The notes beneath the pieces are model-generated. The model searched no databases, had not been told where the DNA came from, and worked only from the letters and a program-made list of their open reading frames with translations. From Solobacterium moorei (lineage in GTDB: Bacteria > Bacillota_I > Bacilli_A > Erysipelotrichales > Erysipelotrichaceae): a stretch of DNA of 64,000 bases. A program made the position numbers and the translations under genes. The stretch lies in assembly GCF_036323475.1 (NCBI RefSeq), contig NZ_AP028934.1:1488001-1552000 (forward strand), in the 5' to 3' direction. Positions 1 through 64,000 of the stretch are shown in pieces (positions within the stretch are counted from its first letter, which is position 1; the number at the start of each line of letters is the position of its first letter).

Positions 1-992
1 CGAATCTGTACTTCGAAGATTTTCGCATCTTCGCCAAGAATCGTTGTATGTAAAGACTGATACATATTCGGTTTTGGGACTGCGATATAGTCTTTTAATC
101 TACCTGGAATTGGTTTGTATTTCGCATGAATATAGCCAAGGATTTCATAACAATTTAATTCCGACTTAGACACAATGCGAATCGCAAGTAAGTCCAAGAT
201 TTCATCAAAACGTTTATGCTTATGAATCATCTTCTTATAGATGGAATATAAGTGTTTCGAACGGCCAAAAATACGGAACTTAATTTTATGACTCTTTAAC
301 ATTGCAGAAATATCTATGATCATCTTGCTTACAGCCGCATCACGTTCTGCTTTCTTGGTTTCCACTAGATGAGCAATATGATAATACTCTTCAGGCATCA
401 GATAATAGAAACATAAATCTTCTAGTTCATTCTTAATGGAGCTAATACCTAAACGGTGGGCAATTGGTGCATATACATCCAAAGTCTCCGCCGCAATTCT
501 CTTCTGTGAAGCTTCTGGCTGAAACTCTAACGTGCGCATATTATGGAGTCTATCCACAAGCTTAATCAGAATTACACGAATATCCTTTGCCATTGCAATA
601 AAAATTTTGCGATGGTTGGCTGCTTGATACTCTGGATCATCTTTCCCTTTAAAGTTCAGATTACCAATCTTCGTAACGGCCTCTACTAGGCTTGCGATTT
701 CATCGTCAAAGTCTTGTGCCAACTCTTCACGTGTAATATTGCAGTCTTCAATCACATCGTGTAAGAATCCTGCCGCGATCGTCTTTGGACCGACACGTAG
801 TGTCGTAAGAATATATGCTACATTTACAAGGTGTACAAAATATGGCTCGCCACTCTTGCGGAACATGCCTGCATGTTTCTCTGAAGCATACTTAGCCGCC
901 TTCTCGATGAGAGCTAGATTTTCAGGCAAATGAATATAGGTACTTGCCTCTTTCATGACATCCGCTACTGTTGGATTTTTATGTTCAGCCAT
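1..992 (-). CDS. relA: Bifunctional (p)ppGpp synthetase/hydrolase RelA/SpoT, 3' end cut by the window
   Basis: I translated this stretch directly; it is open from the window edge to an ATG at 992 preceded by AGGGGGTG. The N-terminal HD hydrolase domain is clear (FLHDVIEDC at about residues 75-83, then NHRKIFIAMAKDIRVILIKL and DRLHNMRTL), followed by the start of the synthetase domain (FRIFGRSKHLYSIYKKM, then DLLAIRIV and YIAVPKPN-YQSLHTT). The protein makes and degrades (p)ppGpp, the stringent-response alarmone, at the ribosome. About 330 of the usual 730 or so residues are visible; the ACT and TGS regions lie outside. It follows apt, as in many Firmicutes, with a terminator between them. The identification is secure. 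Whether both activities are intact cannot be judged from this part. Confidence 0.95.
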   Translation of the reverse strand, partial: MAEHKNPTVADVMKEASTYIHLPENLALIEKAAKYASEKHAGMFRKSGEPYFVHLVNVAYILTTLRVGPKTIAAGFLHDVIEDCNITREELAQDFDDEIASLVEAVTKIGNLNFKGKDDPEYQAANHRKIFIAMAKDIRVILIKLVDRLHNMRTLEFQPEASQKRIAAETLDVYAPIAHRLGISSIKNELEDLCFYYLMPEEYYHIAHLVETKKAERDAAVSKMIIDISAMLKSHKIKFRIFGRSKHLYSIYKKMIHKHKRFDEILDLLAIRIVSKSELNCYEILGYIHAKYKPIPGRLKDYIAVPKPNMYQSLHTTILGEDAKIFEVQI

Positions 993-1015
993 ATTTTTCA
1001 CCCCCTACTATTTTG

Positions 1016-1042
1016 CAAAAAATCGAAGATTACTCTTCGATT
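1016..1042 (-). terminator. Rho-independent terminator between apt and relA
   Basis: On the minus strand a perfect 9-bp stem (AATCGAAGA / TCTTCGATT) with a 4-nt loop is followed directly by a T run. It ends the apt transcript just upstream of the relA ribosome binding site, so relA probably receives only read-through or has its own start. Confidence 0.75.
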
Positions 1043-1046
1043 ATAC

Positions 1047-1580
1047 TTATTTGTCGCTTAAGCGAGTCATCGCATAGATGTCATAGCCTTCAAGCGCTTT
1101 ACGGCCATCCATATCATCACCGTATAATTCAATCACAAACGCAAAACCGGCTACGACACCACCTAATTGTTCAATCATCTTCGCAGTAGCCTTCGCTGTT
1201 CCACCAGTCGCTAATAAGTCGTCAATGATAACAACACGCTGTCCTGGCTTAATTGCGTCTTTGTGCATGTGCACTTCATTAGAACCATATTCTAATTCAT
1301 ATTTGCAGCTAATTGTCTCACGAGGAAGCTTACCTGGCTTGCGAACAGGCACAAAACCCAGTCCTAGTTGAACTGCGACTGGACAGCCAAAAATAAATCC
1401 TCTACTTTCAGGACCAACAATCATATCTGCTTTAACACTCTTTGCGTATTCACATAAACGATTCGTTACTTCTCTAAACGCTTCTGCGTTTTCTAGAATC
1501 GGTGTAATGTCTCTAAAAAGAATTCCTTTGATTGGAAAATCCCTTACAGACGCAATGTAGTCTTCAATCTTTAATACCAT
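1047..1580 (-). CDS. apt: Adenine phosphoribosyltransferase
   Basis: This 177-residue protein matches the usual Apt length. It converts adenine plus PRPP to AMP in cytoplasmic purine salvage. The type I phosphoribosyltransferase PRPP loop is present ([14 protein letters not shown] at about 116-129), along with the family motifs [13 protein letters not shown] near residue 15 and [10 protein letters not shown] near 56. The ATG at 1580 has AGGAGGGG a few bases upstream. It sits between recJ and relA, the common Firmicute order, and is followed by a terminator. Nothing is unusual and the call is firm. Confidence 0.96.
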
Positions 1581-1643
1581 GATAAATCCCCTCCTGTGCG
1601 GATAAAATAATTTTTGTAATATGCATCCTTTAGTATAGCAGAT

Positions 1644-3236
1644 TCAGACAATATCTTCGAGTATCATTTGACAGGTTGTACGATTCCGCCATCTATGAAT
1701 GGATAATTTTCCAATCAAACGCTTTGGTAAAATTGGAGCTGCTATATTTCTGCTCTTATACAGTACTGCTTCAAAGCCTCCACTACTATTTGCGATTAGG
1801 TATTTCACCATCTTCGCAGTTTCTTTACGCTCTACAACATTCATATCCTCAAGCGCAAAGTTAGGCTCAATCATTTCTTTTGGATATGGTGTAAAACAAT
1901 CGATATCAATGATGTTGTTAAAATGAATATCCTCTGCATCAATACGAATCGCATCCTGAACCGGTTCTATATATTCATAACCCGCATTCGCCATCTTCTC
2001 TTGTGCTTGTTGATAGAATTCTTCAAACTTCTCAATCAGCACTGAAATACCAACTGCTTGTTCATGCCCACCAAAGGCCGCAAGGTTTTCAAAATCCTTA
2101 AAGAAATCAAAGAGATTAAACCCCGATACACTTCTGCCACTGCCCTTGATTGTATTATGGCTTTTCGCCATGACAAGCACTGGACGATGTAACTGTGAAA
2201 CGATGCGTCCTGCAACTAGACCACATACTCCTTCGTGGAAATCTTCTTGATATAGGATAGGAAACTTCTCATCCGCAATCATATTGATTGCCATCTCACT
2301 AATCGAAGAACTGATTTCTTTTCTCTTCTCATTGATTTGATTTACTTGTGTTGCATAGTGTGCAATCTGTTCTTCATTGTTTGAAAGTAAGAATGGAATC
2401 ATTGTATTCACATTCGCAAGATCGCTCATACGTCCTAGGCTATTGAGCTTTGGAACGATAGAGAATGAAATGGAAGTCATATCAATACCACTACCTGGAT
2501 TTAAAAGACTGATCAAACTGCGCGGTCTCCCCTGTTTTAATATAGCTAGTCCACGCTTTACGATACGTCTTGTCTCTTTCCATAGAGGCATCACATCTGC
2601 GATTGCCGCAACACACGCAAAGGCTGTTTGGATATCATTTTCGCCAATCAGGTTGCGTGCAATCTGTAAAGCAACACCTGCACCAGAAAGATAGCAAAAT
2701 TCACTTTCCATATAGTTAGGATGTACAACATATGGTGTTTCTATCTCTTCATCAATCTGGTGATGATCTGTGATAATAATATCTACACCAAGTTCATTGG
2801 CTTTTTGAATTGCCGCATGGGCTTTGACACCGTTATCGACGGTAATAATTAGGCTATATCCTTTTTGATGTGCTAGCTCAACTGTATGTGCAGATAAGCC
2901 ATAGCCTTCTTTCATGCGATCTGGTATGTAATAGCCATGTTCAATCTTTAGCTTCATCAAGGTCATCTTCATGATTGTCGTCGAACAGATACCATCCGCA
3001 TCATAATCTCCAGCAATCATGACTTTTTCATTATTATCCCTTGCCTGTAATAAACGTTTACAACATCTTTGAATACACGCAGCCTTACTGGTTGTAAGTG
3101 CAGTATCCGTTTCGAATAACTCATGAATTTCTTCATCATCTAAATGAGAAGCCTTCAAAAGTTTCGCACTCAAAAGACCAATCTTATATTTTTCTTGTAG
3201 AGCAGAAGCGTCTACATCAATTACGTTATACTTCAT
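1644..3236 (-). CDS. recJ: Single-stranded-DNA-specific exonuclease RecJ (short form)
   Basis: A 530-residue DHH-family nuclease. Motif I is AGDYDADG (about 75-82) and the DHH motif is IIITDHHQ (about 153-160). The DHHA1 region near 350-400 contains GHEQAVGIS, where the family has GGH. RecJ degrades single-stranded DNA 5' to 3' in repair and recombination. At 530 residues it is shorter than B. subtilis RecJ and seems to lack the extra C-terminal domain, although a short OB-like tail remains. The start ATG overlaps the murD stop by 4 nt, so the two are translationally coupled. Identification is good. Confidence 0.92.
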   Translation of the reverse strand: MKYNVIDVDASALQEKYKIGLLSAKLLKASHLDDEEIHELFETDTALTTSKAACIQRCCKRLLQARDNNEKVMIAGDYDADGICSTTIMKMTLMKLKIEHGYYIPDRMKEGYGLSAHTVELAHQKGYSLIITVDNGVKAHAAIQKANELGVDIIITDHHQIDEEIETPYVVHPNYMESEFCYLSGAGVALQIARNLIGENDIQTAFACVAAIADVMPLWKETRRIVKRGLAILKQGRPRSLISLLNPGSGIDMTSISFSIVPKLNSLGRMSDLANVNTMIPFLLSNNEEQIAHYATQVNQINEKRKEISSSISEMAINMIADEKFPILYQEDFHEGVCGLVAGRIVSQLHRPVLVMAKSHNTIKGSGRSVSGFNLFDFFKDFENLAAFGGHEQAVGISVLIEKFEEFYQQAQEKMANAGYEYIEPVQDAIRIDAEDIHFNNIIDIDCFTPYPKEMIEPNFALEDMNVVERKETAKMVKYLIANSSGGFEAVLYKSRNIAAPILPKRLIGKLSIHRWRNRTTCQMILEDIV

Positions 3237-4543
3237 TCTTCAAAAGCCAACTTTCTAAATACATCTCCACGATGTTCAAAGTTCTTGAAGTGATCATAAG
3301 AACTTGCGGCTGGAGATAAGACACATGCATGATGAGGTCTTGTCAGTTTCTTTGCAAGTCTAACAGCTTCTTCAAGATCTTCTACTTGATGTAGTCCCGG
3401 TCTTAGTAAACCCTTCTGTTCCATTTCAGAATAAATGCGTTTCCCAGTCGCATACATAAAGATGACCTGTACATCCTTGCGTGCATGTAAGTAGTCTTCT
3501 ACTTCATCATATTCAATACCACGATCCATTCCACCCACAAGTACAGTATCGACGTTCTCAATCGATTCTAATGCCTGAATACAGGATTGCCCAATTGTGG
3601 AAATAGAGTCATTGATAAAACGAATTTCTTTATACTCTCCTAAGTCTTCTAAGCGATGTACTAGCGGTCTAAAACTAGCAATCGCCTTCATAACACTTTT
3701 ATCACTAACACCTAATTTGTTTGCGATAAAGTAGGCAACCGCAAGATTACGATAGTTATGTTCACCAATTAACCTCGCGCCAGATGCGTCAAGTTCATGT
3801 CTTGGAATGTATAACGTCGTTCCATGGGCTGTAATGTCTTTACCAATTAGATATGGTGTATTTAACGATAACTTGATGAAGTCTTTCATCTCTTCATGCA
3901 TGATGATCGTATCGCCTTGTATTTGATTTGTAAAAATATGAGATTTCGCGAGTCCATACTTTTCCATCGTTCCATAGTGATCCAAGTGTTCTTCGTATAA
4001 ATTTAAAAAGACAGCGTATTTTGGTGAATAGCGACAAATTTCTAGCTGATGACACGATAGCTCTAGTGCAGCGTATGCACCATCTTCCATCTCATCAATC
4101 GCCTCAAAACAAGGAATACCAATATTACCCACCAAGCATACCTGATACTTTTCCTTTAATAGTGCAGCCACAAGTGATGTTGTGGTGGATTTTCCCTTTG
4201 TGCCCGTAATACCAACAATATGGTCACGATAGTGTTTGATAAACAACTCTGTTTCCCCTGTTATCTTACTAACATCAATTGAATCAGGAATCACAATACC
4301 AGGTGATTTGAGAATCAAGTCAAAGCTATTCAAATTCACATCTGCTTCACACGTGCAGATTGTATGAACAGTATCAGCCTTTGCCTTTTCTAAGGATGGT
4401 CCTGGTTTTGATTCTACGATTGTTAATTCCTGCTCAGGAAGTAAACGGCGAATCAAACGATAAGTGGCTTGTCCTTCACGTCCATACCCCCATATCACGA
4501 CATTTTTATTGGCAAATTCATTTTTCCAAACTTGTAGGCTCAT
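3233..4543 (-). CDS. murD: UDP-N-acetylmuramoyl-L-alanine--D-glutamate ligase
   Basis: A 436-residue Mur ligase that adds D-glutamate to UDP-MurNAc-L-Ala in cytoplasmic peptidoglycan precursor synthesis. It has an N-terminal Rossmann segment (VVIWGYGREGQA, about 15-26), the ATP-binding loop GITGTKGKSTTT (about 111-122), the central-domain HLDHYG motif and a C-terminal ligase domain (VLVGGMDRGIEY, then LSPAASSYDHF). In most Firmicutes murD lies inside the mraY-murG cluster. Here secDF, comN-like and HAD genes separate it from mraY. The stop overlaps the recJ start by 4 nt. Confidence 0.95.
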   Translation of the reverse strand: MSLQVWKNEFANKNVVIWGYGREGQATYRLIRRLLPEQELTIVESKPGPSLEKAKADTVHTICTCEADVNLNSFDLILKSPGIVIPDSIDVSKITGETELFIKHYRDHIVGITGTKGKSTTTSLVAALLKEKYQVCLVGNIGIPCFEAIDEMEDGAYAALELSCHQLEICRYSPKYAVFLNLYEEHLDHYGTMEKYGLAKSHIFTNQIQGDTIIMHEEMKDFIKLSLNTPYLIGKDITAHGTTLYIPRHELDASGARLIGEHNYRNLAVAYFIANKLGVSDKSVMKAIASFRPLVHRLEDLGEYKEIRFINDSISTIGQSCIQALESIENVDTVLVGGMDRGIEYDEVEDYLHARKDVQVIFMYATGKRIYSEMEQKGLLRPGLHQVEDLEEAVRLAKKLTRPHHACVLSPAASSYDHFKNFEHRGDVFRKLAFEE

Positions 4544-4557
4544 ACAATCCTCCTTAC

Positions 4558-5211
4558 TTATTGACGAAGAAGTTGTATCACTTCTTCTAAATTTTCGGCT
4601 TGATATTCAATCATTTCTTTCATACTCTGATCTGGTTGAATGGTATCTTCGATAAAACAAGAATGCATCCCAGCTCTTCTTGCGGCGATAATCCCTTGTT
4701 TAGAATCTTCTAGAACAAGGCACTCTGATGGTTGTACAGATAATATTTTAGCACCAACCAAGAATATTTCAGGGTCTGGTTTTGCGTATGTTACCATATC
4801 GCCTCCAACAATGGCATCATACTCTAAGGGCGTAGATACCGTCGACAATAACGCTTCCACATATGTGCGATGACTACTGGAACAAATACCAATACGATAG
4901 CCATTTTGTTTAAGCCACTGAAATAGTGTAATTAACCCTTTCTTATTCAAACAATCTTTCTGAATCGATGACCAAAAAGAAATATCAAATCTCTTTTTCT
5001 TCATCACCTCAAACAAGTGCATTCCATTCGGGATAGATGAAAGATAACGGTTGAGTGCTTCTCCTCCAGAACCAGTAATATTGATGAAAAAATCTTCCGG
5101 TAAAGTAAATCCTAATTTCATGGCTTCATCTTTCCATATTTGTTGTGAGATAAGCTCTGTTTCAAACATCAAACCATCACAATCAAACAAGACAGCTTTT
5201 ATATCTAACAT
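4558..5211 (-). CDS. HAD superfamily phosphatase, beta-phosphoglucomutase-like
   Basis: The start at 5211 gives 217 residues. It is preferred over an in-frame upstream ATG at 5262 because TTAGGAGAATGT lies just before it and a hairpin occupies the longer version. HAD motif I is LFDCDGLMFETE (nucleophile Asp near residue 8), motif II is ICSSSH (about 105-110), and motifs III and IV are KPDPEIF and VLEDSKQGI. The cap domain is type C1, as in beta-phosphoglucomutase and small-sugar-phosphate phosphatases. Substrate cannot be predicted. It lies between secDF and murD in the same direction. Confidence 0.85.
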   Translation of the reverse strand: MLDIKAVLFDCDGLMFETELISQQIWKDEAMKLGFTLPEDFFINITGSGGEALNRYLSSIPNGMHLFEVMKKKRFDISFWSSIQKDCLNKKGLITLFQWLKQNGYRIGICSSSHRTYVEALLSTVSTPLEYDAIVGGDMVTYAKPDPEIFLVGAKILSVQPSECLVLEDSKQGIIAARRAGMHSCFIEDTIQPDQSMKEMIEYQAENLEEVIQLLRQ

Positions 5212-5230
5212 ACATTCTCCTAAAATATCA

Positions 5231-5253
5231 AAGCAGCGGTATACCCGCTGCTT
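5231..5253 (-). other. Intergenic hairpin between secDF and the HAD gene
   Basis: A perfect 9-bp stem (AAGCAGCGG / CCGCTGCTT, 5-nt loop) follows the secDF stop. There is no clean T tract on the minus strand, so it may be an attenuator or mRNA-stabilising structure and not a full terminator. Confidence 0.5.
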
Positions 5254-5261
5254 ATTGTTCA

Positions 5262-7562
5262 TTAAGCGTTAATACCAGAAATGGTATATTCATCAAGAAG
5301 TTCTTTCTTAACTTTCTTATCTTTCTTTTGTTTTGTAATCTTCTGCTTTGGCTTAGACTTCTCACGGAGCAAGCACCATATATAAGCCGCAACGAATACT
5401 GATGAACTTGTACCAGCAATTAATCCGATCAACATTGCAAATACGAATGTAAAGATGGAACTACTACCCATGATGAGTAAGAGGATTACAGGAATAATTG
5501 TTGTAAGTGATGACATCAAGGACATCTTAATGGCTTCATCAATCGCTTCATTAGCGATAGAACGATATTCTGTGGGTTCAATACGATTACGTAGATTTAC
5601 TTCTTCACGTACACGGTCAAATACAATAATCGAGTTATTGATTGAGTAACCTATGATTGTGAGTAATACAGAAATCAATTCAATATTTACTTCTAGTCGT
5701 AAGATGCCAAACACTGCAGTTACAATTAATACGTCATGTACAAGCGCAACCAAGCAACCAAACGCATAGTCAAACTCATAGCGGAATGTGATGTATGCTA
5801 GCATTGCAATCCACGCTACAACTGTTAAGATCACTGCACTTCTTACAAGTTCAGAACCTACCACTGGAGTAACAATGTTATCACCAGGTTCAACACCATA
5901 CTTCTTCTCAAAAGCAGATTTGATTGTTGTTAACTGCTCTTTATCTAAAGACGCCTTTGTTGTGGCGTAAACAGTATGTTCACCGGCACTCTGATAACTA
6001 AAGCCCTTATAGCCTAATGTTTCCATTTTTGCTTCAACATCAGAAACATTTACAACCTGCTCAGAAGTAACTGTTAACTTTGTACCAGACGCAAAGTCGA
6101 TACCTAAGTTTAAGAAACCATTCCCCTTAGCTAAGTTAAAGAAACTTAATGCTAGAGATAATACGATAATAGAAACACCAGCAGCTACCGCATACTTCGC
6201 TTTACCCATGTAATCAAACTTGAATGCACCTGTGTAGAATTGTTTTTCACCCTTAGATACATCAGGAATTTGATTCTTCTTAACAGCGAATAATCCTGGC
6301 TTGCCATCGCAAATGCCAGAGTCAACGATGAGGCTCAATAACCACTTAGAGAAACCTACGTTAAGAAGCAATGTCATCACAACAGTGATAATCAACATAG
6401 TTGCAAAGCCCTTAACTGTACCTGTTCCCCAGATATACATAATTAACGCAGCTAATAGTGTTGTAAACTGTGCATCAAAGATTGCCGCAAAGGATAGCTT
6501 GCCACCCTCCGCAACTGCGGCACGAACACTTCTGCCTTTGTATAGTTCTTGACGAATACGCTCATAGTTGATGATATTTGCATCGACAGTCATACCAACA
6601 CCTAATACAAGCGCGCCGATACCGGATAATGTAAATACAGCGCCCATTAAGGAGTAGATTCCAAATACAGCCCATACATAGAATGCAAGCATGATAGATG
6701 AAATCAAACCAGGTAAACGATATACGAAGATCATAACAACCATAACAATCGCAACACCGATAACACCAGCAAGTGCTGTTACCTGTAAAGCATCTGCACC
6801 ATAAGAAGCAGACACAACGTTACTAGAAAGCTCTGTTAACTTGACTGGTAAGGAACCAGAATTGATGAGATTTGCTAGCGTTCTTGCGGAGTCCTCTGTA
6901 AAGTTACCAGAGATAATGCAGTCGCCATTGATTTCTGATTGTACAGAAGCAGCCGAAATATACTTAGGCTCTTCACCATTCTTCGCCTTCGCAGCTTCAG
7001 CAGCGTATGTATCGCCATCCTGCCAATCGAGCCATACGATCATTACATTAGCACCTTTACCCTTTTTCGCAATTGCCTTCGTCATTGCCGCAAACTTCTC
7101 TTTATCCGCAATTTTTAAGGATACGATAGGTTCGCCATCTTTATAAGCAAGAGATGCTCCACCTTCTTGTAAGATAGATGAATCCGCTAATTCATTATTA
7201 TCTACATCTCGGAATGTTAGATTCGCTGTTGTACCAATTAATTCACGTGCAGTTTCAAGATCTTTCGCACCTGCAATCTGTACACGAACACGGTTATTAC
7301 CTTCGACAGTAATCTGTGGTTCACTAACACCCAATACGTTGATACGCTTTGAAATACTGTTAATCACAGCAGACATATCAACTGTAGCACCTTCATTTAA
7401 CGGTTCTACCTGATATAAGATTTCAAAACCGCCGCGTAAGTCTAAGCCTAAATTTAAACTAGAGATAATTGAACGTATTGTTGTACCGATTAAAGTACCT
7501 AACAATAGAACAATTAACACAAATACGGCTAACTTACTTTTCTTTGTAGTATTTTTTGCCAT
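5262..7562 (-). CDS. secDF: Protein translocase subunit SecDF (fused)
   Basis: A 766-residue natural fusion of SecD and SecF, the proton-driven accessory of the SecYEG channel in the cytoplasmic membrane. The SecD half has LNLGLDLRGGFEILYQV after the first membrane segment (about 35-51), a large periplasmic-type loop with ANLINSGSLPVKL, and the GIGALVLGVGMTVDANIINYERIRQEL block. The SecF half repeats this as LGIDFASGTKLTV and IIGYSINNSIIVFDRVREE. Both halves have the expected six membrane segments. The tail is Lys-rich. It lies 3 bp downstream of the comN-like gene, as in Bacillus. Confidence 0.96.
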   Translation of the reverse strand: MAKNTTKKSKLAVFVLIVLLLGTLIGTTIRSIISSLNLGLDLRGGFEILYQVEPLNEGATVDMSAVINSISKRINVLGVSEPQITVEGNNRVRVQIAGAKDLETARELIGTTANLTFRDVDNNELADSSILQEGGASLAYKDGEPIVSLKIADKEKFAAMTKAIAKKGKGANVMIVWLDWQDGDTYAAEAAKAKNGEEPKYISAASVQSEINGDCIISGNFTEDSARTLANLINSGSLPVKLTELSSNVVSASYGADALQVTALAGVIGVAIVMVVMIFVYRLPGLISSIMLAFYVWAVFGIYSLMGAVFTLSGIGALVLGVGMTVDANIINYERIRQELYKGRSVRAAVAEGGKLSFAAIFDAQFTTLLAALIMYIWGTGTVKGFATMLIITVVMTLLLNVGFSKWLLSLIVDSGICDGKPGLFAVKKNQIPDVSKGEKQFYTGAFKFDYMGKAKYAVAAGVSIIVLSLALSFFNLAKGNGFLNLGIDFASGTKLTVTSEQVVNVSDVEAKMETLGYKGFSYQSAGEHTVYATTKASLDKEQLTTIKSAFEKKYGVEPGDNIVTPVVGSELVRSAVILTVVAWIAMLAYITFRYEFDYAFGCLVALVHDVLIVTAVFGILRLEVNIELISVLLTIIGYSINNSIIVFDRVREEVNLRNRIEPTEYRSIANEAIDEAIKMSLMSSLTTIIPVILLLIMGSSSIFTFVFAMLIGLIAGTSSSVFVAAYIWCLLREKSKPKQKITKQKKDKKVKKELLDEYTISGINA

Positions 7563-7565
7563 AAG

Positions 7566-7853
7566 TTAATTCCCTCCAATGACATCCGCAAAATCTTCAA
7601 GGTTTTTCTTCGCACCATCAATAACAGCTTGTGTTGATAAGAAGCGTACAACATCATTTGCAGCAACGTTCCACACAACATCAACAGCTTGATTGAGCGT
7701 TCGCGGTGATTTATTGCGCCATAAATGATTCAGATAATCCTCAAGATTCCCATATGTAAGAGTAGGCAAATCTTCTTTTTGTAATTTTTGCAATTTGAGA
7801 ACCATCGTTAGTTCCACTAATCGATGATTCACATCAAAAGTACTTTGTGACAT
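7566..7853 (-). CDS. ComN-like post-transcriptional regulator family protein
   Basis: A 95-residue soluble protein. The pattern of a helical start, a W-x-NKSPRTL segment, an NQAVDVVWNVAANDVVRFLS core and a short acidic tail resembles the small ComN (YrzD) family. In Bacillus that gene also lies directly upstream of secDF. ComN there affects comE mRNA localisation and stability; the role here is unknown. Family assignment rests on sequence pattern plus position. Spacing to secDF is 3 bp, so the pair is surely co-transcribed. Confidence 0.6.
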   Translation of the reverse strand: MSQSTFDVNHRLVELTMVLKLQKLQKEDLPTLTYGNLEDYLNHLWRNKSPRTLNQAVDVVWNVAANDVVRFLSTQAVIDGAKKNLEDFADVIGGN

Positions 7854-7932
7854 GCCTTCCTCCTAACAACTTAATTATTATACCAAAAACATCTTTCGAT
7901 AACCATACTCCAAAATGATAATACTCGCCAAT

Positions 7933-7966
7933 ATTATACTCTGTTTTCAATCATCTGTTTTCAATC
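7933..7966 (-). promoter_or_regulatory. Probable promoter of comN-secDF with a 14-bp tandem repeat
   Basis: The minus strand carries a TATAAT box (7933-7938). Upstream are two head-to-tail copies of GATTGAAAACAG with a 14-bp period (7941-7966). One TTGAAA lies 20 bp from the -10, so the -35 is non-ideal. The repeat could be a regulator site. Confidence 0.4.
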
Positions 7967-7980
7967 TACCAAAACAAAAC

Positions 7981-8006
7981 AAAAAAACCTAGAATTTTCA
8001 TCTAGG
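7981..8006 (-). terminator. Terminator after mraY
   Basis: On the minus strand the stem CCTAGA / TCTAGG with a 7-nt loop is followed by seven T residues. It begins right after the mraY stop and separates the mraZ-mraY cluster from comN-secDF. Confidence 0.75.
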
Positions 8007-8007
8007 A

Positions 8008-8973
8008 TTAACATATTCCAATGAGTAGTCCAATTCCTGCTAGAATTGCCTCTACAAGCCAGAACATACGTACGATACTAACTTCAGGCATACCCTTAAT
8101 GCGGAATGCATAATGAATTGGTGTATATGGGAATATCTTCTTATGTCTCATCTTTACAGAACCAATTTGAATCATTACGCAAAGTGTTTCAATCACCGGT
8201 ACACCCGCAATCAAAATTAGTAATAATTCTGTTTTGGTAATCATCGCCAAAGCTGCTAATACACCACCTAAGGCCAATGATCCTGTATCACCCATAAATA
8301 CACGTGCTGGTTTTTTATTATAGTAAAGATATCCGAGTAAAGCACCAATCAAACATACTACAAAGATAGCTAAACCAATCTTCTCTTGTTTTAGTGTAAT
8401 GACTAGATATGGTATTAAAGCGATAATACTAACACCAGAGGATAATCCATCCATACCATCCGTTAGATTCACTGCATTGCTTGAACCAGCAAACATAAAT
8501 AGTACCAAGAAGAAATATGCGATACCTAGTGGTAATACAATACGAGTGATTGGAAGTGTAATTTCTAAAGATGCATGAGAGCGATATAACATGAAGAATA
8601 CCACCGCTAATAGTACCTGCATCAAAAACTTATGAAGCGGTTTTAAGCCTTGATTATTTTTGAGTACTGCAATCAAAAAATCATCCACAAAACCGATCAG
8701 GCCATACCCCATAAATGCCAGCAATACAATTAGCGTGTCCAGATCTTGGAAAATCCCTTTTACAAATACCAAAGTTAATACAACCGGAACAACGATAAAC
8801 AAGATACCACCCATGATAGGTGTTCCTGCCTTTTTCTTATCATCCTCCAATGCATATTCACTAACAGTTTGCTTGAAGCTTAGCTTTTTGAGGTATTGAA
8901 TCAAAAATGGCATCGTCACTAGTACAATACTAAGACTTAATACGAAATATAAGCTCATTTGAAATATTGACAT
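8008..8973 (-). CDS. mraY: Phospho-N-acetylmuramoyl-pentapeptide-transferase MraY
   Basis: A 321-residue multi-spanning membrane enzyme that transfers phospho-MurNAc-pentapeptide to undecaprenyl phosphate, making lipid I. Signature motifs are DDKKKAGTPIMGG near residue 45, NLTDGMDGLSSG near 168 and VFMGDTGSLALGG near 225. The late cytoplasmic motif reads YTPIHYAFRIKGMPEVSIV. About ten hydrophobic segments are visible. It is the last gene of the mraZ cluster; murG and ftsW are not adjacent. Confident. Confidence 0.95.
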   Translation of the reverse strand: MSIFQMSLYFVLSLSIVLVTMPFLIQYLKKLSFKQTVSEYALEDDKKKAGTPIMGGILFIVVPVVLTLVFVKGIFQDLDTLIVLLAFMGYGLIGFVDDFLIAVLKNNQGLKPLHKFLMQVLLAVVFFMLYRSHASLEITLPITRIVLPLGIAYFFLVLFMFAGSSNAVNLTDGMDGLSSGVSIIALIPYLVITLKQEKIGLAIFVVCLIGALLGYLYYNKKPARVFMGDTGSLALGGVLAALAMITKTELLLILIAGVPVIETLCVMIQIGSVKMRHKKIFPYTPIHYAFRIKGMPEVSIVRMFWLVEAILAGIGLLIGIC

Positions 8974-8985
8974 ATTTACTCCTGA

Positions 8986-11157
8986 CTACCCACCAAAGTG
9001 GATCGATATAGCTGTTCCCTTTTCAATGTATGAACCTGGCGGTATATCTTGTGAAGTTACAACAGATGTTTCATCACCTGTGATGGTAACATCCAATCCT
9101 GTTGCTTGCCAGAATCCAGCCACATCTTGTCTACTCCATCCGAGCATATTCGGAATGTAAATCGTATTGGCATTGGTAACTAAGAATACCTTTTGTCCAG
9201 TCGTTACTGAATGACCAGCTTGTGGATATTGACGAATAACAGTATTTCCATCACCTAAGTTATACAGTTCTGTTCCATACGAAGAAAGAGTATTTTGTAC
9301 ATAACTTAAACTATGGTTGATGAGGGATGGCATCTCATATACAGAAACAGTTTCTGCTGTATTTTCTGGTGTCTCAGCTACCTGCTGTGCAAAGCCATAT
9401 TGCATCGTAATACGACGTAGTAAGTTTACCTGTGGTTGTTGGTTAACTGGAGCACTTGAATCAATTTGGAATGCATAGTAAACCAGAATCTGTGGGTTAT
9501 CTGCAGGTAAGGCACCCATAAAGGAATAGATATACTTACCAGATTGATAACTACCATCAACCGCTAATTCAGTCGTACCTGTCTTACCCATGACTTTACA
9601 TTCTGGGATACGATAGCCACGACCTGTACCCTTATCATCATTTACAACACGATAGAGAATACTCTGCAACTGTTTTGCGGTATCACTTGTAATTGGATGG
9701 CCTACTACAGTCTTATTTGCTTTATAGATATATTTCGAATTATCATATCCATCACGAATAGAATCCACGAAATATGGTTTTACCATTGTACCATCAGAGA
9801 ATACAGCACTATACGCCTGCATCAACTGTAACATTGTAACCGTAGAGCCCTGGCCAAAGGATAAGGAAAGCTTATCCGATGGATAGGTAAAGTTTAATGT
9901 TCCAGTTGCTTCTGGTAAACCATCTGTATCCACATCTTTGAAGAAACCAAACTTTCTTAAATACTCTAGGTTAGTATCTGGCGTTATCACTTCATTTTGA
10001 ACGGTACCTGCTACAGAGTTTAGCGAGTAGATAAGACCTGTGTCAAAATCAACAGAACCGTATTGATAATGATATGCATTGTAAACACAGCCTAAGCTAT
10101 TATCTGCCGATGCGCGAATTGGATTGTTCTGGCTATCTGTTCCATAGCAGTAAGAATTACCATTTGTTAATTCGGAGCCACTGTACTTACCTTCATTGAT
10201 AGCTGCAGCCCAAGTAAATGTCTTTAAAGTAGAACCTGGTTCATAAGGAAGCTGTGCACCTGTATTTGTATAATCTGTAATCTCCCGAATATTTGGGTCG
10301 AAGGAATTAGATTGACCCCAAGCTAAGATCTTACCAGTCTTAATCTCCATGACACCACCCCAAACATTATCTGCACCAAATTGGCTTTGTGTCATACTCA
10401 TGGATTGTTCGAGCGTCTGCTGAATGGAGGTATCTAGTGTTAGATAAACGTCATCACCATTTACAGCGCTGACCACTTCATCCTTCATTCCAGGTAAACG
10501 ATAACCATCTTTGTCTGTCTGGTATGTACGTGTACCATTTGTACCAGATAGATAAGAGTTTAGGTAAAGCTCTAATCCCATCTGGCCAGTTGTAATACCA
10601 TGATCATCTTGTTGTGCATAACCAATTAAGTTCGATGCGAATTGCCCATTTGGATAGATACGCTTAATGGAATCAGTAAATTCAATACCCGGTAACTTGT
10701 AAGATTCAATAAGTTCCTTGGTTGCTTGTGATAAACGACGACCACCAATGCCTAACTCTGTTTGATAGATATCTTGAGAAAGGTATCCCATAATTTTGTC
10801 ATAATCAATTCTCAATATCTCTGATAGAACCTTTGCGGTACCCTCTTTATCTTTAACATATGCAATCTGGCCTTCAACGGATTGACGAGCAGAAGATAAA
10901 ACACAAACGATATCGTATGTACGATTATCCTGTGCAATCACCTGACCATTTCTATCATATATAAACCCACGTAAAGCTAATGTAGTGTCTGTAACCGTAT
11001 TGGCAGAATCTGCATAAATACTCAAATCTGTTCCGGAACGTAAATGTACCTTCCCAATGGTTACGAAAAAAACATTAGAAGCAATCAGCATCATTGCTGC
11101 TAATGTCACAATCAATATTCGGCGTACTTCGTTACGGTATTTCTTTCTTTTTGCCAT
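8986..11157 (-). CDS. Class B penicillin-binding protein with C-terminal PASTA domains (PBP2B/FtsI/SpoVD type)
   Basis: The start at 11157 (MAKRKKYRN) lies behind CTGGAGATTAG and is preferred to an upstream in-frame start at 11202 that would run 44 nt into the ftsL-like gene. It encodes 723 residues: a short cytoplasmic stretch, one membrane anchor (about 12-34), a dimerisation domain, and a transpeptidase domain with S309-TLK, SLN at 378-380 and KTG at 525-527. Two PASTA repeats follow from about 600. It should be the septal D,D-transpeptidase working with FtsW. Gene position between the ftsL-like gene and mraY fits the division PBP. Confidence 0.92.
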   Translation of the reverse strand: MAKRKKYRNEVRRILIVTLAAMMLIASNVFFVTIGKVHLRSGTDLSIYADSANTVTDTTLALRGFIYDRNGQVIAQDNRTYDIVCVLSSARQSVEGQIAYVKDKEGTAKVLSEILRIDYDKIMGYLSQDIYQTELGIGGRRLSQATKELIESYKLPGIEFTDSIKRIYPNGQFASNLIGYAQQDDHGITTGQMGLELYLNSYLSGTNGTRTYQTDKDGYRLPGMKDEVVSAVNGDDVYLTLDTSIQQTLEQSMSMTQSQFGADNVWGGVMEIKTGKILAWGQSNSFDPNIREITDYTNTGAQLPYEPGSTLKTFTWAAAINEGKYSGSELTNGNSYCYGTDSQNNPIRASADNSLGCVYNAYHYQYGSVDFDTGLIYSLNSVAGTVQNEVITPDTNLEYLRKFGFFKDVDTDGLPEATGTLNFTYPSDKLSLSFGQGSTVTMLQLMQAYSAVFSDGTMVKPYFVDSIRDGYDNSKYIYKANKTVVGHPITSDTAKQLQSILYRVVNDDKGTGRGYRIPECKVMGKTGTTELAVDGSYQSGKYIYSFMGALPADNPQILVYYAFQIDSSAPVNQQPQVNLLRRITMQYGFAQQVAETPENTAETVSVYEMPSLINHSLSYVQNTLSSYGTELYNLGDGNTVIRQYPQAGHSVTTGQKVFLVTNANTIYIPNMLGWSRQDVAGFWQATGLDVTITGDETSVVTSQDIPPGSYIEKGTAISIHFGG

Positions 11158-11158
11158 T

Positions 11159-11485
11159 CTAATCTCCAGTTGTCTTGCTAGATCCACCTGTGATAGTGAC
11201 AATATTCTCCTGTTTCTTACTTAGACCGTTGCTTGCCGCAATTTCATCAACGCGGTTATTTGATCCTAAGTTCAAGATTTCTACCTTTAGTGCATCATTC
11301 TGCGTACCTAATGTTACGATATCAGCTTCCATTTGTTGTGTCTGAGCACTTAAGGCATTGTTATAAGTTCTTAAGAATATGGAACTAGCCAAGTAAAGTG
11401 TAGCAGAAATCATGAACATCCATATAGAAAAATTTAAAAAAGCTGTATTTTTTTTCCGTTTTTTTCTTTTAACAATCTTGGCCAT
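11159..11485 (-). CDS. ftsL: FtsL-like septum protein
   Basis: A 108-residue small bitopic protein with a very basic start (KIVKRKKRKKN), one membrane span (about 17-36) and a predicted coiled coil (about 45-80). That is the FtsL architecture, although sequence conservation in this family is poor. Its position between rsmH and the PBP gene is the main support. FtsL bridges FtsB/DivIC and the division PBP at the septum. The stop is one base from the next start region. Confidence 0.75.
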   Translation of the reverse strand: MAKIVKRKKRKKNTAFLNFSIWMFMISATLYLASSIFLRTYNNALSAQTQQMEADIVTLGTQNDALKVEILNLGSNNRVDEIAASNGLSKKQENIVTITGGSSKTTGD

Positions 11486-11489
11486 ATCC

Positions 11490-12425
11490 TTATTCTCCTT
11501 TTTTCTCTATTACACGTAGCTTTGCACTGTGAGAGCGATGATTCTCGTCTAACTCCTCATCAGTAGCTGTGATTGGTTTTTTTGTGATTAAGTTATAATC
11601 GGCTTGTTTGATATCTGATGCCTTAACCGGAATACGCGGGTCAATGTAAGGTGCTGATGAATATTCTTTGAATACATTTTTGACCATCCGATCTTCCAAA
11701 GAATGGAATGTGATAATTGCACATCTACCATTTGGCTTTAATATGCTCAGCGCTTCTTCCAATCCTTTTTGTAGTGCTCCAAGCTCATCGTTTACTTCAA
11801 TACGTAATGCTTGGAATGTTTGTTTTGCAGGATGTCCTTTTTGACGTAACACCTTGTCAGGTAATGCTGACTTGATTACATCCACCAATTGAAATGTCGT
11901 CTCAATTGGTTGGATTGCTCGTTGCTTTTCAATTGCTCTTGCAATTGACTTTGTAAATTTTTCTTCTCCATACTCGCGTAAGATACGGCAGAGTTCTTCG
12001 AAGGAATATGTATTCACAATTTGATATGCATCTAATTCTTGCTCTTGATTCATACGCATATCTAAACGTGCATCATATCGATAACTAAATCCTCTCGTTG
12101 GATCATCAAACTGCGGAGAACTAACTCCTAAGTCCATCATGATTCCATTCACTTCATAAATCCCTCTTTTTGCAAGTTCTTCCTTCATAGATCGAAAGTC
12201 ATTGTGAATCATCGTGATATAAGACAACACATCTTTCAAGTTCTCTGTAGATTCCGCAATCGCTTGACTATCTTTATCAAATGCGTATAGATGACCACTC
12301 TTTAATTTGGAAATGAGATAACCAGAATGTCCACCGCGTCCCAATGTTCCGTCCACATAGATGCCGTCTTCTTTTACATTGAGTGAATCTACTGTTTCTT
12401 TTAATAAGACTGATGTGTGCCTCAT
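11490..12425 (-). CDS. rsmH: 16S rRNA (cytosine-1402 N4)-methyltransferase RsmH (MraW)
   Basis: A 311-residue SAM-dependent methyltransferase. It has MRHTSVLLKETVDSL at the start, the SAM loop DGTLGRGGHSGYLI (about 25-38), MMDLGVSSPQFDDPTRGFSYR (about 98-118) and CAIITFHSLEDRMVKNVF in the C-terminal part. It methylates N4 of C1402 in the ribosomal P site. It overlaps the mraZ stop by 4 nt, giving tight translational coupling. Confidence 0.96.
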   Translation of the reverse strand: MRHTSVLLKETVDSLNVKEDGIYVDGTLGRGGHSGYLISKLKSGHLYAFDKDSQAIAESTENLKDVLSYITMIHNDFRSMKEELAKRGIYEVNGIMMDLGVSSPQFDDPTRGFSYRYDARLDMRMNQEQELDAYQIVNTYSFEELCRILREYGEEKFTKSIARAIEKQRAIQPIETTFQLVDVIKSALPDKVLRQKGHPAKQTFQALRIEVNDELGALQKGLEEALSILKPNGRCAIITFHSLEDRMVKNVFKEYSSAPYIDPRIPVKASDIKQADYNLITKKPITATDEELDENHRSHSAKLRVIEKKGE

Positions 12426-12862
12426 GCTTGTAATAACTCCGTTAAGTCTTCTGCAAAGTCTTCTAATTCACCCATAGATTCTTCGTTGTATTGTTCAAAT
12501 ACTTTCTCTGGCCAAATTTCAAAGTGATCAGAAGCGCCTACGATGACACAGGCCTTTTCAAATCCTCTATCAGAGATTTGAAATTGAGGTAATAAGATTC
12601 TGCCTTGATTATCCACACCACATTCATCCGACTTTCCTAAAATACTACGTACGAAAGCACGGGCTTTTTTATTTGTGATTGGTAACTTATTTAGCTTTGA
12701 CACCAACTCGTTCCATTCATTTTCCGCAAATGCAGCTAAGCATCCATCCATCCACTCAGTTACGTAAATCTTTGTTGTTAACTGGTCTCTGTATTTCGAC
12801 GGAATAATCAGTCTGTTTTTCGAATCTAGATTGTGTCTGTATTCACCTGTGAACATCATCAT
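12422..12862 (-). CDS. mraZ: Transcriptional regulator MraZ
   Basis: Starting at 12862, 9 nt after GGAGGG, the product has 146 residues and begins MMMFTGEYRHNLDSKNRL. It contains two SpoVT/AbrB-like halves, each with the D-x-K-x-R-hydrophobic pattern (DSKNRLIIP near 12; DNQGRILLP near 85). MraZ is a DNA-binding repressor of its own operon in several bacteria. An upstream in-frame ATG at 12889 would place the start inside the operator. The gene heads the division cluster. Confidence 0.93.
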   Translation of the reverse strand: MMMFTGEYRHNLDSKNRLIIPSKYRDQLTTKIYVTEWMDGCLAAFAENEWNELVSKLNKLPITNKKARAFVRSILGKSDECGVDNQGRILLPQFQISDRGFEKACVIVGASDHFEIWPEKVFEQYNEESMGELEDFAEDLTELLQA

Positions 12863-12875
12863 CTGAATATTCCCT

Positions 12876-12925
12876 CCACTTTGCTCCATTTCATACCACT
12901 ATTCTACCACTTTGTTATTATTATA
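12876..12925 (-). promoter_or_regulatory. mraZ promoter and candidate MraZ box array
   Basis: On the minus strand a TATAAT box (12920-12925) is followed by four direct repeats of the form (A)A(A/T)RTGG. Their TGG cores lie at about 12907, 12896, 12886 and 12876, so the spacing is 11, 10 and 10 bp, one helical turn. Repeats of this kind upstream of mraZ bind MraZ in studied species. The -35 region is only T-rich. Confidence 0.65.
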
Positions 12926-12940
12926 CAAGATAAAAAATAT

Positions 12941-13010
12941 AAAAAAAGAAGAAAAATCTCGCTTTCCATCGGCATTTTTTACATTTTTGCCATAACGTGA
13001 TTTTTCTTCT
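12941..13010 (-). terminator. Long-stem terminator downstream of the GNAT gene
   Basis: A perfect 12-bp inverted repeat (AGAAGAAAAATC / GATTTTTCTTCT) encloses about 40 nt that contains a smaller GGCA/TGCC hairpin. On the minus strand the outer stem is followed by a T-rich tract. It probably ends the priA-GNAT transcript before the mraZ promoter. Confidence 0.55.
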
Positions 13011-13035
13011 AATTTCTATCTATTTTCCAAGCGAT

Positions 13036-13596
13036 TTATCGAGAAAAATACTCTTCTCGAAGAATCCCCATGGTCAAAACATCATAAAACTGACCATGGT
13101 GGTAGGAAGCAGCTCTTCTTCTACCCTCTAATACAAAGCCAACCTTCTCATACATCTTGATTGCATTTTCATTATATGAGAATACATTTAACTCTACTTT
13201 ATGAGCATTCAATTCTTCAAAACAGATACGAATTGCTTTACGCATCGCTTCTGTACCATAGCCCTTACCTTGATGCTCTGGTCCTACTAGGATACCAATT
13301 GTCGCAATCATCTCAGGCATCGATAGATTGAAAGCTGTAATATGCCCTACTACTTCACCCTGTTTATTTTCTATCGTTAAACCAAAGCCAGTTCTCGCTT
13401 GGTTTGATGACCAACTATGAAATAGCGAAGAATTCTCTTCGGTAAATGTAGGAACAATTCTTGAACGATTCCCTAGTAGCATTGTCTCTTCGTTCCACCA
13501 CTTTGCTAAAATTGCTTCATCTTCAGCCGTCGTACCTCTGAGTGTAATTTTTTCACCACATAATAGTTCTTTACGATATTGTAATAAATCTTTCAT
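13036..13596 (-). CDS. GNAT family N-acetyltransferase, RimJ/RimL-like
   Basis: A 186-residue acetyltransferase with a complete GNAT fold. It has the N-terminal ITLRGTTAEDEAIL, acetyl-CoA motif A IGILVGPEHQGKGYGTEAMRKAI (Q-x-x-G-x-G/A type, about 108-130) and motif B LNVFSYNENAIKMYEKVGFVLEGRRR near 150. This subgroup acetylates ribosomal-protein N-termini, spermidine-like amines or antibiotics. The substrate is not readable. It lies 9 bp downstream of priA and is followed by a terminator. Confidence 0.85.
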   Translation of the reverse strand: MKDLLQYRKELLCGEKITLRGTTAEDEAILAKWWNEETMLLGNRSRIVPTFTEENSSLFHSWSSNQARTGFGLTIENKQGEVVGHITAFNLSMPEMIATIGILVGPEHQGKGYGTEAMRKAIRICFEELNAHKVELNVFSYNENAIKMYEKVGFVLEGRRRAASYHHGQFYDVLTMGILREEYFSR

Positions 13597-13605
13597 ATAA
13601 CTCCT

Positions 13606-15771
13606 TTAATCTAAATACATCGGATTGATATCAATCCGTAACCCTGTTACATCTATCTTTGTCGTAGATAAAAACCTTGCAACAGAGTGTCTCATCGAAT
13701 CTAAATCCTTCCCCTTTAACAAAATTCGATAGCGATATAAATCTTGTATCTTTAACAACGAAATAATACCAATCGTTTTAAAGTTACCCACGATTTCATC
13801 CTTGATTGCCATTGCTTGATTCATCACCACATCATCCTTGCGGCCTTGGATCGTTAAGGCAATCAAGTAAGTATATGGTGGATATTGTCCTGCATGGCGA
13901 AACTTCATCTCGTTGCGGAAAAATGCTTCGTAGTCTTGCCTTGCAGCACACTGCACCGCATAGTGGCTTGGATCAAATACTTGATATACAACTTCACCCA
14001 CTGTATCAGCTCTGCCACTTCTTCCACCTGCCTGCATCAATAAATCAAAGGTCATCTCACAACTACGGAAGTCCGTACGTTGTAAACCCTCATCCCCATT
14101 GATGACACCAACCAGTGTAACGTGTGGATAATCTAATCCCTTGGCTATCATCTGTGTACCCAATAAGATATCTGCTTCATGATTACCGAAAGCTTGTAAT
14201 ATCTTTTGATGCGCATTCTTTCTACCTGTTGTATCCGCATCCATACGCAATACCTTCGCATTAGGAAATAATGCATGTACTTCCGCTTCTAGTTTCTCTG
14301 TGCCAAAACCCATTGTGGTAAAACCCGTACGGTTATGACAATGTGGGCATTCCTTTGGCACGGTGATCTCTGTACCGCAAGTATGACATTTTAAGCGATT
14401 CACATCACGATGATAACTCATCGCAATATCACAATGTGGACATTTCACAACCTCTTGGCAAGACTTGCAGCGAAGCTGAGTGACATAACCACGGCGATTT
14501 AACAATAGAATACTCTGCTCATTTTTTTCTAATCGCTCTTGTATCTTCATGCGTAATTCGTCTGTAATAATATAGTTACCATTCTTCTTAATGCTATCCT
14601 TGATTGATACAAGTTGAATATTTGGTCGGCTTTGATTGATACGTTCATTCATCTTTACCAAGTGATATACATTTTTTAGAGCACGTGCATAACTTTCAAG
14701 TGCTGGTGTTGCTGAGCCAAGTATCACTTTACAGTGATGATAATGGCCTCTCCAGATAGCCACATCACGACAATGATATGTTGGCTGGTTTTCTTGTTTA
14801 TAAGAATTATCATGTTCTTCATCCATGACAATCAAACCTAAATTCTGAAAGGGCAAAAATACCGCACTTCTTGTGCCAACGACAATAGATGCTTTACCAG
14901 TCTTTACCTTGCGGTACTGCTCATACTTCTCTTGGTCGCTTAGTCCACTATGATAGATTGCTAATGCATGTCCAAAGCGAGAAGAAACACGATTAATCAT
15001 TTGTGGGGTCAAACTGATTTCAGGCACTAAAATCAATACCTGTTTATGTTGTAAAAGTGCTTGTGCAGCCAGTTGTAAATATACCTCTGTCTTACCAGAA
15101 CCAGTGATACCATGTAGAAGATACACTTCGTCCTGACTATTGTTAATTTCATCCATTGCAGACTGTTGTAATGGTGTTAACTGTAATGCAGATTCAATAT
15201 TGATATTTACATCATCTGCTGCTTCTCTTTCTTTTTCTTCTAAGAGAATTGCATTTTTCTCAATGAGTGCACGCGCTTGCCCTGGATATATTTTACGTAA
15301 AGCTGTATATGTCAATGGTTGATGCTCACGTGCGTAAAGATAGGCTTCTAATTGCTTAGGTGTTAAACTAACTTCTTCGTTCGTCAGTTTAACCCATTTC
15401 TCTTTCACAATTTTTTTATTATTCGTAGTTGGTTTCAGCTTCGATGGTAACATCGTCTGAAAACAAGATATTGTTGTCGATAAAGTATTTTCTTTAAGCC
15501 ACATCGCTAAGTCATGCAATTCATCTGTAATTAAACTCTCAGAGTCTTTAACATCTTGAATAAAGCGCAATTTAAAACCAAATCGTCTTTCAATCTCTTC
15601 CTTTGTTTCATCCGTATCTTGGATACTTTCTACAAAACCAACAACACTACGATTTAAAAGTGGAATCGTTACACGGCTACCCACTTCAATATCTTCATCG
15701 TCATATAAGTATGTAAAAGTCTGATCCAACCTACGTACAGGATGTTCTAACCAACATTGCACAATCTTCAT
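13606..15771 (-). CDS. priA: Primosomal replication restart helicase PriA
   Basis: A 721-residue superfamily 2 DNA helicase. It has Walker A LLHGITGSGKTEVYL (about 218-232), the DEEH box VMDEEHD and motif III LGSATPALES. Eight zinc-binding cysteines follow as C-x2-C pairs (CKSCQEVVKCPHC then CHTCG and CPHCH, about 435-485), then motif V/VI (GTQMIAKGLDYPHV and QAGGRSGRAD). PriA reloads the replisome at stalled forks. Length and motifs are complete. Confidence 0.95.
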   Translation of the reverse strand: MKIVQCWLEHPVRRLDQTFTYLYDDEDIEVGSRVTIPLLNRSVVGFVESIQDTDETKEEIERRFGFKLRFIQDVKDSESLITDELHDLAMWLKENTLSTTISCFQTMLPSKLKPTTNNKKIVKEKWVKLTNEEVSLTPKQLEAYLYAREHQPLTYTALRKIYPGQARALIEKNAILLEEKEREAADDVNINIESALQLTPLQQSAMDEINNSQDEVYLLHGITGSGKTEVYLQLAAQALLQHKQVLILVPEISLTPQMINRVSSRFGHALAIYHSGLSDQEKYEQYRKVKTGKASIVVGTRSAVFLPFQNLGLIVMDEEHDNSYKQENQPTYHCRDVAIWRGHYHHCKVILGSATPALESYARALKNVYHLVKMNERINQSRPNIQLVSIKDSIKKNGNYIITDELRMKIQERLEKNEQSILLLNRRGYVTQLRCKSCQEVVKCPHCDIAMSYHRDVNRLKCHTCGTEITVPKECPHCHNRTGFTTMGFGTEKLEAEVHALFPNAKVLRMDADTTGRKNAHQKILQAFGNHEADILLGTQMIAKGLDYPHVTLVGVINGDEGLQRTDFRSCEMTFDLLMQAGGRSGRADTVGEVVYQVFDPSHYAVQCAARQDYEAFFRNEMKFRHAGQYPPYTYLIALTIQGRKDDVVMNQAMAIKDEIVGNFKTIGIISLLKIQDLYRYRILLKGKDLDSMRHSVARFLSTTKIDVTGLRIDINPMYLD

Positions 15772-15834
15772 AGTCTCTCCAATTTCTTACTCTATTCTAC
15801 TATAAAATGAAAATTCCACGGTAAAAGTTTAGAT

Positions 15835-15864
15835 AAAAAAACAGCAGTGACTATTCTGCTGTTT
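15835..15864 (-). terminator. Terminator of the ABC importer operon
   Basis: The minus strand reads AAACAGCAG, 8 nt, CTGCTGTTT, then a T run. The stop codon of the last ATPase gene lies in the loop side of this perfect 9-bp hairpin. Confidence 0.85.
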
Positions 15865-16600
15865 CAAGTTTCATGATATGTCGTAATAACTCTTTTGTGT
15901 ATGGATGTTGTGGGTTTTGCATCACATCCTTTGTTCTACCCTCTTCTACAACCCTGCCATCCTTCATAATCATCACACGATCACAGAGATTACTAACTAA
16001 CGGTAAATCGTGGGACACAAAAATTGCTGAGATATGATGCTGATGACATAGATGTGTTAATAGACTGCAAATCCTCTCTTGTGTGATAACATCCAATGCA
16101 CTTGTGATTTCATCACACAACAATACCTTTGGATCACACGCAAGTGCACGTGCAATCGCTGCACGCTGACATTCTCCTCCAGACATCTCATAGGGATACT
16201 TTTTTGCAAAGGAAGTATCCAACCCGACCTCCTGTAATAAGAACCGATTTTCTAAAGCACTAGGATTTAAATGTTTCCGTATCTCATTCAAACTTTGTTC
16301 TATCGTATACTGCTTATCAAAAGAAGCACGTGCATCTTGAAATATCATCTGCAGATTGCGAAAGCGACTACGATCTTTTGTATCAAGCGATTTACCAAAT
16401 AATGTCACTTGCCCTTCATCTGGTTGAATTATCCCCGATAGTAATCGCAAGATTGTACTTTTCCCACTACCACTTTCACCAATGATACCAAGTATCTCCC
16501 CTTCATCAAGATGAAGAGAAACGTGATCAACTGCTAATACTTGCTGCTTCTTATCACGGAACCTTTTAACGATATTCTCTGCTTGTATTAATCGTTCCAT
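15851..16600 (-). CDS. Nickel/peptide ABC transporter ATP-binding protein (second ATPase, NikE/DppF type)
   Basis: A 249-residue ABC ATPase with Walker A GESGSGKSTIL (about 40-50), signature MSGGECQRAAIARAL (about 140) and Walker B LLCDEITSALD (about 160). The oligopeptide/nickel C-terminal motif is AIFVSHDL then NPQHPYTKELL. It energises import through the two permeases upstream. It overlaps the preceding ATPase gene by 13 nt and is the last gene of the five-gene operon, ending inside a terminator. Confidence 0.9.
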   Translation of the reverse strand: MERLIQAENIVKRFRDKKQQVLAVDHVSLHLDEGEILGIIGESGSGKSTILRLLSGIIQPDEGQVTLFGKSLDTKDRSRFRNLQMIFQDARASFDKQYTIEQSLNEIRKHLNPSALENRFLLQEVGLDTSFAKKYPYEMSGGECQRAAIARALACDPKVLLCDEITSALDVITQERICSLLTHLCHQHHISAIFVSHDLPLVSNLCDRVMIMKDGRVVEEGRTKDVMQNPQHPYTKELLRHIMKLETAE

Positions 16601-17373
16601 AAATCCTCCGTCTTCGGTAAAGCAGCTAATAATTGTTTTGTATATGCATGCATAGGATTTTCAATTAAAGTCTTTGTTTCTTGTACTTCTACAATATCAC
16701 CTTGGTACATTACCGCAATACGATCACATAGCTGCACAGCTAGCGCAATGTTATGCGTAATCACTACCATCGTCATACCATTTTCTTCTTTCAATCGCTT
16801 TAACTGTCGAATCATTTCATATGCACTTTTTACATCCAATGCACTCGTTGGCTCATCACATAAAAGTAAATTTGGATCATTCATTAGTGCAAGCGATACA
16901 GCTACACGCTGTGCCATACCAATTGATAACGCAAATGGATAACCATTGAAAATACGTTCAGGATTTTTTAATTCGAACTGTTGAAATAACTCATATGCTT
17001 TTTGACGAGTCTCTTCTTTGCTTAGTCTTCCCCTTGTTGTCTCGTAAAACTGAGAAGATATCTTTCTTGTAGGAACAAGTGTAAAGTTACTGTTCTGAAA
17101 AATCGTCGCCATTTCACCTTGAAATAACCGTCGATATTCTCTCTGATTGATATCCAAAAGATTTTGATTAGAGTACAAGATTTCCCCTGCATCAATTTTA
17201 AGAGCTGGTTCTAATTGAAGAATACAATTTAATAAGCTTGTCTTTCCACTACCACTTTGTCCAACAATACCAATCACTTCTGTTGGGTACACAGAAAGTG
17301 AAACATCATGTAACACTTCTGTATTGCTATATCCAGCAGTAATATTTTTTAGTTCTAAAATTGGTTGTCTCAT
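16588..17373 (-). CDS. Nickel/peptide ABC transporter ATP-binding protein (first ATPase, NikD/DppD type)
   Basis: A 261-residue ABC ATPase. Walker A is VGQSGSGKTSLL (about 37-48) and Walker B is LLLCDEPTSALD (about 165). The signature reads LSIGMAQRVAVSLAL, with Ile in place of the second position of the usual LSGGM, a tolerated variant in this subfamily. The C-terminal NPMHAYTKQLL is typical of the Opp/Dpp/Nik group. It overlaps the solute-binding-protein gene by 4 nt. Confidence 0.9.
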   Translation of the reverse strand: MRQPILELKNITAGYSNTEVLHDVSLSVYPTEVIGIVGQSGSGKTSLLNCILQLEPALKIDAGEILYSNQNLLDINQREYRRLFQGEMATIFQNSNFTLVPTRKISSQFYETTRGRLSKEETRQKAYELFQQFELKNPERIFNGYPFALSIGMAQRVAVSLALMNDPNLLLCDEPTSALDVKSAYEMIRQLKRLKEENGMTMVVITHNIALAVQLCDRIAVMYQGDIVEVQETKTLIENPMHAYTKQLLAALPKTEDLWND

Positions 17374-18884
17374 GATTGCAGTTCTAAATCAACTGTAATT
17401 TGGTAGTAGTCCGTAACGTGAGGGGTAAAATTCTTCAATTCTTTTCTTGTTGCGAAAATCAAGTTATTAAATCCAATGTACGTAATGCTATAACTTGACA
17501 ACAATATTTCTTCAATCTGCTTAACAATTTTATTACGTTCCTTTGTATCGTAGGAATTATTCAACTGTTTTAACAACACCTGCATTGCATGGTTATCATA
17601 CCCAGAGTAATTCACAGAGCCGCCTTCGGATAATAACGCGTTTAAGTAGTATGCAGGATCTCCTGTAGGCATTGTTACCATAGAATAGAAACCTAAATCA
17701 TATTCTTTATTTGCTAGATACTTCGTGCCTTCATGTAATTGAAGTTCGGAGTGAATACCAATCTTCTTAAGTGCAGACTGTAATTCAGTCGCAATTGCTT
17801 CTTGCGATAGACGTTTGTAGTAAGCGATTGTAAGAGAGATGTTTTGACCATCCTTTTCTACATACCCATCACCATCTGTATCTACATAGCCTAGAGATTC
17901 TAAAATTTGCTTGGCTTCAGCTTCGTTATAAGAAGTTACATTAGAACTTGGTAATGCATACTCAGAATCACTTGTAAATGGTCCATCTGTAGCAGTCATT
18001 GTACCATCCAGCAAGTACTTTGCAATTGATTCTTTATCAATTGCTTTCGCAATTGCTTTGCGTAGTGATGTATCTGAAAGAGTCTCTGTATTCATATAGA
18101 GAGAATATACACGGCTAGATGGAATCATATGAATATCAAATTCATCAGTATCCTTTAACTGCTTGATTCCCTCAGGATTCATTTCTGTATATGCATCTAA
18201 TTCATGATTTTTGAGTGCTAGAATTGCAGTTTCTTTCTCAAGCATCTTCGTAACTGTAATCTCATCTAATTTCGGCGTTCCATTCCAATAGTTTGCATTT
18301 GGCTCAAGGACAATTTCTTGATCAGCTATAAATGACTTCACCTTATATGGACCAGTACCGATAGGCATCGTAGCCTTATCTTCCTTTGAAGCTAGATTTA
18401 ACATCGTAAACATCGGATCACTTAAATCAGATAATAATGTTGCGCGTGGTTCTACAGTCTTAATTGTGATTGTATGACCATCGATTTCATATTCAGCACC
18501 CTTTAAAAAGTTAGCTCTTGCATTTTCTTGTGCAATATGATGTAGATTATCCACTACACTTTTAGCATCCATTGTTGTGCCATCTGAGAATTTAATATTC
18601 TCACGTAGTGTTAACTTCCATGTCTTCGTATCAATATTTTCTGCGTTCGATACGAGCCATGGTTTGATTTCCATATTATCTTCTACTTTAAATAAGGTTT
18701 CCCCAATACCGTATCGAATGGTGAACCATCCATTCCACTCTAAAGCAGAATCTAAAGATGCAGTGAACTGTTCTGTACCAATGCGGATAGTACGTTTTAC
18801 AGTTTCATCTGTTTTTTGTGTTGGTGTACATGCAGACAACACTAACGTCATAGCCACAAATAATGCTTTAATCAATCGTTTCAT
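17370..18884 (-). CDS. Nickel/peptide ABC transporter solute-binding lipoprotein
   Basis: The start at 18884 follows AGGAGGGG and gives 504 residues; an upstream in-frame ATG at 18920 is less likely because it would precede the signal peptide. The lipoprotein signal is MKRLIKALFVAMTLVLSAC with the lipobox LSAC. The mature part is an SBP_bac_5 family binding protein (ALEWNGWFTIRYGIGETLF near 60; LRENIKFSDGT-MDAKSVV near 100). The family binds peptides or metal chelates. The short W-rich segment near residue 60 is common in clostridial relatives annotated as nickel binders, but the ligand is not certain. Confidence 0.85.
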   Translation of the reverse strand: MKRLIKALFVAMTLVLSACTPTQKTDETVKRTIRIGTEQFTASLDSALEWNGWFTIRYGIGETLFKVEDNMEIKPWLVSNAENIDTKTWKLTLRENIKFSDGTTMDAKSVVDNLHHIAQENARANFLKGAEYEIDGHTITIKTVEPRATLLSDLSDPMFTMLNLASKEDKATMPIGTGPYKVKSFIADQEIVLEPNANYWNGTPKLDEITVTKMLEKETAILALKNHELDAYTEMNPEGIKQLKDTDEFDIHMIPSSRVYSLYMNTETLSDTSLRKAIAKAIDKESIAKYLLDGTMTATDGPFTSDSEYALPSSNVTSYNEAEAKQILESLGYVDTDGDGYVEKDGQNISLTIAYYKRLSQEAIATELQSALKKIGIHSELQLHEGTKYLANKEYDLGFYSMVTMPTGDPAYYLNALLSEGGSVNYSGYDNHAMQVLLKQLNNSYDTKERNKIVKQIEEILLSSYSITYIGFNNLIFATRKELKNFTPHVTDYYQITVDLELQS

Positions 18885-19683
18885 ACCGTTTCCCCTCCTG
18901 ATTATGAAAAGTCTTCGCAAATTGATTTATCAAAAATACAGTGATGAAGATAAACAAACATGGAAATAAAGAAATCCATGGTGCGGATGTTAAATATTGT
19001 CTTCCTTCACTGATCATAGAGCCCCATTCTGGCGTTGGAACTTTTACTCCAATGCCTAAAAAGCTAAGTCCTGCAAGAGACAATAACATATTCGCAAAGT
19101 TTAAGGTCAATGTCACTATCATTACGTTTCGAATATTCGGTAGAATATGTTTCAATAGTATTTCGATATCACTTAATCCTGCAAATTTTGCAGCTGTTAC
19201 GTATAATTCTGATTTCTCTTTGAGTGTAGCAGATCTTGCCAAGCGAGCAAACAACATCCAATCGCTAATTGCTAATGCAATCATCGCATTATGTAAGCCA
19301 CCTCCTAGTATTCCCGCAATCGCTATCGCAATTAACATTTGTGGAAATGCTAGGAACAAATCACAAATAGCCATGAGCACTTCATCCAAAAAACCACCCA
19401 TATAACCACTAATCATGCCGATAAAGATACCAAAGCCTCCAGCAACTACTACGATTACTATCGTAGATAGAATACTAATTTTCGCAGCTGCGATTGTTCG
19501 TACAAATACATCTCTTCCAAAAGCATCTGTCCCAAAAAAGTGATGAATACTAGGTGCTTGTAAACGAATAGCTAGATTTGATTCTAAAATCATCTTTGGT
19601 AACATTAATTCCATCACAACACTGCATAATAATAAACCTGCAAGCATGATAATCATCATCCACTGTTTACGATTAAGCTTCAT
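18868..19683 (-). CDS. Nickel/peptide ABC transporter permease (NikC/DppC type)
   Basis: The ATG at 19683 follows AGGTGG by 8 nt, giving 271 residues; a GTG at 19695 in frame is the alternative. Six hydrophobic segments are visible. The family start HHFFGTDAFGRDVFVR is at about 45-60 and the EAA loop ATKFAGLSDIEILLKHILPN-type sequence (AAKFAGLSDIEILLKHILPN) is at about 175. It overlaps the upstream permease by 11 nt and the downstream binding protein by 17 nt. Confidence 0.9.
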   Translation of the reverse strand: MKLNRKQWMMIIMLAGLLLCSVVMELMLPKMILESNLAIRLQAPSIHHFFGTDAFGRDVFVRTIAAAKISILSTIVIVVVAGGFGIFIGMISGYMGGFLDEVLMAICDLFLAFPQMLIAIAIAGILGGGLHNAMIALAISDWMLFARLARSATLKEKSELYVTAAKFAGLSDIEILLKHILPNIRNVMIVTLTLNFANMLLSLAGLSFLGIGVKVPTPEWGSMISEGRQYLTSAPWISLFPCLFIFITVFLINQFAKTFHNQEGKRYETID

Positions 19684-20614
19684 GACTATCACCACCTAAC
19701 CGTATCCGTGGGTCAAATATTCCATAGAATACATCTGCCACTAAATTAATCATGACATACGCAAGCACAAGCCACACTACAACACCCTGAATAATTGGGA
19801 TATCTTTACTAATGACCGCATCTATCAATAGTTTGCCAAGTCCTGGCCAATTAAAAATGGTTTCAATTAGTGCAACACCACTTAAAAGACTTCCAAAAGA
19901 AACAGCAGTTAAAGTAATCACTTCAACCATTGCACTACGCAAAACAGTATGGAACAGAATTGAAACTGTACCAATTCCTCTGGCGCGTAAGCCTCTGATG
20001 TAGTCTTTCTCTAATTCACGACTAGCAATCTTTTGAATCTGTTTGATATATCGAAATGACATACCAAGCATGATGGTTAAACTAGGCATAATAACACCTG
20101 TATTACCCTTTGGTAATACACTAAAGATATGGAACACGGAAGTAAATAAATACAACAACAATAGCCCAATTATAAAGGTGGGAATCGATATCCCTACCTG
20201 TGTTATCGCATCAATCAACTTTGAAAGTCTTGATTGCTTGCGGTATGCACAATAGATTCCAAGTGGCAAAGAAATTACCAGTGTTAATACCATACTGTTA
20301 ATCGCAATCGATATTGTATATGGTGCAGCTTTCATAAGCTTTTCAAAAACGGGACGACCATCCTGATAAGAAGTACCTAGATCTCCTTTCAAGAAAGAAA
20401 CCCACCAGTTTTGATATTGGATAAAAAATGGTTCATCCAAGTGATGTTCATGACGGAACTGTTCTAACATCTCTTCAGTTGCCGGAGTCCCTGCTTGGTG
20501 GAAATGCATATGTGCAGGATCACTTGGTGAAAGATAAATTAAACTAAATGTGATAAGCGTAACTCCTATGACAATAGGAATTGTACGCAATAAACGCTTG
20601 ATAAAATATTTCAT
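19673..20614 (-). CDS. Nickel/peptide ABC transporter permease (NikB/DppB type)
   Basis: A 313-residue permease opening with MKYFIKRLLRTIPIVIGVTLITF, the usual first span of NikB/DppB. It has LSPSDPAHMH in the first loop and the EAA motif YIRGLRARGIGTVSILFHTVLR near 205. The C-terminal GIFDPRIRLG is a family hallmark. It is the first gene of the importer operon. The order permease, permease, binding protein, ATPase, ATPase is complete. Confidence 0.92.
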   Translation of the reverse strand: MKYFIKRLLRTIPIVIGVTLITFSLIYLSPSDPAHMHFHQAGTPATEEMLEQFRHEHHLDEPFFIQYQNWWVSFLKGDLGTSYQDGRPVFEKLMKAAPYTISIAINSMVLTLVISLPLGIYCAYRKQSRLSKLIDAITQVGISIPTFIIGLLLLYLFTSVFHIFSVLPKGNTGVIMPSLTIMLGMSFRYIKQIQKIASRELEKDYIRGLRARGIGTVSILFHTVLRSAMVEVITLTAVSFGSLLSGVALIETIFNWPGLGKLLIDAVISKDIPIIQGVVVWLVLAYVMINLVADVFYGIFDPRIRLGGDSHEA

Positions 20615-20802
20615 TGTAAATTCCTTTGCATAGTTGAATATATCTTCAACTAATATCTACAGAAACAAAATACATTAGCACTATCGCTAATGTATCACTT
20701 TTGCCTGTATTTTAGCTACATAAATGCTGTTTCATGCACAACAAATGGTATGGGAATTCATTGCTTTCGTCAAGTCATATCACCATTCAATGGGAATAAT
20801 GC
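20615..20802. promoter_or_regulatory. Divergent intergenic region with two hairpins
   Basis: Between the importer operon and ppc lie a 6-bp hairpin GTTGAA/TTCAAC (20633-20650) and a perfect 9-bp hairpin TACATTAGC/GCTAATGTA (20671-20694). On the minus strand the second is followed by TTTTG. They could be operators or a leader attenuator of the importer. No known riboswitch is recognised. Confidence 0.4.
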
Positions 20803-20827
20803 TATAATTCTATCGTTATAAAGGAGG
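20803..20827 (+). promoter_or_regulatory. ppc -10 box and ribosome binding site
   Basis: A TATAAT at 20803-20808 is followed by AAAGGAGG at 20820-20827, 7 nt before the ppc ATG. The -35 position (TCACCA) is weak. Confidence 0.55.
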
Positions 20828-20834
20828 TATCATC

Positions 20835-23531
20835 ATGTTACCGAAGCTAGAAAACAGTAATAATATCACTGCTATTGAAGAAGAAATTCAAATACTCAAG
20901 AATCTTTTAAATACCGCAACGCAGAATATGATTCCTTCTGATAAATTTCATCTTATTGATGAACTCTCAAATTTATCCGCAAATCATGAATACGATAAGT
21001 TAACAAATTTGATTACTTCATTATCCAATGAAGATTTAGATATTATCTCTAGATACTTCTCTGTTCTACCTTTATTAATCAATATCACAGAAGACGTAGA
21101 CCTTGCTTATCAAGTTAACTTACAAAATAACATTGACCAAGATTACTTAGGTAAGATCTCCACTCAGATGAATATTATCTCAAAGAGTAAACATGCTAAG
21201 GAAATCTTAGAAAACTTGAATGTAGTACCAGTACTAACGGCACACCCTACACAAGTACAACGTAAATCAATGTTGGATCTAACAAATGAAATCCATCATT
21301 TATTACGTAAAGACCGTGACTGTAAAAAAGGATCCATCAATAAACGTAAGTGGAATGATAACCTTCACCGTTTAATTGAACTGATTATGGAAACGGATAT
21401 GATCCGTGAAAAGAAGTTAAAAGTGAAAAATGAAATCCGTAATGTGACTGACTATTACAACACTTCTTTGATTCCAGCTATCACAGCTTTAACTGCACAA
21501 TACCGTAAAGAAGCCGCAAAACACGGTATCGATGTCAGTGCTGCCACCCCTATTACTATGGGTATGTGGATTGGTGGTGACCGTGATGGAAATCCATTTG
21601 TTACCGCTGAAACATTAAAAATCTCTGCTACTACACAAGCAGAAGTTATCTTGAATTATTACATCCGCAAGATTGAGGAAATGTATTTCTACTATGCAGT
21701 TTCATCTAGCATCTCTCACGTCTCTCTAGATGTTGAAAAGATGGCTTCTCTTTCAAGCGATACTTCTGTCTACCGTGAGAAAGAACCATATCGTAAAGCG
21801 TTTCACTATATACTAGAAAGACTACAAAATACATATCGCAATTTTACGCAGAGTACAAATTATGAAGTATGTTATGAAACAGTAGAACAGTTCCAGAATG
21901 ATTTACTCACGATTAAAAAGTCTCTTATCGAAAATAATGATGCGATTCTAACAACCGGCAGTTTTAATGAAGTGTTACAGGCTACAGAAATCTTTGGCTT
22001 CTATCTTGCAAGTATAGATATGCGTCAAGACTCAAGTGTCTTAGAAGCGTGTGTTGCAGAGTTATTGAAGTCTGCAAATATCGAACAAGACTACAGTAGT
22101 CTTGACGAAGAAAAGAAGTGTGCCTTATTACTGGAACTATTAAACAATGACCCACGTATCTTATCAGCAACACACGCACCAAAATCAGAATTATTATCCA
22201 AGGAACTTGCGATTTTCCAAACCGCAAGAGAGCTTAAGGATCGCATGGGTGAGAATGTAATTCGTCAACATATCATCTCTCACTCCGAAAGTATCTCTGA
22301 TATGCTCGAATTAGCGACCCTACTCAAGGAAGTTGGATTAGTTGATAACGAACATAGTCGTATGCAGATTGTTCCACTCTTCGAAACAATTGAAGACTTA
22401 CAAAACGCAAATGAAATCATGCGTACATACTTAAATATTCCTCTTGTCAGAAAATGGTTGAATGATCAAAAGTTCTATCAGGAGATTATGCTTGGATACT
22501 CTGATTCCAATAAAGATGGAGGATATCTGTCCTCTGGTTGGTATTTATACAAGGCACAGCGTGAACTATCTGCCATCGGTGATGAATGTGGTGTAAAGAT
22601 TACCTTCTTCCATGGTCGTGGTGGAACAGTTGGCCGTGGTGGTGGACCATCCTACGATGCGATTACTTCTCAACCATTCGGTTCTATTAAAGACCGTATA
22701 CGTCTAACCGAGCAAGGAGAAGTCATCGGTAATAAGTATGGTAACCGAGACTCAGCATACTACAATCTAGAAATGTTGATTTCCTCTACTTTAAACCGCA
22801 TGGTTAATCCAATGGTATTAAGTAAAGAAACATTGAGTGAATACTACACGATCATGGATCCAATCGTAGAAAATTCAACTGTAATCTATCGTGATTTAGT
22901 ATTCAATAATCCACATTTCTATCCATATTTCTTTGCGGCAAGTCCAATCAAAGAAATATCCAGTTTAAATATTGGCTCACGGCCAGCAGCACGTAAAACA
23001 ATTACAGATATCAACGGCTTACGTGCAATCCCATGGGTATTCTCCTGGTCACAGAATCGAATCATGTTGCCAGGATGGTATGGTATTGGCTCAGCCATGC
23101 AACAATATATCGACCAAAACCCAGAAAAAAACCTAGCAAAATTACAGCAGATGTATCAGACATGGCCATTCTTTAAATCATTACTAGAGAATGCAGATAT
23201 GGTGCTATCTAAGTCAAATATGGATATTGCAAAACAGTATAGCAATCTTTGTAAAGATGAAGAAACCCGCTCTGTATTCGATCGTATTGAAGCTGAGTGG
23301 CAGCTTACAAAGAAAGTCTTACTACAGATTGAAAAACATACTGAACTCATTCAAGACTTACCTGCATTAAGAGGAAGCTTAGATTATCGTCTTCCTTACT
23401 TCGATATTCTAAATTACATTCAGATTGAGCTGATTAAACGTATCCGCCAAGGACAATACACAGAAGAGCTTGAAAAGACAATCCACGTTACCATCAACGG
23501 TATCGCAACCGGATTAAGAAACTCTGGATAA
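20835..23531 (+). CDS. ppc: Phosphoenolpyruvate carboxylase
   Basis: An 898-residue bacterial-type PEP carboxylase, close to the E. coli length. It makes oxaloacetate from PEP and bicarbonate to refill the TCA branch and supply aspartate. Catalytic signatures are [13 protein letters not shown] (about 133-145, catalytic His in TAHPT), [16 protein letters not shown] (about 554) and [16 protein letters not shown] (about 593). The C-terminal asparagine-type tail reads [10 protein letters not shown]. The ATG follows AAAGGAGG. It is one of few plus-strand genes in the window and is probably co-transcribed with the nitroreductase gene 9 bp downstream. Confidence 0.97.
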
Positions 23532-23540
23532 GGAGGATTC

Positions 23541-24059
23541 ATGAACTTTACTACATTGGCGAAAGAACGGCATTCTTGCCGTAAAATTTCTTCAAGACCT
23601 ATTGAAGCAGAAAAGTTAGAAGCTATTAAACAAGCAGCCATCGCTGCACCTACTGCTCATAACTTTCAACCACTAAAAGTCTGGTTGATTCAATCACCAG
23701 AAGCACTAGAAAAAATCAAATCCGTAACACAGCAAAAATTCCTACATACATCCCCTACGTGCTTCATCGTTGGTAGTGACGCAAGCAAAGGATGGGTACG
23801 TGAAGAAGATTCTATGAGCTTTGCGGATGTAGACGCAAGTATTGTTGCGACACACATCATGCTTGCAATCCAAGATGAAGGGCTAGCAACAACTTGGATT
23901 GGAAATTTTTCACCAGAGAAGATCAAAGAAGTATTCCCAATGATGAAATCTTATAACTTGATTGCCATCTTCCCTGTTGGATATGCTGAAGAAGACGCAA
24001 AACCATCACACTTACATACTACACGTAAGAGCGGAGAAGAATTTATTGAAACACTATAA
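23541..24059 (+). CDS. Nitroreductase family FMN-dependent protein
   Basis: A 172-residue nitroreductase-fold protein. ERHSCRKISSRPI (about 9-21) is the FMN-binding start, AAIAAPTAHNFQPLKVW (about 32-48) is the second flavin motif, and GLATTWIGNF near 115 is the usual third element. Such enzymes reduce nitro compounds, quinones or flavins with NAD(P)H. It has its own GGAGG and follows ppc by 9 bp. Substrate is unknown. A strong terminator follows. Confidence 0.88.
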   Translation: MNFTTLAKERHSCRKISSRPIEAEKLEAIKQAAIAAPTAHNFQPLKVWLIQSPEALEKIKSVTQQKFLHTSPTCFIVGSDASKGWVREEDSMSFADVDASIVATHIMLAIQDEGLATTWIGNFSPEKIKEVFPMMKSYNLIAIFPVGYAEEDAKPSHLHTTRKSGEEFIETL

Positions 24060-24064
24060 AGAAG

Positions 24065-24102
24065 AATAGAGAGATGATTATGTTCATCTCTCTATTGTTT
24101 TT
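24065..24102 (+). terminator. Terminator after the nitroreductase gene
   Basis: A perfect 13-bp stem (AATAGAGAGATGA / TCATCTCTCTATT, 6-nt loop) is followed by GTTTTT on the plus strand. It also separates the convergent minus-strand gene. Confidence 0.9.
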
Positions 24103-24439
24103 ATCCTACTTCAGTCATTACTTTTCCAATATAGTAAATTCCATATACCAAACCACTTACAATTACTAGGCGGAATAACGCAGATAAGGCTACTGTAAAA
24201 TATCCCCGTTTGTCATTGGTATCCAGTGGAATACATAGTAGTATTGCAAGTATCTTCATGATAATACTTGTGGTTACAATATATGCACCAAATCGGAAAA
24301 TAAAGCCAACCATTAGAAATCCAAATTCAACACTACATAAACCCAATGCAAAACCTAGCACAAAACATATCACTAAAATGATATCAATCGCAATGGATGC
24401 CCATAAACTTAGTTTTATATAATTCTCTTTTGTGTTCAT
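24101..24439 (-). CDS. Small integral membrane protein of unknown function
   Basis: A 112-residue protein with three or four hydrophobic spans (about 12-32, 36-56, 58-72, 85-108) and short loops. I recognise no family. The start ATG is at 24439 with a TAAGTTAAATG context and no strong Shine-Dalgarno. It is convergent with the nitroreductase gene and stands alone. Confidence 0.6.
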   Translation of the reverse strand: MNTKENYIKLSLWASIAIDIILVICFVLGFALGLCSVEFGFLMVGFIFRFGAYIVTTSIIMKILAILLCIPLDTNDKRGYFTVALSALFRLVIVSGLVYGIYYIGKVMTEVG

Positions 24440-24596
24440 TTAACTTACCTATCCACTACCAAAGTAGTCCTACTAATTGTCAATCGAAAAGTCTTTAATA
24501 GCAATTTCATCTTAGCATAAGAAGTGAATTTGTGAATATGTTTTATACCAATGATTGCTTATAGACTAAGTACTCCCATGAATTTACAAAATAAAG

Positions 24597-25628
24597 TTAT
24601 ACACCTTTGCTCTCTAATTCTTGTAGAACTTCAAAGATATCTCCATCAACACAGATACTACGTTCCACAATTTCCTTAGGACAATATGATTCTTGATAGT
24701 TTAGACATGCATATACAGCATTTGAATTCTCATACACCATTTGCCAAAAAGGATATTTGATGATAATGGGAGTATTCCCACCTACTTCAAGTTCTAGATA
24801 TAAAACATGTTTATTCTTATATTTCTCTAAAAACGCTGCGTATGCCGCAGATGCTTTATGCCATCCTTCATCTTCCACAAAGTTCTGATCTGCGCGTAAA
24901 TTCATTTCCATATCCGATACATCATCCATACATTTTGGAATCAAAGCAGTAGGTATCTCCATACGTATATTATGATTATTAGGTACTTGGAAGATACCAT
25001 GTTCATCCCTTACAAAACCCTGTGCTACCATTGCCTGCATAACCCATTCTTCATTATCATATGTCTTTTGATTTTTTTGATTAACACTTTGGAATAAGCC
25101 ATAATCTCCTTGTGTATAGAATATCCGTTTCTTGTCAAAACCACTTTTTTGAAACATGTGGTCTACATTTGTTGTAATTACAAAGTACTCCTTCTCTTGA
25201 ATGAGTCCTAATAGTTTTTGATATACCGATTTAGGTGGATTTACATAGCGATTAAAATAAATATGTCTTGCCCACCATGCCCAATAGATTTCCATTTTTG
25301 GAAATGGATAGAATCCACCTGAATACATATCTTGGATACCATAAGTAGCTGCAAAATCAAAGAAGTATTGTCTAAATCGTTTCCCACCATATGTAAAACC
25401 TGCAGCCGTAGAAAGTCCAGCACCAGCACCAATAACGATTGCATCAGCAGTTTTTATCGCATTAGCAAGTTGTTCTATTGTTTCTTGATCTAACTTTATA
25501 CCCTTATACATTTGACCACTAAAATTCCTTACACCGCGTAAACCATTTTGTATTGTTGTTTGGTACCCGTTTGGCAAACTACGATAAGAGTTGTTTGTAG
25601 ATTGCTTTGTCATCATTTTTAAAAACAT
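24597..25628 (-). CDS. Class M sirtuin (SirTM), predicted protein ADP-ribosyltransferase
   Basis: A 343-residue Sir2-fold protein. The NAD loop is IGAGAGLSTAAGF (about 66-78) and the TTNVD motif is at 152-156. Where canonical sirtuins have catalytic His in HG, this protein reads TQGDYG (Gln near 173), the change that marks SirTM enzymes. Those enzymes attach ADP-ribose to proteins instead of deacetylating them. The gene overlaps the macrodomain gene by 50 nt and its AAAGGGTG site lies inside that gene, so the two are coupled. No lipoate carrier GcvH-L or LplA2 gene lies beside it, so its target is open. Confidence 0.85.
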   Translation of the reverse strand: MFLKMMTKQSTNNSYRSLPNGYQTTIQNGLRGVRNFSGQMYKGIKLDQETIEQLANAIKTADAIVIGAGAGLSTAAGFTYGGKRFRQYFFDFAATYGIQDMYSGGFYPFPKMEIYWAWWARHIYFNRYVNPPKSVYQKLLGLIQEKEYFVITTNVDHMFQKSGFDKKRIFYTQGDYGLFQSVNQKNQKTYDNEEWVMQAMVAQGFVRDEHGIFQVPNNHNIRMEIPTALIPKCMDDVSDMEMNLRADQNFVEDEGWHKASAAYAAFLEKYKNKHVLYLELEVGGNTPIIIKYPFWQMVYENSNAVYACLNYQESYCPKEIVERSICVDGDIFEVLQELESKGV

Positions 25629-26385
25629 TAAATATCACCCTTTCCATTTTATCAGGATTACATTCCAGCCATTTTTCTACTGTCTTTACAGCCAGTTCTG
25701 CTGCCCGCTGATTTGGGAAACGAAATATACCTGTAGAAATACAACAGAATGCTACTGTTTTGAGATGATATTCTGCACACATCTCTAATACATTCCAATA
25801 ACAGTCCATCAACTGTTTCTCTAATGTACTATTTAATTCATTTTCTATAATTGGACCTACCACATGAATCACTTTCTTTGCAGGTAGGTTATATGCATCT
25901 GTAATCATTGGTACTGCTGTTGGTTGTTCATAGTCATTACCGTATTGCTTTCTTAACGCTTGCATCAATTGATTACATTCTTCTCTTAACTGTACGCCAG
26001 CATAGCTATGAATACAGTTATCAATACATGTATGCATAGGAATAAAACAACCTAGCATTTGAGAATTAGCCGCATTGACAATCGCATCAACTGCAAGTCT
26101 AGTAATATCACCTTGCCAAATAGATATGCCATGTTTTATTTCGTTAATCGAATCAATCTGAACAATTCCATTTTCTTCGATACATTCTTTTAAATATGCA
26201 TTCTGAACTTCTAGTACATCATCTGACATCTGCTTTGGCATACGAATATTCATTAAAGAACGCAAGATACGCTTCTTCTCTTCTATATTATTTGGGACGC
26301 GAATGTACTTATAATCTTTTGAATCCTCTTTAAATTTATCTACCAGATATGATAGTCGCTTTTCTTGTAGTTCACTTTTTATCAT
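25579..26385 (-). CDS. Zinc-dependent macrodomain protein, predicted ADP-ribosyl hydrolase
   Basis: The start at 26385 (after TTGGAGGTG) gives 268 residues. An N-terminal helical part precedes a macrodomain: IWQGDITRLAVDAIVNAANSQMLGC (about 90-115), then IPMHTCIDNCIHSYAG, which supplies the Cys-His-Cys pattern of Zn-macro enzymes. VIHVVGP and CISTGIFRFPNQRAAELAVKTV follow. Zn-macro proteins remove the ADP-ribose added by the paired SirTM. It lies just downstream of an Rrf2 regulator gene. Confidence 0.87.
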   Translation of the reverse strand: MIKSELQEKRLSYLVDKFKEDSKDYKYIRVPNNIEEKKRILRSLMNIRMPKQMSDDVLEVQNAYLKECIEENGIVQIDSINEIKHGISIWQGDITRLAVDAIVNAANSQMLGCFIPMHTCIDNCIHSYAGVQLREECNQLMQALRKQYGNDYEQPTAVPMITDAYNLPAKKVIHVVGPIIENELNSTLEKQLMDCYWNVLEMCAEYHLKTVAFCCISTGIFRFPNQRAAELAVKTVEKWLECNPDKMERVIFNVFKNDDKAIYKQLLS

Positions 26386-26404
26386 TGTCACACCTCCAAT
26401 TGTT

Positions 26405-26432
26405 TTAAAAAGATTCCGAATCATCGGAATCT
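26405..26432 (-). terminator. Terminator between rrf2 and the macrodomain gene
   Basis: A perfect 9-bp stem AGATTCCGA / TCGGAATCT with a 4-nt loop, followed on the minus strand by TTTT. No separate macrodomain promoter is obvious, so read-through from rrf2 is possible. Confidence 0.65.
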
Positions 26433-26871
26433 AATTTTGCTTTTGTAAAAGATCTTTCAACTCTGTTTTAAGATCAGCGAGAGTATATTTCTTCATCTCA
26501 TTTTCCATCACAGTTTGAATCGAATATAACTTCTGATCTAATAAAGTATGAATATTTCTTCCGACTGAACAGTTAGGATTCGGACTTTCATGGAAATGGA
26601 ATAGTTCTCCATTTTCTAAAGGTTCAATTGCGAGATACACATCACAAAAACTAATTTCATTAAGTGGTCTAGTGGTATCTACTCCACCAGTTCCTCTTGC
26701 AACGGTAACTAATCCAGCATTTTTAAGTTGTGTCAAAATATTTCGAATAATAACAGGATTCACATTTATACTCTGCGAAAGAAAATCACTAGTGAGTTTA
26801 TGTGTACCTTTAAATGTCTCTACACAGGCAAATATATGTAATGCGATTGTAAAACGGCTAGATATCTGCAT
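26431..26871 (-). CDS. Rrf2 family transcriptional regulator
   Basis: A 146-residue Rrf2-type winged-helix protein opening with MQISSRFTIALHIFACV. The wing region is NPVIIRNILTQLKNAGLVTVARGTGGV (about 38-64). Only isolated cysteines are present (near 16, 76 and 101), not the three-Cys iron-sulfur cluster set of IscR or NsrR. It resembles YwnA/CymR-like members that sense thiols or small molecules. A matching inverted repeat lies 37 bp upstream of its start and two more precede the NTF2-like gene, so it probably represses itself and that gene. SD: GGGAGGAAATTGAA. Confidence 0.85.
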   Translation of the reverse strand: MQISSRFTIALHIFACVETFKGTHKLTSDFLSQSINVNPVIIRNILTQLKNAGLVTVARGTGGVDTTRPLNEISFCDVYLAIEPLENGELFHFHESPNPNCSVGRNIHTLLDQKLYSIQTVMENEMKKYTLADLKTELKDLLQKQN

Positions 26872-26907
26872 TTCAATTTCCTCCCGCCATCATTCTATTA
26901 CTTTTTT

Positions 26908-26930
26908 GTTGTAAGTTAAACTATTACATT
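26908..26930 (-). promoter_or_regulatory. Candidate Rrf2 operator, copy 1 (rrf2 promoter)
   Basis: The plus strand reads GTTGTAA, 9 nt, TTACATT. On the minus strand a TTTAAC / 17 bp / TAGAAT promoter for rrf2 overlaps it, so the site covers the -35 region. The same 7-9-7 layout recurs at 27727 and 27776. Confidence 0.65.
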
Positions 26931-27702
26931 AGAACTTGCCATTTTGGTTCTGCCATGTTTCCTTTTCAGCAATTGTTTCCATTACATCCCAATGTTCCGC
27001 AATCTTACCGTTTTCAACTCTAAATAGATCGTAGAAAGAAGTTGGCTTACCAGCAAAAGTTCCTTCAGATACAGCAAGAACATAATTACCCTGTGCAAGT
27101 ACTTGATAAGTTGTATTATAAATCATCTGAATTCCTTGTTTTGCAAGAGTTTCAAGTGCAGCACCCAATCCAGATACACCATCTGCAATTGCAGTATTAT
27201 GCTGAATATATGCATCGCCATTAAAATAGGATAATGTATTTTCTGGTGCCTTATTCTGTAATACATCATAAATGAAATTACTTACAAGTTTACGATTCTC
27301 TTCTGTTTTCTCTAAATCCTCAAGGTTATCATATCCGTCAATCTGTGAGTGTCCTGATGGATTCACAGAAGCCTTTGTAGCAAGATTGTCCCAGTGTTCA
27401 GCAATTTTTCCTTCTTTATCAAAACGGAAAATATCAAACGCCACCTGTTTACCCATACCAGCAAAGTTATACACAGTTTGCAAGAACACCTTATCACCAT
27501 CTTCAAATGCTCTGATATTTTCAACTGTTGTCTTTACTGGTGCAGATGCTAGATATTCTACTGCTTCTACAAATGCACCGGATCCAGTACCATACGCTAG
27601 ATTATGCTGAATATAATCCTCTGCTAATAATTCCTTTGCCTTTTCTGTATTGCCTGTTGTAAATGTGTTGATTAACTCTAATGCCTTTTCGATTTTTGTC
27701 AT
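26929..27702 (-). CDS. Tandem NTF2/SnoaL-like domain protein
   Basis: A 257-residue cytoplasmic protein made of two copies of an NTF2-like fold, about 1-120 and 135-250. Each copy carries AED/GDAYIQHN and F-x-x-G-K then FDIFRF/YDLFRV followed by GKIAEHWD, so the halves arose by duplication. Related SnoaL-like proteins are cyclases, hydrolases or stress proteins. Here the reaction is unknown. The gene has AAAGGAGAA and a strong promoter with two operator copies. It probably forms an Rrf2-controlled stress unit. Confidence 0.8.
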   Translation of the reverse strand: MTKIEKALELINTFTTGNTEKAKELLAEDYIQHNLAYGTGSGAFVEAVEYLASAPVKTTVENIRAFEDGDKVFLQTVYNFAGMGKQVAFDIFRFDKEGKIAEHWDNLATKASVNPSGHSQIDGYDNLEDLEKTEENRKLVSNFIYDVLQNKAPENTLSYFNGDAYIQHNTAIADGVSGLGAALETLAKQGIQMIYNTTYQVLAQGNYVLAVSEGTFAGKPTSFYDLFRVENGKIAEHWDVMETIAEKETWQNQNGKF

Positions 27703-27726
27703 GTTGTTATTCTCCTTTACCTGCTT

Positions 27727-27798
27727 GTTGTAACATTTATCATTACAACTTGTAAAACTACATTAGCATTGCGCAAATGTAATGTCAAGCATTACAAC
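27727..27798 (-). promoter_or_regulatory. Promoter of the NTF2-like gene with Rrf2 operator copies 2 and 3
   Basis: On the minus strand TTGACA (27783-27788), 17 bp, TAATGT (27760-27765) form a promoter. Copy 3 (AATGTAA-N9-TTACAAC, 27776-27798) covers the -35. Copy 2 (GTTGTAA-N9-TTACAAC, perfect, 27727-27749) lies just past the transcription start. This is a typical repression layout. Confidence 0.7.
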
Positions 27799-27894
27799 CA
27801 AATTTTTTGAACGTTAAATCCTTGTATTATAAAGAAAAAACTATGCTCTATCTCTTGCTATATTTGAGATATTACATAGCTAACTTCAAATCAA

Positions 27895-28986
27895 TTACTT
27901 GGTTTCTATTAATTTTTCAATATTGAATACTTTTACTAAAGTCCAAATTAATCCAACTGATAATAAGATATGTCCTAAACCACTCATTCCATTCAACGCT
28001 GACATATTGATGGTATTTCTATTCATGTCTAAAGCTTCAACAATTAGACTCACAATTTCATGAACACCAAGCACAAACATATTTACAACAGTAAACACGA
28101 GTCCTGCCTCCATCACATAAATTGGACGCTTCAACTTCTGTAGTTGTTCATCCGACATATTACCTGTCAAAAGATATAAGAGCAACATACCAATAAAGCC
28201 AAGTGTTAAGACATGTCCATGAATCTTACCTAAATGTGTTGGCTCGTAATATAAATAGAATTTACTGAACTCACGATAGAAAACACCAGTAAGCAATCCC
28301 ATAATTAGGTTTGTAAACGCAAGCCCTAGTAGATTGATTCGCTCAAAAGTACAAATATAATACTTATATCCAAATACAACTATCAATAAATATGCAACTG
28401 TCTTAGGCATCATAAGTGCGCCAACGATTGGATATGTATCACTCCATAATACGACTGGAATATAGAATAGAAAGCTAAGAAGAATCAAAATCCACATATT
28501 AGCCAGTCCTTCTTTCACCCTTTCCTGATATGACCAGTAAATGAGTAAAGCACCCATAATTGCGAAAGGAATATTACGATAAATACCAAACATATAATTT
28601 CCTTCTGCTGTGCCCCAGTTATTCATTGGCATCAGAACTAGAATGATTCGTACTAGCGCTAATGCATAGATTATTAACATTTTATTTTTGTCCATATCAC
28701 CACTTTGTCTACGATAAAAGTAATAATACAGAACATAGAAAACAGTCATAGTGATACTAGTTATAAATTGCCCCCATGACAATACAAAACTATATGTTTC
28801 AAAGCCAAAAGGACTAAGATGTGCAACGATTCTTGGAACTAAGTGGAATGCATCCCCCATGCCTAATAAAATTGCCATGATACCAAATAACTTTGCACCT
28901 TTTGTTTTTTCTAGCAATAGTCTAACGCCTAAACCAATTACAAGTGATAAATATGTCACATCAAATAAACTCTCAAAGATTGCCAT
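27895..28986 (-). CDS. Polytopic membrane protein, DUF2871-like C-terminus
   Basis: Starting at 28986 (GGAG 9 nt upstream; ATG at 28992 is too close to the SD) it has 363 residues and about ten hydrophobic spans. The C-terminal third, with LGKIHGHVLTLGFIGMLLLYL, looks like the DUF2871 family of Firmicute membrane proteins. The conserved HGH could bind a metal or haem. It overlaps the TetR gene by 14 nt, so it is the likely regulated partner. Function unknown. Confidence 0.7.
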   Translation of the reverse strand: MAIFESLFDVTYLSLVIGLGVRLLLEKTKGAKLFGIMAILLGMGDAFHLVPRIVAHLSPFGFETYSFVLSWGQFITSITMTVFYVLYYYFYRRQSGDMDKNKMLIIYALALVRIILVLMPMNNWGTAEGNYMFGIYRNIPFAIMGALLIYWSYQERVKEGLANMWILILLSFLFYIPVVLWSDTYPIVGALMMPKTVAYLLIVVFGYKYYICTFERINLLGLAFTNLIMGLLTGVFYREFSKFYLYYEPTHLGKIHGHVLTLGFIGMLLLYLLTGNMSDEQLQKLKRPIYVMEAGLVFTVVNMFVLGVHEIVSLIVEALDMNRNTINMSALNGMSGLGHILLSVGLIWTLVKVFNIEKLIETK

Positions 28987-29551
28987 TATCATTTACTCCT
29001 TTCATGATCCAATGAATATGCTGGCTAAATTTCTTTTGGAATTCCTGTGAAGACCACTGCTCCTGAAAGTTCCTTTTAATTAGCATGTGTACAACTCCTT
29101 GCAGATAATACATTTTTTCTCTTTCAATTGAGTTTTGATCTGTAAAAATTTGAATTTGATTCTGATACTCTTTTTTCCATCTCACATCCAGATTTTCATC
29201 CCAGTAAAGATATCTATTCTTATAAATAGGATATGCATTCGGGGCAAAGAGAATATCTGAAATTAACTCACTATACTCCAGCAAAGCTATTTCAAGATTA
29301 CCTTTTTTCTCATAAAGTAGCTTCATAAATAACTTATGAATATCCGTCACTTCTACATTCAAAACGGTAAAGTATGCATCTTCAAGATCATCAAAGTATT
29401 GATAGAAGCTCCCTCTTGCAATTCCTAACTCTTCAACAATCTCCTTGACCGTAACCTCTTGAAATGGTTTTTCTTGAAATATCTTTTTTAAAACAATCAA
29501 CACTTTTTCTTTCTTATCAGTTTTCAAGTTTTCAAAAGTATCTTTCGCCAA
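28973..29551 (-). CDS. TetR family transcriptional regulator
   Basis: Best start is TTG at 29551, 8 nt from GGAGG; the ATG at 29557 almost touches the SD. This gives 192 residues. The HTH is FQEVTVKEIVEELGIARGSFYQYFDDLEDAYF (about 30-60), the classic TetR N-terminus, and the rest is an all-helical ligand domain. It is translationally coupled to the membrane protein gene and preceded by a large palindromic operator, so it should repress this two-gene operon in response to an unknown ligand. Confidence 0.87.
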   Translation of the reverse strand: MAKDTFENLKTDKKEKVLIVLKKIFQEKPFQEVTVKEIVEELGIARGSFYQYFDDLEDAYFTVLNVEVTDIHKLFMKLLYEKKGNLEIALLEYSELISDILFAPNAYPIYKNRYLYWDENLDVRWKKEYQNQIQIFTDQNSIEREKMYYLQGVVHMLIKRNFQEQWSSQEFQKKFSQHIHWIMKGVNDNGNL

Positions 29552-29567
29552 ATACATCACCTCCAAA

Positions 29568-29624
29568 AAATGACACTGTGTCACTTCATAAATTAATTAT
29601 GAATGACACAGTGTCATTTGTCAA
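29568..29624 (-). promoter_or_regulatory. TetR promoter with double palindromic operator
   Basis: Two copies of the palindrome TGACACWGTGTCA (29571-29583 and 29604-29616) lie 33 bp apart, and the whole segment 29568-29619 is itself a near-perfect inverted repeat. The minus-strand promoter TTGACA (29619-29624), 17 bp, CATAAT (29596-29601) has one operator in its spacer and one just after the -10. Confidence 0.75.
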
Positions 29625-29710
29625 AATATTTACTCTGATTTAAAGATAAATCATTAAATAATCATTGCTTCCTTCTATATACTTTCCTTTTGCTACTAAA
29701 CGAAAATATC

Positions 29711-30168
29711 TTATAAAACAAAGCGATATATATTTACTTTTCTTTTACCAACTTGATACATATCACTTGTTTCCGGAATATCCGCGATTTCCAAAAGTGT
29801 TCCACCCAGCCTTTCACAAGTTCGCAATGATGCAATGTTATTTGGTTCACATGTAATGATTAAATAGCCTAACTCATGTTCTCTTGCTAACGCAAATAAT
29901 AGTTTACAAGCTTTTGCAGCGTAATGATGCCCTCTAAAATTCTCGTCAATCTGATATCCGATATTGCCTCCAAGATATGTTTTATCATTATGCCCTACTC
30001 TTAAATTACATTCGCCAATTTTCTTACCGTCAAGCAAACAGATATGAAAATGATAAGCAGGAAGCCATTCTTTTCAGGTTGTTCTTCCGTTGTTTGTATT
30101 AGACATAAATAGATCTCTTGATCCTTCAGTTTATGCGCTGTAAAAATATTTTCCACGCTTAATTTCAC
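29711..30168 (-). pseudogene. Frameshifted GNAT N-acetyltransferase
   Basis: The GTG start at 30168 (after GGAGGTG) opens VKLSVENIFTAHKLKDQEIYL and runs to PEK near 30072. A one-base loss then shifts the frame, and the GNAT continues as WLPAYHFHICLLDGKKIGECNLRVG. Motif A is GGNIGYQIDENFRGHHYAAKA and motif B is CEPNNIASLRTCERLGGTLLE, through the stop at 29711. Joined, the product would be about 152 residues. Restoring one base near GAAAAGAATGG heals the frame. It may be a true mutation or a sequence error. Confidence 0.75.
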
Positions 30169-30222
30169 GCACACCTCCATTACATAGACAAACTCGCAAA
30201 ATGCATTGCAATTCAACGAGAA

Positions 30223-30665
30223 TCAAATCTTTCTCTCAGATAAATATTGCTTGATTTCATCCGCATTCAATTTTCTTACTTGTGTATTTGGATATTCCTT
30301 ATATTCTTTCACTGAAAAAATAGGGCTCATTTTTTCACAAGATTTCCCTTTATTCTTTTTTAAGTATAAGTGTAGTTCTTCATCGGTTGCGAAAATTTTA
30401 TAAGAAAGTTTGCCATCTTTATTTTTCAGTTCATAAATGCCGCATGGTTTTTTCATTGTATAATCAGCTGTTCTTAAGTATAATTTTGCAATTTCTAGCG
30501 ACTTAAATGGAAAATTCCATCTCTGTAATAGTCTGTTCGGATCACGTTCAATACAAATGCATCTACCGCAACTGCCACAAATATATTGCGTATGATTCTC
30601 TAAACACTCTAACGGATTTAATAGCGGGTAATTCTACTTTTATCAACATAACATTCAACACACAT
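30223..30665 (-). pseudogene. Frameshifted conserved Cys-rich protein
   Basis: The downstream frame is open from 30633 to the stop at 30223 and reads NYPLLNPLECLENHTQYICG, then SCGRCICIERDPNRLLQRWN, with a CxxCxxC-type cluster. It ends in a basic/acidic tail (VRKLNADEIKQYLSERKI). No start codon exists in that frame. An upstream frame with ATG at 30665 reads MCVECYVDKSRI with another CxxC and would join after one inserted base near 30632. I believe this is a small zinc-ribbon-like conserved hypothetical family. The function is unknown and the start is uncertain. Confidence 0.55.
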
Positions 30666-31223
30666 CTTACAATCACATCCTTTTCGATTCCAATGTATAT
30701 TGAAATTCTCAAAAAACACAATATGCTATTTTGCCAAGCAAATTAATTGCGTGGCTTTCGTAGTTAGAAACTAAGCAAGTGGATCAACTGGGGAGGAGAA
30801 GCAATTGTAATGGTTTTACTTCCTTCAAGCATAGAGCCCTGTTGTATTCCCACTATCTCTGTACCTGTTTCCCATTGACATGGGGCCATGCGAATATACT
30901 TCCATGTTTTATTTCTTGTGTCTCATTTCGTCTTTCATACTTCTGTTCCTCAAGAATAATGTGGGAAAACTTTATACAAATTAATAACAGTAGCATATTT
31001 CACGAGAAAATTTATAGAAAAGAACGTTCTTTTCAACGATTGTATTTCACAAAAATGTTTTTAGATTTTCGCCCTGAAAATACTAAATTGCTATCCCATT
31101 TAGTTTCTATGCAATTGCTCTAACAGTTAATAATCATCTCTTATTCAAACAACTCAGCGAATTATAATTAACCCATAATTATTACCATAGTAAATGATCC
31201 TAATTTCCGAGCTACACTTCAAA
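30666..31223. other. Unassigned stretch with one 18-bp palindrome
   Basis: I find no convincing gene here. The stretch holds a perfect palindrome GAAAAGAACGTTCTTTTC (31017-31034) and a short minus-strand frame with a good ribosome site (TTGAGGAACAGAAGT then MKDEMRHKK). Plus-strand open frames of 79 and 114 codons lack ribosome sites and protein-like composition. It is probably decayed coding DNA. Confidence 0.4.
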
Positions 31224-31634
31224 TCACAACTCCTTTGTATAATAATATCGCTTCCCTGTATATGGATATTCTTTCAATATGAGCACCTCTTTATAACCAT
31301 GCTTTTCATAAAAGTTTGGTGCTTGAAAATTAAACGTATTAACGAATGAATACTTACACCCTCTAGTTTTCGATTCCTTTTCTGCCATTTCTAAAATTTT
31401 TGAACCAAAACCTTGCCCCCTTAAATCATCTCTAACATACAAATATTCAATCTCAAGCCAATTCCCAAAAGTCTCCGCTACCATTCCAGCCATTAAATTA
31501 CCCATTTCATCTTCCGCATAAATGTTGAGAGGTTCACTTTTTGATGGCTCTCTATTAGATCTATTATATGTTCGGATTAAATTTGCCAATTCTTGTGTCT
31601 TTTCAGATTCTATATTTTCTAATTTCAAATTCAT
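31224..31634 (-). CDS. GNAT family N-acetyltransferase
   Basis: Starting at ATG 31634 after GGAGGG, the product has 136 residues. Motif A is IEYLYVRDDLRGQGFGSKILEMAEK (about 63-87), with the R-G-x-G-x-G/A pyrophosphate loop. Motif B is FNFQAPNFYEKHGYKEVLILKEYP, ending in GKRYYYTKEL. This is the small yhbS/YafP-like type often found in Firmicute accessory regions. Substrate unknown. It stands alone between a decayed stretch and the antiporter gene. Confidence 0.82.
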   Translation of the reverse strand: MNLKLENIESEKTQELANLIRTYNRSNREPSKSEPLNIYAEDEMGNLMAGMVAETFGNWLEIEYLYVRDDLRGQGFGSKILEMAEKESKTRGCKYSFVNTFNFQAPNFYEKHGYKEVLILKEYPYTGKRYYYTKEL

Positions 31635-31830
31635 ACTGCCCTCCATTTTTTGAGCTTTTCGCTATTCCAATGTTAAAATTTGCTAAATTGAACTTATCAA
31701 TATAATGAGTATCCCATATACATAGCTATCAGTCTATTCACATTTGCTTCAATAACACTCCATAGGCTCCATAGTCTAGCAGAAAATGTGTTTTGAACAC
31801 CTAGAATATGCCATATCTAGCACATATAAT

Positions 31831-31875
31831 AAATGACTCGTACATCTCCTCTTTGAAGATAGACACAAGTCATTT
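31831..31875 (-). terminator. Probable terminator of the antiporter gene
   Basis: AAATGACTTGT and ACGAGTCATTT pair over ten of eleven positions on the minus strand around a 23-nt loop with its own small stem, followed by an AT-rich, weak T tract. Confidence 0.45.
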
Positions 31876-31876
31876 T

Positions 31877-33457
31877 CTATTTTGTATTCTTCCCTTTAAA
31901 CAGTAATATACGATCTTCCGTTTGGATCAGCGTACTACCTGTCGCTGGTATAATTTCATCATTCCGATTAATTGAAATAATCAACTTATTGTCCGGAAGC
32001 TTCAAGTCACGAATATATTTATGATTCCATGCATGATGTTCTGTCACTGTAAATTCTATGAGATCTTGTCCGTTTGGATCAAAATACTCTTCGCCGCTCC
32101 AAACAATAACATCATTGGGTTTTAGAACAAGACTTCCATTAGGAACTAATGGCTTATCATCACGAATTACCTTTGCAATAATTAAGTGCTTATCTAAAGA
32201 AATATCTTTTATCTGACGATGTGCGAGAATACCACCCTCATCTACTACTGATTTTACAAATGTAATATTCCCTTTTCCAACATAGTAATTAAATGTTCTT
32301 AATACTTCATTACGAGGATCAATCATATGTAACTTTTCTGTTACCCACTTCATAGAGGAGCCTTGTATGAGTGATGATAGTAAGCAGACGCCAAAGACAA
32401 TATGGAAGATATCCACAGGACTTGTTTTATACTGATTTACTACCATAATTGCAAAGGCAATCGCAGCTGCGCCACGAAGTCCTCCCCAAGATACTAACCA
32501 CTTTTGATTGAGCTTCAAATCAAATGGTAACATCAGTCCAAACACTATGATTGGTCTAACAATAAAAATGAGTACAATTGCAATGACAATCGCAAAGAAT
32601 AAGTTCGTCAAGATATGTGCAGGTGTCGCAAGTAATCCCAAAATAAAGAACAACAGGATATTCATAATGTTAGATACACCATCAAAGAAGAATGTCACCT
32701 CTTTCTTTGCGATAAAAACTTGATTTCCTAATATCAATCCAAGAATATATACCGTTAGGTATCCATTACCATTCAACAGTTCACTAATCGAGAAAGATAA
32801 TAGTACAACCGCAATGATAAAGACTGTAATAAATCCACTCTTTTGAAGGTCTGTATACTCCATGAATTTGCGAACAACATAAGCAACGATTACACCAATG
32901 AGAATACCCCAGAATATCTGAAAGAATAACATTATACCGATAGAAATCTGTTCACCTTTGATTAATGCTAAGAAAATACAAGTTAGTGTAAACGCCATCG
33001 GGTCGTTTGATCCACTTTCAAGTTCTAAAAGAGATGCAGTATTGTATTTTAAATTTAGATTCTTTGAAGAAAGAATATTCGATACAGATGCGTAGTCCGT
33101 AGAGCCAATAATTGAACCAATTAAGAAGCTCTCTATCCAGCCAAAGCGTAGAATAAAATGTATCAACGTTCCGGTCAGTAATGACGTAAATATTACTCCT
33201 AATGTTGATAGAATTAATGATTCAATTACGACAGTTCTTCCAGCTTTCCAGTTTGTGCCAAAGCCACCATAGAAGATGATAATTAATAATGCAATCTTCG
33301 AGAAGTTTTCCGCAAATTGGTAATCGTTAAAGTTAAAACCAATTAGACTGCTTACAATACCCAAAGACAAGAACAACATCAAAGAAGGAATCCCTGACTT
33401 CTTCGCTATCTGAACCGCAATCAGAGCAGCCAGTAATATGACTGATATATAAAACAT
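31877..33457 (-). CDS. CPA1-type K+(Na+)/H+ antiporter with C-terminal RCK_C domains (NhaP2/CvrA-like)
   Basis: A 526-residue protein. Twelve or so membrane segments occupy about 1-385 with the ion-path motifs GSIIGSTDYASVSNIL (about 113-128) and LLELESGSNDPMAF (about 143-156). Two TrkA_C-like soluble domains follow (about 400-525; LVPNGSLVLKPNDVIVWSG and PATGSTLIQTEDRILLF). NhaP2/CvrA proteins exchange potassium for protons and aid pH and osmotic balance. The start has AGGAGGTGG. It is intact among decayed neighbours. Confidence 0.9.
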   Translation of the reverse strand: MFYISVILLAALIAVQIAKKSGIPSLMLFLSLGIVSSLIGFNFNDYQFAENFSKIALLIIIFYGGFGTNWKAGRTVVIESLILSTLGVIFTSLLTGTLIHFILRFGWIESFLIGSIIGSTDYASVSNILSSKNLNLKYNTASLLELESGSNDPMAFTLTCIFLALIKGEQISIGIMLFFQIFWGILIGVIVAYVVRKFMEYTDLQKSGFITVFIIAVVLLSFSISELLNGNGYLTVYILGLILGNQVFIAKKEVTFFFDGVSNIMNILLFFILGLLATPAHILTNLFFAIVIAIVLIFIVRPIIVFGLMLPFDLKLNQKWLVSWGGLRGAAAIAFAIMVVNQYKTSPVDIFHIVFGVCLLSSLIQGSSMKWVTEKLHMIDPRNEVLRTFNYYVGKGNITFVKSVVDEGGILAHRQIKDISLDKHLIIAKVIRDDKPLVPNGSLVLKPNDVIVWSGEEYFDPNGQDLIEFTVTEHHAWNHKYIRDLKLPDNKLIISINRNDEIIPATGSTLIQTEDRILLFKGKNTK

Positions 33458-33639
33458 ACGCTATCCACCTCCTATTGTTGTCATTCTATCAAGATTTAGT
33501 ATATCTTTCAAAACAAAGATATATGTGCATGCATGTTTGGATATACTACTATATATAGTAAATGAACTGACTCAATACATCATTAAAACATACACTCAAC
33601 TCACCTGCTATAATTCTAAGTTTGTTAACAATACTATCT

Positions 33640-34125
33640 TTACTTATTATAAATAATCTCCAATATATCCTCTATCGGATTAGATATACCAGAAATTACA
33701 GCATATCTCCTAAGCTTCCATATATTTTTATTTTGATTTCCTAAATATAAATTCCATACTCTTGAAAATTTTTTGGATCTTGATTTTTCCTATCACGGAT
33801 AATATTGCAAATTGTATATTCTATATCATAAACATTAACTGTATTTCCCATCATTATTTCTACATGCATTATACCCATTTAATACCCACGAATCCATCTT
33901 TATCTGATAAACGCTGACTTTCTTTTTAAACTGTTTTTGTAAAAAATATAGTTCATCAAAATCATTAAAAGTTAGATCAAAATATATTCCACGCGATACT
34001 TTCTCAAGTTTTCCTTTACGAATCATATCCGTGAGATACCATGAATCAATATTATGACTTTATACTTCTCAGGCTGTAATGATCCCATTATTTTGTTTAA
34101 TAATATTCATCGAATCAGTATTCAT
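33640..34125 (-). pseudogene. Decayed AbiEi-type antitoxin (type IV abortive-infection system)
   Basis: Reading the minus strand from ATG 34125 gives MNTDSMNIIKQNNGIITA, stop, EV, stop, SHNIDSWYLTDMIRKGKLEK, then VSRGIYFDLTFNDFDELYFL. This is the AbiEi N-terminal winged helix with two in-frame nonsense codons. After a deletion the C-terminal part resumes as VNVYDIEYTICNIIRDRKNQ, the conserved AbiEi core, then shifts frame to NKNIWKLRRYAVISGISNPI and stops at 33640. The partner toxin gene abiEii is absent. The family call rests on these motifs. Confidence 0.72.
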
Positions 34126-34224
34126 ATATATCTTCTTTCTGCGCATTATTATATAATTGAAACCACACAAAAAAAGTAATGATTTTATTAGAGTTGAGGA
34201 AATCAAAAACTCTTTATTTCATAA

Positions 34225-34262
34225 TAAAAGGCTATTGTCAAAAACCGTTATGACATAGCCTA
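34225..34262 (-). terminator. Terminator of the RclA-like gene
   Basis: On the minus strand AGGCTAT-GTCA pairs with TGAC-A-ATAGCCT (11 bp with one bulge) around about 10 nt, then TTTTATT. Confidence 0.7.
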
Positions 34263-34280
34263 GATATCATTGTTACTTAA

Positions 34281-35636
34281 TTAAACCAAAAAATCATTTA
34301 ATGCTTCAGCCATTGTTGGATGTGTGAAAATCTGATTTGCAAGTACTGTATATGGTTGCTTCGCAATCATTGCAGTTACTACGATATTGATTACTTCATG
34401 AGATTCTTCAGCAAATAGTACTGTACCTAAAATCCGGTTTGTATCAGCGTCTACAACCGCCTTATAAATACCTGTTTGATTACCAAGAATCTTAGCCTTA
34501 GGAATTGCAGTAACTGGTAATGTCGCTACCTTAATGTTATATCCAGCCTGACGCGCTTCCTTCTCACTTAACCCAACTCTAGAATATGTTGGATGTAAGA
34601 ATGCCGAGAAAGCAATTGGTTGTCTATCATTTCTTATATAAGCACCATTACCATCTAAATAGCTCTTCACAATACGATAGTCATCTAAAGAGATATACGT
34701 AAACTGTGGTCCACCGTTTACATCACCCATCGCAAAGATATGTGGCTTATTTGTTTGTAGGTGTTCATTCACATTTACAAAACCACGTTCTGAAACCGAA
34801 ACACCAGCATTTTCTAGGTTGAGTTCTTTTGTGTTTGGAGTTCTACCTGTCGCAACAAGTAATACATCAGAAAAAATCTTACCAGTCTCTCCATTTACTT
34901 CATAAGATACAGTCACTGTATTTTCATCTTGTTCTACATGCTTTGTGTCTGCACTAAAGATGAAATCTACACCTAATGACTTATAGGATTCAAATACTGC
35001 ACTTGCTACATCGTTATCTTCTCTAGCAAGTAACTTTTCTGCCTTGTCGATAACTGTAACCTTTGTACCAAACTTCGCATATGTTGCCGCAAATTCTAGG
35101 CCAATGAAACCACTACCTAAAATTGTTAATGTCTTAGGGAAATCCTCGAGATTCATTAAAGTTTCACTTGTGTGAATTCTCTTACCTACTTCTAAACCTT
35201 CTACAGAAGGAATAAATGGCTTAGCACCTGTATTGATAAAGATACGATCTGCAGATACTTCCTCAACTCCGTTTGCTGTTTGGATATTTACTGTATGCTC
35301 ATCCTTGAATGAAGCTAGTCCTTCAATCACTTTGACGTTACTGTTCATCGCAACCTTGTCATAGTTTGCCTTATTGAGTTTTGCAATCAAAGCTTTTTTA
35401 TTGATAACTGCATTCTTATAATATTCTTCGTCGTTTACTTGGCTGTAGCTTCTACGATCAGCTGCAGTTGCTAAAAACTTAGATGGAATACAACCTACAT
35501 TGATACATGTACCTCCATACATATTAGAAGACTTTTCTACTAATATTGTTTTTTCACCTTTATCTCCTAAGTAATTTGCCAGTGTTTTACCAGCCTTACC
35601 AAAACCAATAATAATATTTCCTACTTTCTTATTCAT
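34281..35636 (-). CDS. Pyridine nucleotide-disulfide oxidoreductase, RclA/hypothiocyanous-acid-reductase-like
   Basis: Starting at MNKKVGNIIIGFGKAGKTLA (35636) the protein has 451 residues, matching RclA/MerA-like flavoproteins. The redox pair is C44 and C49 in GGTCINVGCIPSK. The NAD loop is ILGSGFIGLEFAATYAKFG and the FAD loop is IFAMGDVNGGPQFTY. The C-terminal interface has HPT, as expected. Such enzymes detoxify hypochlorite- or hypothiocyanite-derived oxidants. Upstream in-frame starts (TTG 35678, ATG 35666) exist and the only strong SD, AAAGGAG at about 35690, fits none well. An IS110 element begins close upstream and may have altered the 5' region. Confidence 0.88.
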   Translation of the reverse strand: MNKKVGNIIIGFGKAGKTLANYLGDKGEKTILVEKSSNMYGGTCINVGCIPSKFLATAADRRSYSQVNDEEYYKNAVINKKALIAKLNKANYDKVAMNSNVKVIEGLASFKDEHTVNIQTANGVEEVSADRIFINTGAKPFIPSVEGLEVGKRIHTSETLMNLEDFPKTLTILGSGFIGLEFAATYAKFGTKVTVIDKAEKLLAREDNDVASAVFESYKSLGVDFIFSADTKHVEQDENTVTVSYEVNGETGKIFSDVLLVATGRTPNTKELNLENAGVSVSERGFVNVNEHLQTNKPHIFAMGDVNGGPQFTYISLDDYRIVKSYLDGNGAYIRNDRQPIAFSAFLHPTYSRVGLSEKEARQAGYNIKVATLPVTAIPKAKILGNQTGIYKAVVDADTNRILGTVLFAEESHEVINIVVTAMIAKQPYTVLANQIFTHPTMAEALNDFLV

Positions 35637-35701
35637 ATTTAAATGGTATATACAAATTAAGCTCATCCAGCTAAGCAAAATCTGTATACATCTCCTTTCT
35701 T

Positions 35702-35949
35702 GCCCAGATTAGTATCGGTCTGGGAAACCGTGTAGAATTGAGATCGTGAATGCGTACTAGAATCTTATATGTTTGTAGCTTTGACTACGTGAGGTATTAT
35801 CTGACCGCTTCGTTGTATAGAAATTGTTATTAGTTAGATGAGCCCTTCTTTTATTGAAGTGAGTTCCCATTTCGCACCATATTCTTTGATACTTCTGAAA
35901 CGGTGGTACTGGTATTCATCACAGCTTAATTTTGAAAGGAGTCATTTAC
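35702..35949 (+). ncRNA. Candidate IS110 bridge RNA region
   Basis: IS110-group elements transcribe a structured bridge RNA from the non-coding left end upstream of the transposase. Here the segment opens with stem CCCAGA/TCTGGG and contains a GTAG-CTTTGA-CTAC hairpin (35775-35788). It runs without an ORF to the transposase SD AAAGGAG. The first about 63 nt align with the segment at 38739-38803, where the stem changes to CCTGAC/GTCAGG. That covariation supports an RNA hairpin. The guide loops were not resolved by eye. Confidence 0.5.
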
Positions 35950-37125
35950 ATGATCAACATTGGTATCGATATCGGTAAGTTCAAGCACTGTGCTCCAGTA
36001 CTCGATGATTCTACCGGTGAAGTTCTCATCAAACCCTTCTTCCTCACAAACGATCGGAAGGGATTTGATCTACTCTATTCTAAAACGAAACAATTTATTC
36101 GCAGGAAACATTCTGTCGGTATGGAAGATACCGGTCATTATATGATCAATCTCACAAATTACCTACTCGACAAGAAATTTACTGTCAAATACATCAATCC
36201 AAGGGCTACCTGCCTACGTCGCAAGGAACTTGGTATATCTGCCAAGAATGACAGAAAAGATGCGCTTTTAATAGCAGAAATGTTAAGTGAGAAGAAATTC
36301 TGGCGTTCCATTTCTCCACGTTCTATTGAAAATGGTAAATTTCGTGATATCACTCGTCTTTATCACCAACTCCAAGAGCAGCAGAATCAAGATATGAATC
36401 GACTACAGAGAGCGCTAGATATCGTATTTCCAGAAGTGAATTCACTTTCATGTACACGCTACTCAAAAGCGTATATGAAATTCTTGTCAGCTTACCCTAG
36501 TGCTTCATCAATCGCCTTTGAAGATATCCGTAATCTTCGCAAGGCACTCAAAACAGAGGGAAGTGGCAGACAATGCAAAGTGACTGCAGAAGAAATCAGA
36601 TACCTTGCCAAGCATTCTGTTGGCGAAGATAGCAGCTCCATTGATTTGGAAGTAACATCTATCATCGCTATCATCAATGCCAGAGAAGAACAGATTCGTA
36701 TTTTGGAAAAGAAAATAGAAGAATTCAGTCACAAGCTAAACTCTCCTATCATTTCCATCCCTGGCATTTCTCATATCTCAGGAATGACAATTCTTGCGGA
36801 AATCGGAGATATCAATCACTTTCATAACACGGAAAATTTGATATCCTTTGCAGGAATGGATCCGCTTGTCTACCAGTCCGGCAAATATGACGCTACACAT
36901 ATGCCTATATCCAAGCACGGCTCAAGATATATGCGCAAGGCTCTGTATCAAGCCGTATTCACTGTCTGTAAATATTCTCCGACCTTCCATGCCTATTATA
37001 CTAAAAAACGTAATCAAGGGAAGTCTCACAGATGTGCCTAAGGTCATTGTGCACGAAAGCTTCTCCGTGTGATATACAAACTTCTTAGTTCGAACGCTCC
37101 TTATGATCAAAATCATATTCACTGA
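35950..37125 (+). pseudogene. IS110 transposase with an in-frame stop near its C-terminus
   Basis: The ATG at 35950 follows AAAGGAG by 8 nt. The N-terminal DEDD RuvC-like domain (IGIDIGKF at 3-10, GMEDTGHY near 57, AKNDRKDALLIAEML near 98) and the IS116/IS110/IS902 domain (ISIPGISHISGMTILAEIGD, then FAGMDPLVYQSGKY) are present. TAA at 37039-37041 ends the frame after GKSHRCA. The same frame then continues GHCARKLLRVIYKLLSSNAP to TGA at 37125, the expected family tail. A TTA to TAA change would explain it. Activity of the shortened protein (363 residues) is uncertain. Confidence 0.8.
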
Positions 37126-37218
37126 TTGATTCATCAACCTACAATAATCATCTACATAGTCAAAGCTACAAATGTAGTTGTTTTAACTGTACTCTATTCA
37201 CGATTTCAAAGATCATTT

Positions 37219-37258
37219 TTGAGACTCTTCTGGATTTTTGTGAGTCTCAATATTTTTC
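37219..37258 (+). terminator. Hairpin terminator downstream of the IS110 right flank
   Basis: TTGAGACTC and GAGTCTCAA form a perfect 9-bp stem with a 14-nt loop, followed by TATTTTT on the plus strand. Confidence 0.6.
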
Positions 37259-37297
37259 AAATTTTACTTGATTTTCTTATAGTTAAATACCTTATTT

Positions 37298-37618
37298 CTA
37301 GTCTTCTAAAATCGATACTTCAAGGTCTATCGCTTTAAATTCTTTTGTCTTTGTTGCTTCTTCTAGTAGGATTTTTATTTCTTCATCTGTTAGTTCTTCT
37401 GCATTTTCTATAAGGCTTTCTAAGATTGCTCCTCTTGTTATGAGCCTATGAGTTCTTTCTTTTCTTCTTTTTACTATATCTTGTTTTAATACTTTCTTTC
37501 CTTGATTTTTTAGTTGCCTTAATCTTTCTTCTGTATCGTCTATTTTATCTTTTATTTCTTTTGACTCTTGTCTTATTTGTTCTAAATTTTCATTTTCTTG
37601 TTTCCTTTCATTTATATA
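37298..37618 (-). pseudogene. DUF3847-family remnant lacking its start
   Basis: An open minus-strand frame of 106 codons has no start codon. It reads ERKQENENLEQIRQESKEIK early and RRKERTHRLITRGAILESLI in the middle, then LTDEEIKILLEEA, and stops at 37298. The RKxRTHRL-x-x-x-GxxLE block is typical of DUF3847, small Lys/Glu-rich proteins carried by conjugative elements and next to relaxases. The N-terminus has been lost at 37619, where a stop and a terminator intervene. It marks an old mobile-element insertion. Confidence 0.6.
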
Positions 37619-37624
37619 TCAAAT

Positions 37625-37655
37625 AAAAAGCGACTAAGAGTGCAATCTTAGTCGC
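37625..37655 (-). terminator. Terminator of the two-gene secreted/membrane operon
   Basis: A perfect 10-bp stem GCGACTAAGA / TCTTAGTCGC with a 6-nt loop, followed by TTTTTATTTG on the minus strand. Confidence 0.9.
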
Positions 37656-37659
37656 TACG

Positions 37660-37872
37660 CTATAATATAGCTTTTAACTTTAGTCTAAAAACAGCAAAGA
37701 GCAAGATGATGCTAACAATCAAACCTACGCCAAATTTCACCCACATTACCATTGGCGAAACACTCCATTCAGGATGATTTGCTGCTGCTATATAATCTTT
37801 AACTAACAAATATGTCCCGATCATAGCAGGAATTAAAGAACCGAAAACTTTTGCTACAACTTTTAATGTCAT
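37660..37872 (-). CDS. Small two-span membrane protein
   Basis: A 70-residue protein with spans at about 7-24 and 42-64 and a charged loop between them (KDYIAAANHPEWSVSP). It has AGGAGAATATTAT before the ATG and lies 15 bp downstream of the secreted-protein gene, with a strong terminator after it, so the two form an operon. I recognise no family. A toxin, immunity or anchoring role is possible but not shown. Confidence 0.65.
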   Translation of the reverse strand: MTLKVVAKVFGSLIPAMIGTYLLVKDYIAAANHPEWSVSPMVMWVKFGVGLIVSIILLFAVFRLKLKAIL

Positions 37873-37887
37873 ATAATATTCTCCTGC

Positions 37888-38676
37888 TTAATAATCTGAA
37901 CTTGCTACAGGAGGATTTCCATAATATACAGTTCCAAAATATGGAATGTCTACCCCAGTAGAATACAAATTACTATAAGATTTTATACTTTGAACTGTAG
38001 CTGTTGGAGTATTTGGAACACCTGCACTAACTGTTGTAGAACAAACTGAATTCCAAACTTTTGTTGCAAACGTTGAACAATTTGATAACGCAGTCCATGA
38101 GTCATTATTCTTTATGTTTTGTGAAACTGTACTCAACAAGTTAGAAGATAAATCTACCCTTAATGATACGACCTTAGCATATGCATTGGACCTATTTTGG
38201 AAATATCCCTCAAGATTATACCATAACCCTGTATGTTCATTTTTATTTCCCCAAGTTCCTACAGTAACAGTCTTACCAGAACCAACTGATAATCCTCCAA
38301 CAGTAATTGTCGAACTCGAAATATTCTTTATACTTAAAAAAGCATGTCCAGATGTATTAAATGATGAACTTCCTCCATCATTAATCGCAAATATTCTCAT
38401 AATTGCAACAGCAGACGATGATGCTCTATCACCAAAATCATTATCCACTCTTGCTTGAGCTTTTTCGCTTGATGAAGCTTCAATAATCAATAATTCATCA
38501 ATATCACCACTGTTTGCACTTCTGCTTTCAAGCTCTATGTTAGATGGGAAACTATATGGGTTAAAATTGTCATCTATATTATTCTCAGAAGCAAATACAT
38601 TAGCAACTCCACATAATGAGAATACAACTGTAAATGCTAATAATGACGACACAAATTTCTTTAATATATTTTTCAT
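37888..38676 (-). CDS. Secreted protein with permuted papain-like (NlpC/P60-LRAT-type) features
   Basis: The ATG at 38676 follows AGGAGG by 6 nt, giving 262 residues. A signal peptide is clear (MKNILKKFVSSLLAFTVVFS, cleavage after VFAS near 30). The mature region has a conserved-looking His in NTSGHAFLSIKN (about 108-119) and a later Cys in LSNCSTFATKVWNSV (about 192-206). That order, His then NC-x-x-F, is that of circularly permuted papain folds such as YiiX and LRAT. A hydrolase role on wall or lipid substrates is inference only. Confidence 0.6.
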   Translation of the reverse strand: MKNILKKFVSSLLAFTVVFSLCGVANVFASENNIDDNFNPYSFPSNIELESRSANSGDIDELLIIEASSSEKAQARVDNDFGDRASSSAVAIMRIFAINDGGSSSFNTSGHAFLSIKNISSSTITVGGLSVGSGKTVTVGTWGNKNEHTGLWYNLEGYFQNRSNAYAKVVSLRVDLSSNLLSTVSQNIKNNDSWTALSNCSTFATKVWNSVCSTTVSAGVPNTPTATVQSIKSYSNLYSTGVDIPYFGTVYYGNPPVASSDY

Positions 38677-38689
38677 TATAAACCTCCTG

Positions 38690-38732
38690 GTATATTCAAT
38701 TTGACTCATATAGCTGACTAAATTGAATATAC
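38690..38732 (-). promoter_or_regulatory. Large inverted repeat before the secreted-protein gene
   Basis: GTATATTCAATTT and AAATTGAATATAC form a perfect 13-bp inverted repeat with a 17-nt spacer, directly upstream of the SD at 38683. It could be an operator or a leader hairpin. Confidence 0.5.
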
Positions 38733-38738
38733 GTTTTC

Positions 38739-38812
38739 TTTCTACCTGACCTCGTATCCGTCAGGACTGTTTTTGATAGAATTGAAATCGTGAATGTGTA
38801 CTTTGACAACCT
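38739..38812 (+). mobile_element. Solo relic of an IS110-type left end
   Basis: This segment aligns with the first about 63 nt of the IS110 left end at 35697. Both have TTTCT, then a 6-bp stem with GTAT in the loop, then TAGAATTGARATCGTGAATG and TGYGTACT-like sequence. The stem differs (CCTGAC/GTCAGG against CCCAGA/TCTGGG) but stays paired. No transposase follows, so it is a fragment of a related element. Confidence 0.55.
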
Positions 38813-38899
38813 CCTATTTTCAAAATATATTCGCAAATTTTACCAAACTAAACATGCTCAGTCTCCGTTCTTATACCTCTGAGGATTTAAATATACCAT

Positions 38900-39078
38900 T
38901 TAATCGCCTCCTGTACCTACATGACACTGCTCACACTTAAATTTATCAAAACCAAATAATGTATAAATACATGTATTTAGTTTGTTTGCAATTTCCATTT
39001 CTACTGGAATCGTTGGTTGAGCTTCTCCTCGTTCCAAAAGACTAATGTATTGCCTTGTTACACTTAACTCATCAAACC
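38900..39078 (-). pseudogene. C-terminal fragment of an XRE/Cro-type HTH regulator
   Basis: The minus-strand frame reads GFDELSVTRQYISLLERGEA, then QPTIPVEMEIANKLNTCIYT, LFGFDKFKCEQCHVGTGGD and stop. The first part is the recognition helix of a Cro/CI-type helix-turn-helix (VTRQYISLLERG). The N-terminal half and start codon are missing, replaced by stops at about 39080. It ends with a CEQCH motif. Confidence 0.6.
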
Positions 39079-39082
39079 CTAG

Positions 39083-40316
39083 TTATAATTTATAAACGAC
39101 ATATACTCTTACTTTAACATTATCTCCACTAAGCCATCTTACACCTGTTTTTTCATTATCGACTCTACCTGAATGGTTTCTTACGCCAACATCTTTTCTA
39201 TTATTGTCGAAGCCAGTGATTATTAAAGTATGATATGCGCTATCTTTAGAGTTTAAAAAAGATATAGGGTATCCAGCTTGTGCATAGTTGTATAACCTTG
39301 AAAGTTCTCCATTTTTACTCAGATCGAAATCCTTATAAGCATATGATCTTATGACCCAGTGCCACTTAAACATTTTGCACCACGCCACGTAGAAGATACT
39401 TGGCTTGGTTTTTTTCTGAACCATAAGAAAACCAGTTTCTACTATCGTCTATTTTAGGATATTGGTGTTTCATCTTTTTTTCTCCCGCATACAGACATTG
39501 AGAAACAAAATTAGCACAATCAACACCCCAATCAGGAAAGGTGGGATTATAATTCTCCCAATACGTTTTTGCATAAGCAACACCTTTTGAAGCTGCATCT
39601 TTTTCAGAGCTTCTATATAAAATGTTTGTTTTCAAATATTTTTTAGCAATTGTTTCGTCGAAATTATCTCCTGATTCCATATCTTCAATATATAACAATG
39701 CTGATTCTTTGACTTCGTTTGGTAAACTATTAATATGTCTTTTTAGAATATTTATATTTTCTTCTGTCGTGTCCAAAGTAGCGTAGTAATTAGGCTTGAG
39801 ATTTTTATTTATATAGTCGACAATGGCTTCATACCCATCAGGTTCTTTAGCTGAGCGGATTATAATATCCTTAGCTTCATACTCTGAATCATCAATCATA
39901 TACTCTATCTTATTTAACATATTAGCTTTTGCTTTTTCTGCGATAGCCTTATTTGAAAGATTTGGATACATGCCCCTGTACATATTGAAAATCTCAATAT
40001 AAGATGATATATATTGATTTATATACTTTTTTTCCATGGTCGGATATAGGTTCTGTAGTTCTGTCAAAAAGGTTTTGGTTTCATAGTTGTCGTCAATATT
40101 AACTTTTGAAACTTCATTAGCACTAAGTGCTTTTAAAACTTGACTTGGCTCATAGTTTACACTTAATTGTTCCTCTTTACTTAGACCATTAAACCATTCT
40201 TGCCATTCTTTAGGGCTGACTTTTGAGTTATTATTTGCTGATGAAGCAAATACATTTGTTGCCATTGCTGTTAACAGCATCACCATGGCTATTAATAGAG
40301 TAAATCTTCTCTTCAT
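39083..40316 (-). pseudogene. Secreted amidase_6-domain protein broken by two frameshifts
   Basis: The ATG at 40316 follows AGGAGG. A signal peptide (MKRRFTLLIAMVMLLTAMAT, cleavage near VFAS) precedes a helical region of about 230 residues and then an amidase_6 core: GVAYAKTYWENYNPTFPDWG and VDCANFVSQCLYAGE. Within GAAAAAAACC near 39424 one A seems lost, and within AAATGTTTAAG near 39375 one T. Restoring both gives SSTWRGAKCFKWHWV and then AQAGYPISFLNSKDSAYHTL, IITGF and so on to the stop at 39083. The intact protein would have about 411 residues and would probably cleave a wall amide. Confidence 0.72.
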
Positions 40317-40349
40317 TTCTAACCTCCTCATATAATTTTGTCTGACCTC

Positions 40350-40379
40350 AATATATTTGACATTAAAATCAAATATATT
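40350..40379 (-). promoter_or_regulatory. Inverted repeat upstream of the amidase_6 gene
   Basis: AATATATTTGA and TCAAATATATT form a perfect 11-bp inverted repeat with an 8-nt spacer, about 34 bp upstream of the start. It may be an operator or leader hairpin. Confidence 0.4.
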
Positions 40380-40484
40380 CTATTTTTCCAATTGTTGTTT
40401 CTAGCTATATTATATAATATAGCATCTAAACTAATCGCCATTACTATATCTCATAGGATTTAAATTCATTATTTCACCTCCTCA

Positions 40485-41024
40485 CTATCTTACATATGAG
40501 TTTATCTTTACCTTTCCTGATAATGTTTTATTTGATCTATTATCAATCGTAACTATATATTTACTACGTCTATAAGCTTTTACTTTTAATGTTGAGTCTG
40601 AAGCAAATCTTTCATCATAAATAATTTTTCCATCTTCTTCAATAATTACTGAATAATCAACTCCTCCTGAACAAGACATATCTTTTAATCTAACTGTAAA
40701 TCCATCATGGACTGGACCAAGCCAAGTATCCATATTAAATTTATAATCTATGTTATCAAATCTTTTTAATCTTATATTCTCATCAACATTTGCTGCTCTA
40801 AGACCTATCGTCGATACTTCTCCTAATTCTAACTTTTGGTATTCTTCGTCACTTATTATTTGAACCCTATCTTTAAATTCCGAATTAATATTAGTAACTA
40901 TTTCACCTTTTGTATCAATCCTATCTTGATTTAGATCAGTTACATTGGCAAATACTGGTAAACAAAATGTAAATGTAGACATAAAAACCACCAATCCTGC
41001 AAGTGTCTTTTTCCATTTTTTCAT
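40485..41024 (-). CDS. Secreted protein of unknown function
   Basis: The ATG at 41024 lies 8 nt after AAAGGATG and gives 179 residues. The signal peptide is MKKWKKTLAGLVVFMSTFTF, with cleavage after VFA near residue 27. The mature protein starts with a helical stretch and continues into a beta-rich C-terminal domain (about 95-179; IDYKFNMDTWLGPVHDGFTV and YIVTIDNRSNKTLSGKVKIN), as in immunoglobulin-like or C2-like folds. It is the third secreted product in this segment. I recognise no family. Confidence 0.65.
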   Translation of the reverse strand: MKKWKKTLAGLVVFMSTFTFCLPVFANVTDLNQDRIDTKGEIVTNINSEFKDRVQIISDEEYQKLELGEVSTIGLRAANVDENIRLKRFDNIDYKFNMDTWLGPVHDGFTVRLKDMSCSGGVDYSVIIEEDGKIIYDERFASDSTLKVKAYRRSKYIVTIDNRSNKTLSGKVKINSYVR

Positions 41025-41125
41025 AATTAGCATCCTTTCTTTATTTGGATTTAAATTTAGGCTTAATTAACTCATAGTGGACTTAATATCATTGATGAGG
41101 GTTCATATGCACATCAATATTGAAA

Positions 41126-41252
41126 ATGCATAATAGATTAGTCTCATGATAAAGGAGAAATCTATTATGCATGAAACAGAATTAATCACTAACTTTAATA
41201 AACTAACACAATATATCCTTCAAGTTCATCTATCTTACAAATGCTATGAGTA
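41126..41252 (+). other. 14-bp inverted repeat enclosing the start of a 28-codon ORF
   Basis: ATGCATAATAGATT (41126-41139) and its exact complement (41159-41172) flank AAAGGAG. The ATG of a 28-codon frame (41167; MHETELITNFNKLTQYILQV and eight more residues, stop at 41252) lies in the right arm. The frame could be a truncated transposase or a leader peptide, and the repeat an IS end or start-masking hairpin. I cannot decide. Confidence 0.35.
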
Positions 41253-41368
41253 AGCCGAGTTCTTGGCTTATATACATCACTCTTTAAGCCAAATTAGCCA
41301 AGTAATATCAATACACACCCCAAATGTTTTTATTGACACCCTTTTTGTCAAAATTGACACACCTAAAA

Positions 41369-41397
41369 TAAAAAATCTAGCCTTTCGATTAGCTAGA
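41369..41397 (-). terminator. Orphan terminator hairpin
   Basis: TCTAGC / GCTAGA with a 10-nt loop followed by TTTTTT on the minus strand. No intact gene lies immediately upstream; it may belong to lost DNA. Confidence 0.55.
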
Positions 41398-41927
41398 ACA
41401 ACGATTATTTTTATTCGATTTTTGATTTTTCTAAAAGCCTTTATTTTAAGTACATTGAGTAATATAAAGTGTAGATTTGTGTATCCTTTTGATATACTTC
41501 TTCTCTCCTCCACACGATACAGTACATTTCCTTCTGCATAAAATCCTCATATCTAGGTGGGTGCATTTTTTCTTGTTATCCATTCCCTAGTGTCAACTTT
41601 TGTCTATGGATATGTTCCCACTTAGTTGATTTTTATCACAAAAAAGCTTACTCCTGTCTATCGATACCTTTTAACAATAGCCTATGAATAAGCCGTTATT
41701 TTCTACACTTTTTTACTTCGTGTGTGCAACTCTTGACATCAATATCACACACTCCACATGTGTCAAGGCTACTCTAGCGATAACCCTGCATCAAGAAAAG
41801 AGTCTTAACGCTCGTTGCACGATGGAAGATGGCAAAGGTAATCTTGTTGGAGGATGAGTACCTAAGTCTGCTGCAATCTGATATAATTTATTCATTTTTC
41901 ATTTCAACAACAACTATTTCAGGTCCG
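41398..41927. other. Unassigned stretch
   Basis: No gene, RNA or repeat is convincing here. Short open frames on both strands lack ribosome sites. Base composition changes at about 41.9 kb where the higher-G+C segment begins, so an insertion boundary is likely nearby. Confidence 0.4.
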
Positions 41928-42368
41928 TTATTCCTCCGATTTTGAGGCTGCCCACTCCATTGCTTTTTTCATTCTTTCCTCAAACATCTCCGCCGGGACC
42001 ATGGCTATGCCTTCCTTATCGTCACTGAGCACGATCAATCTTTGCCCGCCTGTAAGACCGAATCTTTCACGCGCAGCTTTGGGAATTACAAGTTGTCCGC
42101 GCTCGTTTATTGTCACCGAACCTCATATATTTTTTCCCTTTGGCGCTGGCGGAATGTTCTCTTTTCCGTCTATTGTTTCTGTTTTTATAAGACTATCAAT
42201 CGTAACGCCGTAGATATCCGCAAGACGCTTGCATTTTAAAATATCCGGAACGGTCGCGCCGCTCTCCCATTTCGCGTAAGCCTGACGGGAGATATCTATT
42301 TTTTCGGCAATTTCTTCCTGAGAAAAGCCATGTATATTGCGAAGCATAATAAGATTTTCTTTTAACAT
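41928..42368 (-). pseudogene. HTH-AbrB fusion regulator split by a TGA codon
   Basis: The ATG at 42368 (GAGG 5 nt upstream) starts an XRE-type HTH (MLRNIHGFSQEEIAEKIDIS then RQAYAKWESGATVPDI). It ends at TGA (42123-42125) after PPAPKGKNI. The same frame continues GSVTINERGQLVIPKAARER and FGLTGGQRLIVLSDDKEGIA, an AbrB/SpoVT domain, to 41928. In this regulator family the linker reads KGK-(N/H)-(L/I)-W-G, so TGA replaces TGG (Trp). A GTG at 42116 after GAGG might restart the AbrB part. The intact protein would have 146 residues. Confidence 0.72.
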
Positions 42369-42375
42369 AATGTCC

Positions 42376-43439
42376 TCATTTCGGCAGCAGCGAGTTCACC
42401 GCCTCAATATAGAAAGCACTGTGAGCGGTACGGATCACGTGCTCACTGTTTTCAGTCTCGACCAACTGGCAATTGTTGCCTACATATGCCGTCGCTCTCT
42501 CTGCCTGTTCGCGGGATGCCGCGCACAGATATGTTCCGTCCTCGTTAACGTTCTCCTTCGCGTGAATATAAACACAGGGAACTTCTATCGCGGACAGTAT
42601 TTCCTCATGCTTAAGACCGTGATTCCAGCTCAGGTCATAAAATCGTTCACCATACATAAAATCATATTTCTTGGCGTATTCAAAGACATACCAAAAAGAA
42701 GACGGCAGGAAACCTATCTGAACAGCCGCGTCGGTTTTTTCAGATGCCGCTTTTGCGCGTAGTCCGCGATTTTTGGCATCGCGTCTGCCATGAAAAGCTT
42801 TCCCCAGTAGCAATGCTACAAATAGTAACTTTCCCAACACTCCGTTTTATCTGAGCGGTTCCAATCATGCAGAGGCCTATAGGTATCAAGATAAGCGAAG
42901 CTCTCTTCCCAGCCTTCCCCCCGCAGAGAATACCGGAGGGTCTTCCAGCACCGCTCCGGCTATGTTTTGACCGCCGTATGCCGCAATATAGGCGGCAGTG
43001 AGAGCTCCGTTAGAATGGCCCCGCCACAACTGTGGGCGCGCCGATAACATTATCGATAAAACCAAATGAGATCATCTCCGTTTATGTCAAGATAATACAG
43101 GCTTTCATCATGCGCCGATTCTCCGTGACCGTAAACATCGACCGCGTAGATATGCCAATTTTTACTGAGCTCCGGCAACACAAGAGCGTAGTCTTCCCAA
43201 ATGCCCATCTGCCCGTGAATTAGCAAAAGCGCGAGTTTTTCATTGCTGACTTCACCATAGTTTATTAAATTCCCGTTCGGAAGAATAACCTGTTTTTCTT
43301 CCGCGCCCGCTGTCTTCAGCGCTTTTTCGTATTTGTCATACCAGTGAACGTTATGATGCCAATAAAATCCGAAAGCGACAGTGAGAGCCGCGATTACAGC
43401 CAATAACACGATTACAAAAATTTTCATGGCTTTTTTCAT
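42376..43439 (-). pseudogene. Membrane-anchored alpha/beta hydrolase with several frameshifts
   Basis: From ATG 43439 the N-terminal part has one membrane span (KIFVIVLLAVIAALTVAFGF), then LALLLIHGQMGIWEDYALVL and IYAVDVYGHGESAH. After DDLIWF near 43055 an extra base shifts the frame. IDNVIGAPTVVAGHSNGALT (nucleophile elbow GHSNG) continues in another frame, and at least two more shifts near G runs precede the C-terminal part, which is open again (FYDLSWNHGLKHEEILSAIE, then ETENSEHVIRTAHS). The segment is visibly richer in G+C than its surroundings. It formed a two-gene unit with the HTH-AbrB regulator 7 bp downstream. Confidence 0.7.
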
Positions 43440-43765
43440 CGGTACCTTCATGTTTGATTCTTATGAAAATTGTAATTAAAAGTTGCCCGATTATCAAGCA
43501 ATCAGAATTGCCAAAAATCATCAATCTTTGTTATGTTTGGTTGCGTAGGAAAATTTCAAGACATATCGCAAAGTTTTTTTGATTTTTTAGAGAAATATCT
43601 GTTTTTCTATGAAAGAAACTTGGTTTTGTTACATTTTAGAGTTATATGTATTGCATGCAGGTTTATTTTATCAATTTGATACATCTTTTAAAAGACCATT
43701 ATCCAATGATCTGATTTGTTTCCGGATTGTAATGTATGTATTGTTAAATAACGATATCCTTCAGT
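43440..43765. other. AT-rich spacer between hydrolase relic and IS30
   Basis: About 325 nt without a gene. An IS30 end should lie in the right part, but I could not match terminal repeats between here and 44807-44890. Confidence 0.4.
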
Positions 43766-44806
43766 TCAGGGAACTGCGGAAAGTTCCTGTATGAACATCT
43801 CCTCTGCCGTTCGATAATCAAATAGTTTTCTTGGGTAGTTGTTGATCCATTCTTCTATCGTCTTAAACTTGCTTTCAGAATAGTCATCAAACTCCGTCCC
43901 TTTAGGAATAAACTTTCTGATCAATTTGTTTGCAACTTCATTGCTGCCACGTTCACAACTTGTATATGGATGACAAAAATATAATTCCGTTCTCTTCTGT
44001 GTTTCATCTGTACAGGATCGTTCTATCTTTTCTACATAGGAAAACTCTGTCCCATTGTCACAGGTGATCGTTCTGAAGAGTATATTGAATTTCCCCTGTA
44101 ATCGTTTTTCAAGATTGTTTAATGCTTGTACGACAGCTTCGGCACAATGATGTTTCAACTTGACGATGATTTCTTTCCTGGTCTTTCTTTCCGTCATAAC
44201 AAGCATACTGCTGTGGGATGTATTCTTTCCTTTGACGGTATCCATCTCCCAATGTCCGAATTCATCTCTGGTCAAGATGTATTCCGGACGTTTCTCAATA
44301 CTTGTTCCTACGATCCGTTTTGCTTCCTTGTTCTTCTTTACCTTCTTATATTTCCGCTTTCTTTTCCCTTTGACAATCAAGTCTTTGTTAGTGACTCTAT
44401 CAAATACACCGGCATCGATGTAGTTATACAAAGTGGTTACACAGATCGATTCTCGGAACTTTAGATTCTTACGTTTAATTTCACCCAGTACAACTGCAGG
44501 ACTGTACTTGTCATCTGCAATCTTGTTTTCAATATATCGAGCAAGACGTGGATCCCTAGATATTTTCTTGGCAACTCCCTTTGACCGCATCTTTGTTTCA
44601 TGACGCTGTTGTGCCAGATCAGAGCTGTATGTTCTTTTATGAGAATTGCCAACCTTTTTATAATATTTGCCATGCTTTATTTCACGATATATCGTGGATA
44701 TATGCACTTTTAAGATCTTTGCTATATCCTTGATTGGTACTTTCTTCTCATATAAAGTTTCCAATTTGACCCTATCGGTCTGTGTCAATTGTTTAAAACA
44801 GCGCAT
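43766..44806 (-). CDS. IS30-family transposase
   Basis: Start at MRCFKQLTQTDRVKLETLY (44806), 346 residues. The N-terminal HTH_38 domain (IKDIAKILKVHISTIYREIK, about 25-44) is followed by a DDE integrase core. That core holds HWEMDTVKGKN (first Asp near 189), TCDNGTEF (second Asp near 250) and HPYTSCERGSNEVANKLIRK (Glu region), then FIPKGTEFDDYS. This matches IS30 architecture and length. The frame is intact, so the element may be active. Its terminal repeats were not identified by eye. Confidence 0.9.
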   Translation of the reverse strand: MRCFKQLTQTDRVKLETLYEKKVPIKDIAKILKVHISTIYREIKHGKYYKKVGNSHKRTYSSDLAQQRHETKMRSKGVAKKISRDPRLARYIENKIADDKYSPAVVLGEIKRKNLKFRESICVTTLYNYIDAGVFDRVTNKDLIVKGKRKRKYKKVKKNKEAKRIVGTSIEKRPEYILTRDEFGHWEMDTVKGKNTSHSSMLVMTERKTRKEIIVKLKHHCAEAVVQALNNLEKRLQGKFNILFRTITCDNGTEFSYVEKIERSCTDETQKRTELYFCHPYTSCERGSNEVANKLIRKFIPKGTEFDDYSESKFKTIEEWINNYPRKLFDYRTAEEMFIQELSAVP

Positions 44807-44899
44807 GATAATCAACTCCAAAATCTTATATGTACATTGTATAGCCTTAGGCGCAGAATGTTTAACTTAACTTTTTAGGAATCAAATTATTAGAATCAA

Positions 44900-45043
44900 T
44901 CATTCTTTTCCATTATATTTTTCTGATAATGCTTTCAGATTTCCTCCAGCATCGATGACGGCGTTTTTAATCTTTGTTGACATCAAATATTCTGCAACTT
45001 TCTGGGTTGCATATCCTTTTGCAATAGCTCCAACATACACACT
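44900..45043 (-). pseudogene. ApbE (FAD:protein FMN transferase) internal fragment
   Basis: The minus-strand frame reads VYVGAIAKGYATQKVAEYLM then NAVIDAGGNLKALSE and stops at 44900. VGAIAKGYAxxK and the INxGGN-like block are the ApbE active-site region. Both ends are missing: a hairpin lies on the 5' side, and IS30 DNA lies beyond. Either the conjugative element or IS30 truncated the gene, so this scar marks a rearrangement boundary. Confidence 0.65.
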
Positions 45044-45046
45044 TAT

Positions 45047-45070
45047 GCCGAGATAGATTACTATCTCGGC
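45047..45070. other. Strong hairpin at the edge of the conjugative element
   Basis: A perfect 10-bp stem GCCGAGATAG / CTATCTCGGC with an ATTA loop. On the minus strand no T run follows, so termination of the conjugation operon here is uncertain. Its position beside the ApbE scar suggests a junction. Confidence 0.5.
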
Positions 45071-45083
45071 AATTTCTTTATTC

Positions 45084-45539
45084 TTAAATGATCTTCGTGC
45101 AAAGTTTCAGTATTTCCTGGTTCTGTTTCAACTCTTCATCCGCTTTTGTACGACACTTATGGAACATCTCCCATTTACCACCTTCCTCTTCGGGATGATA
45201 TACACCTATACAACCTATATGAGGATACTTTTTAAAGTAATCGCTATACTTATCCAGGATTACTTTTTTCTTATCCATTGGGACTACCACAAAGTTCTTA
45301 TGGCAAAAGTCAGAATTCAGATATGCCTGAGAAAATGCCTTATCAATATCTGCCAGTTTGAATTCAAAACTACATAATTCAATATGGAATCCTTTATCAT
45401 CTTTTACTTTTTCTACAGTCAATAGATCAACACCTCCGGTTCGAGCCTTGCACTCAAACTGATAGGAAACAATATTTGATCTGTATCCATATTTCTTCCA
45501 AAATTGTTCCTTCAACGCTCTTTCTTCTACATATTTCAC
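45084..45539 (-). CDS. PD-(D/E)XK nuclease-like protein of the conjugative element
   Basis: The GTG start at 45539 lies 9 nt after GAGGAGG and gives 151 residues. The core pattern is a conserved Glu in FECKARTGGVDLLTV (Asp near 38) followed after about 20 residues by CSFEFKLADIDKAFSQAYLN (E59-x-K61). That is the beta-hairpin plus E-x-K layout of PD-(D/E)XK nucleases. It overlaps the end of the coupling-protein gene region and is the last gene of the transfer operon. A role in target cleavage, entry exclusion or recipient-DNA attack is possible; none is shown. Family assignment is by motif only. Confidence 0.5.
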   Translation of the reverse strand: MKYVEERALKEQFWKKYGYRSNIVSYQFECKARTGGVDLLTVEKVKDDKGFHIELCSFEFKLADIDKAFSQAYLNSDFCHKNFVVVPMDKKKVILDKYSDYFKKYPHIGCIGVYHPEEEGGKWEMFHKCRTKADEELKQNQEILKLCTKII

Positions 45540-45540
45540 T

Positions 45541-48357
45541 TTACTTTTCCTCCTCAAAATTCATCGTAAGCTGCATATCTGTTTCTCTGCTGTTTTCTTT
45601 ATGTTTTCTTTGTTTCTTATTGATCGGTTTGACATCCAGAATCTCCCCGGTTTCCGCATCCGTCATCTTCATCATTTCTTCAAAATCATTTACTTCCCGT
45701 TTTTCAGTTTCCACCCTATGTGTAAACAATTTTTTATATTCTTCCGTCAGTGAGAAAGTATGTAATTCGCTTAGTTTGTTTTCAATCTGAAATTTATCTT
45801 TATACAGATACGCCGATCGATTATAGATATACCAAAAATTCGGATAGAACCTGGTAATGATCGGCATCTTTCGCTGCCTTAAAATGACTGCTTCGGAAAG
45901 TGACAGATGCATCAATCTGTCTTCAGTAATGACCGGCACGGTATCAAAGCGTTTTGTTTCTTTATTCCATTTCAACTTCTTGCCGGCACGATTAGAAAAC
46001 TCCTTGACGGTTTTATTGTTGGTTGCCAACAGATAAATGGTATTCATGATATTTCCTTTGATCGTTTCCGCCATCTTGTCACCGTACTTCTCATCAATCT
46101 GAGAGTATTCCTGAACAACGATATGCCATCTGATTCCTCTGAAGCGGGATGCCGCAAAGACAGTATTTGGATCCTTCAATGCCGGTGATATGCCAAACTC
46201 ATCCCAGATGATGTCCCAGGGGATAGGCAATCTTTGATCCGGATACTGTCTGGAAGCAGCTGCCAACTCGTTATAAAGCTGTGTAACAAACAGGCTTACG
46301 AAAGGATGATATGTTGTTTTTTCATCATTGGTAATCATGAATATCGCCGTCGGCTTAGTAACCATATCTTTAAAGCTGAAGGTAGTCTTTGAGGTCATCT
46401 TTCTGACACGTTCATTGATCATACCTATCTGCATTTTATTGGAGAACGTAGACAGAATGGATCCTCTTTCGTCTGCACCCGTATAACATATCGTGATCAG
46501 TCTTTCATAAGATCGATCTGTCACATTACGGAGATTTTGCAGATACCACATTAACAGGAACATCCTTCCGGATGGTGTATCAACGGTAGAAAAACCCTCG
46601 CTTGCAAGTGCATTGATATTCGGGAAGTTGATCTGATCTTCATCCAACTGGCAAATGTTCCCGTCATCATCAACATACTCATACTCCAAAAGAAAAGACA
46701 CACATCCTTCCATGAGCCGCTGTGCCTGTTGCCAGAAGTGTGCTTTTGATGTTTTTTCTTCACACAGTGTCCGGCAAATATCCGTCAACTGTTCATTGGC
46801 ATCAGAAAGATCCGGTCTTGGAAAGTTCGGTGATTCTTCGATCATCATCTTTTGTTTCTTCAGCTGGTTATATCGTTTTTCGACCGGATCGATCGCCGCC
46901 TTGGCTTTTTGCTGCTGATCTTTGTCTTCCGAATCTAGGTCTTTGGCAAATTCTTTATTTACTTGCAGCATCTTTGCCTGCAGCAAGAGGTATTGTTTCT
47001 TTATCTCTAGGTAATTTCCCCGTTCATTTTCATTTTTCCAGCACTGATCCGCTGCTTGCTGTGCTTCCCGGTATTTTGCATATACGATTCCAAAAGGATT
47101 CCAGCATTCAGATTTCGCCGGATCCACAAAATCCAGAACAATAACATTGTACCCGTCCGCCTTCAAGCGTCCGTAATGCGCCTGTAACAGATTCTTTTTA
47201 ATATCATTGACAAACATGTTTGATCTGCCAATGCGCACACCTTCAATAAAGCCATGCACTACCGTAGTTGTCTTACCGGAGTTCGTTGTACCAATGACCA
47301 GACTGTGATTATCATCCGGATCCACGTAAGTACATGATCTTGATGTTTCCATCGGCAAGCCGCATCTTCGATTCGTATCTTCCCCATTGATATTAAACCA
47401 TCTGTATTCATTTACTTTCCATTTATCGGAGAGCTTCAAACGCTGTACCAGTTTATTCCACAAGTGTTTCTGCGGGTTGAATACAAAATCAGCATAATCT
47501 TTGATATGCGGTCTGAGCAGTACATATACCGCATTCCATCTCAACAGCAGATCTGTTCTCCAATTTCCCATATTCGCCTCGATCTGTTGAATATGTCCGC
47601 TTTTGATCAGCTGCTTCAGCTCTCTTCGCTGCCGAATCGTATCTTTGATCATCGTTAATTTATCCTTGAACAGCTTCCGGGCTGATTTTTCCCATACATT
47701 AGAGCTGATCAGAATCTCCAGGATTAGCAGTCCCAAAAAGATCACAATATAAAAGAACATATGATCCAAAACTGCCGGCAGTGTTAATTGAATCCGCAGC
47801 ATGTTTGACGGAATATATTGACCTATCCGGTTGATCAGATTTTTTATTGTGATCATAACAATGACCACTGCTGATACAAACTGAATCAAAAATGCCGCAT
47901 TGCCAAACCACCACCGGACATCTTTATAATACTTTTTGGCGGAAACAAACTTATGATCCTGTCTTCCATCCGCATCGAAGCGGAAGCGCTGCAATCCTTT
48001 TTTAGCCTCGTGCCTGCTTGCAATATGTGTATATGAATCCATTTCTTCATGCGTCAATCGCCGCTTCATCGCACGCATTTCTCTTTCTGTCTTAGACGGC
48101 CGCAATGACATGGTCAAAAAGTACAGCAGTCCGGCCAGAATCAGATATGTTACCAGGCGGAAGTATTCTGCATTCCCCTGCCAGAACATGATTGCCGGAT
48201 CCAGACAGACATGCCGCACATTGATCGCATCAATAAATCCCATCAGATCATCTCTGTAAGATAAAAGCCATGCTATCTGCATAGCAAGAAAGTATGCAAC
48301 AATCACATAGGCAATCCCCCAAATGATCGACTTCAATATTTTCTTCAAAACAATCAT
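45541..48357 (-). CDS. VirD4/TraG-type type IV coupling protein
   Basis: A 938-residue conjugation ATPase that brings the relaxase-DNA complex to the membrane channel. Four N-terminal membrane spans lie within about 10-215. Walker A is GTTNSGKTTTVV (about 353) and Walker B is WDIIWDEFGIS near 740. LRQRKMPIITRFYPNFWYIY is typical of the C-terminal part. A long charged insertion (about 420-500) with many Lys, Glu and Gln residues lies between the motifs. The start overlaps the relaxase stop as ATGA. Well supported. Confidence 0.9.
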   Translation of the reverse strand: MIVLKKILKSIIWGIAYVIVAYFLAMQIAWLLSYRDDLMGFIDAINVRHVCLDPAIMFWQGNAEYFRLVTYLILAGLLYFLTMSLRPSKTEREMRAMKRRLTHEEMDSYTHIASRHEAKKGLQRFRFDADGRQDHKFVSAKKYYKDVRWWFGNAAFLIQFVSAVVIVMITIKNLINRIGQYIPSNMLRIQLTLPAVLDHMFFYIVIFLGLLILEILISSNVWEKSARKLFKDKLTMIKDTIRQRRELKQLIKSGHIQQIEANMGNWRTDLLLRWNAVYVLLRPHIKDYADFVFNPQKHLWNKLVQRLKLSDKWKVNEYRWFNINGEDTNRRCGLPMETSRSCTYVDPDDNHSLVIGTTNSGKTTTVVHGFIEGVRIGRSNMFVNDIKKNLLQAHYGRLKADGYNVIVLDFVDPAKSECWNPFGIVYAKYREAQQAADQCWKNENERGNYLEIKKQYLLLQAKMLQVNKEFAKDLDSEDKDQQQKAKAAIDPVEKRYNQLKKQKMMIEESPNFPRPDLSDANEQLTDICRTLCEEKTSKAHFWQQAQRLMEGCVSFLLEYEYVDDDGNICQLDEDQINFPNINALASEGFSTVDTPSGRMFLLMWYLQNLRNVTDRSYERLITICYTGADERGSILSTFSNKMQIGMINERVRKMTSKTTFSFKDMVTKPTAIFMITNDEKTTYHPFVSLFVTQLYNELAAASRQYPDQRLPIPWDIIWDEFGISPALKDPNTVFAASRFRGIRWHIVVQEYSQIDEKYGDKMAETIKGNIMNTIYLLATNNKTVKEFSNRAGKKLKWNKETKRFDTVPVITEDRLMHLSLSEAVILRQRKMPIITRFYPNFWYIYNRSAYLYKDKFQIENKLSELHTFSLTEEYKKLFTHRVETEKREVNDFEEMMKMTDAETGEILDVKPINKKQRKHKENSRETDMQLTMNFEEEK

Positions 48358-49985
48358 ATCTTCTGTTCACCTCTTTTCACTTTATAACTAGGATATTCTC
48401 CAGACTCTTTTTCATATATCTTCTTTTGATTCTGCTTCAGATACTCATCAATTTCTTCCTCAACTTCTCTCTTTCGATTGTTCAACATGCGTTTAAAAAA
48501 CTTTGGCAACCGCATTCCAAATCTTTGTTTGTATCCATGGAACTCATTTTTTGTAAAACTGACACTTCTGTTAAAAAAGTTCATAAACTTCTTTGCCTGT
48601 TTGTTTCCCTGCTCAGATGCAGAATGTAGATATTCGATACCTCTTTCTTTTTCTGCATCTTCTTTAGAAGCAATCACAATCACGCTTCCCTTCAGATATT
48701 GATCCACAGCAGAGCTGCCAAGATTCTTAATCGCCATTTGTGCCGCCACAAAGTTTTGCTCCTTTAGTTCCTGAACCACAATTTTTTGTTCCGGCAAGAG
48801 ATCATCTGTTTTTATCTGCTCTAATGCATTCCACAAAAGCTGCGTACCGTGATCCATCTTCCAGGTATGCACTTTATTTGCTTTTTCAGTCGGATCCTGT
48901 TTGATTTCTTTGAATCCTTTGAGTATCTCATTAGCGATCATCACACGCAGTTTTGTATCTTCTCTTTCCATCATATGAGATATTTTTTCGTTGCCGATCG
49001 CATTCATATTGTTATCAAACTTTTTCAGATGATCCGCAAACTGTTCATACGTCCCTTTCAGTTCATCACTCTTCAAAATCTGTTCCACGATGTTATCCAG
49101 TTGGTTTTTATATGGTGCCATGTTGGCGGAGTTGTACTGTAAGCGTCCGCTTCTTGGCAGTTGTGAATAGAGATTGGATACATCCTTTAACGTCTTATAA
49201 GAAAGAGTTTCCATTTGACTGATGACTTCTTTTTTAAGTGGATTGATCATTTTAAGTGCATCTTCTGATTCCTGCAGATACAGTTCCTTATATCTTTTTC
49301 TTGCCGCAATTTCTGTGATGATTGTAGTTTTAACTTTATCGATTTCTTTCTCAGTAAACTTTCCTCGATCTCTTGTATGTTCTTTTTCAAGGAACGTAAT
49401 ATGCATATGCGGGTGATCCGTATTGGTGTGAAAATCTTCCCACCAGATCATGTTCTTCGGATCAAGTCCAATCTTCTTAAATGTTTTGTTCAGCGCTTTT
49501 TGCGTCGTACTTGCAAAATCCTCCTGCGTCTTTAGCTCATATTCATTTAACAAATCATAATTATCCAATGAAACGACAAGTGTCCAAATAAGATCGCCAT
49601 CCTTGGAAAATGACTTCATTGAATTTCTGATCCACTCTTCACGTTGTTCTTGTGAATAAATCTTTCCTTCGTTTGTCATCGTAAAGTATGCTTTATCATT
49701 TGAATTTTTCGTTGCATTTTCTCTGCTTGTATAATCCATCAGTGAACCATCCAGTCCATGTTCGGAATGTAAAAGAGAGCTTACAGTTTTTTCTGCTTGC
49801 TCTCCTTTACCTCGTACTAATTCATCATCCATTGAATTGCTGATGGCTTTGTCACGTACCAGATAATTTACAAATCCGCCAAATACGGATTCTGTTGTGA
49901 CGATTCCTTTGAACCCGGAATTGCTTGGTGCGTGTTTACCATATTGCAGAAATGCCACATCAACGATTACATCTGCATGTCCCAT
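48354..49985 (-). CDS. MOBP-like relaxase
   Basis: A 543-residue mobilisation relaxase. The metal-binding histidine motif is HTNTDHPHMHITFLEKEH (about 187-204), an H-x-D/N-x(2)-H-x-H triad. An upstream FVNYLVRDKA near 38 supplies the candidate nicking Tyr. The C-terminal two-thirds are helical with no helicase motifs. It should nick oriT, covalently bind the 5' end and lead the strand into the recipient. The ATG has GGAAGAG upstream. The neighbours (two accessory proteins and an oriT-like region) fit a relaxosome. Confidence 0.85.
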   Translation of the reverse strand: MGHADVIVDVAFLQYGKHAPSNSGFKGIVTTESVFGGFVNYLVRDKAISNSMDDELVRGKGEQAEKTVSSLLHSEHGLDGSLMDYTSRENATKNSNDKAYFTMTNEGKIYSQEQREEWIRNSMKSFSKDGDLIWTLVVSLDNYDLLNEYELKTQEDFASTTQKALNKTFKKIGLDPKNMIWWEDFHTNTDHPHMHITFLEKEHTRDRGKFTEKEIDKVKTTIITEIAARKRYKELYLQESEDALKMINPLKKEVISQMETLSYKTLKDVSNLYSQLPRSGRLQYNSANMAPYKNQLDNIVEQILKSDELKGTYEQFADHLKKFDNNMNAIGNEKISHMMEREDTKLRVMIANEILKGFKEIKQDPTEKANKVHTWKMDHGTQLLWNALEQIKTDDLLPEQKIVVQELKEQNFVAAQMAIKNLGSSAVDQYLKGSVIVIASKEDAEKERGIEYLHSASEQGNKQAKKFMNFFNRSVSFTKNEFHGYKQRFGMRLPKFFKRMLNNRKREVEEEIDEYLKQNQKKIYEKESGEYPSYKVKRGEQKI

Positions 49986-49999
49986 TTTACATCTCTTCC

Positions 50000-50323
50000 T
50001 TAGTGATTAAAGTATTTGCTGATGTCTGCTTCATCATCTGTCTTTTTTTCTTCTACTGCATTTTCTGTAACATCTGCCTGCACTTTTTTCTTTGGCTTCG
50101 TTCTGCGTTTTGGTTTCAGATCAAGATCCATCAGATTCAAACTTTCAATCTTCTTTTCCAAATCTGCTTCGATACTTTCATATTTCTTTTGCAGTTTCTT
50201 CACTTCAGAAATGTTTGATTTCAGGATTCCGTTTTGTTCATTCAAGACTGCAATCTGTTCTTCATTTGCCTTTAAGACAGCTTCCATTTTTTCTAACTTG
50301 CTATTCAGTTGTTGTAAATTCAT
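50000..50323 (-). CDS. Coiled-coil accessory protein of the relaxosome region
   Basis: A 107-residue protein. Heptad-like repeats cover about 1-65 (LNSKLEKMEAVLKANEEQIA and IEADLEKKIESLNLMDLDLK), followed by a basic patch (KPKRRTKPKKK) and an acidic tail. It sits between the RHH protein and the relaxase with ATGA overlap, and probably helps assemble them on DNA. No known family recognised. Confidence 0.65.
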   Translation of the reverse strand: MNLQQLNSKLEKMEAVLKANEEQIAVLNEQNGILKSNISEVKKLQKKYESIEADLEKKIESLNLMDLDLKPKRRTKPKKKVQADVTENAVEEKKTDDEADISKYFNH

Positions 50324-50778
50324 TTTTCATTTCCTCCCATAATCTGTTTTACTTTTTCTGTAATGATCTCTTCAAACTTCATATTGTTATCAACTGCAGT
50401 TTGCACACTATCTAAATGTTTTTCTGCACTTGCACTGTACATTAAAACTTTTAACATGAGCAATTCTTTTATGTTTATTTCTTTAACAAAGTCCTGCAAC
50501 AGTTTTAACTTGCCTGTGATCATTGCATTATTTTTATTAAAGTAATCTTCTAATACACTCTCCAAAGTAATTTGAATTGATTCGGAAAATGCATTGGAAG
50601 TTTTCTTGTCTGTGCGCTTAATGTAGTAATCTTTGATCGCCTGTTTGATGATCTGCGTCTTATTTAATGCAATTCTGTTTGCGGTAATTGCATCTGTTTC
50701 TTCCTGTGTTACCAGAAAATCAAGCATGGATATATACTCATCTTCTGCTCTGAAGTGTATCTCTTTTCCATTTGCCAT
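50320..50778 (-). CDS. Ribbon-helix-helix accessory (MobC/TraY-like) protein
   Basis: A 152-residue protein. The N-terminal part (KEIHFRAEDEYISMLDFLVT then LNKTQIIKQAIKDYYIK, about 4-58) has the strand-helix-helix layout of CopG/MobC-type DNA binders. The C-terminal part is helical. It is the first gene of the mobilisation operon and starts next to the repeat-rich oriT candidate. It likely binds oriT and represses its own operon. Confidence 0.65.
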   Translation of the reverse strand: MANGKEIHFRAEDEYISMLDFLVTQEETDAITANRIALNKTQIIKQAIKDYYIKRTDKKTSNAFSESIQITLESVLEDYFNKNNAMITGKLKLLQDFVKEINIKELLMLKVLMYSASAEKHLDSVQTAVDNNMKFEEIITEKVKQIMGGNEK

Positions 50779-50874
50779 ATTCTTACTATATTGCTCCCTT
50801 CTGCTTAAAAAACACCGAAAAAGATTTACCGAAAAAACAAAAAAACGAATTTTTAAACATCATTTTTTGTCATT

Positions 50875-51036
50875 CATTTTGTGGACACAACGTGGACAAC
50901 ATGTGGACACAAAAAATCGGTATGTATGTCCACACTGTGACACAATGTGTACACATCAAAAAAGCCGCTTATAAAGCGTGAAAATGGGCATTGCCCATTT
51001 ATCCAAAGTGAAGTTGTGGACACAATTTTGTGGACA
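50875..51036. other. Candidate oriT: GTGGACA repeats and hairpins
   Basis: Three direct GTGGACA copies lie 11 bp apart (50881, 50892, 50903), followed by an inverted copy TGTCCAC (50927) and two more direct copies (51016, 51030). Between them are hairpins CGCTT-tat-AAGCG (about 50967) and AAATGGGCA/TGCCCATTT. Position beside the RHH and relaxase genes fits an origin of transfer. Confidence 0.6.
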
Positions 51037-51100
51037 CACACTTCCTTACCCTGTTTCTCTAAGATATTTTGAGAAAATTTCAAACTTTCCGCAAACTTCC

Positions 51101-51172
51101 ATTTTCGATTTTAGAAAAATCCGATTTCATTTTTCCGATTTTCCGATTTAGAATTTTCGATTTCTTCGATTA
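51101..51172. repeat. AT-rich cluster of six YCGATT repeats
   Basis: TTTTCGATT or TTCCGATTT occurs at about 51103, 51120, 51133, 51141, 51155 and 51164, in a region without genes beside the oriT candidate. It may be a protein-binding or DNA-unwinding site. Confidence 0.5.
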
Positions 51173-51240
51173 AAATTTTTTGCTGTCTTGAATTTTTTCA
51201 ATACGACTTTGCGTGTTTTTCGTTTCAAAATTTTTGAAAT

Positions 51241-51333
51241 TCATGATTTGATTTTTCCATTGTACATGCAGGAAAGTCCATCAAAAATTTTCGGTAGCAC
51301 TTTGTAATTGCTAATAATTTCCAAATAATTCAT
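51241..51333 (-). CDS. Possible 30-residue peptide
   Basis: An ATG at 51333 follows AAAGGAAAAGG and opens MNYLEIISNYKVLPKIFDGL, ending at 51241. It has a reasonable ribosome site and protein-like composition but no recognised family. It may be a real small gene of the element or chance. Confidence 0.35.
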   Translation of the reverse strand: MNYLEIISNYKVLPKIFDGLSCMYNGKIKS

Positions 51334-51404
51334 ATTGCCTTTTCCTTTCATCAGTGTTGAGATGAGTGGAAAGATTTTTTCTTCCCACTCACTCACTCAC
51401 GCAT

Positions 51405-51827
51405 TTATTCTTCGTCCAGAATTTCGTTCACATCATCTGTGACCGGTGATAATGTTTTGAGATATGCTTCATAGAGAACTTTGAAATCTGCGCTTCTATC
51501 AGCAGTCTTTTTGAGTTGGTCTTCATACTTCAACTCTGCCATTTTTTCGTCCATCAATTCTTCAAGTTTAGAACGCTCTGATAATGCCTGTTGCTTTTTG
51601 AGATAATTGGTAACATCGACCAAGCAGATAACATCTTCAATACATTTGCGTTGATGACCGGTTAACGCTTCCAGTTCACTCACCGGCTCTAAAACCGTAC
51701 CGATTGCAAATTGTTTGCCATAAGAATGAACAACAGCAACGTCATCTTTCTTTAATTCTTTTGGACTGATGAAGATCCGTGTTTCATCTTCATCGTAGTT
51801 GAGAATAAATCTGTAGTAGTGTTTCAT
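51405..51827 (-). CDS. Conserved-looking protein of the conjugative element, unknown function
   Basis: A 140-residue soluble protein. The N-terminal half is beta-rich (YYRFILNYDEDETRIFISPK, then AVVHSYGKQFAIGTVLEPVS) and the C-terminal half helical and charged (LEELMDEKMAELKYEDQLKK). The ATG follows AAGGAAATTCAAA. It is placed between the oriT candidate and a long non-coding stretch. I do not recognise it. Confidence 0.6.
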   Translation of the reverse strand: MKHYYRFILNYDEDETRIFISPKELKKDDVAVVHSYGKQFAIGTVLEPVSELEALTGHQRKCIEDVICLVDVTNYLKKQQALSERSKLEELMDEKMAELKYEDQLKKTADRSADFKVLYEAYLKTLSPVTDDVNEILDEE

Positions 51828-51841
51828 TTTGAATTTCCTTA

Positions 51842-52375
51842 TCTACCTTTAGGGTAGCACTTTCTAATGCCTTATCCTTGGCACGCCCAAAATGAAGCAT
51901 AGAAAAGTGCAGCATGAAGAACCTAGCAAATGAAATGCGGTTGACTTGCAAGGTACTTGTACCGTAGCCCTTGAGTATTTTGAACTTGCAAGCACAGAGT
52001 GCGCCGTCCTTGACAGCTGGCTGTCACAGGATTCAAAAAGGTCAAGGGTCAACCCATAAGATCTTGTTCGTAATGCGTAACGCCAAGAGATAAAAAACAA
52101 AGGACAGCGACAGATAATATCTGGAAGCTGCTTGATAGAGTTTCGTCAGAAACTCGTATCCTTGTTTTGTATCTCGTCTATGCGAAAAGCGTGGAGTGCC
52201 AAGGATCTTTGAAAGATAAATCAGAATTAATCTAGCAGTCTGTTTGTTAAAACAGATTGCAATAAAAAAAGGAAGCCTGAGCAGATTGTATTCTGCGAAG
52301 GCATCCATGTATTTAAAGCAGCACATGAAACCTGAATGGTTGAGTGTGCTGCTTGTTTAAGCCGAAAACAAATTG
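51842..52375. other. Long non-coding stretch with a hairpin
   Basis: About 530 nt without a convincing gene. GAGTTTC-gtca-GAAACTC (52138-52155) is a clear hairpin, and CAGCTGGCTG-type dyads occur near 52016. The open minus-strand frame 52042-52326 lacks a ribosome site. A structured regulatory RNA is conceivable. Confidence 0.4.
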
Positions 52376-53245
52376 CTATTGTGGTGTTTTTTCAAAATCT
52401 TTGTAATAATATCGTTTCAATCTTTTTGCTAACAGAATGAATTTTTTATCTTTACTTGTCTGAAGACTCATCACCATGAAATGATTTTGATCATTTGCCT
52501 TCAGACCGGAATCGATTGTTGAAGCTTCCTTTGCTGCAGTGTACCAATTCTTAAAATCTTCCTTATTTTTGAAATTGCGTTTATTGATTTCAAATTCCGG
52601 AACTTGACTCAAATCAAATACACAATCGACCTGAAACCAATCTGCAAAATCATCATATTCGACCAAGAACGTCTTATTGTGTTCATAGTTTTCCTGAATT
52701 CCAAGAATATCTGCTACATAGCCAAGTCTAGCAACATCTCCGGTACTATAACTATAGACCGTAATGACTTGATCATTTTTCAGATCTGCAGCTTTATCAA
52801 AGAATGGTTGCCCTTTATCGGTCGTTCCACCATTGGCTGCATGATCCAAATATTTTTCGTTATCATTCGTCTTCATGATTTCTTCCTGCACCATTCCGGT
52901 ATCCCATAACATCCATCCATAAATGTCATAATTATCTTCCGTTAATTCACGCATATGCCTTCTGGTGTTCTCAAACGCACCTTCATATCCAGCATCCCAT
53001 GTGAAGTTGTTGTAGGTAATCGTTGGATGCTCCTCTTCCGCCGGAACATCATCTGCAGCAATATATGGATTATCATCCGGCTTTTCTTCCGGTTCGACCG
53101 ATGTTTCTTTCGTTTCGACATTACTGCTGTGTTCTTGTGCCACGTTTTCCTTTGATCTGTTCCTTCTTTGATTATAACCATATGCAAATAATCCCGTTAA
53201 AACAACGGCAATCAAACATCCTAAAATAATCTTCTTTTGTTTCAC
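52376..53245 (-). CDS. Class-B sortase-like protein lacking the catalytic residues (pseudo-sortase)
   Basis: GTG start (53245) with GGAAG upstream; 289 residues. A membrane anchor (about 6-23) and a Glu-rich linker precede a domain that follows class B sortases closely: DIYGWMLWDTG (usual DVVGWI), NDNEKYLDHAANGGTTDKGQ (usual DNxYYLNHDFxGKxSxxG) and KNKEDFKNWYTAAKEAS. Where sortases have YGH the sequence is YSY (164-166). Where they have LSTC it is MSLQ (259-262), and the AR-x-VVVAK end is KKFILLAKRL. So His and Cys, and probably Arg, are lost. It likely has a structural role in the channel. Its neighbours are NlpC/P60 and VirB4. Confidence 0.65.
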   Translation of the reverse strand: MKQKKIILGCLIAVVLTGLFAYGYNQRRNRSKENVAQEHSSNVETKETSVEPEEKPDDNPYIAADDVPAEEEHPTITYNNFTWDAGYEGAFENTRRHMRELTEDNYDIYGWMLWDTGMVQEEIMKTNDNEKYLDHAANGGTTDKGQPFFDKAADLKNDQVITVYSYSTGDVARLGYVADILGIQENYEHNKTFLVEYDDFADWFQVDCVFDLSQVPEFEINKRNFKNKEDFKNWYTAAKEASTIDSGLKANDQNHFMVMSLQTSKDKKFILLAKRLKRYYYKDFEKTPQ

Positions 53246-53263
53246 TTCCTCACTTCCTTCCCT

Positions 53264-53304
53264 CTGGGGCGTTTACCAAGGTACGCCTACGGTGTCGCCC
53301 CCAG
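53264..53304. repeat. Composite palindromic repeat of the element, copy between P60 and pseudo-sortase
   Basis: Outer arms CTGGGGCG and CGCCCCCAG enclose GGCGTTTACCAAGGTACGCC, itself an imperfect palindrome. The inner part matches the complement of 62259-62281, and the outer arms match the GGGGGCG/CGCCCCC family. Confidence 0.65.
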
Positions 53305-53315
53305 ACTTTAAAGCG

Positions 53316-54269
53316 CTATGAACCAGTATATCTTAAAATGCCATCCCAGTTGGAGTCCCAGTATTGCGCAACACTGATTTCCGTACCTGATGAATCACCA
53401 TTTACTCCATCCCAATCCCAATGCGCTCCAAGGCTCATTCCACCGCCCAGATATAGTTCTGTGTGATTTTGTTCATTCAATAATATATCACCTCTTCTAA
53501 GCGATGATTGACCGCTAAGGACACCATAATTTGATAAATCACCTAATTGGTAACTTGGAATCCATTCCCAATGCCCTTCAGCCAAGAACATATTTTTCAT
53601 ACTATGGGTCGAAGTGATAGCAATGTTGAATCCTGCAGCTTGCATCGCATAGCATACCAATGATGAGCAATCATAGTTCGGATTCCCGTATCGAGTGATC
53701 TGAGAGTAACCATGACTATTATCGTTAGCGATAGCCGTTCCCCATTCGATTGCCGCTTCGATCGGTGCCGCAACCAGTTCACTTCTTCCTAACGACATGC
53801 TGTTAATCGTTTTACTGACGATCTGTGTCTTTAAGGTCTTAATCCTGGAGATTTTCTCTTCCGAAAAAATAAATCCGGTAATTTCTTCAATCTTTGTATA
53901 GACCTGCTCGAGCTGTTCATCTCCGGTAAAATAATTCATATACTCCCGCATGGGGATCTTTGTATTGATATCTTCCCCCGTTTCCAAAAAATAGTAGCAA
54001 GATATTGCTTCAGCGTAACCGACTTCTTCATGGGAACCATAGTCTTCAAAATTCGGATATACTTCTGCATGCCATTTTGATAGCAGATCAGTTGCTGTAT
54101 TTTCGTCTTCAAACCAACCAACAATCCAGGTCTTTGCCGCATCCAGGGCGATGATTGGTGCCGCCACAACACTTGCTGCAGCCAATAGTGAAAACAAAAG
54201 CGGCAACAGTAAAACCGATATCGCAAATATCGTTATAAACTTCTTCAGTTTTCCTAATTCTCTTGTCAT
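53316..54269 (-). CDS. NlpC/P60 cell-wall endopeptidase of the transfer apparatus
   Basis: Starting at 54269, in ATGA overlap with the VirB4 gene, it has 317 residues: one membrane span (about 13-35), a helical region and a C-terminal NlpC/P60 domain. Catalytic Cys is in NYDCSSLVCYAMQAAGF (about 200) and His in NEQNHTELYLGGGMSLGA (about 265). Such enzymes open peptidoglycan for the conjugation channel, like VirB1 or CwlT; no lysozyme domain is present. Confidence 0.85.
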   Translation of the reverse strand: MTRELGKLKKFITIFAISVLLLPLLFSLLAAASVVAAPIIALDAAKTWIVGWFEDENTATDLLSKWHAEVYPNFEDYGSHEEVGYAEAISCYYFLETGEDINTKIPMREYMNYFTGDEQLEQVYTKIEEITGFIFSEEKISRIKTLKTQIVSKTINSMSLGRSELVAAPIEAAIEWGTAIANDNSHGYSQITRYGNPNYDCSSLVCYAMQAAGFNIAITSTHSMKNMFLAEGHWEWIPSYQLGDLSNYGVLSGQSSLRRGDILLNEQNHTELYLGGGMSLGAHWDWDGVNGDSSGTEISVAQYWDSNWDGILRYTGS

Positions 54270-56878
54270 TTCCCTGTAAACATCGCTCCCATCTCCCATA
54301 ACTCATTCTGCGTTGCGTTGACATGGATCGGAATTCTTCTTTGATCCCCAATCAACAGTAGCGCATCACCTTGTGAGAATATATGTTTTACCCAGTACAT
54401 TTCATTCTCATTGACAGATTCCAACTTTTCAAAACCTTCTGCAGCTGCCTTGTTTAATTTCATCACAATCTTATACGCAGAATTATTAAACATTGCTCTT
54501 GTATGCATGATGACCGCATCAACAGCAAAGTCCTGTGGCTCTTGCGTAATCAGAAACATCAGATTTTTATATTTTCTTGAACGTCTGACGAACTGAGCGA
54601 CCATTTTTGCCGTATGCGATGTCTGAATAACATCGTGTGCCTCATCAACAATGAATGCTGACTCTACATTTTCATCCAAACACAGTGACCAAGAGTAGTT
54701 AAACATCAAGTAATACAAAGCATTCTTTAATTCCTGGTCAGCATTGAATAGCTCTTTGGTGCCAAAAGAAATGATGTTTCTGCCATCATCCTTTAATTTG
54801 ATGGTCGTATGTCCGACGAAATAAACAGACCATTCCGTCAAGATACGCTGCATCTTTCTGACTAGGGAACTAAGCAGTTTTACATCTTCTACATGTCCGC
54901 TTCCCATCTTTTGATAGGATTTCAAAACTCTTAATAAACATGTGTTAAATGTTTCAAATGTCGGCATATCTTCCGTTGTAAGATCTTTAAATGATTTCCA
55001 CATACCATTTTCATCCGCTTTAATGCCAACTTCCGCATAGGTCATTTTAACGATACCGCCGATAAAAGACAGTGCGTCCTCTTCCATCTGCGGGAATAAG
55101 AATTTAAACAAAATCGTAACATCCTCAATTACTCGGTTGATTGCCAATCCCGTATTCCACATTGCCGAATCATCTTCACCTTCATCAGATGAATTTGGCT
55201 TTAAATCAAATATATTGATAACATTCCCCAACTGTCCCCAGCTTACATAAGTTCCATTGTAACGCTTTGTAAGGATCTCATTCTTATTCTCTGGATCCAC
55301 CCATATTGTAAAGATACGCTTTCGTATCAGCCATCTAATTACCAATGCCGTTAAAGTAGTTTTTCCTGAACCGGCAGTACCGACGATAACAAAGTTTCCG
55401 TTTAAACGATTGGTGATGGCAGCCTGTTTTGGCTGATGCAGATAGAACTGGGGATCCAGAAAGATTTTACCGCCGTTTGCTCTTTCTTCACCCAACAGAA
55501 AACCGTACAAGTCGTTCAGTGTTTCAAATACATACGGATACATGCCCGCCACCGCATCTGATGTTAACGGTGCGCCTATATTCTCTTCTATCGTCTGATT
55601 GAGTCCTGAAGAAACAAATAACGGCGTTGCCATTTTAAATAGCTGCTCTTGTATCATCGGCGCAGCACTAACCTTAAACTTATCCAATGTCAATCTGGAG
55701 CGAAGCCGTTCAAACCTGTCCTTCAATTCCTTTTCATCATCGGCGACGATCTGGAATATAACGGTCAGCTCATGTGTTCGATCTGCTTTTCTTACAACCT
55801 CCGATATGTATACTTCCTGCGATTCGATTTCAGACAGAATCTTTTCCTTTTCAATCTCGTCCTTTGATCTACGATATCGTTCCTTCAGAGTCCGCAGATC
55901 TTTATTAAGCATCTTTGTCAGATCGTTATTGGAGCGTTTCGCCTTCATGAACACTTTGATGTTCGGATCCGTCAAATAATCACACATAAGTCCAAGATTA
56001 AAGACATCCGGAAGTTCCGTTACCAAAAGATTCTGAACGTATTTATCACCAACCTCCAAATACCGGTTTTTTACCAGCAAGCCAACCGGAGCGATCTTGG
56101 AACGCTGAATCAGGTTTTCTGAAGGTTTGATATTTAATATCGGCTCACCACCGTACTGTGAAAAGTCCTCTGTATGATCGATCTTTTCATATTCATCTTT
56201 CTGCTGATTCAGCTGCATCTGTACATTCAGATATGAAAAAATACCTCTGCTGAAGGTATAATCATTGATCATATTGTTTTCAAAATAAAAGGATACCAAT
56301 GAATAATAATCACGTTTATTCAATACCTTAGGATCAAATCCGGCATTTGCCCAATGACGATACAAATCCTCCAGGTTCTTATGAAGTCTTTTCTCATCCG
56401 TATCACGTATCAGTAAAAAGAATTCTTTCTCTCTGTGATACTTCTGAAAGTCATAAATTTTTTCCAGATCCGCTTCGATCATGCGAGTGATGACCGGATC
56501 GCTTTCTCCACGCAGTTGACGATTCAGATCATTGATCCAGTTATCTGCATTAACCGGTGAGTACGGAAACTCAAACCATACCTCATCAGGCATCTGATTG
56601 AGTGCCAGACGGATATTATTCAGAATCGCACGCTGTTTTCCTTCATCGTCAATAAAAATATCATGCGGTTCCAGTTTGATGCCTCTAACGATATATTTTT
56701 TATCTTTACCAACAATCATGCAATCATCTTTGACTTCTTGCAAATCCATCCATCTCAGCGAAGTGGCTACTTTCTTTTTGATTGCTTGGGCTGCTTTTTG
56801 TGATGATTTCAATTTTTTATATTCCGCTCTCTCCAGGCGTGTCATCGCACGACCGTTATTTTTCTTCAATCGAATCAT
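54266..56878 (-). CDS. VirB4-like conjugation ATPase
   Basis: An 870-residue protein with the VirB4/TraE fold. Walker A is IVGTAGSGKTTLTALVIRW (about 484-502) and Walker B is SAFIVDEAHDVIQ (about 748). The conserved block KYKNLMFLITQEPQDFAVDA leads to MHTRAMFNNSAYKIVMKL. The N-terminal half includes EYEKIDHTEDFSQYGGEPIL-type TraG-like sequence. It powers assembly of the channel and transport. It overlaps the PrgI gene by 23 nt and the P60 gene by 4 nt. Confidence 0.93.
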   Translation of the reverse strand: MIRLKKNNGRAMTRLERAEYKKLKSSQKAAQAIKKKVATSLRWMDLQEVKDDCMIVGKDKKYIVRGIKLEPHDIFIDDEGKQRAILNNIRLALNQMPDEVWFEFPYSPVNADNWINDLNRQLRGESDPVITRMIEADLEKIYDFQKYHREKEFFLLIRDTDEKRLHKNLEDLYRHWANAGFDPKVLNKRDYYSLVSFYFENNMINDYTFSRGIFSYLNVQMQLNQQKDEYEKIDHTEDFSQYGGEPILNIKPSENLIQRSKIAPVGLLVKNRYLEVGDKYVQNLLVTELPDVFNLGLMCDYLTDPNIKVFMKAKRSNNDLTKMLNKDLRTLKERYRRSKDEIEKEKILSEIESQEVYISEVVRKADRTHELTVIFQIVADDEKELKDRFERLRSRLTLDKFKVSAAPMIQEQLFKMATPLFVSSGLNQTIEENIGAPLTSDAVAGMYPYVFETLNDLYGFLLGEERANGGKIFLDPQFYLHQPKQAAITNRLNGNFVIVGTAGSGKTTLTALVIRWLIRKRIFTIWVDPENKNEILTKRYNGTYVSWGQLGNVINIFDLKPNSSDEGEDDSAMWNTGLAINRVIEDVTILFKFLFPQMEEDALSFIGGIVKMTYAEVGIKADENGMWKSFKDLTTEDMPTFETFNTCLLRVLKSYQKMGSGHVEDVKLLSSLVRKMQRILTEWSVYFVGHTTIKLKDDGRNIISFGTKELFNADQELKNALYYLMFNYSWSLCLDENVESAFIVDEAHDVIQTSHTAKMVAQFVRRSRKYKNLMFLITQEPQDFAVDAVIMHTRAMFNNSAYKIVMKLNKAAAEGFEKLESVNENEMYWVKHIFSQGDALLLIGDQRRIPIHVNATQNELWEMGAMFTGK

Positions 56879-57197
56879 GTTTGTAAATTCCTTCCCATAT
56901 ATACTTTTTATTTGTCATGACATACCTTACAATCACTTTTAAAAACTCTATATTGTTGTGGTAGATTCCTGCCGGCAGTGTCAAGAAGTAAGTGATCACC
57001 GCCGGCAATAACAGCAATAATACAATCCATATGTTGAATTGGCTCAAAAAACCAACATAAATAATCAATCCAAGAAAACTGAATACAACACCTGCGATCA
57101 CTATGATCAGATCACTCAATCTGAAGCGGTTCATGATCAATCTTCCGTATTTAAAATTTCTTGGTGACGTAAAAACAATCTGCTTATTCTGTTCCAT
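56856..57197 (-). CDS. PrgI family membrane protein
   Basis: ATG at 57197, 9 nt after GGAG, gives 113 residues. It begins QIVFTSPRNFKYGRLIMNRF and has two spans (about 26-48 and 52-72), the PrgI layout. PrgI pairs with VirB4 in MPF_FATA systems and is probably the VirB3 counterpart. It overlaps the upstream gene by 14 nt. Confidence 0.8.
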   Translation of the reverse strand: MEQNKQIVFTSPRNFKYGRLIMNRFRLSDLIIVIAGVVFSFLGLIIYVGFLSQFNIWIVLLLLLPAVITYFLTLPAGIYHNNIEFLKVIVRYVMTNKKYIWEGIYKHDSIEEK

Positions 57198-57807
57198 TTG
57201 CCAGATCTCCATTTCTGCCGGCATTGCGTATCGCATTCCCGAAGTATCGCACACCTTGCCCTACATTTTTTATCGTAGAGCCAACTGATTTTGTGTCATT
57301 GAGATGTTTTCGTTGAATATTTGACATGAACAGCCGATCGGCTGACTTCTTATACATGTATGAAGCAAATGAGGCAGCCATGCCACCTGCTCGACTGTTT
57401 TGTCCAATCTGTCCCAGTCTTGAATCTGAATCAGTTACTCGATTATCAGCATAGCGTACAGAACCACGCTCATTGATATACGGACTTGCCATAGCACTTC
57501 CGGATGATCGTGAAGCAGATGGTTCTGCATTCCAATCTATGCCTGCGTCGCCTCCATTCGCAAAGGTCTCCGATATTTGGTCCGTACCACCGTTCCCTAA
57601 TTTTCCCGCAAACCCACCGGAACTCCCTGTTCCACCGCCAACATTCATTGGATTCAGGCTTCTAGCACCCAGTTTTCTGCCTATCCCATAGATGCCCAAT
57701 GCACCGGCAGTCTTTCCTAATTTCCCCGCTGTTAATGCAGCGCCTGCTGCCATTCCAACCCCAGCTTTGGCAAGCCCAGCACCGGTACTAATCGCTCCTG
57801 TCATCAT
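57184..57807 (-). pseudogene. Detached C-terminal tail of the VirB6-like protein
   Basis: A 207-residue Gly/Ala/Ser-rich frame (MMTGAISTGAGLAKAGVGMA onward; SNIQRKHLNDTKSVGSTIKN near the end). It lies in the same reading frame as the VirB6 gene upstream, separated only by TAA (57826-57828) and six codons (SLQSIQ). No ribosome site precedes its ATG. VirB6/TrbL-like proteins of this type usually carry such a soluble tail, so a CAA to TAA change seems to have split it. Reinitiation is possible. Confidence 0.6.
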
Positions 57808-57825
57808 TTGTATGGATTGTAAGGA

Positions 57826-58716
57826 TTACATTGCGGCTTGTGTACCTATATCTGCACCTAAAATTTGTGCAATACCACTAGGCGCATTGATGATTGCAAA
57901 GATCGCACCCACAAATGCGATTCCTTTTTCAAAACCGCCCCAATCTGCCGGTAGTTTTGTCGCAAACAACATTGCAATCCACATCGTTACCACCTGAAAG
58001 AAGATAGCCAGATAATCGGAAAAACATAATTTGAACCATGTATTCGTCCCCTGATCATCCGGATCGACCAGACCTGATACCGCATATGGTGCAAGTACCA
58101 TTTTTAATAATAATGAGATCATGCGGATGATCACCTGGATTGCCACGTTCAGAAATGTGTATGCACAGATTCCAGCCAACACCAAAACAAGTACAATTCC
58201 TTCCGTCTTTTTGAAATAGACATACTCCCCTCTGCTTTTATCGTTGATTGTCTTTTCGGTAACTGTCTTTAATGTTGCTTTTTCACCGGTAGAACTGCTA
58301 TTGCCAATAAACTCGGCATTTCCTGCTTCGATGATCACATCACTCGGTAGTATTTCTCCGATTGAGATCATCTTTGGGAAAGTCTTGGCTGATTCAGCCG
58401 CAAAATCATTTAATCTTGGCATCATAAATGGAATGAATGACAGTATGACCAATGCTACAATGATCCGTCGTGCTAGTTCCATTCCATCCAATTTGTCCAA
58501 TTTGTTTTCGCCCCATATTCCTTGTACAAACATTGCTGCGATACGAAACATCATAAAGAAACCTACCGCACTGATTATGATGATGTAGAAACTCTTGATA
58601 AATGGAAACTGATTGATATTCAAACTAAAAAATTTCATGATGATCTTATAAATGTAATCCGTTATCTCAAGAGCCAAACTTGTAAATATCCATAATACGG
58701 ATCGAAAGATACCCAT
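57826..58716 (-). CDS. VirB6/TrbL-like channel protein, probably truncated by an in-frame stop
   Basis: A 296-residue membrane protein with about six spans. The sequence runs from MGIFRSVLWIFTSLALEITD through LLKMVLAPYAVSGLVDPDDQ to GIAQILGADIGTQAAM. The last segment matches the hinge just before the soluble tail in Gram-positive VirB6 homologues. The stop at 57826 is in frame with the tail ORF. VirB6 lines the inner-membrane pore. Start: ATG 58716 after GGGAGGAAG. Confidence 0.75.
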   Translation of the reverse strand: MGIFRSVLWIFTSLALEITDYIYKIIMKFFSLNINQFPFIKSFYIIIISAVGFFMMFRIAAMFVQGIWGENKLDKLDGMELARRIIVALVILSFIPFMMPRLNDFAAESAKTFPKMISIGEILPSDVIIEAGNAEFIGNSSSTGEKATLKTVTEKTINDKSRGEYVYFKKTEGIVLVLVLAGICAYTFLNVAIQVIIRMISLLLKMVLAPYAVSGLVDPDDQGTNTWFKLCFSDYLAIFFQVVTMWIAMLFATKLPADWGGFEKGIAFVGAIFAIINAPSGIAQILGADIGTQAAM

Positions 58717-58750
58717 ATCTTCTTCCTCCCTTCTTTTCCCTTATCATTTC

Positions 58751-59092
58751 TCATTCGGTAACAATGGATACGATCTTCAGAATAGTATTGATCGATACCG
58801 CCACGATCGCTACGGTCACGCCTTTTGAAACGGTCGACCAATAGGATGGAACCTGTTCTCCCTGTGCGTCCTTCTTAAACCAATCTACCGCTTTGAGCAA
58901 TAAATAAATGACCAATGCCAACGGAATGATGCCATACATGATTCTTGTTGCCGGTGCTAAATAACTGTTGAACCAATTCCACCACTCTGCTTCATTGACT
59001 CCGTCCGCATGTGTCTGCAGTGTCATTAATTCCATCATGCATACAAGTATTGTTGTCTTAATAATCATCTTTGTTCTATTTATTTTTTTCAT
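58751..59092 (-). CDS. VirB2-like pilin or small channel membrane protein
   Basis: The ATG at 59092 lies in ATGA overlap with the upstream gene, after AAGGAGAG, and gives 113 residues. A signal peptide (KMIIKTTILVCMMELMTLQT, cleavage near THA) is followed by two spans (about 50-68 and 86-108), the VirB2/TrbC layout. EWWNWFNSYLAPATRIMYGI lies between. It directly precedes VirB6. Assignment rests on topology and position. Confidence 0.6.
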   Translation of the reverse strand: MKKINRTKMIIKTTILVCMMELMTLQTHADGVNEAEWWNWFNSYLAPATRIMYGIIPLALVIYLLLKAVDWFKKDAQGEQVPSYWSTVSKGVTVAIVAVSINTILKIVSIVTE

Positions 59093-59379
59093 CTTACTTT
59101 TCTCTCCTTGATACGTACGTATCTTTCTACATAAGTTTTGATTTTTATCCATTCGTACCGATTGAAGATCTTTTTTTCCATATCCAATACGAAGGTCGTT
59201 GTTTTATTGTTGATCTGTATTTTCAATCCATCCGTTTCTTCCTGCACATCTCTTTTCAACACAATAAAAAACAGCCCTTTCATTGAGCTATCATCCGGAA
59301 AATAGATATGATATTCATCATCAACTTTTTTGTATCGAAAATATTTATCTGGCAGATATGTCCCTATCAGATCATACAT
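59089..59379 (-). CDS. Unknown protein of the conjugative element
   Basis: ATG at 59379 after AAGGTG, 96 residues, soluble and beta-rich (YRYKKVDDEYHIYFPDDSS-like start, VLKRDVQEETDGLKIQINNK) with a basic C-terminus. It is coupled to the pilin-like gene by ATGA overlap and overlaps the preceding gene by 8 nt. No family recognised. Confidence 0.55.
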   Translation of the reverse strand: MYDLIGTYLPDKYFRYKKVDDEYHIYFPDDSSMKGLFFIVLKRDVQEETDGLKIQINNKTTTFVLDMEKKIFNRYEWIKIKTYVERYVRIKERKVR

Positions 59380-59716
59380 AACTATCACCTTGTAATGTCA
59401 TACCGCTAAAGACCATATCTGGCATCGTTATATCAACGATCATCTGTGGCTTGTCCAACATGAATGGATCGATGTAATAAATATTCTTGTTGTTGTCATC
59501 CTGTCGAAAAGAGTAATTCATCAAAAACTTCCAGCATAACGCATTGGCACCAACATTTTCATATTCGATCAAATTTTCTTTGACTAGATGCTTTATCGCC
59601 GTTGCTAGGATCTCAAATATTTCGACCGGCAAAGCACCTAATGATTTATGAATGATCAGTAACGCCGCAATCGTACATTTGTAATTCATTCTCTCTTCCA
59701 AGACTTTATTTTCCAT
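59372..59716 (-). CDS. Unknown protein of the conjugative element
   Basis: ATG at 59716 after AAAGGAGAG, 114 residues. A helical N-terminal part (CTIAALLIIHKSLGALPVEI) resembles a winged-helix segment. The C-terminal part is mixed. It is the first gene after a palindromic repeat. No family recognised and function unknown. Confidence 0.55.
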   Translation of the reverse strand: MENKVLEERMNYKCTIAALLIIHKSLGALPVEIFEILATAIKHLVKENLIEYENVGANALCWKFLMNYSFRQDDNNKNIYYIDPFMLDKPQMIVDITMPDMVFSGMTLQGDSYV

Positions 59717-59734
59717 TCGTCTCTCCTTTCCTTT

Positions 59735-59751
59735 GGGGGCGAAACGCCCCC
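59735..59751. repeat. GGGGGCG palindrome, copy between two transfer genes
   Basis: Perfect palindrome arm pair GGGGGCG-aaa-CGCCCCC lying between the stop of the Ig-like gene and the SD of the next gene. No T tract follows on the minus strand, so it is not a standard terminator. Confidence 0.75.
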
Positions 59752-59757
59752 AGCCTT

Positions 59758-60862
59758 CTAGTACGTTAATTTATACCCTTTATATAGCCCATCATCACCC
59801 ATGATTGGTTCACATGAATACGCTCCAAAAGCTGAACCAGCAGCAATGCACGCACTGTATCCAGAATCCAAGTTATACCCATCCGAGAACATAAAATACT
59901 GTGTTCCATGAGACGTGCTTGTGCTTGGGCGTTTCGCCCCCAGAAGTATTTCCACCACCTCCACTTGGTTGATAGATAACGATCGTCTCTGGTGTAGGTG
60001 TAGGTTCTGGGTCTTTGTAATGTACACTTAAAATGCTCTGTGACTCATTTCCAGCCTTGTCTTTAGCGCTGTATGTAATCATTTGGTCATTTATACTCTC
60101 ATCTGGATTTGTCCACGTAACGTTATCTGTAACGTCTCCATCAACATCATCCATAGCACTAGATAGATAAGCCTTACCATGAAAGGTATCCTTCGTTCGA
60201 GTGAGCGTTACATCTTTTGTGTTTAATGTGATCGTTGGTGCTGTCTTATCTTGTATTTTGATTGTTAGCTCCTTAGATATGCTCTTCAGTTGATTTTTAA
60301 GAGTGTAGATGACCTTGATTTCACCAATCTGTTTTGTTTCAACAGCTTCCGGAAGTATCAACTGTATACCATCTGCTTTTGTATAATCTTCGATATAATC
60401 TATAGGATTAAATACTTCTCCATATTTCAATTCAATATGATCGGATTTTAATTTGATCTCCATCGGCTGATTAAAAAGCATAAAGTATTTTTTGCCGAAA
60501 TAACCGATTGCAACTCCGCCTACGATTACAACAACAATTAACAAGACCATAAATAGATTTTTCAGTTGTTTCGCATGCAGTTTAGATATTGCCTGCTCAT
60601 CGATCACGTTTGCATTTTCGATCTTGATTCTGGCATGGTTCATCGCTTCATAATTGATTCCTGGATCCAAGAATACGCTCATTTCTTTTGCGCTAAGTCC
60701 ATGTTCCAACCCAAGCCGTATCTCCTGCATCTGCATGTGATCATATTCTGGTCTTGCATATACATCTACCTGATCGGTAGTTAATGTTTTTAAACCTTCT
60801 CTGACCTCCGCCATTTGGAAACCGTTTAACCCCCTGCTTTCAACTTCCTTTAAATAATTCAT
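59758..60862 (-). pseudogene. Ig-like membrane protein of the element, frameshifted within a palindromic repeat
   Basis: ATG 60862 follows AAGGGGGTG. The N-terminus has repeats of about 30 residues (QMAEVREGLKTL, then QMQEIRLGLEHGLSA, as in many clostridial mobile-element proteins), one span (about 105-127) and an Ig-like/DUF5011-type domain (DKTAPTITLNTKDVTLTRTK). A Gly/Pro linker follows. At about 59930 the repeat reads GGGGGCGAAACGCCC with two C fewer than other copies. The frame shifts and ends after VFYVLGWV. Restoring CC gives GGETPPSTSTSHGTQYFMFS and GYSACIAAGSAFGAYSCEP to the stop at 59758. Confidence 0.7.
59927..59941. repeat. Shortened palindrome inside the Ig-like gene
   Basis: On the plus strand GGGCG-ttt-CGCCC followed by CC. 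One arm has three and the other five of the usual five G/C bases. In frame it encodes SGGETP. The arm difference coincides with the frameshift. Confidence 0.7.
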
Positions 60863-60911
60863 CCTTTATCACCCCCTTTCTCTTTTTGGATTTTTATCTC
60901 TAGGACATTTC

Positions 60912-60932
60912 ACGGTGTAACGATGGCACCGT
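60912..60932. repeat. ACGGTG/CACCGT hairpin between transfer genes
   Basis: ACGGTG and CACCGT flank 9 nt, 49 bp upstream of the Ig-like gene start. The ACGGTGT arm also occurs in the composite repeat at 53264-53304, which suggests a common family. Confidence 0.5.
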
Positions 60933-60939
60933 ACCCAGA

Positions 60940-61083
60940 CTACAGTTTCCTACCTTTGGATTGTACGTTTTGAATTGGATTACCAATTTCAACATGTACT
61001 GTCACCACCTGTGACTTGGAAAAACGCAAGCAAGTGGCAGCCATCTTATTGCGATCCAAATTTGCTAAAAATTTATTGTTCAT
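60940..61083 (-). CDS. Possible small protein of the element
   Basis: A 47-residue frame from ATG 61083 (MNNKFLANLDRNKMAATCLR) ends in VQSKGRKL. A TTG at 61173 would extend it to 77 residues through an overlapping frame with a CKRC motif. The final KGRKL is the same as in the 61199-62212 product, reflecting an AAAGGTAGGAAA sequence. Function unknown; start uncertain. Confidence 0.4.
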   Translation of the reverse strand: MNNKFLANLDRNKMAATCLRFSKSQVVTVHVEIGNPIQNVQSKGRKL

Positions 61084-61111
61084 CCCCTGCAAATTATGAA
61101 ATTGATATTCT

Positions 61112-61198
61112 TTAATTACTGCTGCACATCTCTTGCATTTCTTCTTCAGAAAAGCCCTCTTGACTATCCTCAATCATTTTGATCAGTTCTTTATCCAT
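61112..61198 (-). CDS. Possible 28-residue acidic peptide
   Basis: ATG at 61198 directly follows AAAGGTAGGAAATTATAA, the end of the upstream gene. The frame reads MDKELIKMIEDSQEGFSEEE then MQEMCSSN. The ribosome site is good and the composition is protein-like. It resembles the small leader-type ORFs of conjugative elements but matches no family I know. Confidence 0.4.
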   Translation of the reverse strand: MDKELIKMIEDSQEGFSEEEMQEMCSSN

Positions 61199-62212
61199 TT
61201 ATAATTTCCTACCTTTCCTTTCTTCTTCAGTATTTTCTTCCATTACAGATTGATTTGGAACGATACTGGGAGATTCTTCCAGATTTCGTAAGTGATCCAT
61301 ATACATACTTGCATCAAGCATCAAGTTTTTGAACTCAGCTCCATTGATCACCTTCTTATCAATGATATTGCCTAATTTACCGTTTTCTTTGGAATATTGA
61401 TATTCGGTAAATTGAAATTTTTGATAATGATTGACTTCATAGGCATTTGCTTCTGCATTCCATTTCATAATCTTCTTTGGCACCCATAATCCATCCATAT
61501 CTGATTTCATAACTGCTTTTGGTATTTTGATGAAATATGCCTTTTCCGTTTCATGATTGACTAAATCATCGTCCACTAAAGTTTTTAGCTGTTTTCCTTG
61601 ATCCTGTTGCAATGTGTTCGTAGCTTTTTCTATCATTTTATCTGATACCCATTGCATTGACGATTGCAATGTTGATATACGATAGCCAATATTTTCTAAA
61701 ACATCTTGCAGTTCCTCATCAAGAAATTCTGAATATGTCCATCTAAGTTCGGAAACGGCTTTAGCGGCATTTTCCAAACAGTTTGCTTCTACTATGGAAT
61801 GGGCTACCGCTTTGGCAAATTTCTGATGATTGAACTGCTGTTTTTCTTCTGCATTCTCTGGGGGCGTTTCGCCCCCAGAAAGTTTTTTTGCATCATACTG
61901 ATTCTTAATTTCTTCCACCATTGTATTAACAGCGATTCTTTTATCCGTCTGATCTAGTATTTCTTCATAACTGACCAACTTTTTATCATTGAGTGATCTT
62001 GCATATTCTTCTGCGTCATTCTTATTTGTAAAAATATCATCCTGTATCGGTCTTAATACACCATCTTTGATATGGACGATCCTGTAATAATTATTGATCA
62101 TCCCGACCGTGCCATCTTGATTAACAATATCCTTTGTCATACTGATGTCTTGCTTAAATTCCATATCTTCAAAATCTTCCGTTGATTCGATTGCTATCTT
62201 TTCCATGATCAT
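61199..62212 (-). CDS. Unknown protein of the conjugative element with an embedded palindromic repeat
   Basis: A 337-residue soluble protein starting MIMEKIAIESTEDFEDMEFK after AAAGGAGGTG. The N-terminal third includes YYRIVHIKDGVLRPIQDDIF. After KKL, in-frame SGGETPP is encoded by the GGGGGCG palindrome at 61858-61878. The C-terminal half is helical, with LWVPKKIMKWNAEANAYEV near 245. It resembles element-borne proteins near ssb genes. The function is unknown. The inserted repeat seems tolerated in a linker. Confidence 0.6.
   Translation of the reverse strand: MIMEKIAIESTEDFEDMEFKQDISMTKDIVNQDGTVGMINNYYRIVHIKDGVLRPIQDDIFTNKNDAEEYARSLNDKKLVSYEEILDQTDKRIAVNTMVEEIKNQYDAKKLSGGETPPENAEEKQQFNHQKFAKAVAHSIVEANCLENAAKAVSELRWTYSEFLDEELQDVLENIGYRISTLQSSMQWVSDKMIEKATNTLQQDQGKQLKTLVDDDLVNHETEKAYFIKIPKAVMKSDMDGLWVPKKIMKWNAEANAYEVNHYQKFQFTEYQYSKENGKLGNIIDKKVINGAEFKNLMLDASMYMDHLRNLEESPSIVPNQSVMEENTEEERKGRKL
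61858..61878. repeat. Full-length GGGGGCG palindrome inside a coding region
   Basis: The complete palindrome, arms CTGGGGGCG and CGCCCCCAG with a 3-nt centre, is in frame and encodes SGGETPP in the 337-residue protein. Confidence 0.8.
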
Positions 62213-62258
62213 TTACACCTCCTTTCCTTATGACAGTTTTACTAAGAAATCGCTACTG

Positions 62259-62281
62259 TAGGCGTACCTTAGTGAACGCCA
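62259..62281. repeat. Inverted copy of the GGCGTTYACYAAGGTACGCC repeat
   Basis: The complement of this segment reads GGCGTTCACTAAGGTACGCC, matching the inner part of the composite repeat at 53268 at 18 of 20 positions. It lies between ssb and the 337-residue protein gene. Confidence 0.65.
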
Positions 62282-62305
62282 CTAATCATTTCGTTACTAT
62301 ATCGA

Positions 62306-62678
62306 TTATTCTTCAAAACCAAACGGTGCTTCAGATTCAAATCCTATATCGACTGATTCTACAGTTGCTTTCTTCTGTAAATGGCAATCATCCACGTATA
62401 CTTCCGTTACGTATATCTTCTTGCCGTCCTTCTCATAGCTTCTCACATGTAGTTGCCCTTCCAGTTCAATACGTGATCCCTTTTCCATAGTTTCCAAGGT
62501 AATCGGCTTGTACGCCCCATGCAACACAATTGATGAAATCTGCAGTATCTTCTTTAGATCGTGTACGATGAACCGCAACTGTAAAACTCGTAACGTGTTT
62601 ACTATCTTTTCCTTCCGTTACTTTTACCTCAACGTCTTTCACTAAATTTCCTGATAAAATGACTCTGTTGTTCCACAT
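62306..62678 (-). pseudogene. ssb: Single-stranded DNA-binding protein, frameshifted
   Basis: ATG 62678 follows AGAGGAG. The N-terminal part is a clear SSB OB fold (NRVILSGNLVKDVEVKVTEG and TADFINCVAWGVQADYLGNY). At AAAAGGG near 62485 one extra G shifts the frame to a stop at 62466. Removing it gives GKGSRIELEGQLHVRSYEKD, then GKKIYVTEVYVDDCHL and a tail of SVDIGFESEAPFGFEE ending at 62306. The repaired protein would have about 123 residues. Mobile elements use their own SSB to protect incoming single strands. The tail is acidic but not the usual DDDIPF. Confidence 0.75.
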
Positions 62679-62723
62679 ATTTGTTCTCCTCTCTTTACAA
62701 CATTTCTTCTAATCTTAAAAAAC

Positions 62724-62743
62724 TTGGGGCGTTTCGCCCCCAG
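62724..62743 (-). terminator. GGGGGCG palindrome acting as terminator after the SpaA-type gene
   Basis: On the minus strand GGGGCGAAACGCCCC is followed by AAGTTTTTT. It lies 14 bp after the surface-protein stop and is the one copy of the repeat family with a good T tract. Confidence 0.7.
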
Positions 62744-62756
62744 CATTTTTATGTCT

Positions 62757-64000
62757 TTACTTCATCAATTCCTTCTTCTTAAGAAATAAGAACACTGCTG
62801 CACCCAAGCTACCAATCAACATACATGCAAACAATGCTGCATTGAATGTATCACCTGTTTTAACTGCTGGTAAAGCTGTATCGTTAACTACTACCTGTAC
62901 AGCGTTATTCACTGCAAAATCATAATCTTCACTCAATACAACTTGATGATGTTCATTATTGATTCGGTAACCTTCAGGTGCTGCTGTTTCCTGCACATAG
63001 TAACCACCCAAGTCATCGGCGAACTCTACAGCCCAAGTGATAACTCCTTCACCATCAGTGATGCCTTTGCACTCCTTACCGTCCTTATCTAAAGCAACCG
63101 TGCCATCCGCTTTAAATAACGTCAATTCAGCACCCTTTAATTTCTTTGAGTTATCCATAGCATCTACCTTGATTGCACTCACGTAGAACACTTTACGTGT
63201 ATCTACAGCCATCACAACTTGTTCATGTTGTCTTGTACCTGTTACTTCAAATTCGATATCTTCAAATTTTTCAAAACCAAATGGTGCTTCAGATTCTCTA
63301 AGGATATATTTTTTTCCACCTTCGACATATTTGCTGATATCTACCGGTTTATTTCCTGTTGTATATGCAAATACAATATTACCGGTATCTTTTTCAATTA
63401 CTTGGAGAATGGCACCTGAAACATTGTTTCCATGATCATCTACTTTAGCTACGTCAATGACGATCTTTGCATCTTCATAATCGATGCCAACAATTGTTTT
63501 ATTATCTTTGATTTCAAATGCTTTTGGATCAGTATTCAGATAATATCCTTCAGGGGCTTTGGTTTCTACAAGTTCATATTTTCCAGCCGGAAGGAAACTA
63601 TCGTTTGATTTCCAGTATCCGTTAGCATCTGTTGTGATTGTATATGGTAAACTTTCACCAGCAGCTGCTGTAGCTACAACATCTCCATTTTTATCTCGAG
63701 CAACTACATCATAGTTATTCTTATTAACAATCTGGAATGTTGCAGTACCTACATTTTCATTTGTATCTGCATCTTTCTTTTGAATCTCCAACCCACCACG
63801 TACAACACCTTCAACTACGGTATATTCATTACCACTCCGAATTCTACCAATACCATTCATGTCCACAATATTAAACAGAGCTTTACCGTCTGTTATTACT
63901 GCTCCACCGATACTCAAAGTCTTATTATTGAGTGTATAACCGGCTGGAGCCTTGGTTTCCTCAACTGTAATTGTTCCAAGAGGAATAGTTGCTTTACCTT
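62757..64000 (-). CDS. SpaA/Cna-B repeat surface protein, 5' part outside the window
   Basis: The frame remains open to the right edge, so the N-terminus is missing; at least 413 residues are visible. At least four prealbumin-like Cna-B/SpaA domains are present, each ending in an isopeptide-type Glu motif: VEETKAPAGY, VETKAPEGYY, RESEAPFGFE and VQETAAPEGY. The C-terminus has a cell-wall sorting signal: LPAVKTGDTF, a hydrophobic span and the basic tail KKKELMK. The motif is VKTGD, not plain LPxTG. Such proteins are adhesins or pilin subunits anchored by sortase. It precedes ssb in the element and may aid mating contact. Confidence 0.85.
   Translation of the reverse strand, partial: GKATIPLGTITVEETKAPAGYTLNNKTLSIGGAVITDGKALFNIVDMNGIGRIRSGNEYTVVEGVVRGGLEIQKKDADTNENVGTATFQIVNKNNYDVVARDKNGDVVATAAAGESLPYTITTDANGYWKSNDSFLPAGKYELVETKAPEGYYLNTDPKAFEIKDNKTIVGIDYEDAKIVIDVAKVDDHGNNVSGAILQVIEKDTGNIVFAYTTGNKPVDISKYVEGGKKYILRESEAPFGFEKFEDIEFEVTGTRQHEQVVMAVDTRKVFYVSAIKVDAMDNSKKLKGAELTLFKADGTVALDKDGKECKGITDGEGVITWAVEFADDLGGYYVQETAAPEGYRINNEHHQVVLSEDYDFAVNNAVQVVVNDTALPAVKTGDTFNAALFACMLIGSLGAAVFLFLKKKELMK

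Follow-up and report, generated by a model that had tools for sequence, protein, structure and literature searches.

The window analysed here, a stretch of 64,000 nucleotides from the Solobacterium moorei contig NZ_AP028934.1, carries three copies of an inverted repeat at the promoters of an rrf2 gene and of the gene for an NTF2-like protein. Our results suggested that these repeats are operators of a self-repressing stress operon. It is likely that a thiol/electrophile-responsive Rrf2 repressor of the SifR class autoregulates its own gene and represses ntf2-like, macroD and sirTM, the last two encoding a zinc-macrodomain hydrolase and a class M sirtuin (Table 1).

Table 1. Coordinates of the operators, promoter elements and genes in the window
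Feature	Position	Strand	Description
Operator O1	27776..27798	-	Over the -35 of the NTF2-like promoter; TTGACA at 27788-27783; minus strand GTTGTAATGCTTGACATTACATT
Operator O2	27727..27749	-	Perfect inverted repeat, about +5 to +27, just past the -10
Operator O3	26908..26930	-	Over the -35 of the rrf2 promoter; minus strand AATGTAATAGTTTAACTTACAAC
NTF2-like promoter -10, weak (TAATGT)	27760..27765	-	17 nt past TTGACA
rrf2 promoter -10 (TAGAAT)	26892..26897	-	17 nt past the -35 position inside O3
NTF2-like / tandem SnoaL_2 protein, 257 aa	26929..27702	-	PF12680, two stretches
rrf2, SifR/YwnA-class repressor, 146 aa	26431..26871	-	HxxPNPxC with Cys101
Hairpin followed by a short T run	26411..26432	-	Between rrf2 and macroD; -13.2 kcal/mol, z -2.2
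macroD, zinc-macrodomain protein-ADP-ribose hydrolase	25579..26424	-	PRK04143; likely start 26385 behind GGAGG
sirTM, class M sirtuin, mono-ADP-ribosyltransferase type	24597..25628	-	Overlaps the end of macroD

Probable operators at the rrf2 and NTF2-like promoters

The original prediction had placed three GTTGTAA-N9-TTACAAC repeats at the two promoters, and all three are present there. O2 (minus strand, GTTGTAATGATAAATGTTACAAC) has no mismatch to this sequence, and O1 and O3 have two each, confined to the outer letters. The TGTAA and TTACA half-sites are perfect and 9 nt apart in all three operators. The spacers, which had been described as identical, are equal in length but differ in sequence among O1, O2 and O3. 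The positions over a -35 box and after a -10 box were also found as predicted, with O3 over the rrf2 -35, O1 over the NTF2-like -35, and O2 past the NTF2-like -10. O1 and O2, which are separated by 49 bp, form a pair of the 49-bp type found in relatives, and the rrf2 promoter carries one site, O3. O1 reached a position-weight matrix score of 28.6 (maximum 37.2). O3 is a weak site by the oriented matrix score, and it overlaps part of the NTF2-like stop codon.

The genome (2.6 Mb, 97% complete) was searched for further sites with patterns, and the reversed pattern served as control. The 23-mer with up to two mismatches was found at 25 places genome-wide versus 35 for the reversed control, so that it is not selective alone, and it was dropped as a genome-wide regulon finder. 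At the two-mismatch tolerance of the original prediction there is thus no genome-wide enrichment, but the clustering of exact cores here far exceeds chance. The genome contains 15 copies of the exact core TGTAA-N9-TTACA versus 11 of the control pattern, and three of the 15 fall inside 891 bp of this locus (Poisson P ~1e-8). On the oriented position-weight matrix, O1, O2 and O3 outscore all remaining exact-core sites that were scored. Where the context was examined, the site lies inside a gene, in a convergent gap or, with a very poor score, just upstream of a gene. By score, and by context where examined, the other exact-core sites were ruled out, including the best-scoring one at 382608 (convergent gap). 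When a refined 19-mer with up to three mismatches was used, the exact match in this genome was at O1 only, and the others were at chance level. From the low scores and the context of the other exact cores that were examined, the regulon in this genome appears to be this one locus.

Conservation was analysed in the DNA surrounding Rrf2 orthologs taken from genome collections (709 kb, ~110 loci). The exact core was found 202 times in these loci versus once for the reversed pattern. When one mismatch was allowed, 90 of 111 loci had a core in the 200 bp upstream of rrf2, most often at 56 to 76 bp from the start codon, and the position of O3 (-59 from the rrf2 start) is repeated in L006-L010, L050-L054 and L056. 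About 12 of those 90 sites are a TTTGTAACCGCC...GGTACAGC variant near -110 without the TTGACA centre, which may not be an operator. That the three repeats are chance palindromes of AT-rich DNA is extremely improbable. The 2-mismatch motif is indeed not enriched genome-wide, as such an origin would have it, but the clustering of three exact cores and the strong conservation at fixed positions stand against it, and this footprint already refutes it.

The refined consensus RWTGTAAYNATTGACATTACAWY includes a TTGACA -35 box, and a TATAAT-like -10 is found exactly 17 nt downstream in 83 of 113 distinct ortholog sites, which means that the operator is superposed on the -35 box. Paired operators are also common in relatives. 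A second copy, mostly without TTGACA, follows 49 bp (39 of 82 pairs) or 42 bp (31 of 82) downstream and sits just past the -10. These two spacings account for nearly all pairs in L005-L114, and the 7 bp by which they differ do not make a helical turn.

Among 43 genomes with a strong Rrf2 ortholog, 25 contain the exact refined motif, as compared with 2 of the 106 genomes that lack such an ortholog (Fisher P 1e-14). This co-occurrence bears on whether a different regulator uses the sites, such as the TetR protein (28973-29584) encoded 1.2 kb away. Such an assignment is very unlikely, since the motif tracks Rrf2 across genomes, the other site-bearing loci yielded no relative of this TetR protein, and the core equals the operator of SifR, which is an Rrf2 protein. 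A membrane protein whose C-terminal half is DUF2871 (27895-28992) adjoins the TetR gene and is outside this regulon. The reading of the repeats as Rrf2 operators set for repression and autoregulation was strengthened, because this genome encodes a single Rrf2 protein and the operator is kept with its orthologs throughout the loci analysed.

In the proposed mechanism, a winged-helix Rrf2 dimer with reduced Cys101 would bind TGTAA-N9-TTACA. One dimer on O3 would mask the -35 of its own promoter. At the NTF2-like promoter, two dimers, with O1 on the -35 and O2 past the -10, would box in RNA polymerase.

The Rrf2 protein and its cysteines

The product of rrf2 belongs to the Rrf2 family (PF02082, 96.9 bits versus a curated cut-off of 30). 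Its predicted fold is a winged helix with a long alpha5 at residues 102-127, and the closest solved structures are 1ylf and 1xd7 (B. subtilis YwnA). The sequence HESPNPNC corresponds to the HxxPNPxC signature that marks the SifR/YwnA class; the strict signature is found in 50 of 106 Rrf2 orthologs. Cys101 is invariant (106 of 106) and, as in SifR/YwnA, is predicted to cap the N-terminus of alpha5. The operator of this class, TGTAA-N9-TTACA, is also the one found here.

SifR, a quinone sensor of S. pneumoniae, uses TGTAA-N9-TTACA for repression, and the reaction of its Cys102, the counterpart of Cys101, with quinones causes DNA release; HypR binds the same core (PMC9218516). The original prediction had held the half-site to be unlike those of known Rrf2 members, but it is the published SifR/HypR core and is therefore already known. 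Models of the Fe-S regulators were also considered. IscR, NsrR and RirA require three cysteines, and the connector/alpha5 region of this Rrf2 has Cys101 alone. It scores far under the cut-offs of the NsrR and RirA models. A HypR assignment was rejected as well (NCBIfam NF041852, 48.1 bits versus a cut-off of 180; residue 33 is Gln).

The SifR/YwnA monothiol class is defined by one conserved cysteine. The present protein has a second one, Cys16, which is kept in 100 of 106 orthologs and is absent from YwnA and 1ylf. It is therefore better labelled a SifR-class variant than a strict monothiol regulator. Because Cys16 is missing from YwnA and 1YLF, the sensor chemistry may be unlike that of SifR, and Cys16 could permit a dithiol switch. 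A HypR-like switch, in which Cys16 and Cys101 would sense hypochlorite or disulfide stress rather than form a monothiol adduct with a quinone, seems rather unlikely. The near-invariance of Cys16 beside Cys101 and an operator core identical to that of HypR would fit it. However, the HypR pair is Cys33 and Cys99 and residue 33 here is not Cys, the score with the NCBI HypR model is far too low, and the signature is that of the SifR/YwnA cluster. For the SifR-class repressor that we favour, Cys101, perhaps along with the clade-specific Cys16, would be modified by an electrophile (most likely of the quinone type) or an oxidant. Rrf2 would then come off the DNA, and ntf2-like, rrf2, macroD and sirTM would be expressed.

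Probable link to the macrodomain and sirtuin genes

A small regulon of rrf2 and the NTF2-like gene had been predicted. These two members are supported, but the list was incomplete, since macroD and sirTM follow rrf2 in order on the same strand and have operators in front of them in relatives. The macroD product reaches 317.5 bits with the PRK04143 equivalog (cut-off 272), which identifies it as a Zn-macrodomain hydrolase, and its structure matches are 8rsi (E 8e-71), 5kiv and 8rsl. The best structure for sirTM is 5a3a (SpySirTM, E 3e-55). TQGDYG of sirTM aligns with QGEYG of SpySirTM, in which QG replaces the catalytic His; together with the overlapping macroD, this identifies sirTM as a SirTM gene.

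No operator was found directly before macroD in this window, and a hairpin follows rrf2; control of macroD-sirTM here would thus rest on read-through. The gap between the hairpin and the macroD start is ~25 bp, which leaves no room for a promoter. Similar hairpins at the matching place in L053, L054 and L043 suggest partial termination. The hairpin is a possible partial terminator, and possibly an attenuator that sets the ratio of rrf2 to macroD-sirTM. After release of Rrf2, macroD and sirTM would be expressed by read-through past this hairpin.

The sites might instead govern ntf2-like and rrf2 only, with macroD-sirTM cut off by the hairpin as a terminator and either constitutive or otherwise regulated. 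The hairpin with its T run, its counterparts in the three relatives, and the many relatives' SirTM operons without a visible operator agree with such a separation. We consider it unlikely, because the gap is too small for a separate promoter, and because rrf2 and macroD nearly abut in L010 and L037 or have an operator pair between them in L025, L027 and L031. Furthermore, the operator lies before sirTM itself in several loci. Inclusion of macroD-sirTM in the Rrf2 regulon is therefore preferred.

Altogether, an operator directly before macroD or sirTM was found in 13 loci: before macroD in L025, L027, L031, L066, L088 and L152, and before sirTM in L064, L065, L067, L102, L105, L106 and L108. 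The macroD operator of L152 is ~112 kb away from the rrf2 of that genome. By coordinates, sirTM lies within 5 kb of rrf2 in about half of the genomes that have both genes. For many SirTM/macroD operons of the same genus, no operator was found in the ~700 bases visible upstream, and the SirTM link is thus common and not obligatory.

An NTF2-like ortholog with the operator in front was found in 34 loci. Further genes behind operator pairs encode a YwnB-like NAD(P)-binding reductase (4r01), PPOX-class flavoproteins, nitroreductases and ACGX-peptide cassettes, and the genes at this position share a thiol/electrophile theme. The cassettes consist of an ACGX-repeat peptide (TIGR04341) and a radical SAM maturase (TIGR04340), and they were observed behind the operator pair in L055, L059 and L069 and also in L070, L073, L100 and L111. 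This cysteine-rich peptide may belong to the thiol-stress regulon.

GcvH-L and LplA2, the neighbours in the extended SirTM operon, are absent from the locus. In the 97%-complete genome, no match to GCV_H, Biotin_lipoyl or lipoyltransferase was found, and the positive controls were matched. The known SirTM substrate, lipoylated GcvH-L, thus appears to be missing from this genome. Given this lack of GcvH and lipoyl-domain matches, the SirTM target here is probably a different one. SirTM would mono-ADP-ribosylate this target, and macroD would take the mark off.

Comparison with known systems and implications

The system resembles SifR of S. pneumoniae and YwnA of B. subtilis in its Rrf2 fold, its HxxPNPxC motif, the reactive Cys at the alpha5 N-cap and the TGTAA-N9-TTACA operator. 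As in the SifR and ywnAB systems, the regulon of relatives includes a YwnB-like reductase. It differs from SifR in the second, nearly invariant cysteine of its clade (Cys16) and in a paired-operator promoter with fixed 42 or 49 bp spacing. Moreover, the SifR regulon comprises a catechol dioxygenase and iron uptake, whereas the genes here are NTF2-like, macroD and sirTM. HypR of Staphylococcus aureus, which controls merA, is likewise an Rrf2 redox repressor with this operator core, and its Cys99 is in the position equivalent to Cys101. HypR differs in its use of a Cys33-Cys99 disulfide, as position 33 here is not Cys.

Zinc-macrodomain and SirTM genes are known to rise under oxidative stress. 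The pair in this window shares with the published SirTM/Zn-macrodomain operons (PMC4518038, PMC11490716) the adjacent and overlapping macroD/sirTM genes and the QG in place of the catalytic His, with 5a3a and 8rsi as nearest structures. In contrast to the extended operons, it is a minimal pair without GcvH-L or LplA2, in a genome without a detected GcvH, lipoyl domain or lipoyltransferase. It also differs from the published operons in its link to an Rrf2 repressor and operator, and Rrf2 goes unmentioned in both papers. A 2026 preprint mentions a SifR-like Rrf2 in Lachnospiraceae and ties it to neither sirtuin nor macrodomain (PMC13404960). Searches that paired Rrf2 with nuclear transport factor 2, SirTM with Rrf2, or sirtuin/macrodomain with Lachnospiraceae returned no report of the link, in a literature scope that leaves most subscription journals outside. 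The operator core and the regulator class are known already. As far as searchable papers show, the link of Rrf2 to SirTM/Zn-macrodomain, the paired operator of fixed spacing and the extra cysteine are new.

The targets and the physiological role of SirTM pairs outside the extended operon are still elusive (PMC11490716). We tentatively propose, at somewhat less than even likelihood, that in Lachnospiraceae, Erysipelotrichales and their relatives a SifR-like Rrf2 with a two-cysteine switch (Cys16/Cys101) is dedicated to regulating the minimal SirTM/Zn-macrodomain pair and couples electrophile/thiol stress to ADP-ribosylation of something other than a lipoyl carrier. In conclusion, the footprint points to a predicted regulator and operator for the SirTM pairs of gut anaerobes and to the class of signal that is likely to act on them. 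With a SirTM and no detected lipoyl carrier, this S. moorei genome is a clean one for seeking a new ADP-ribosylation substrate, for which the co-regulated NTF2-like protein is one candidate.
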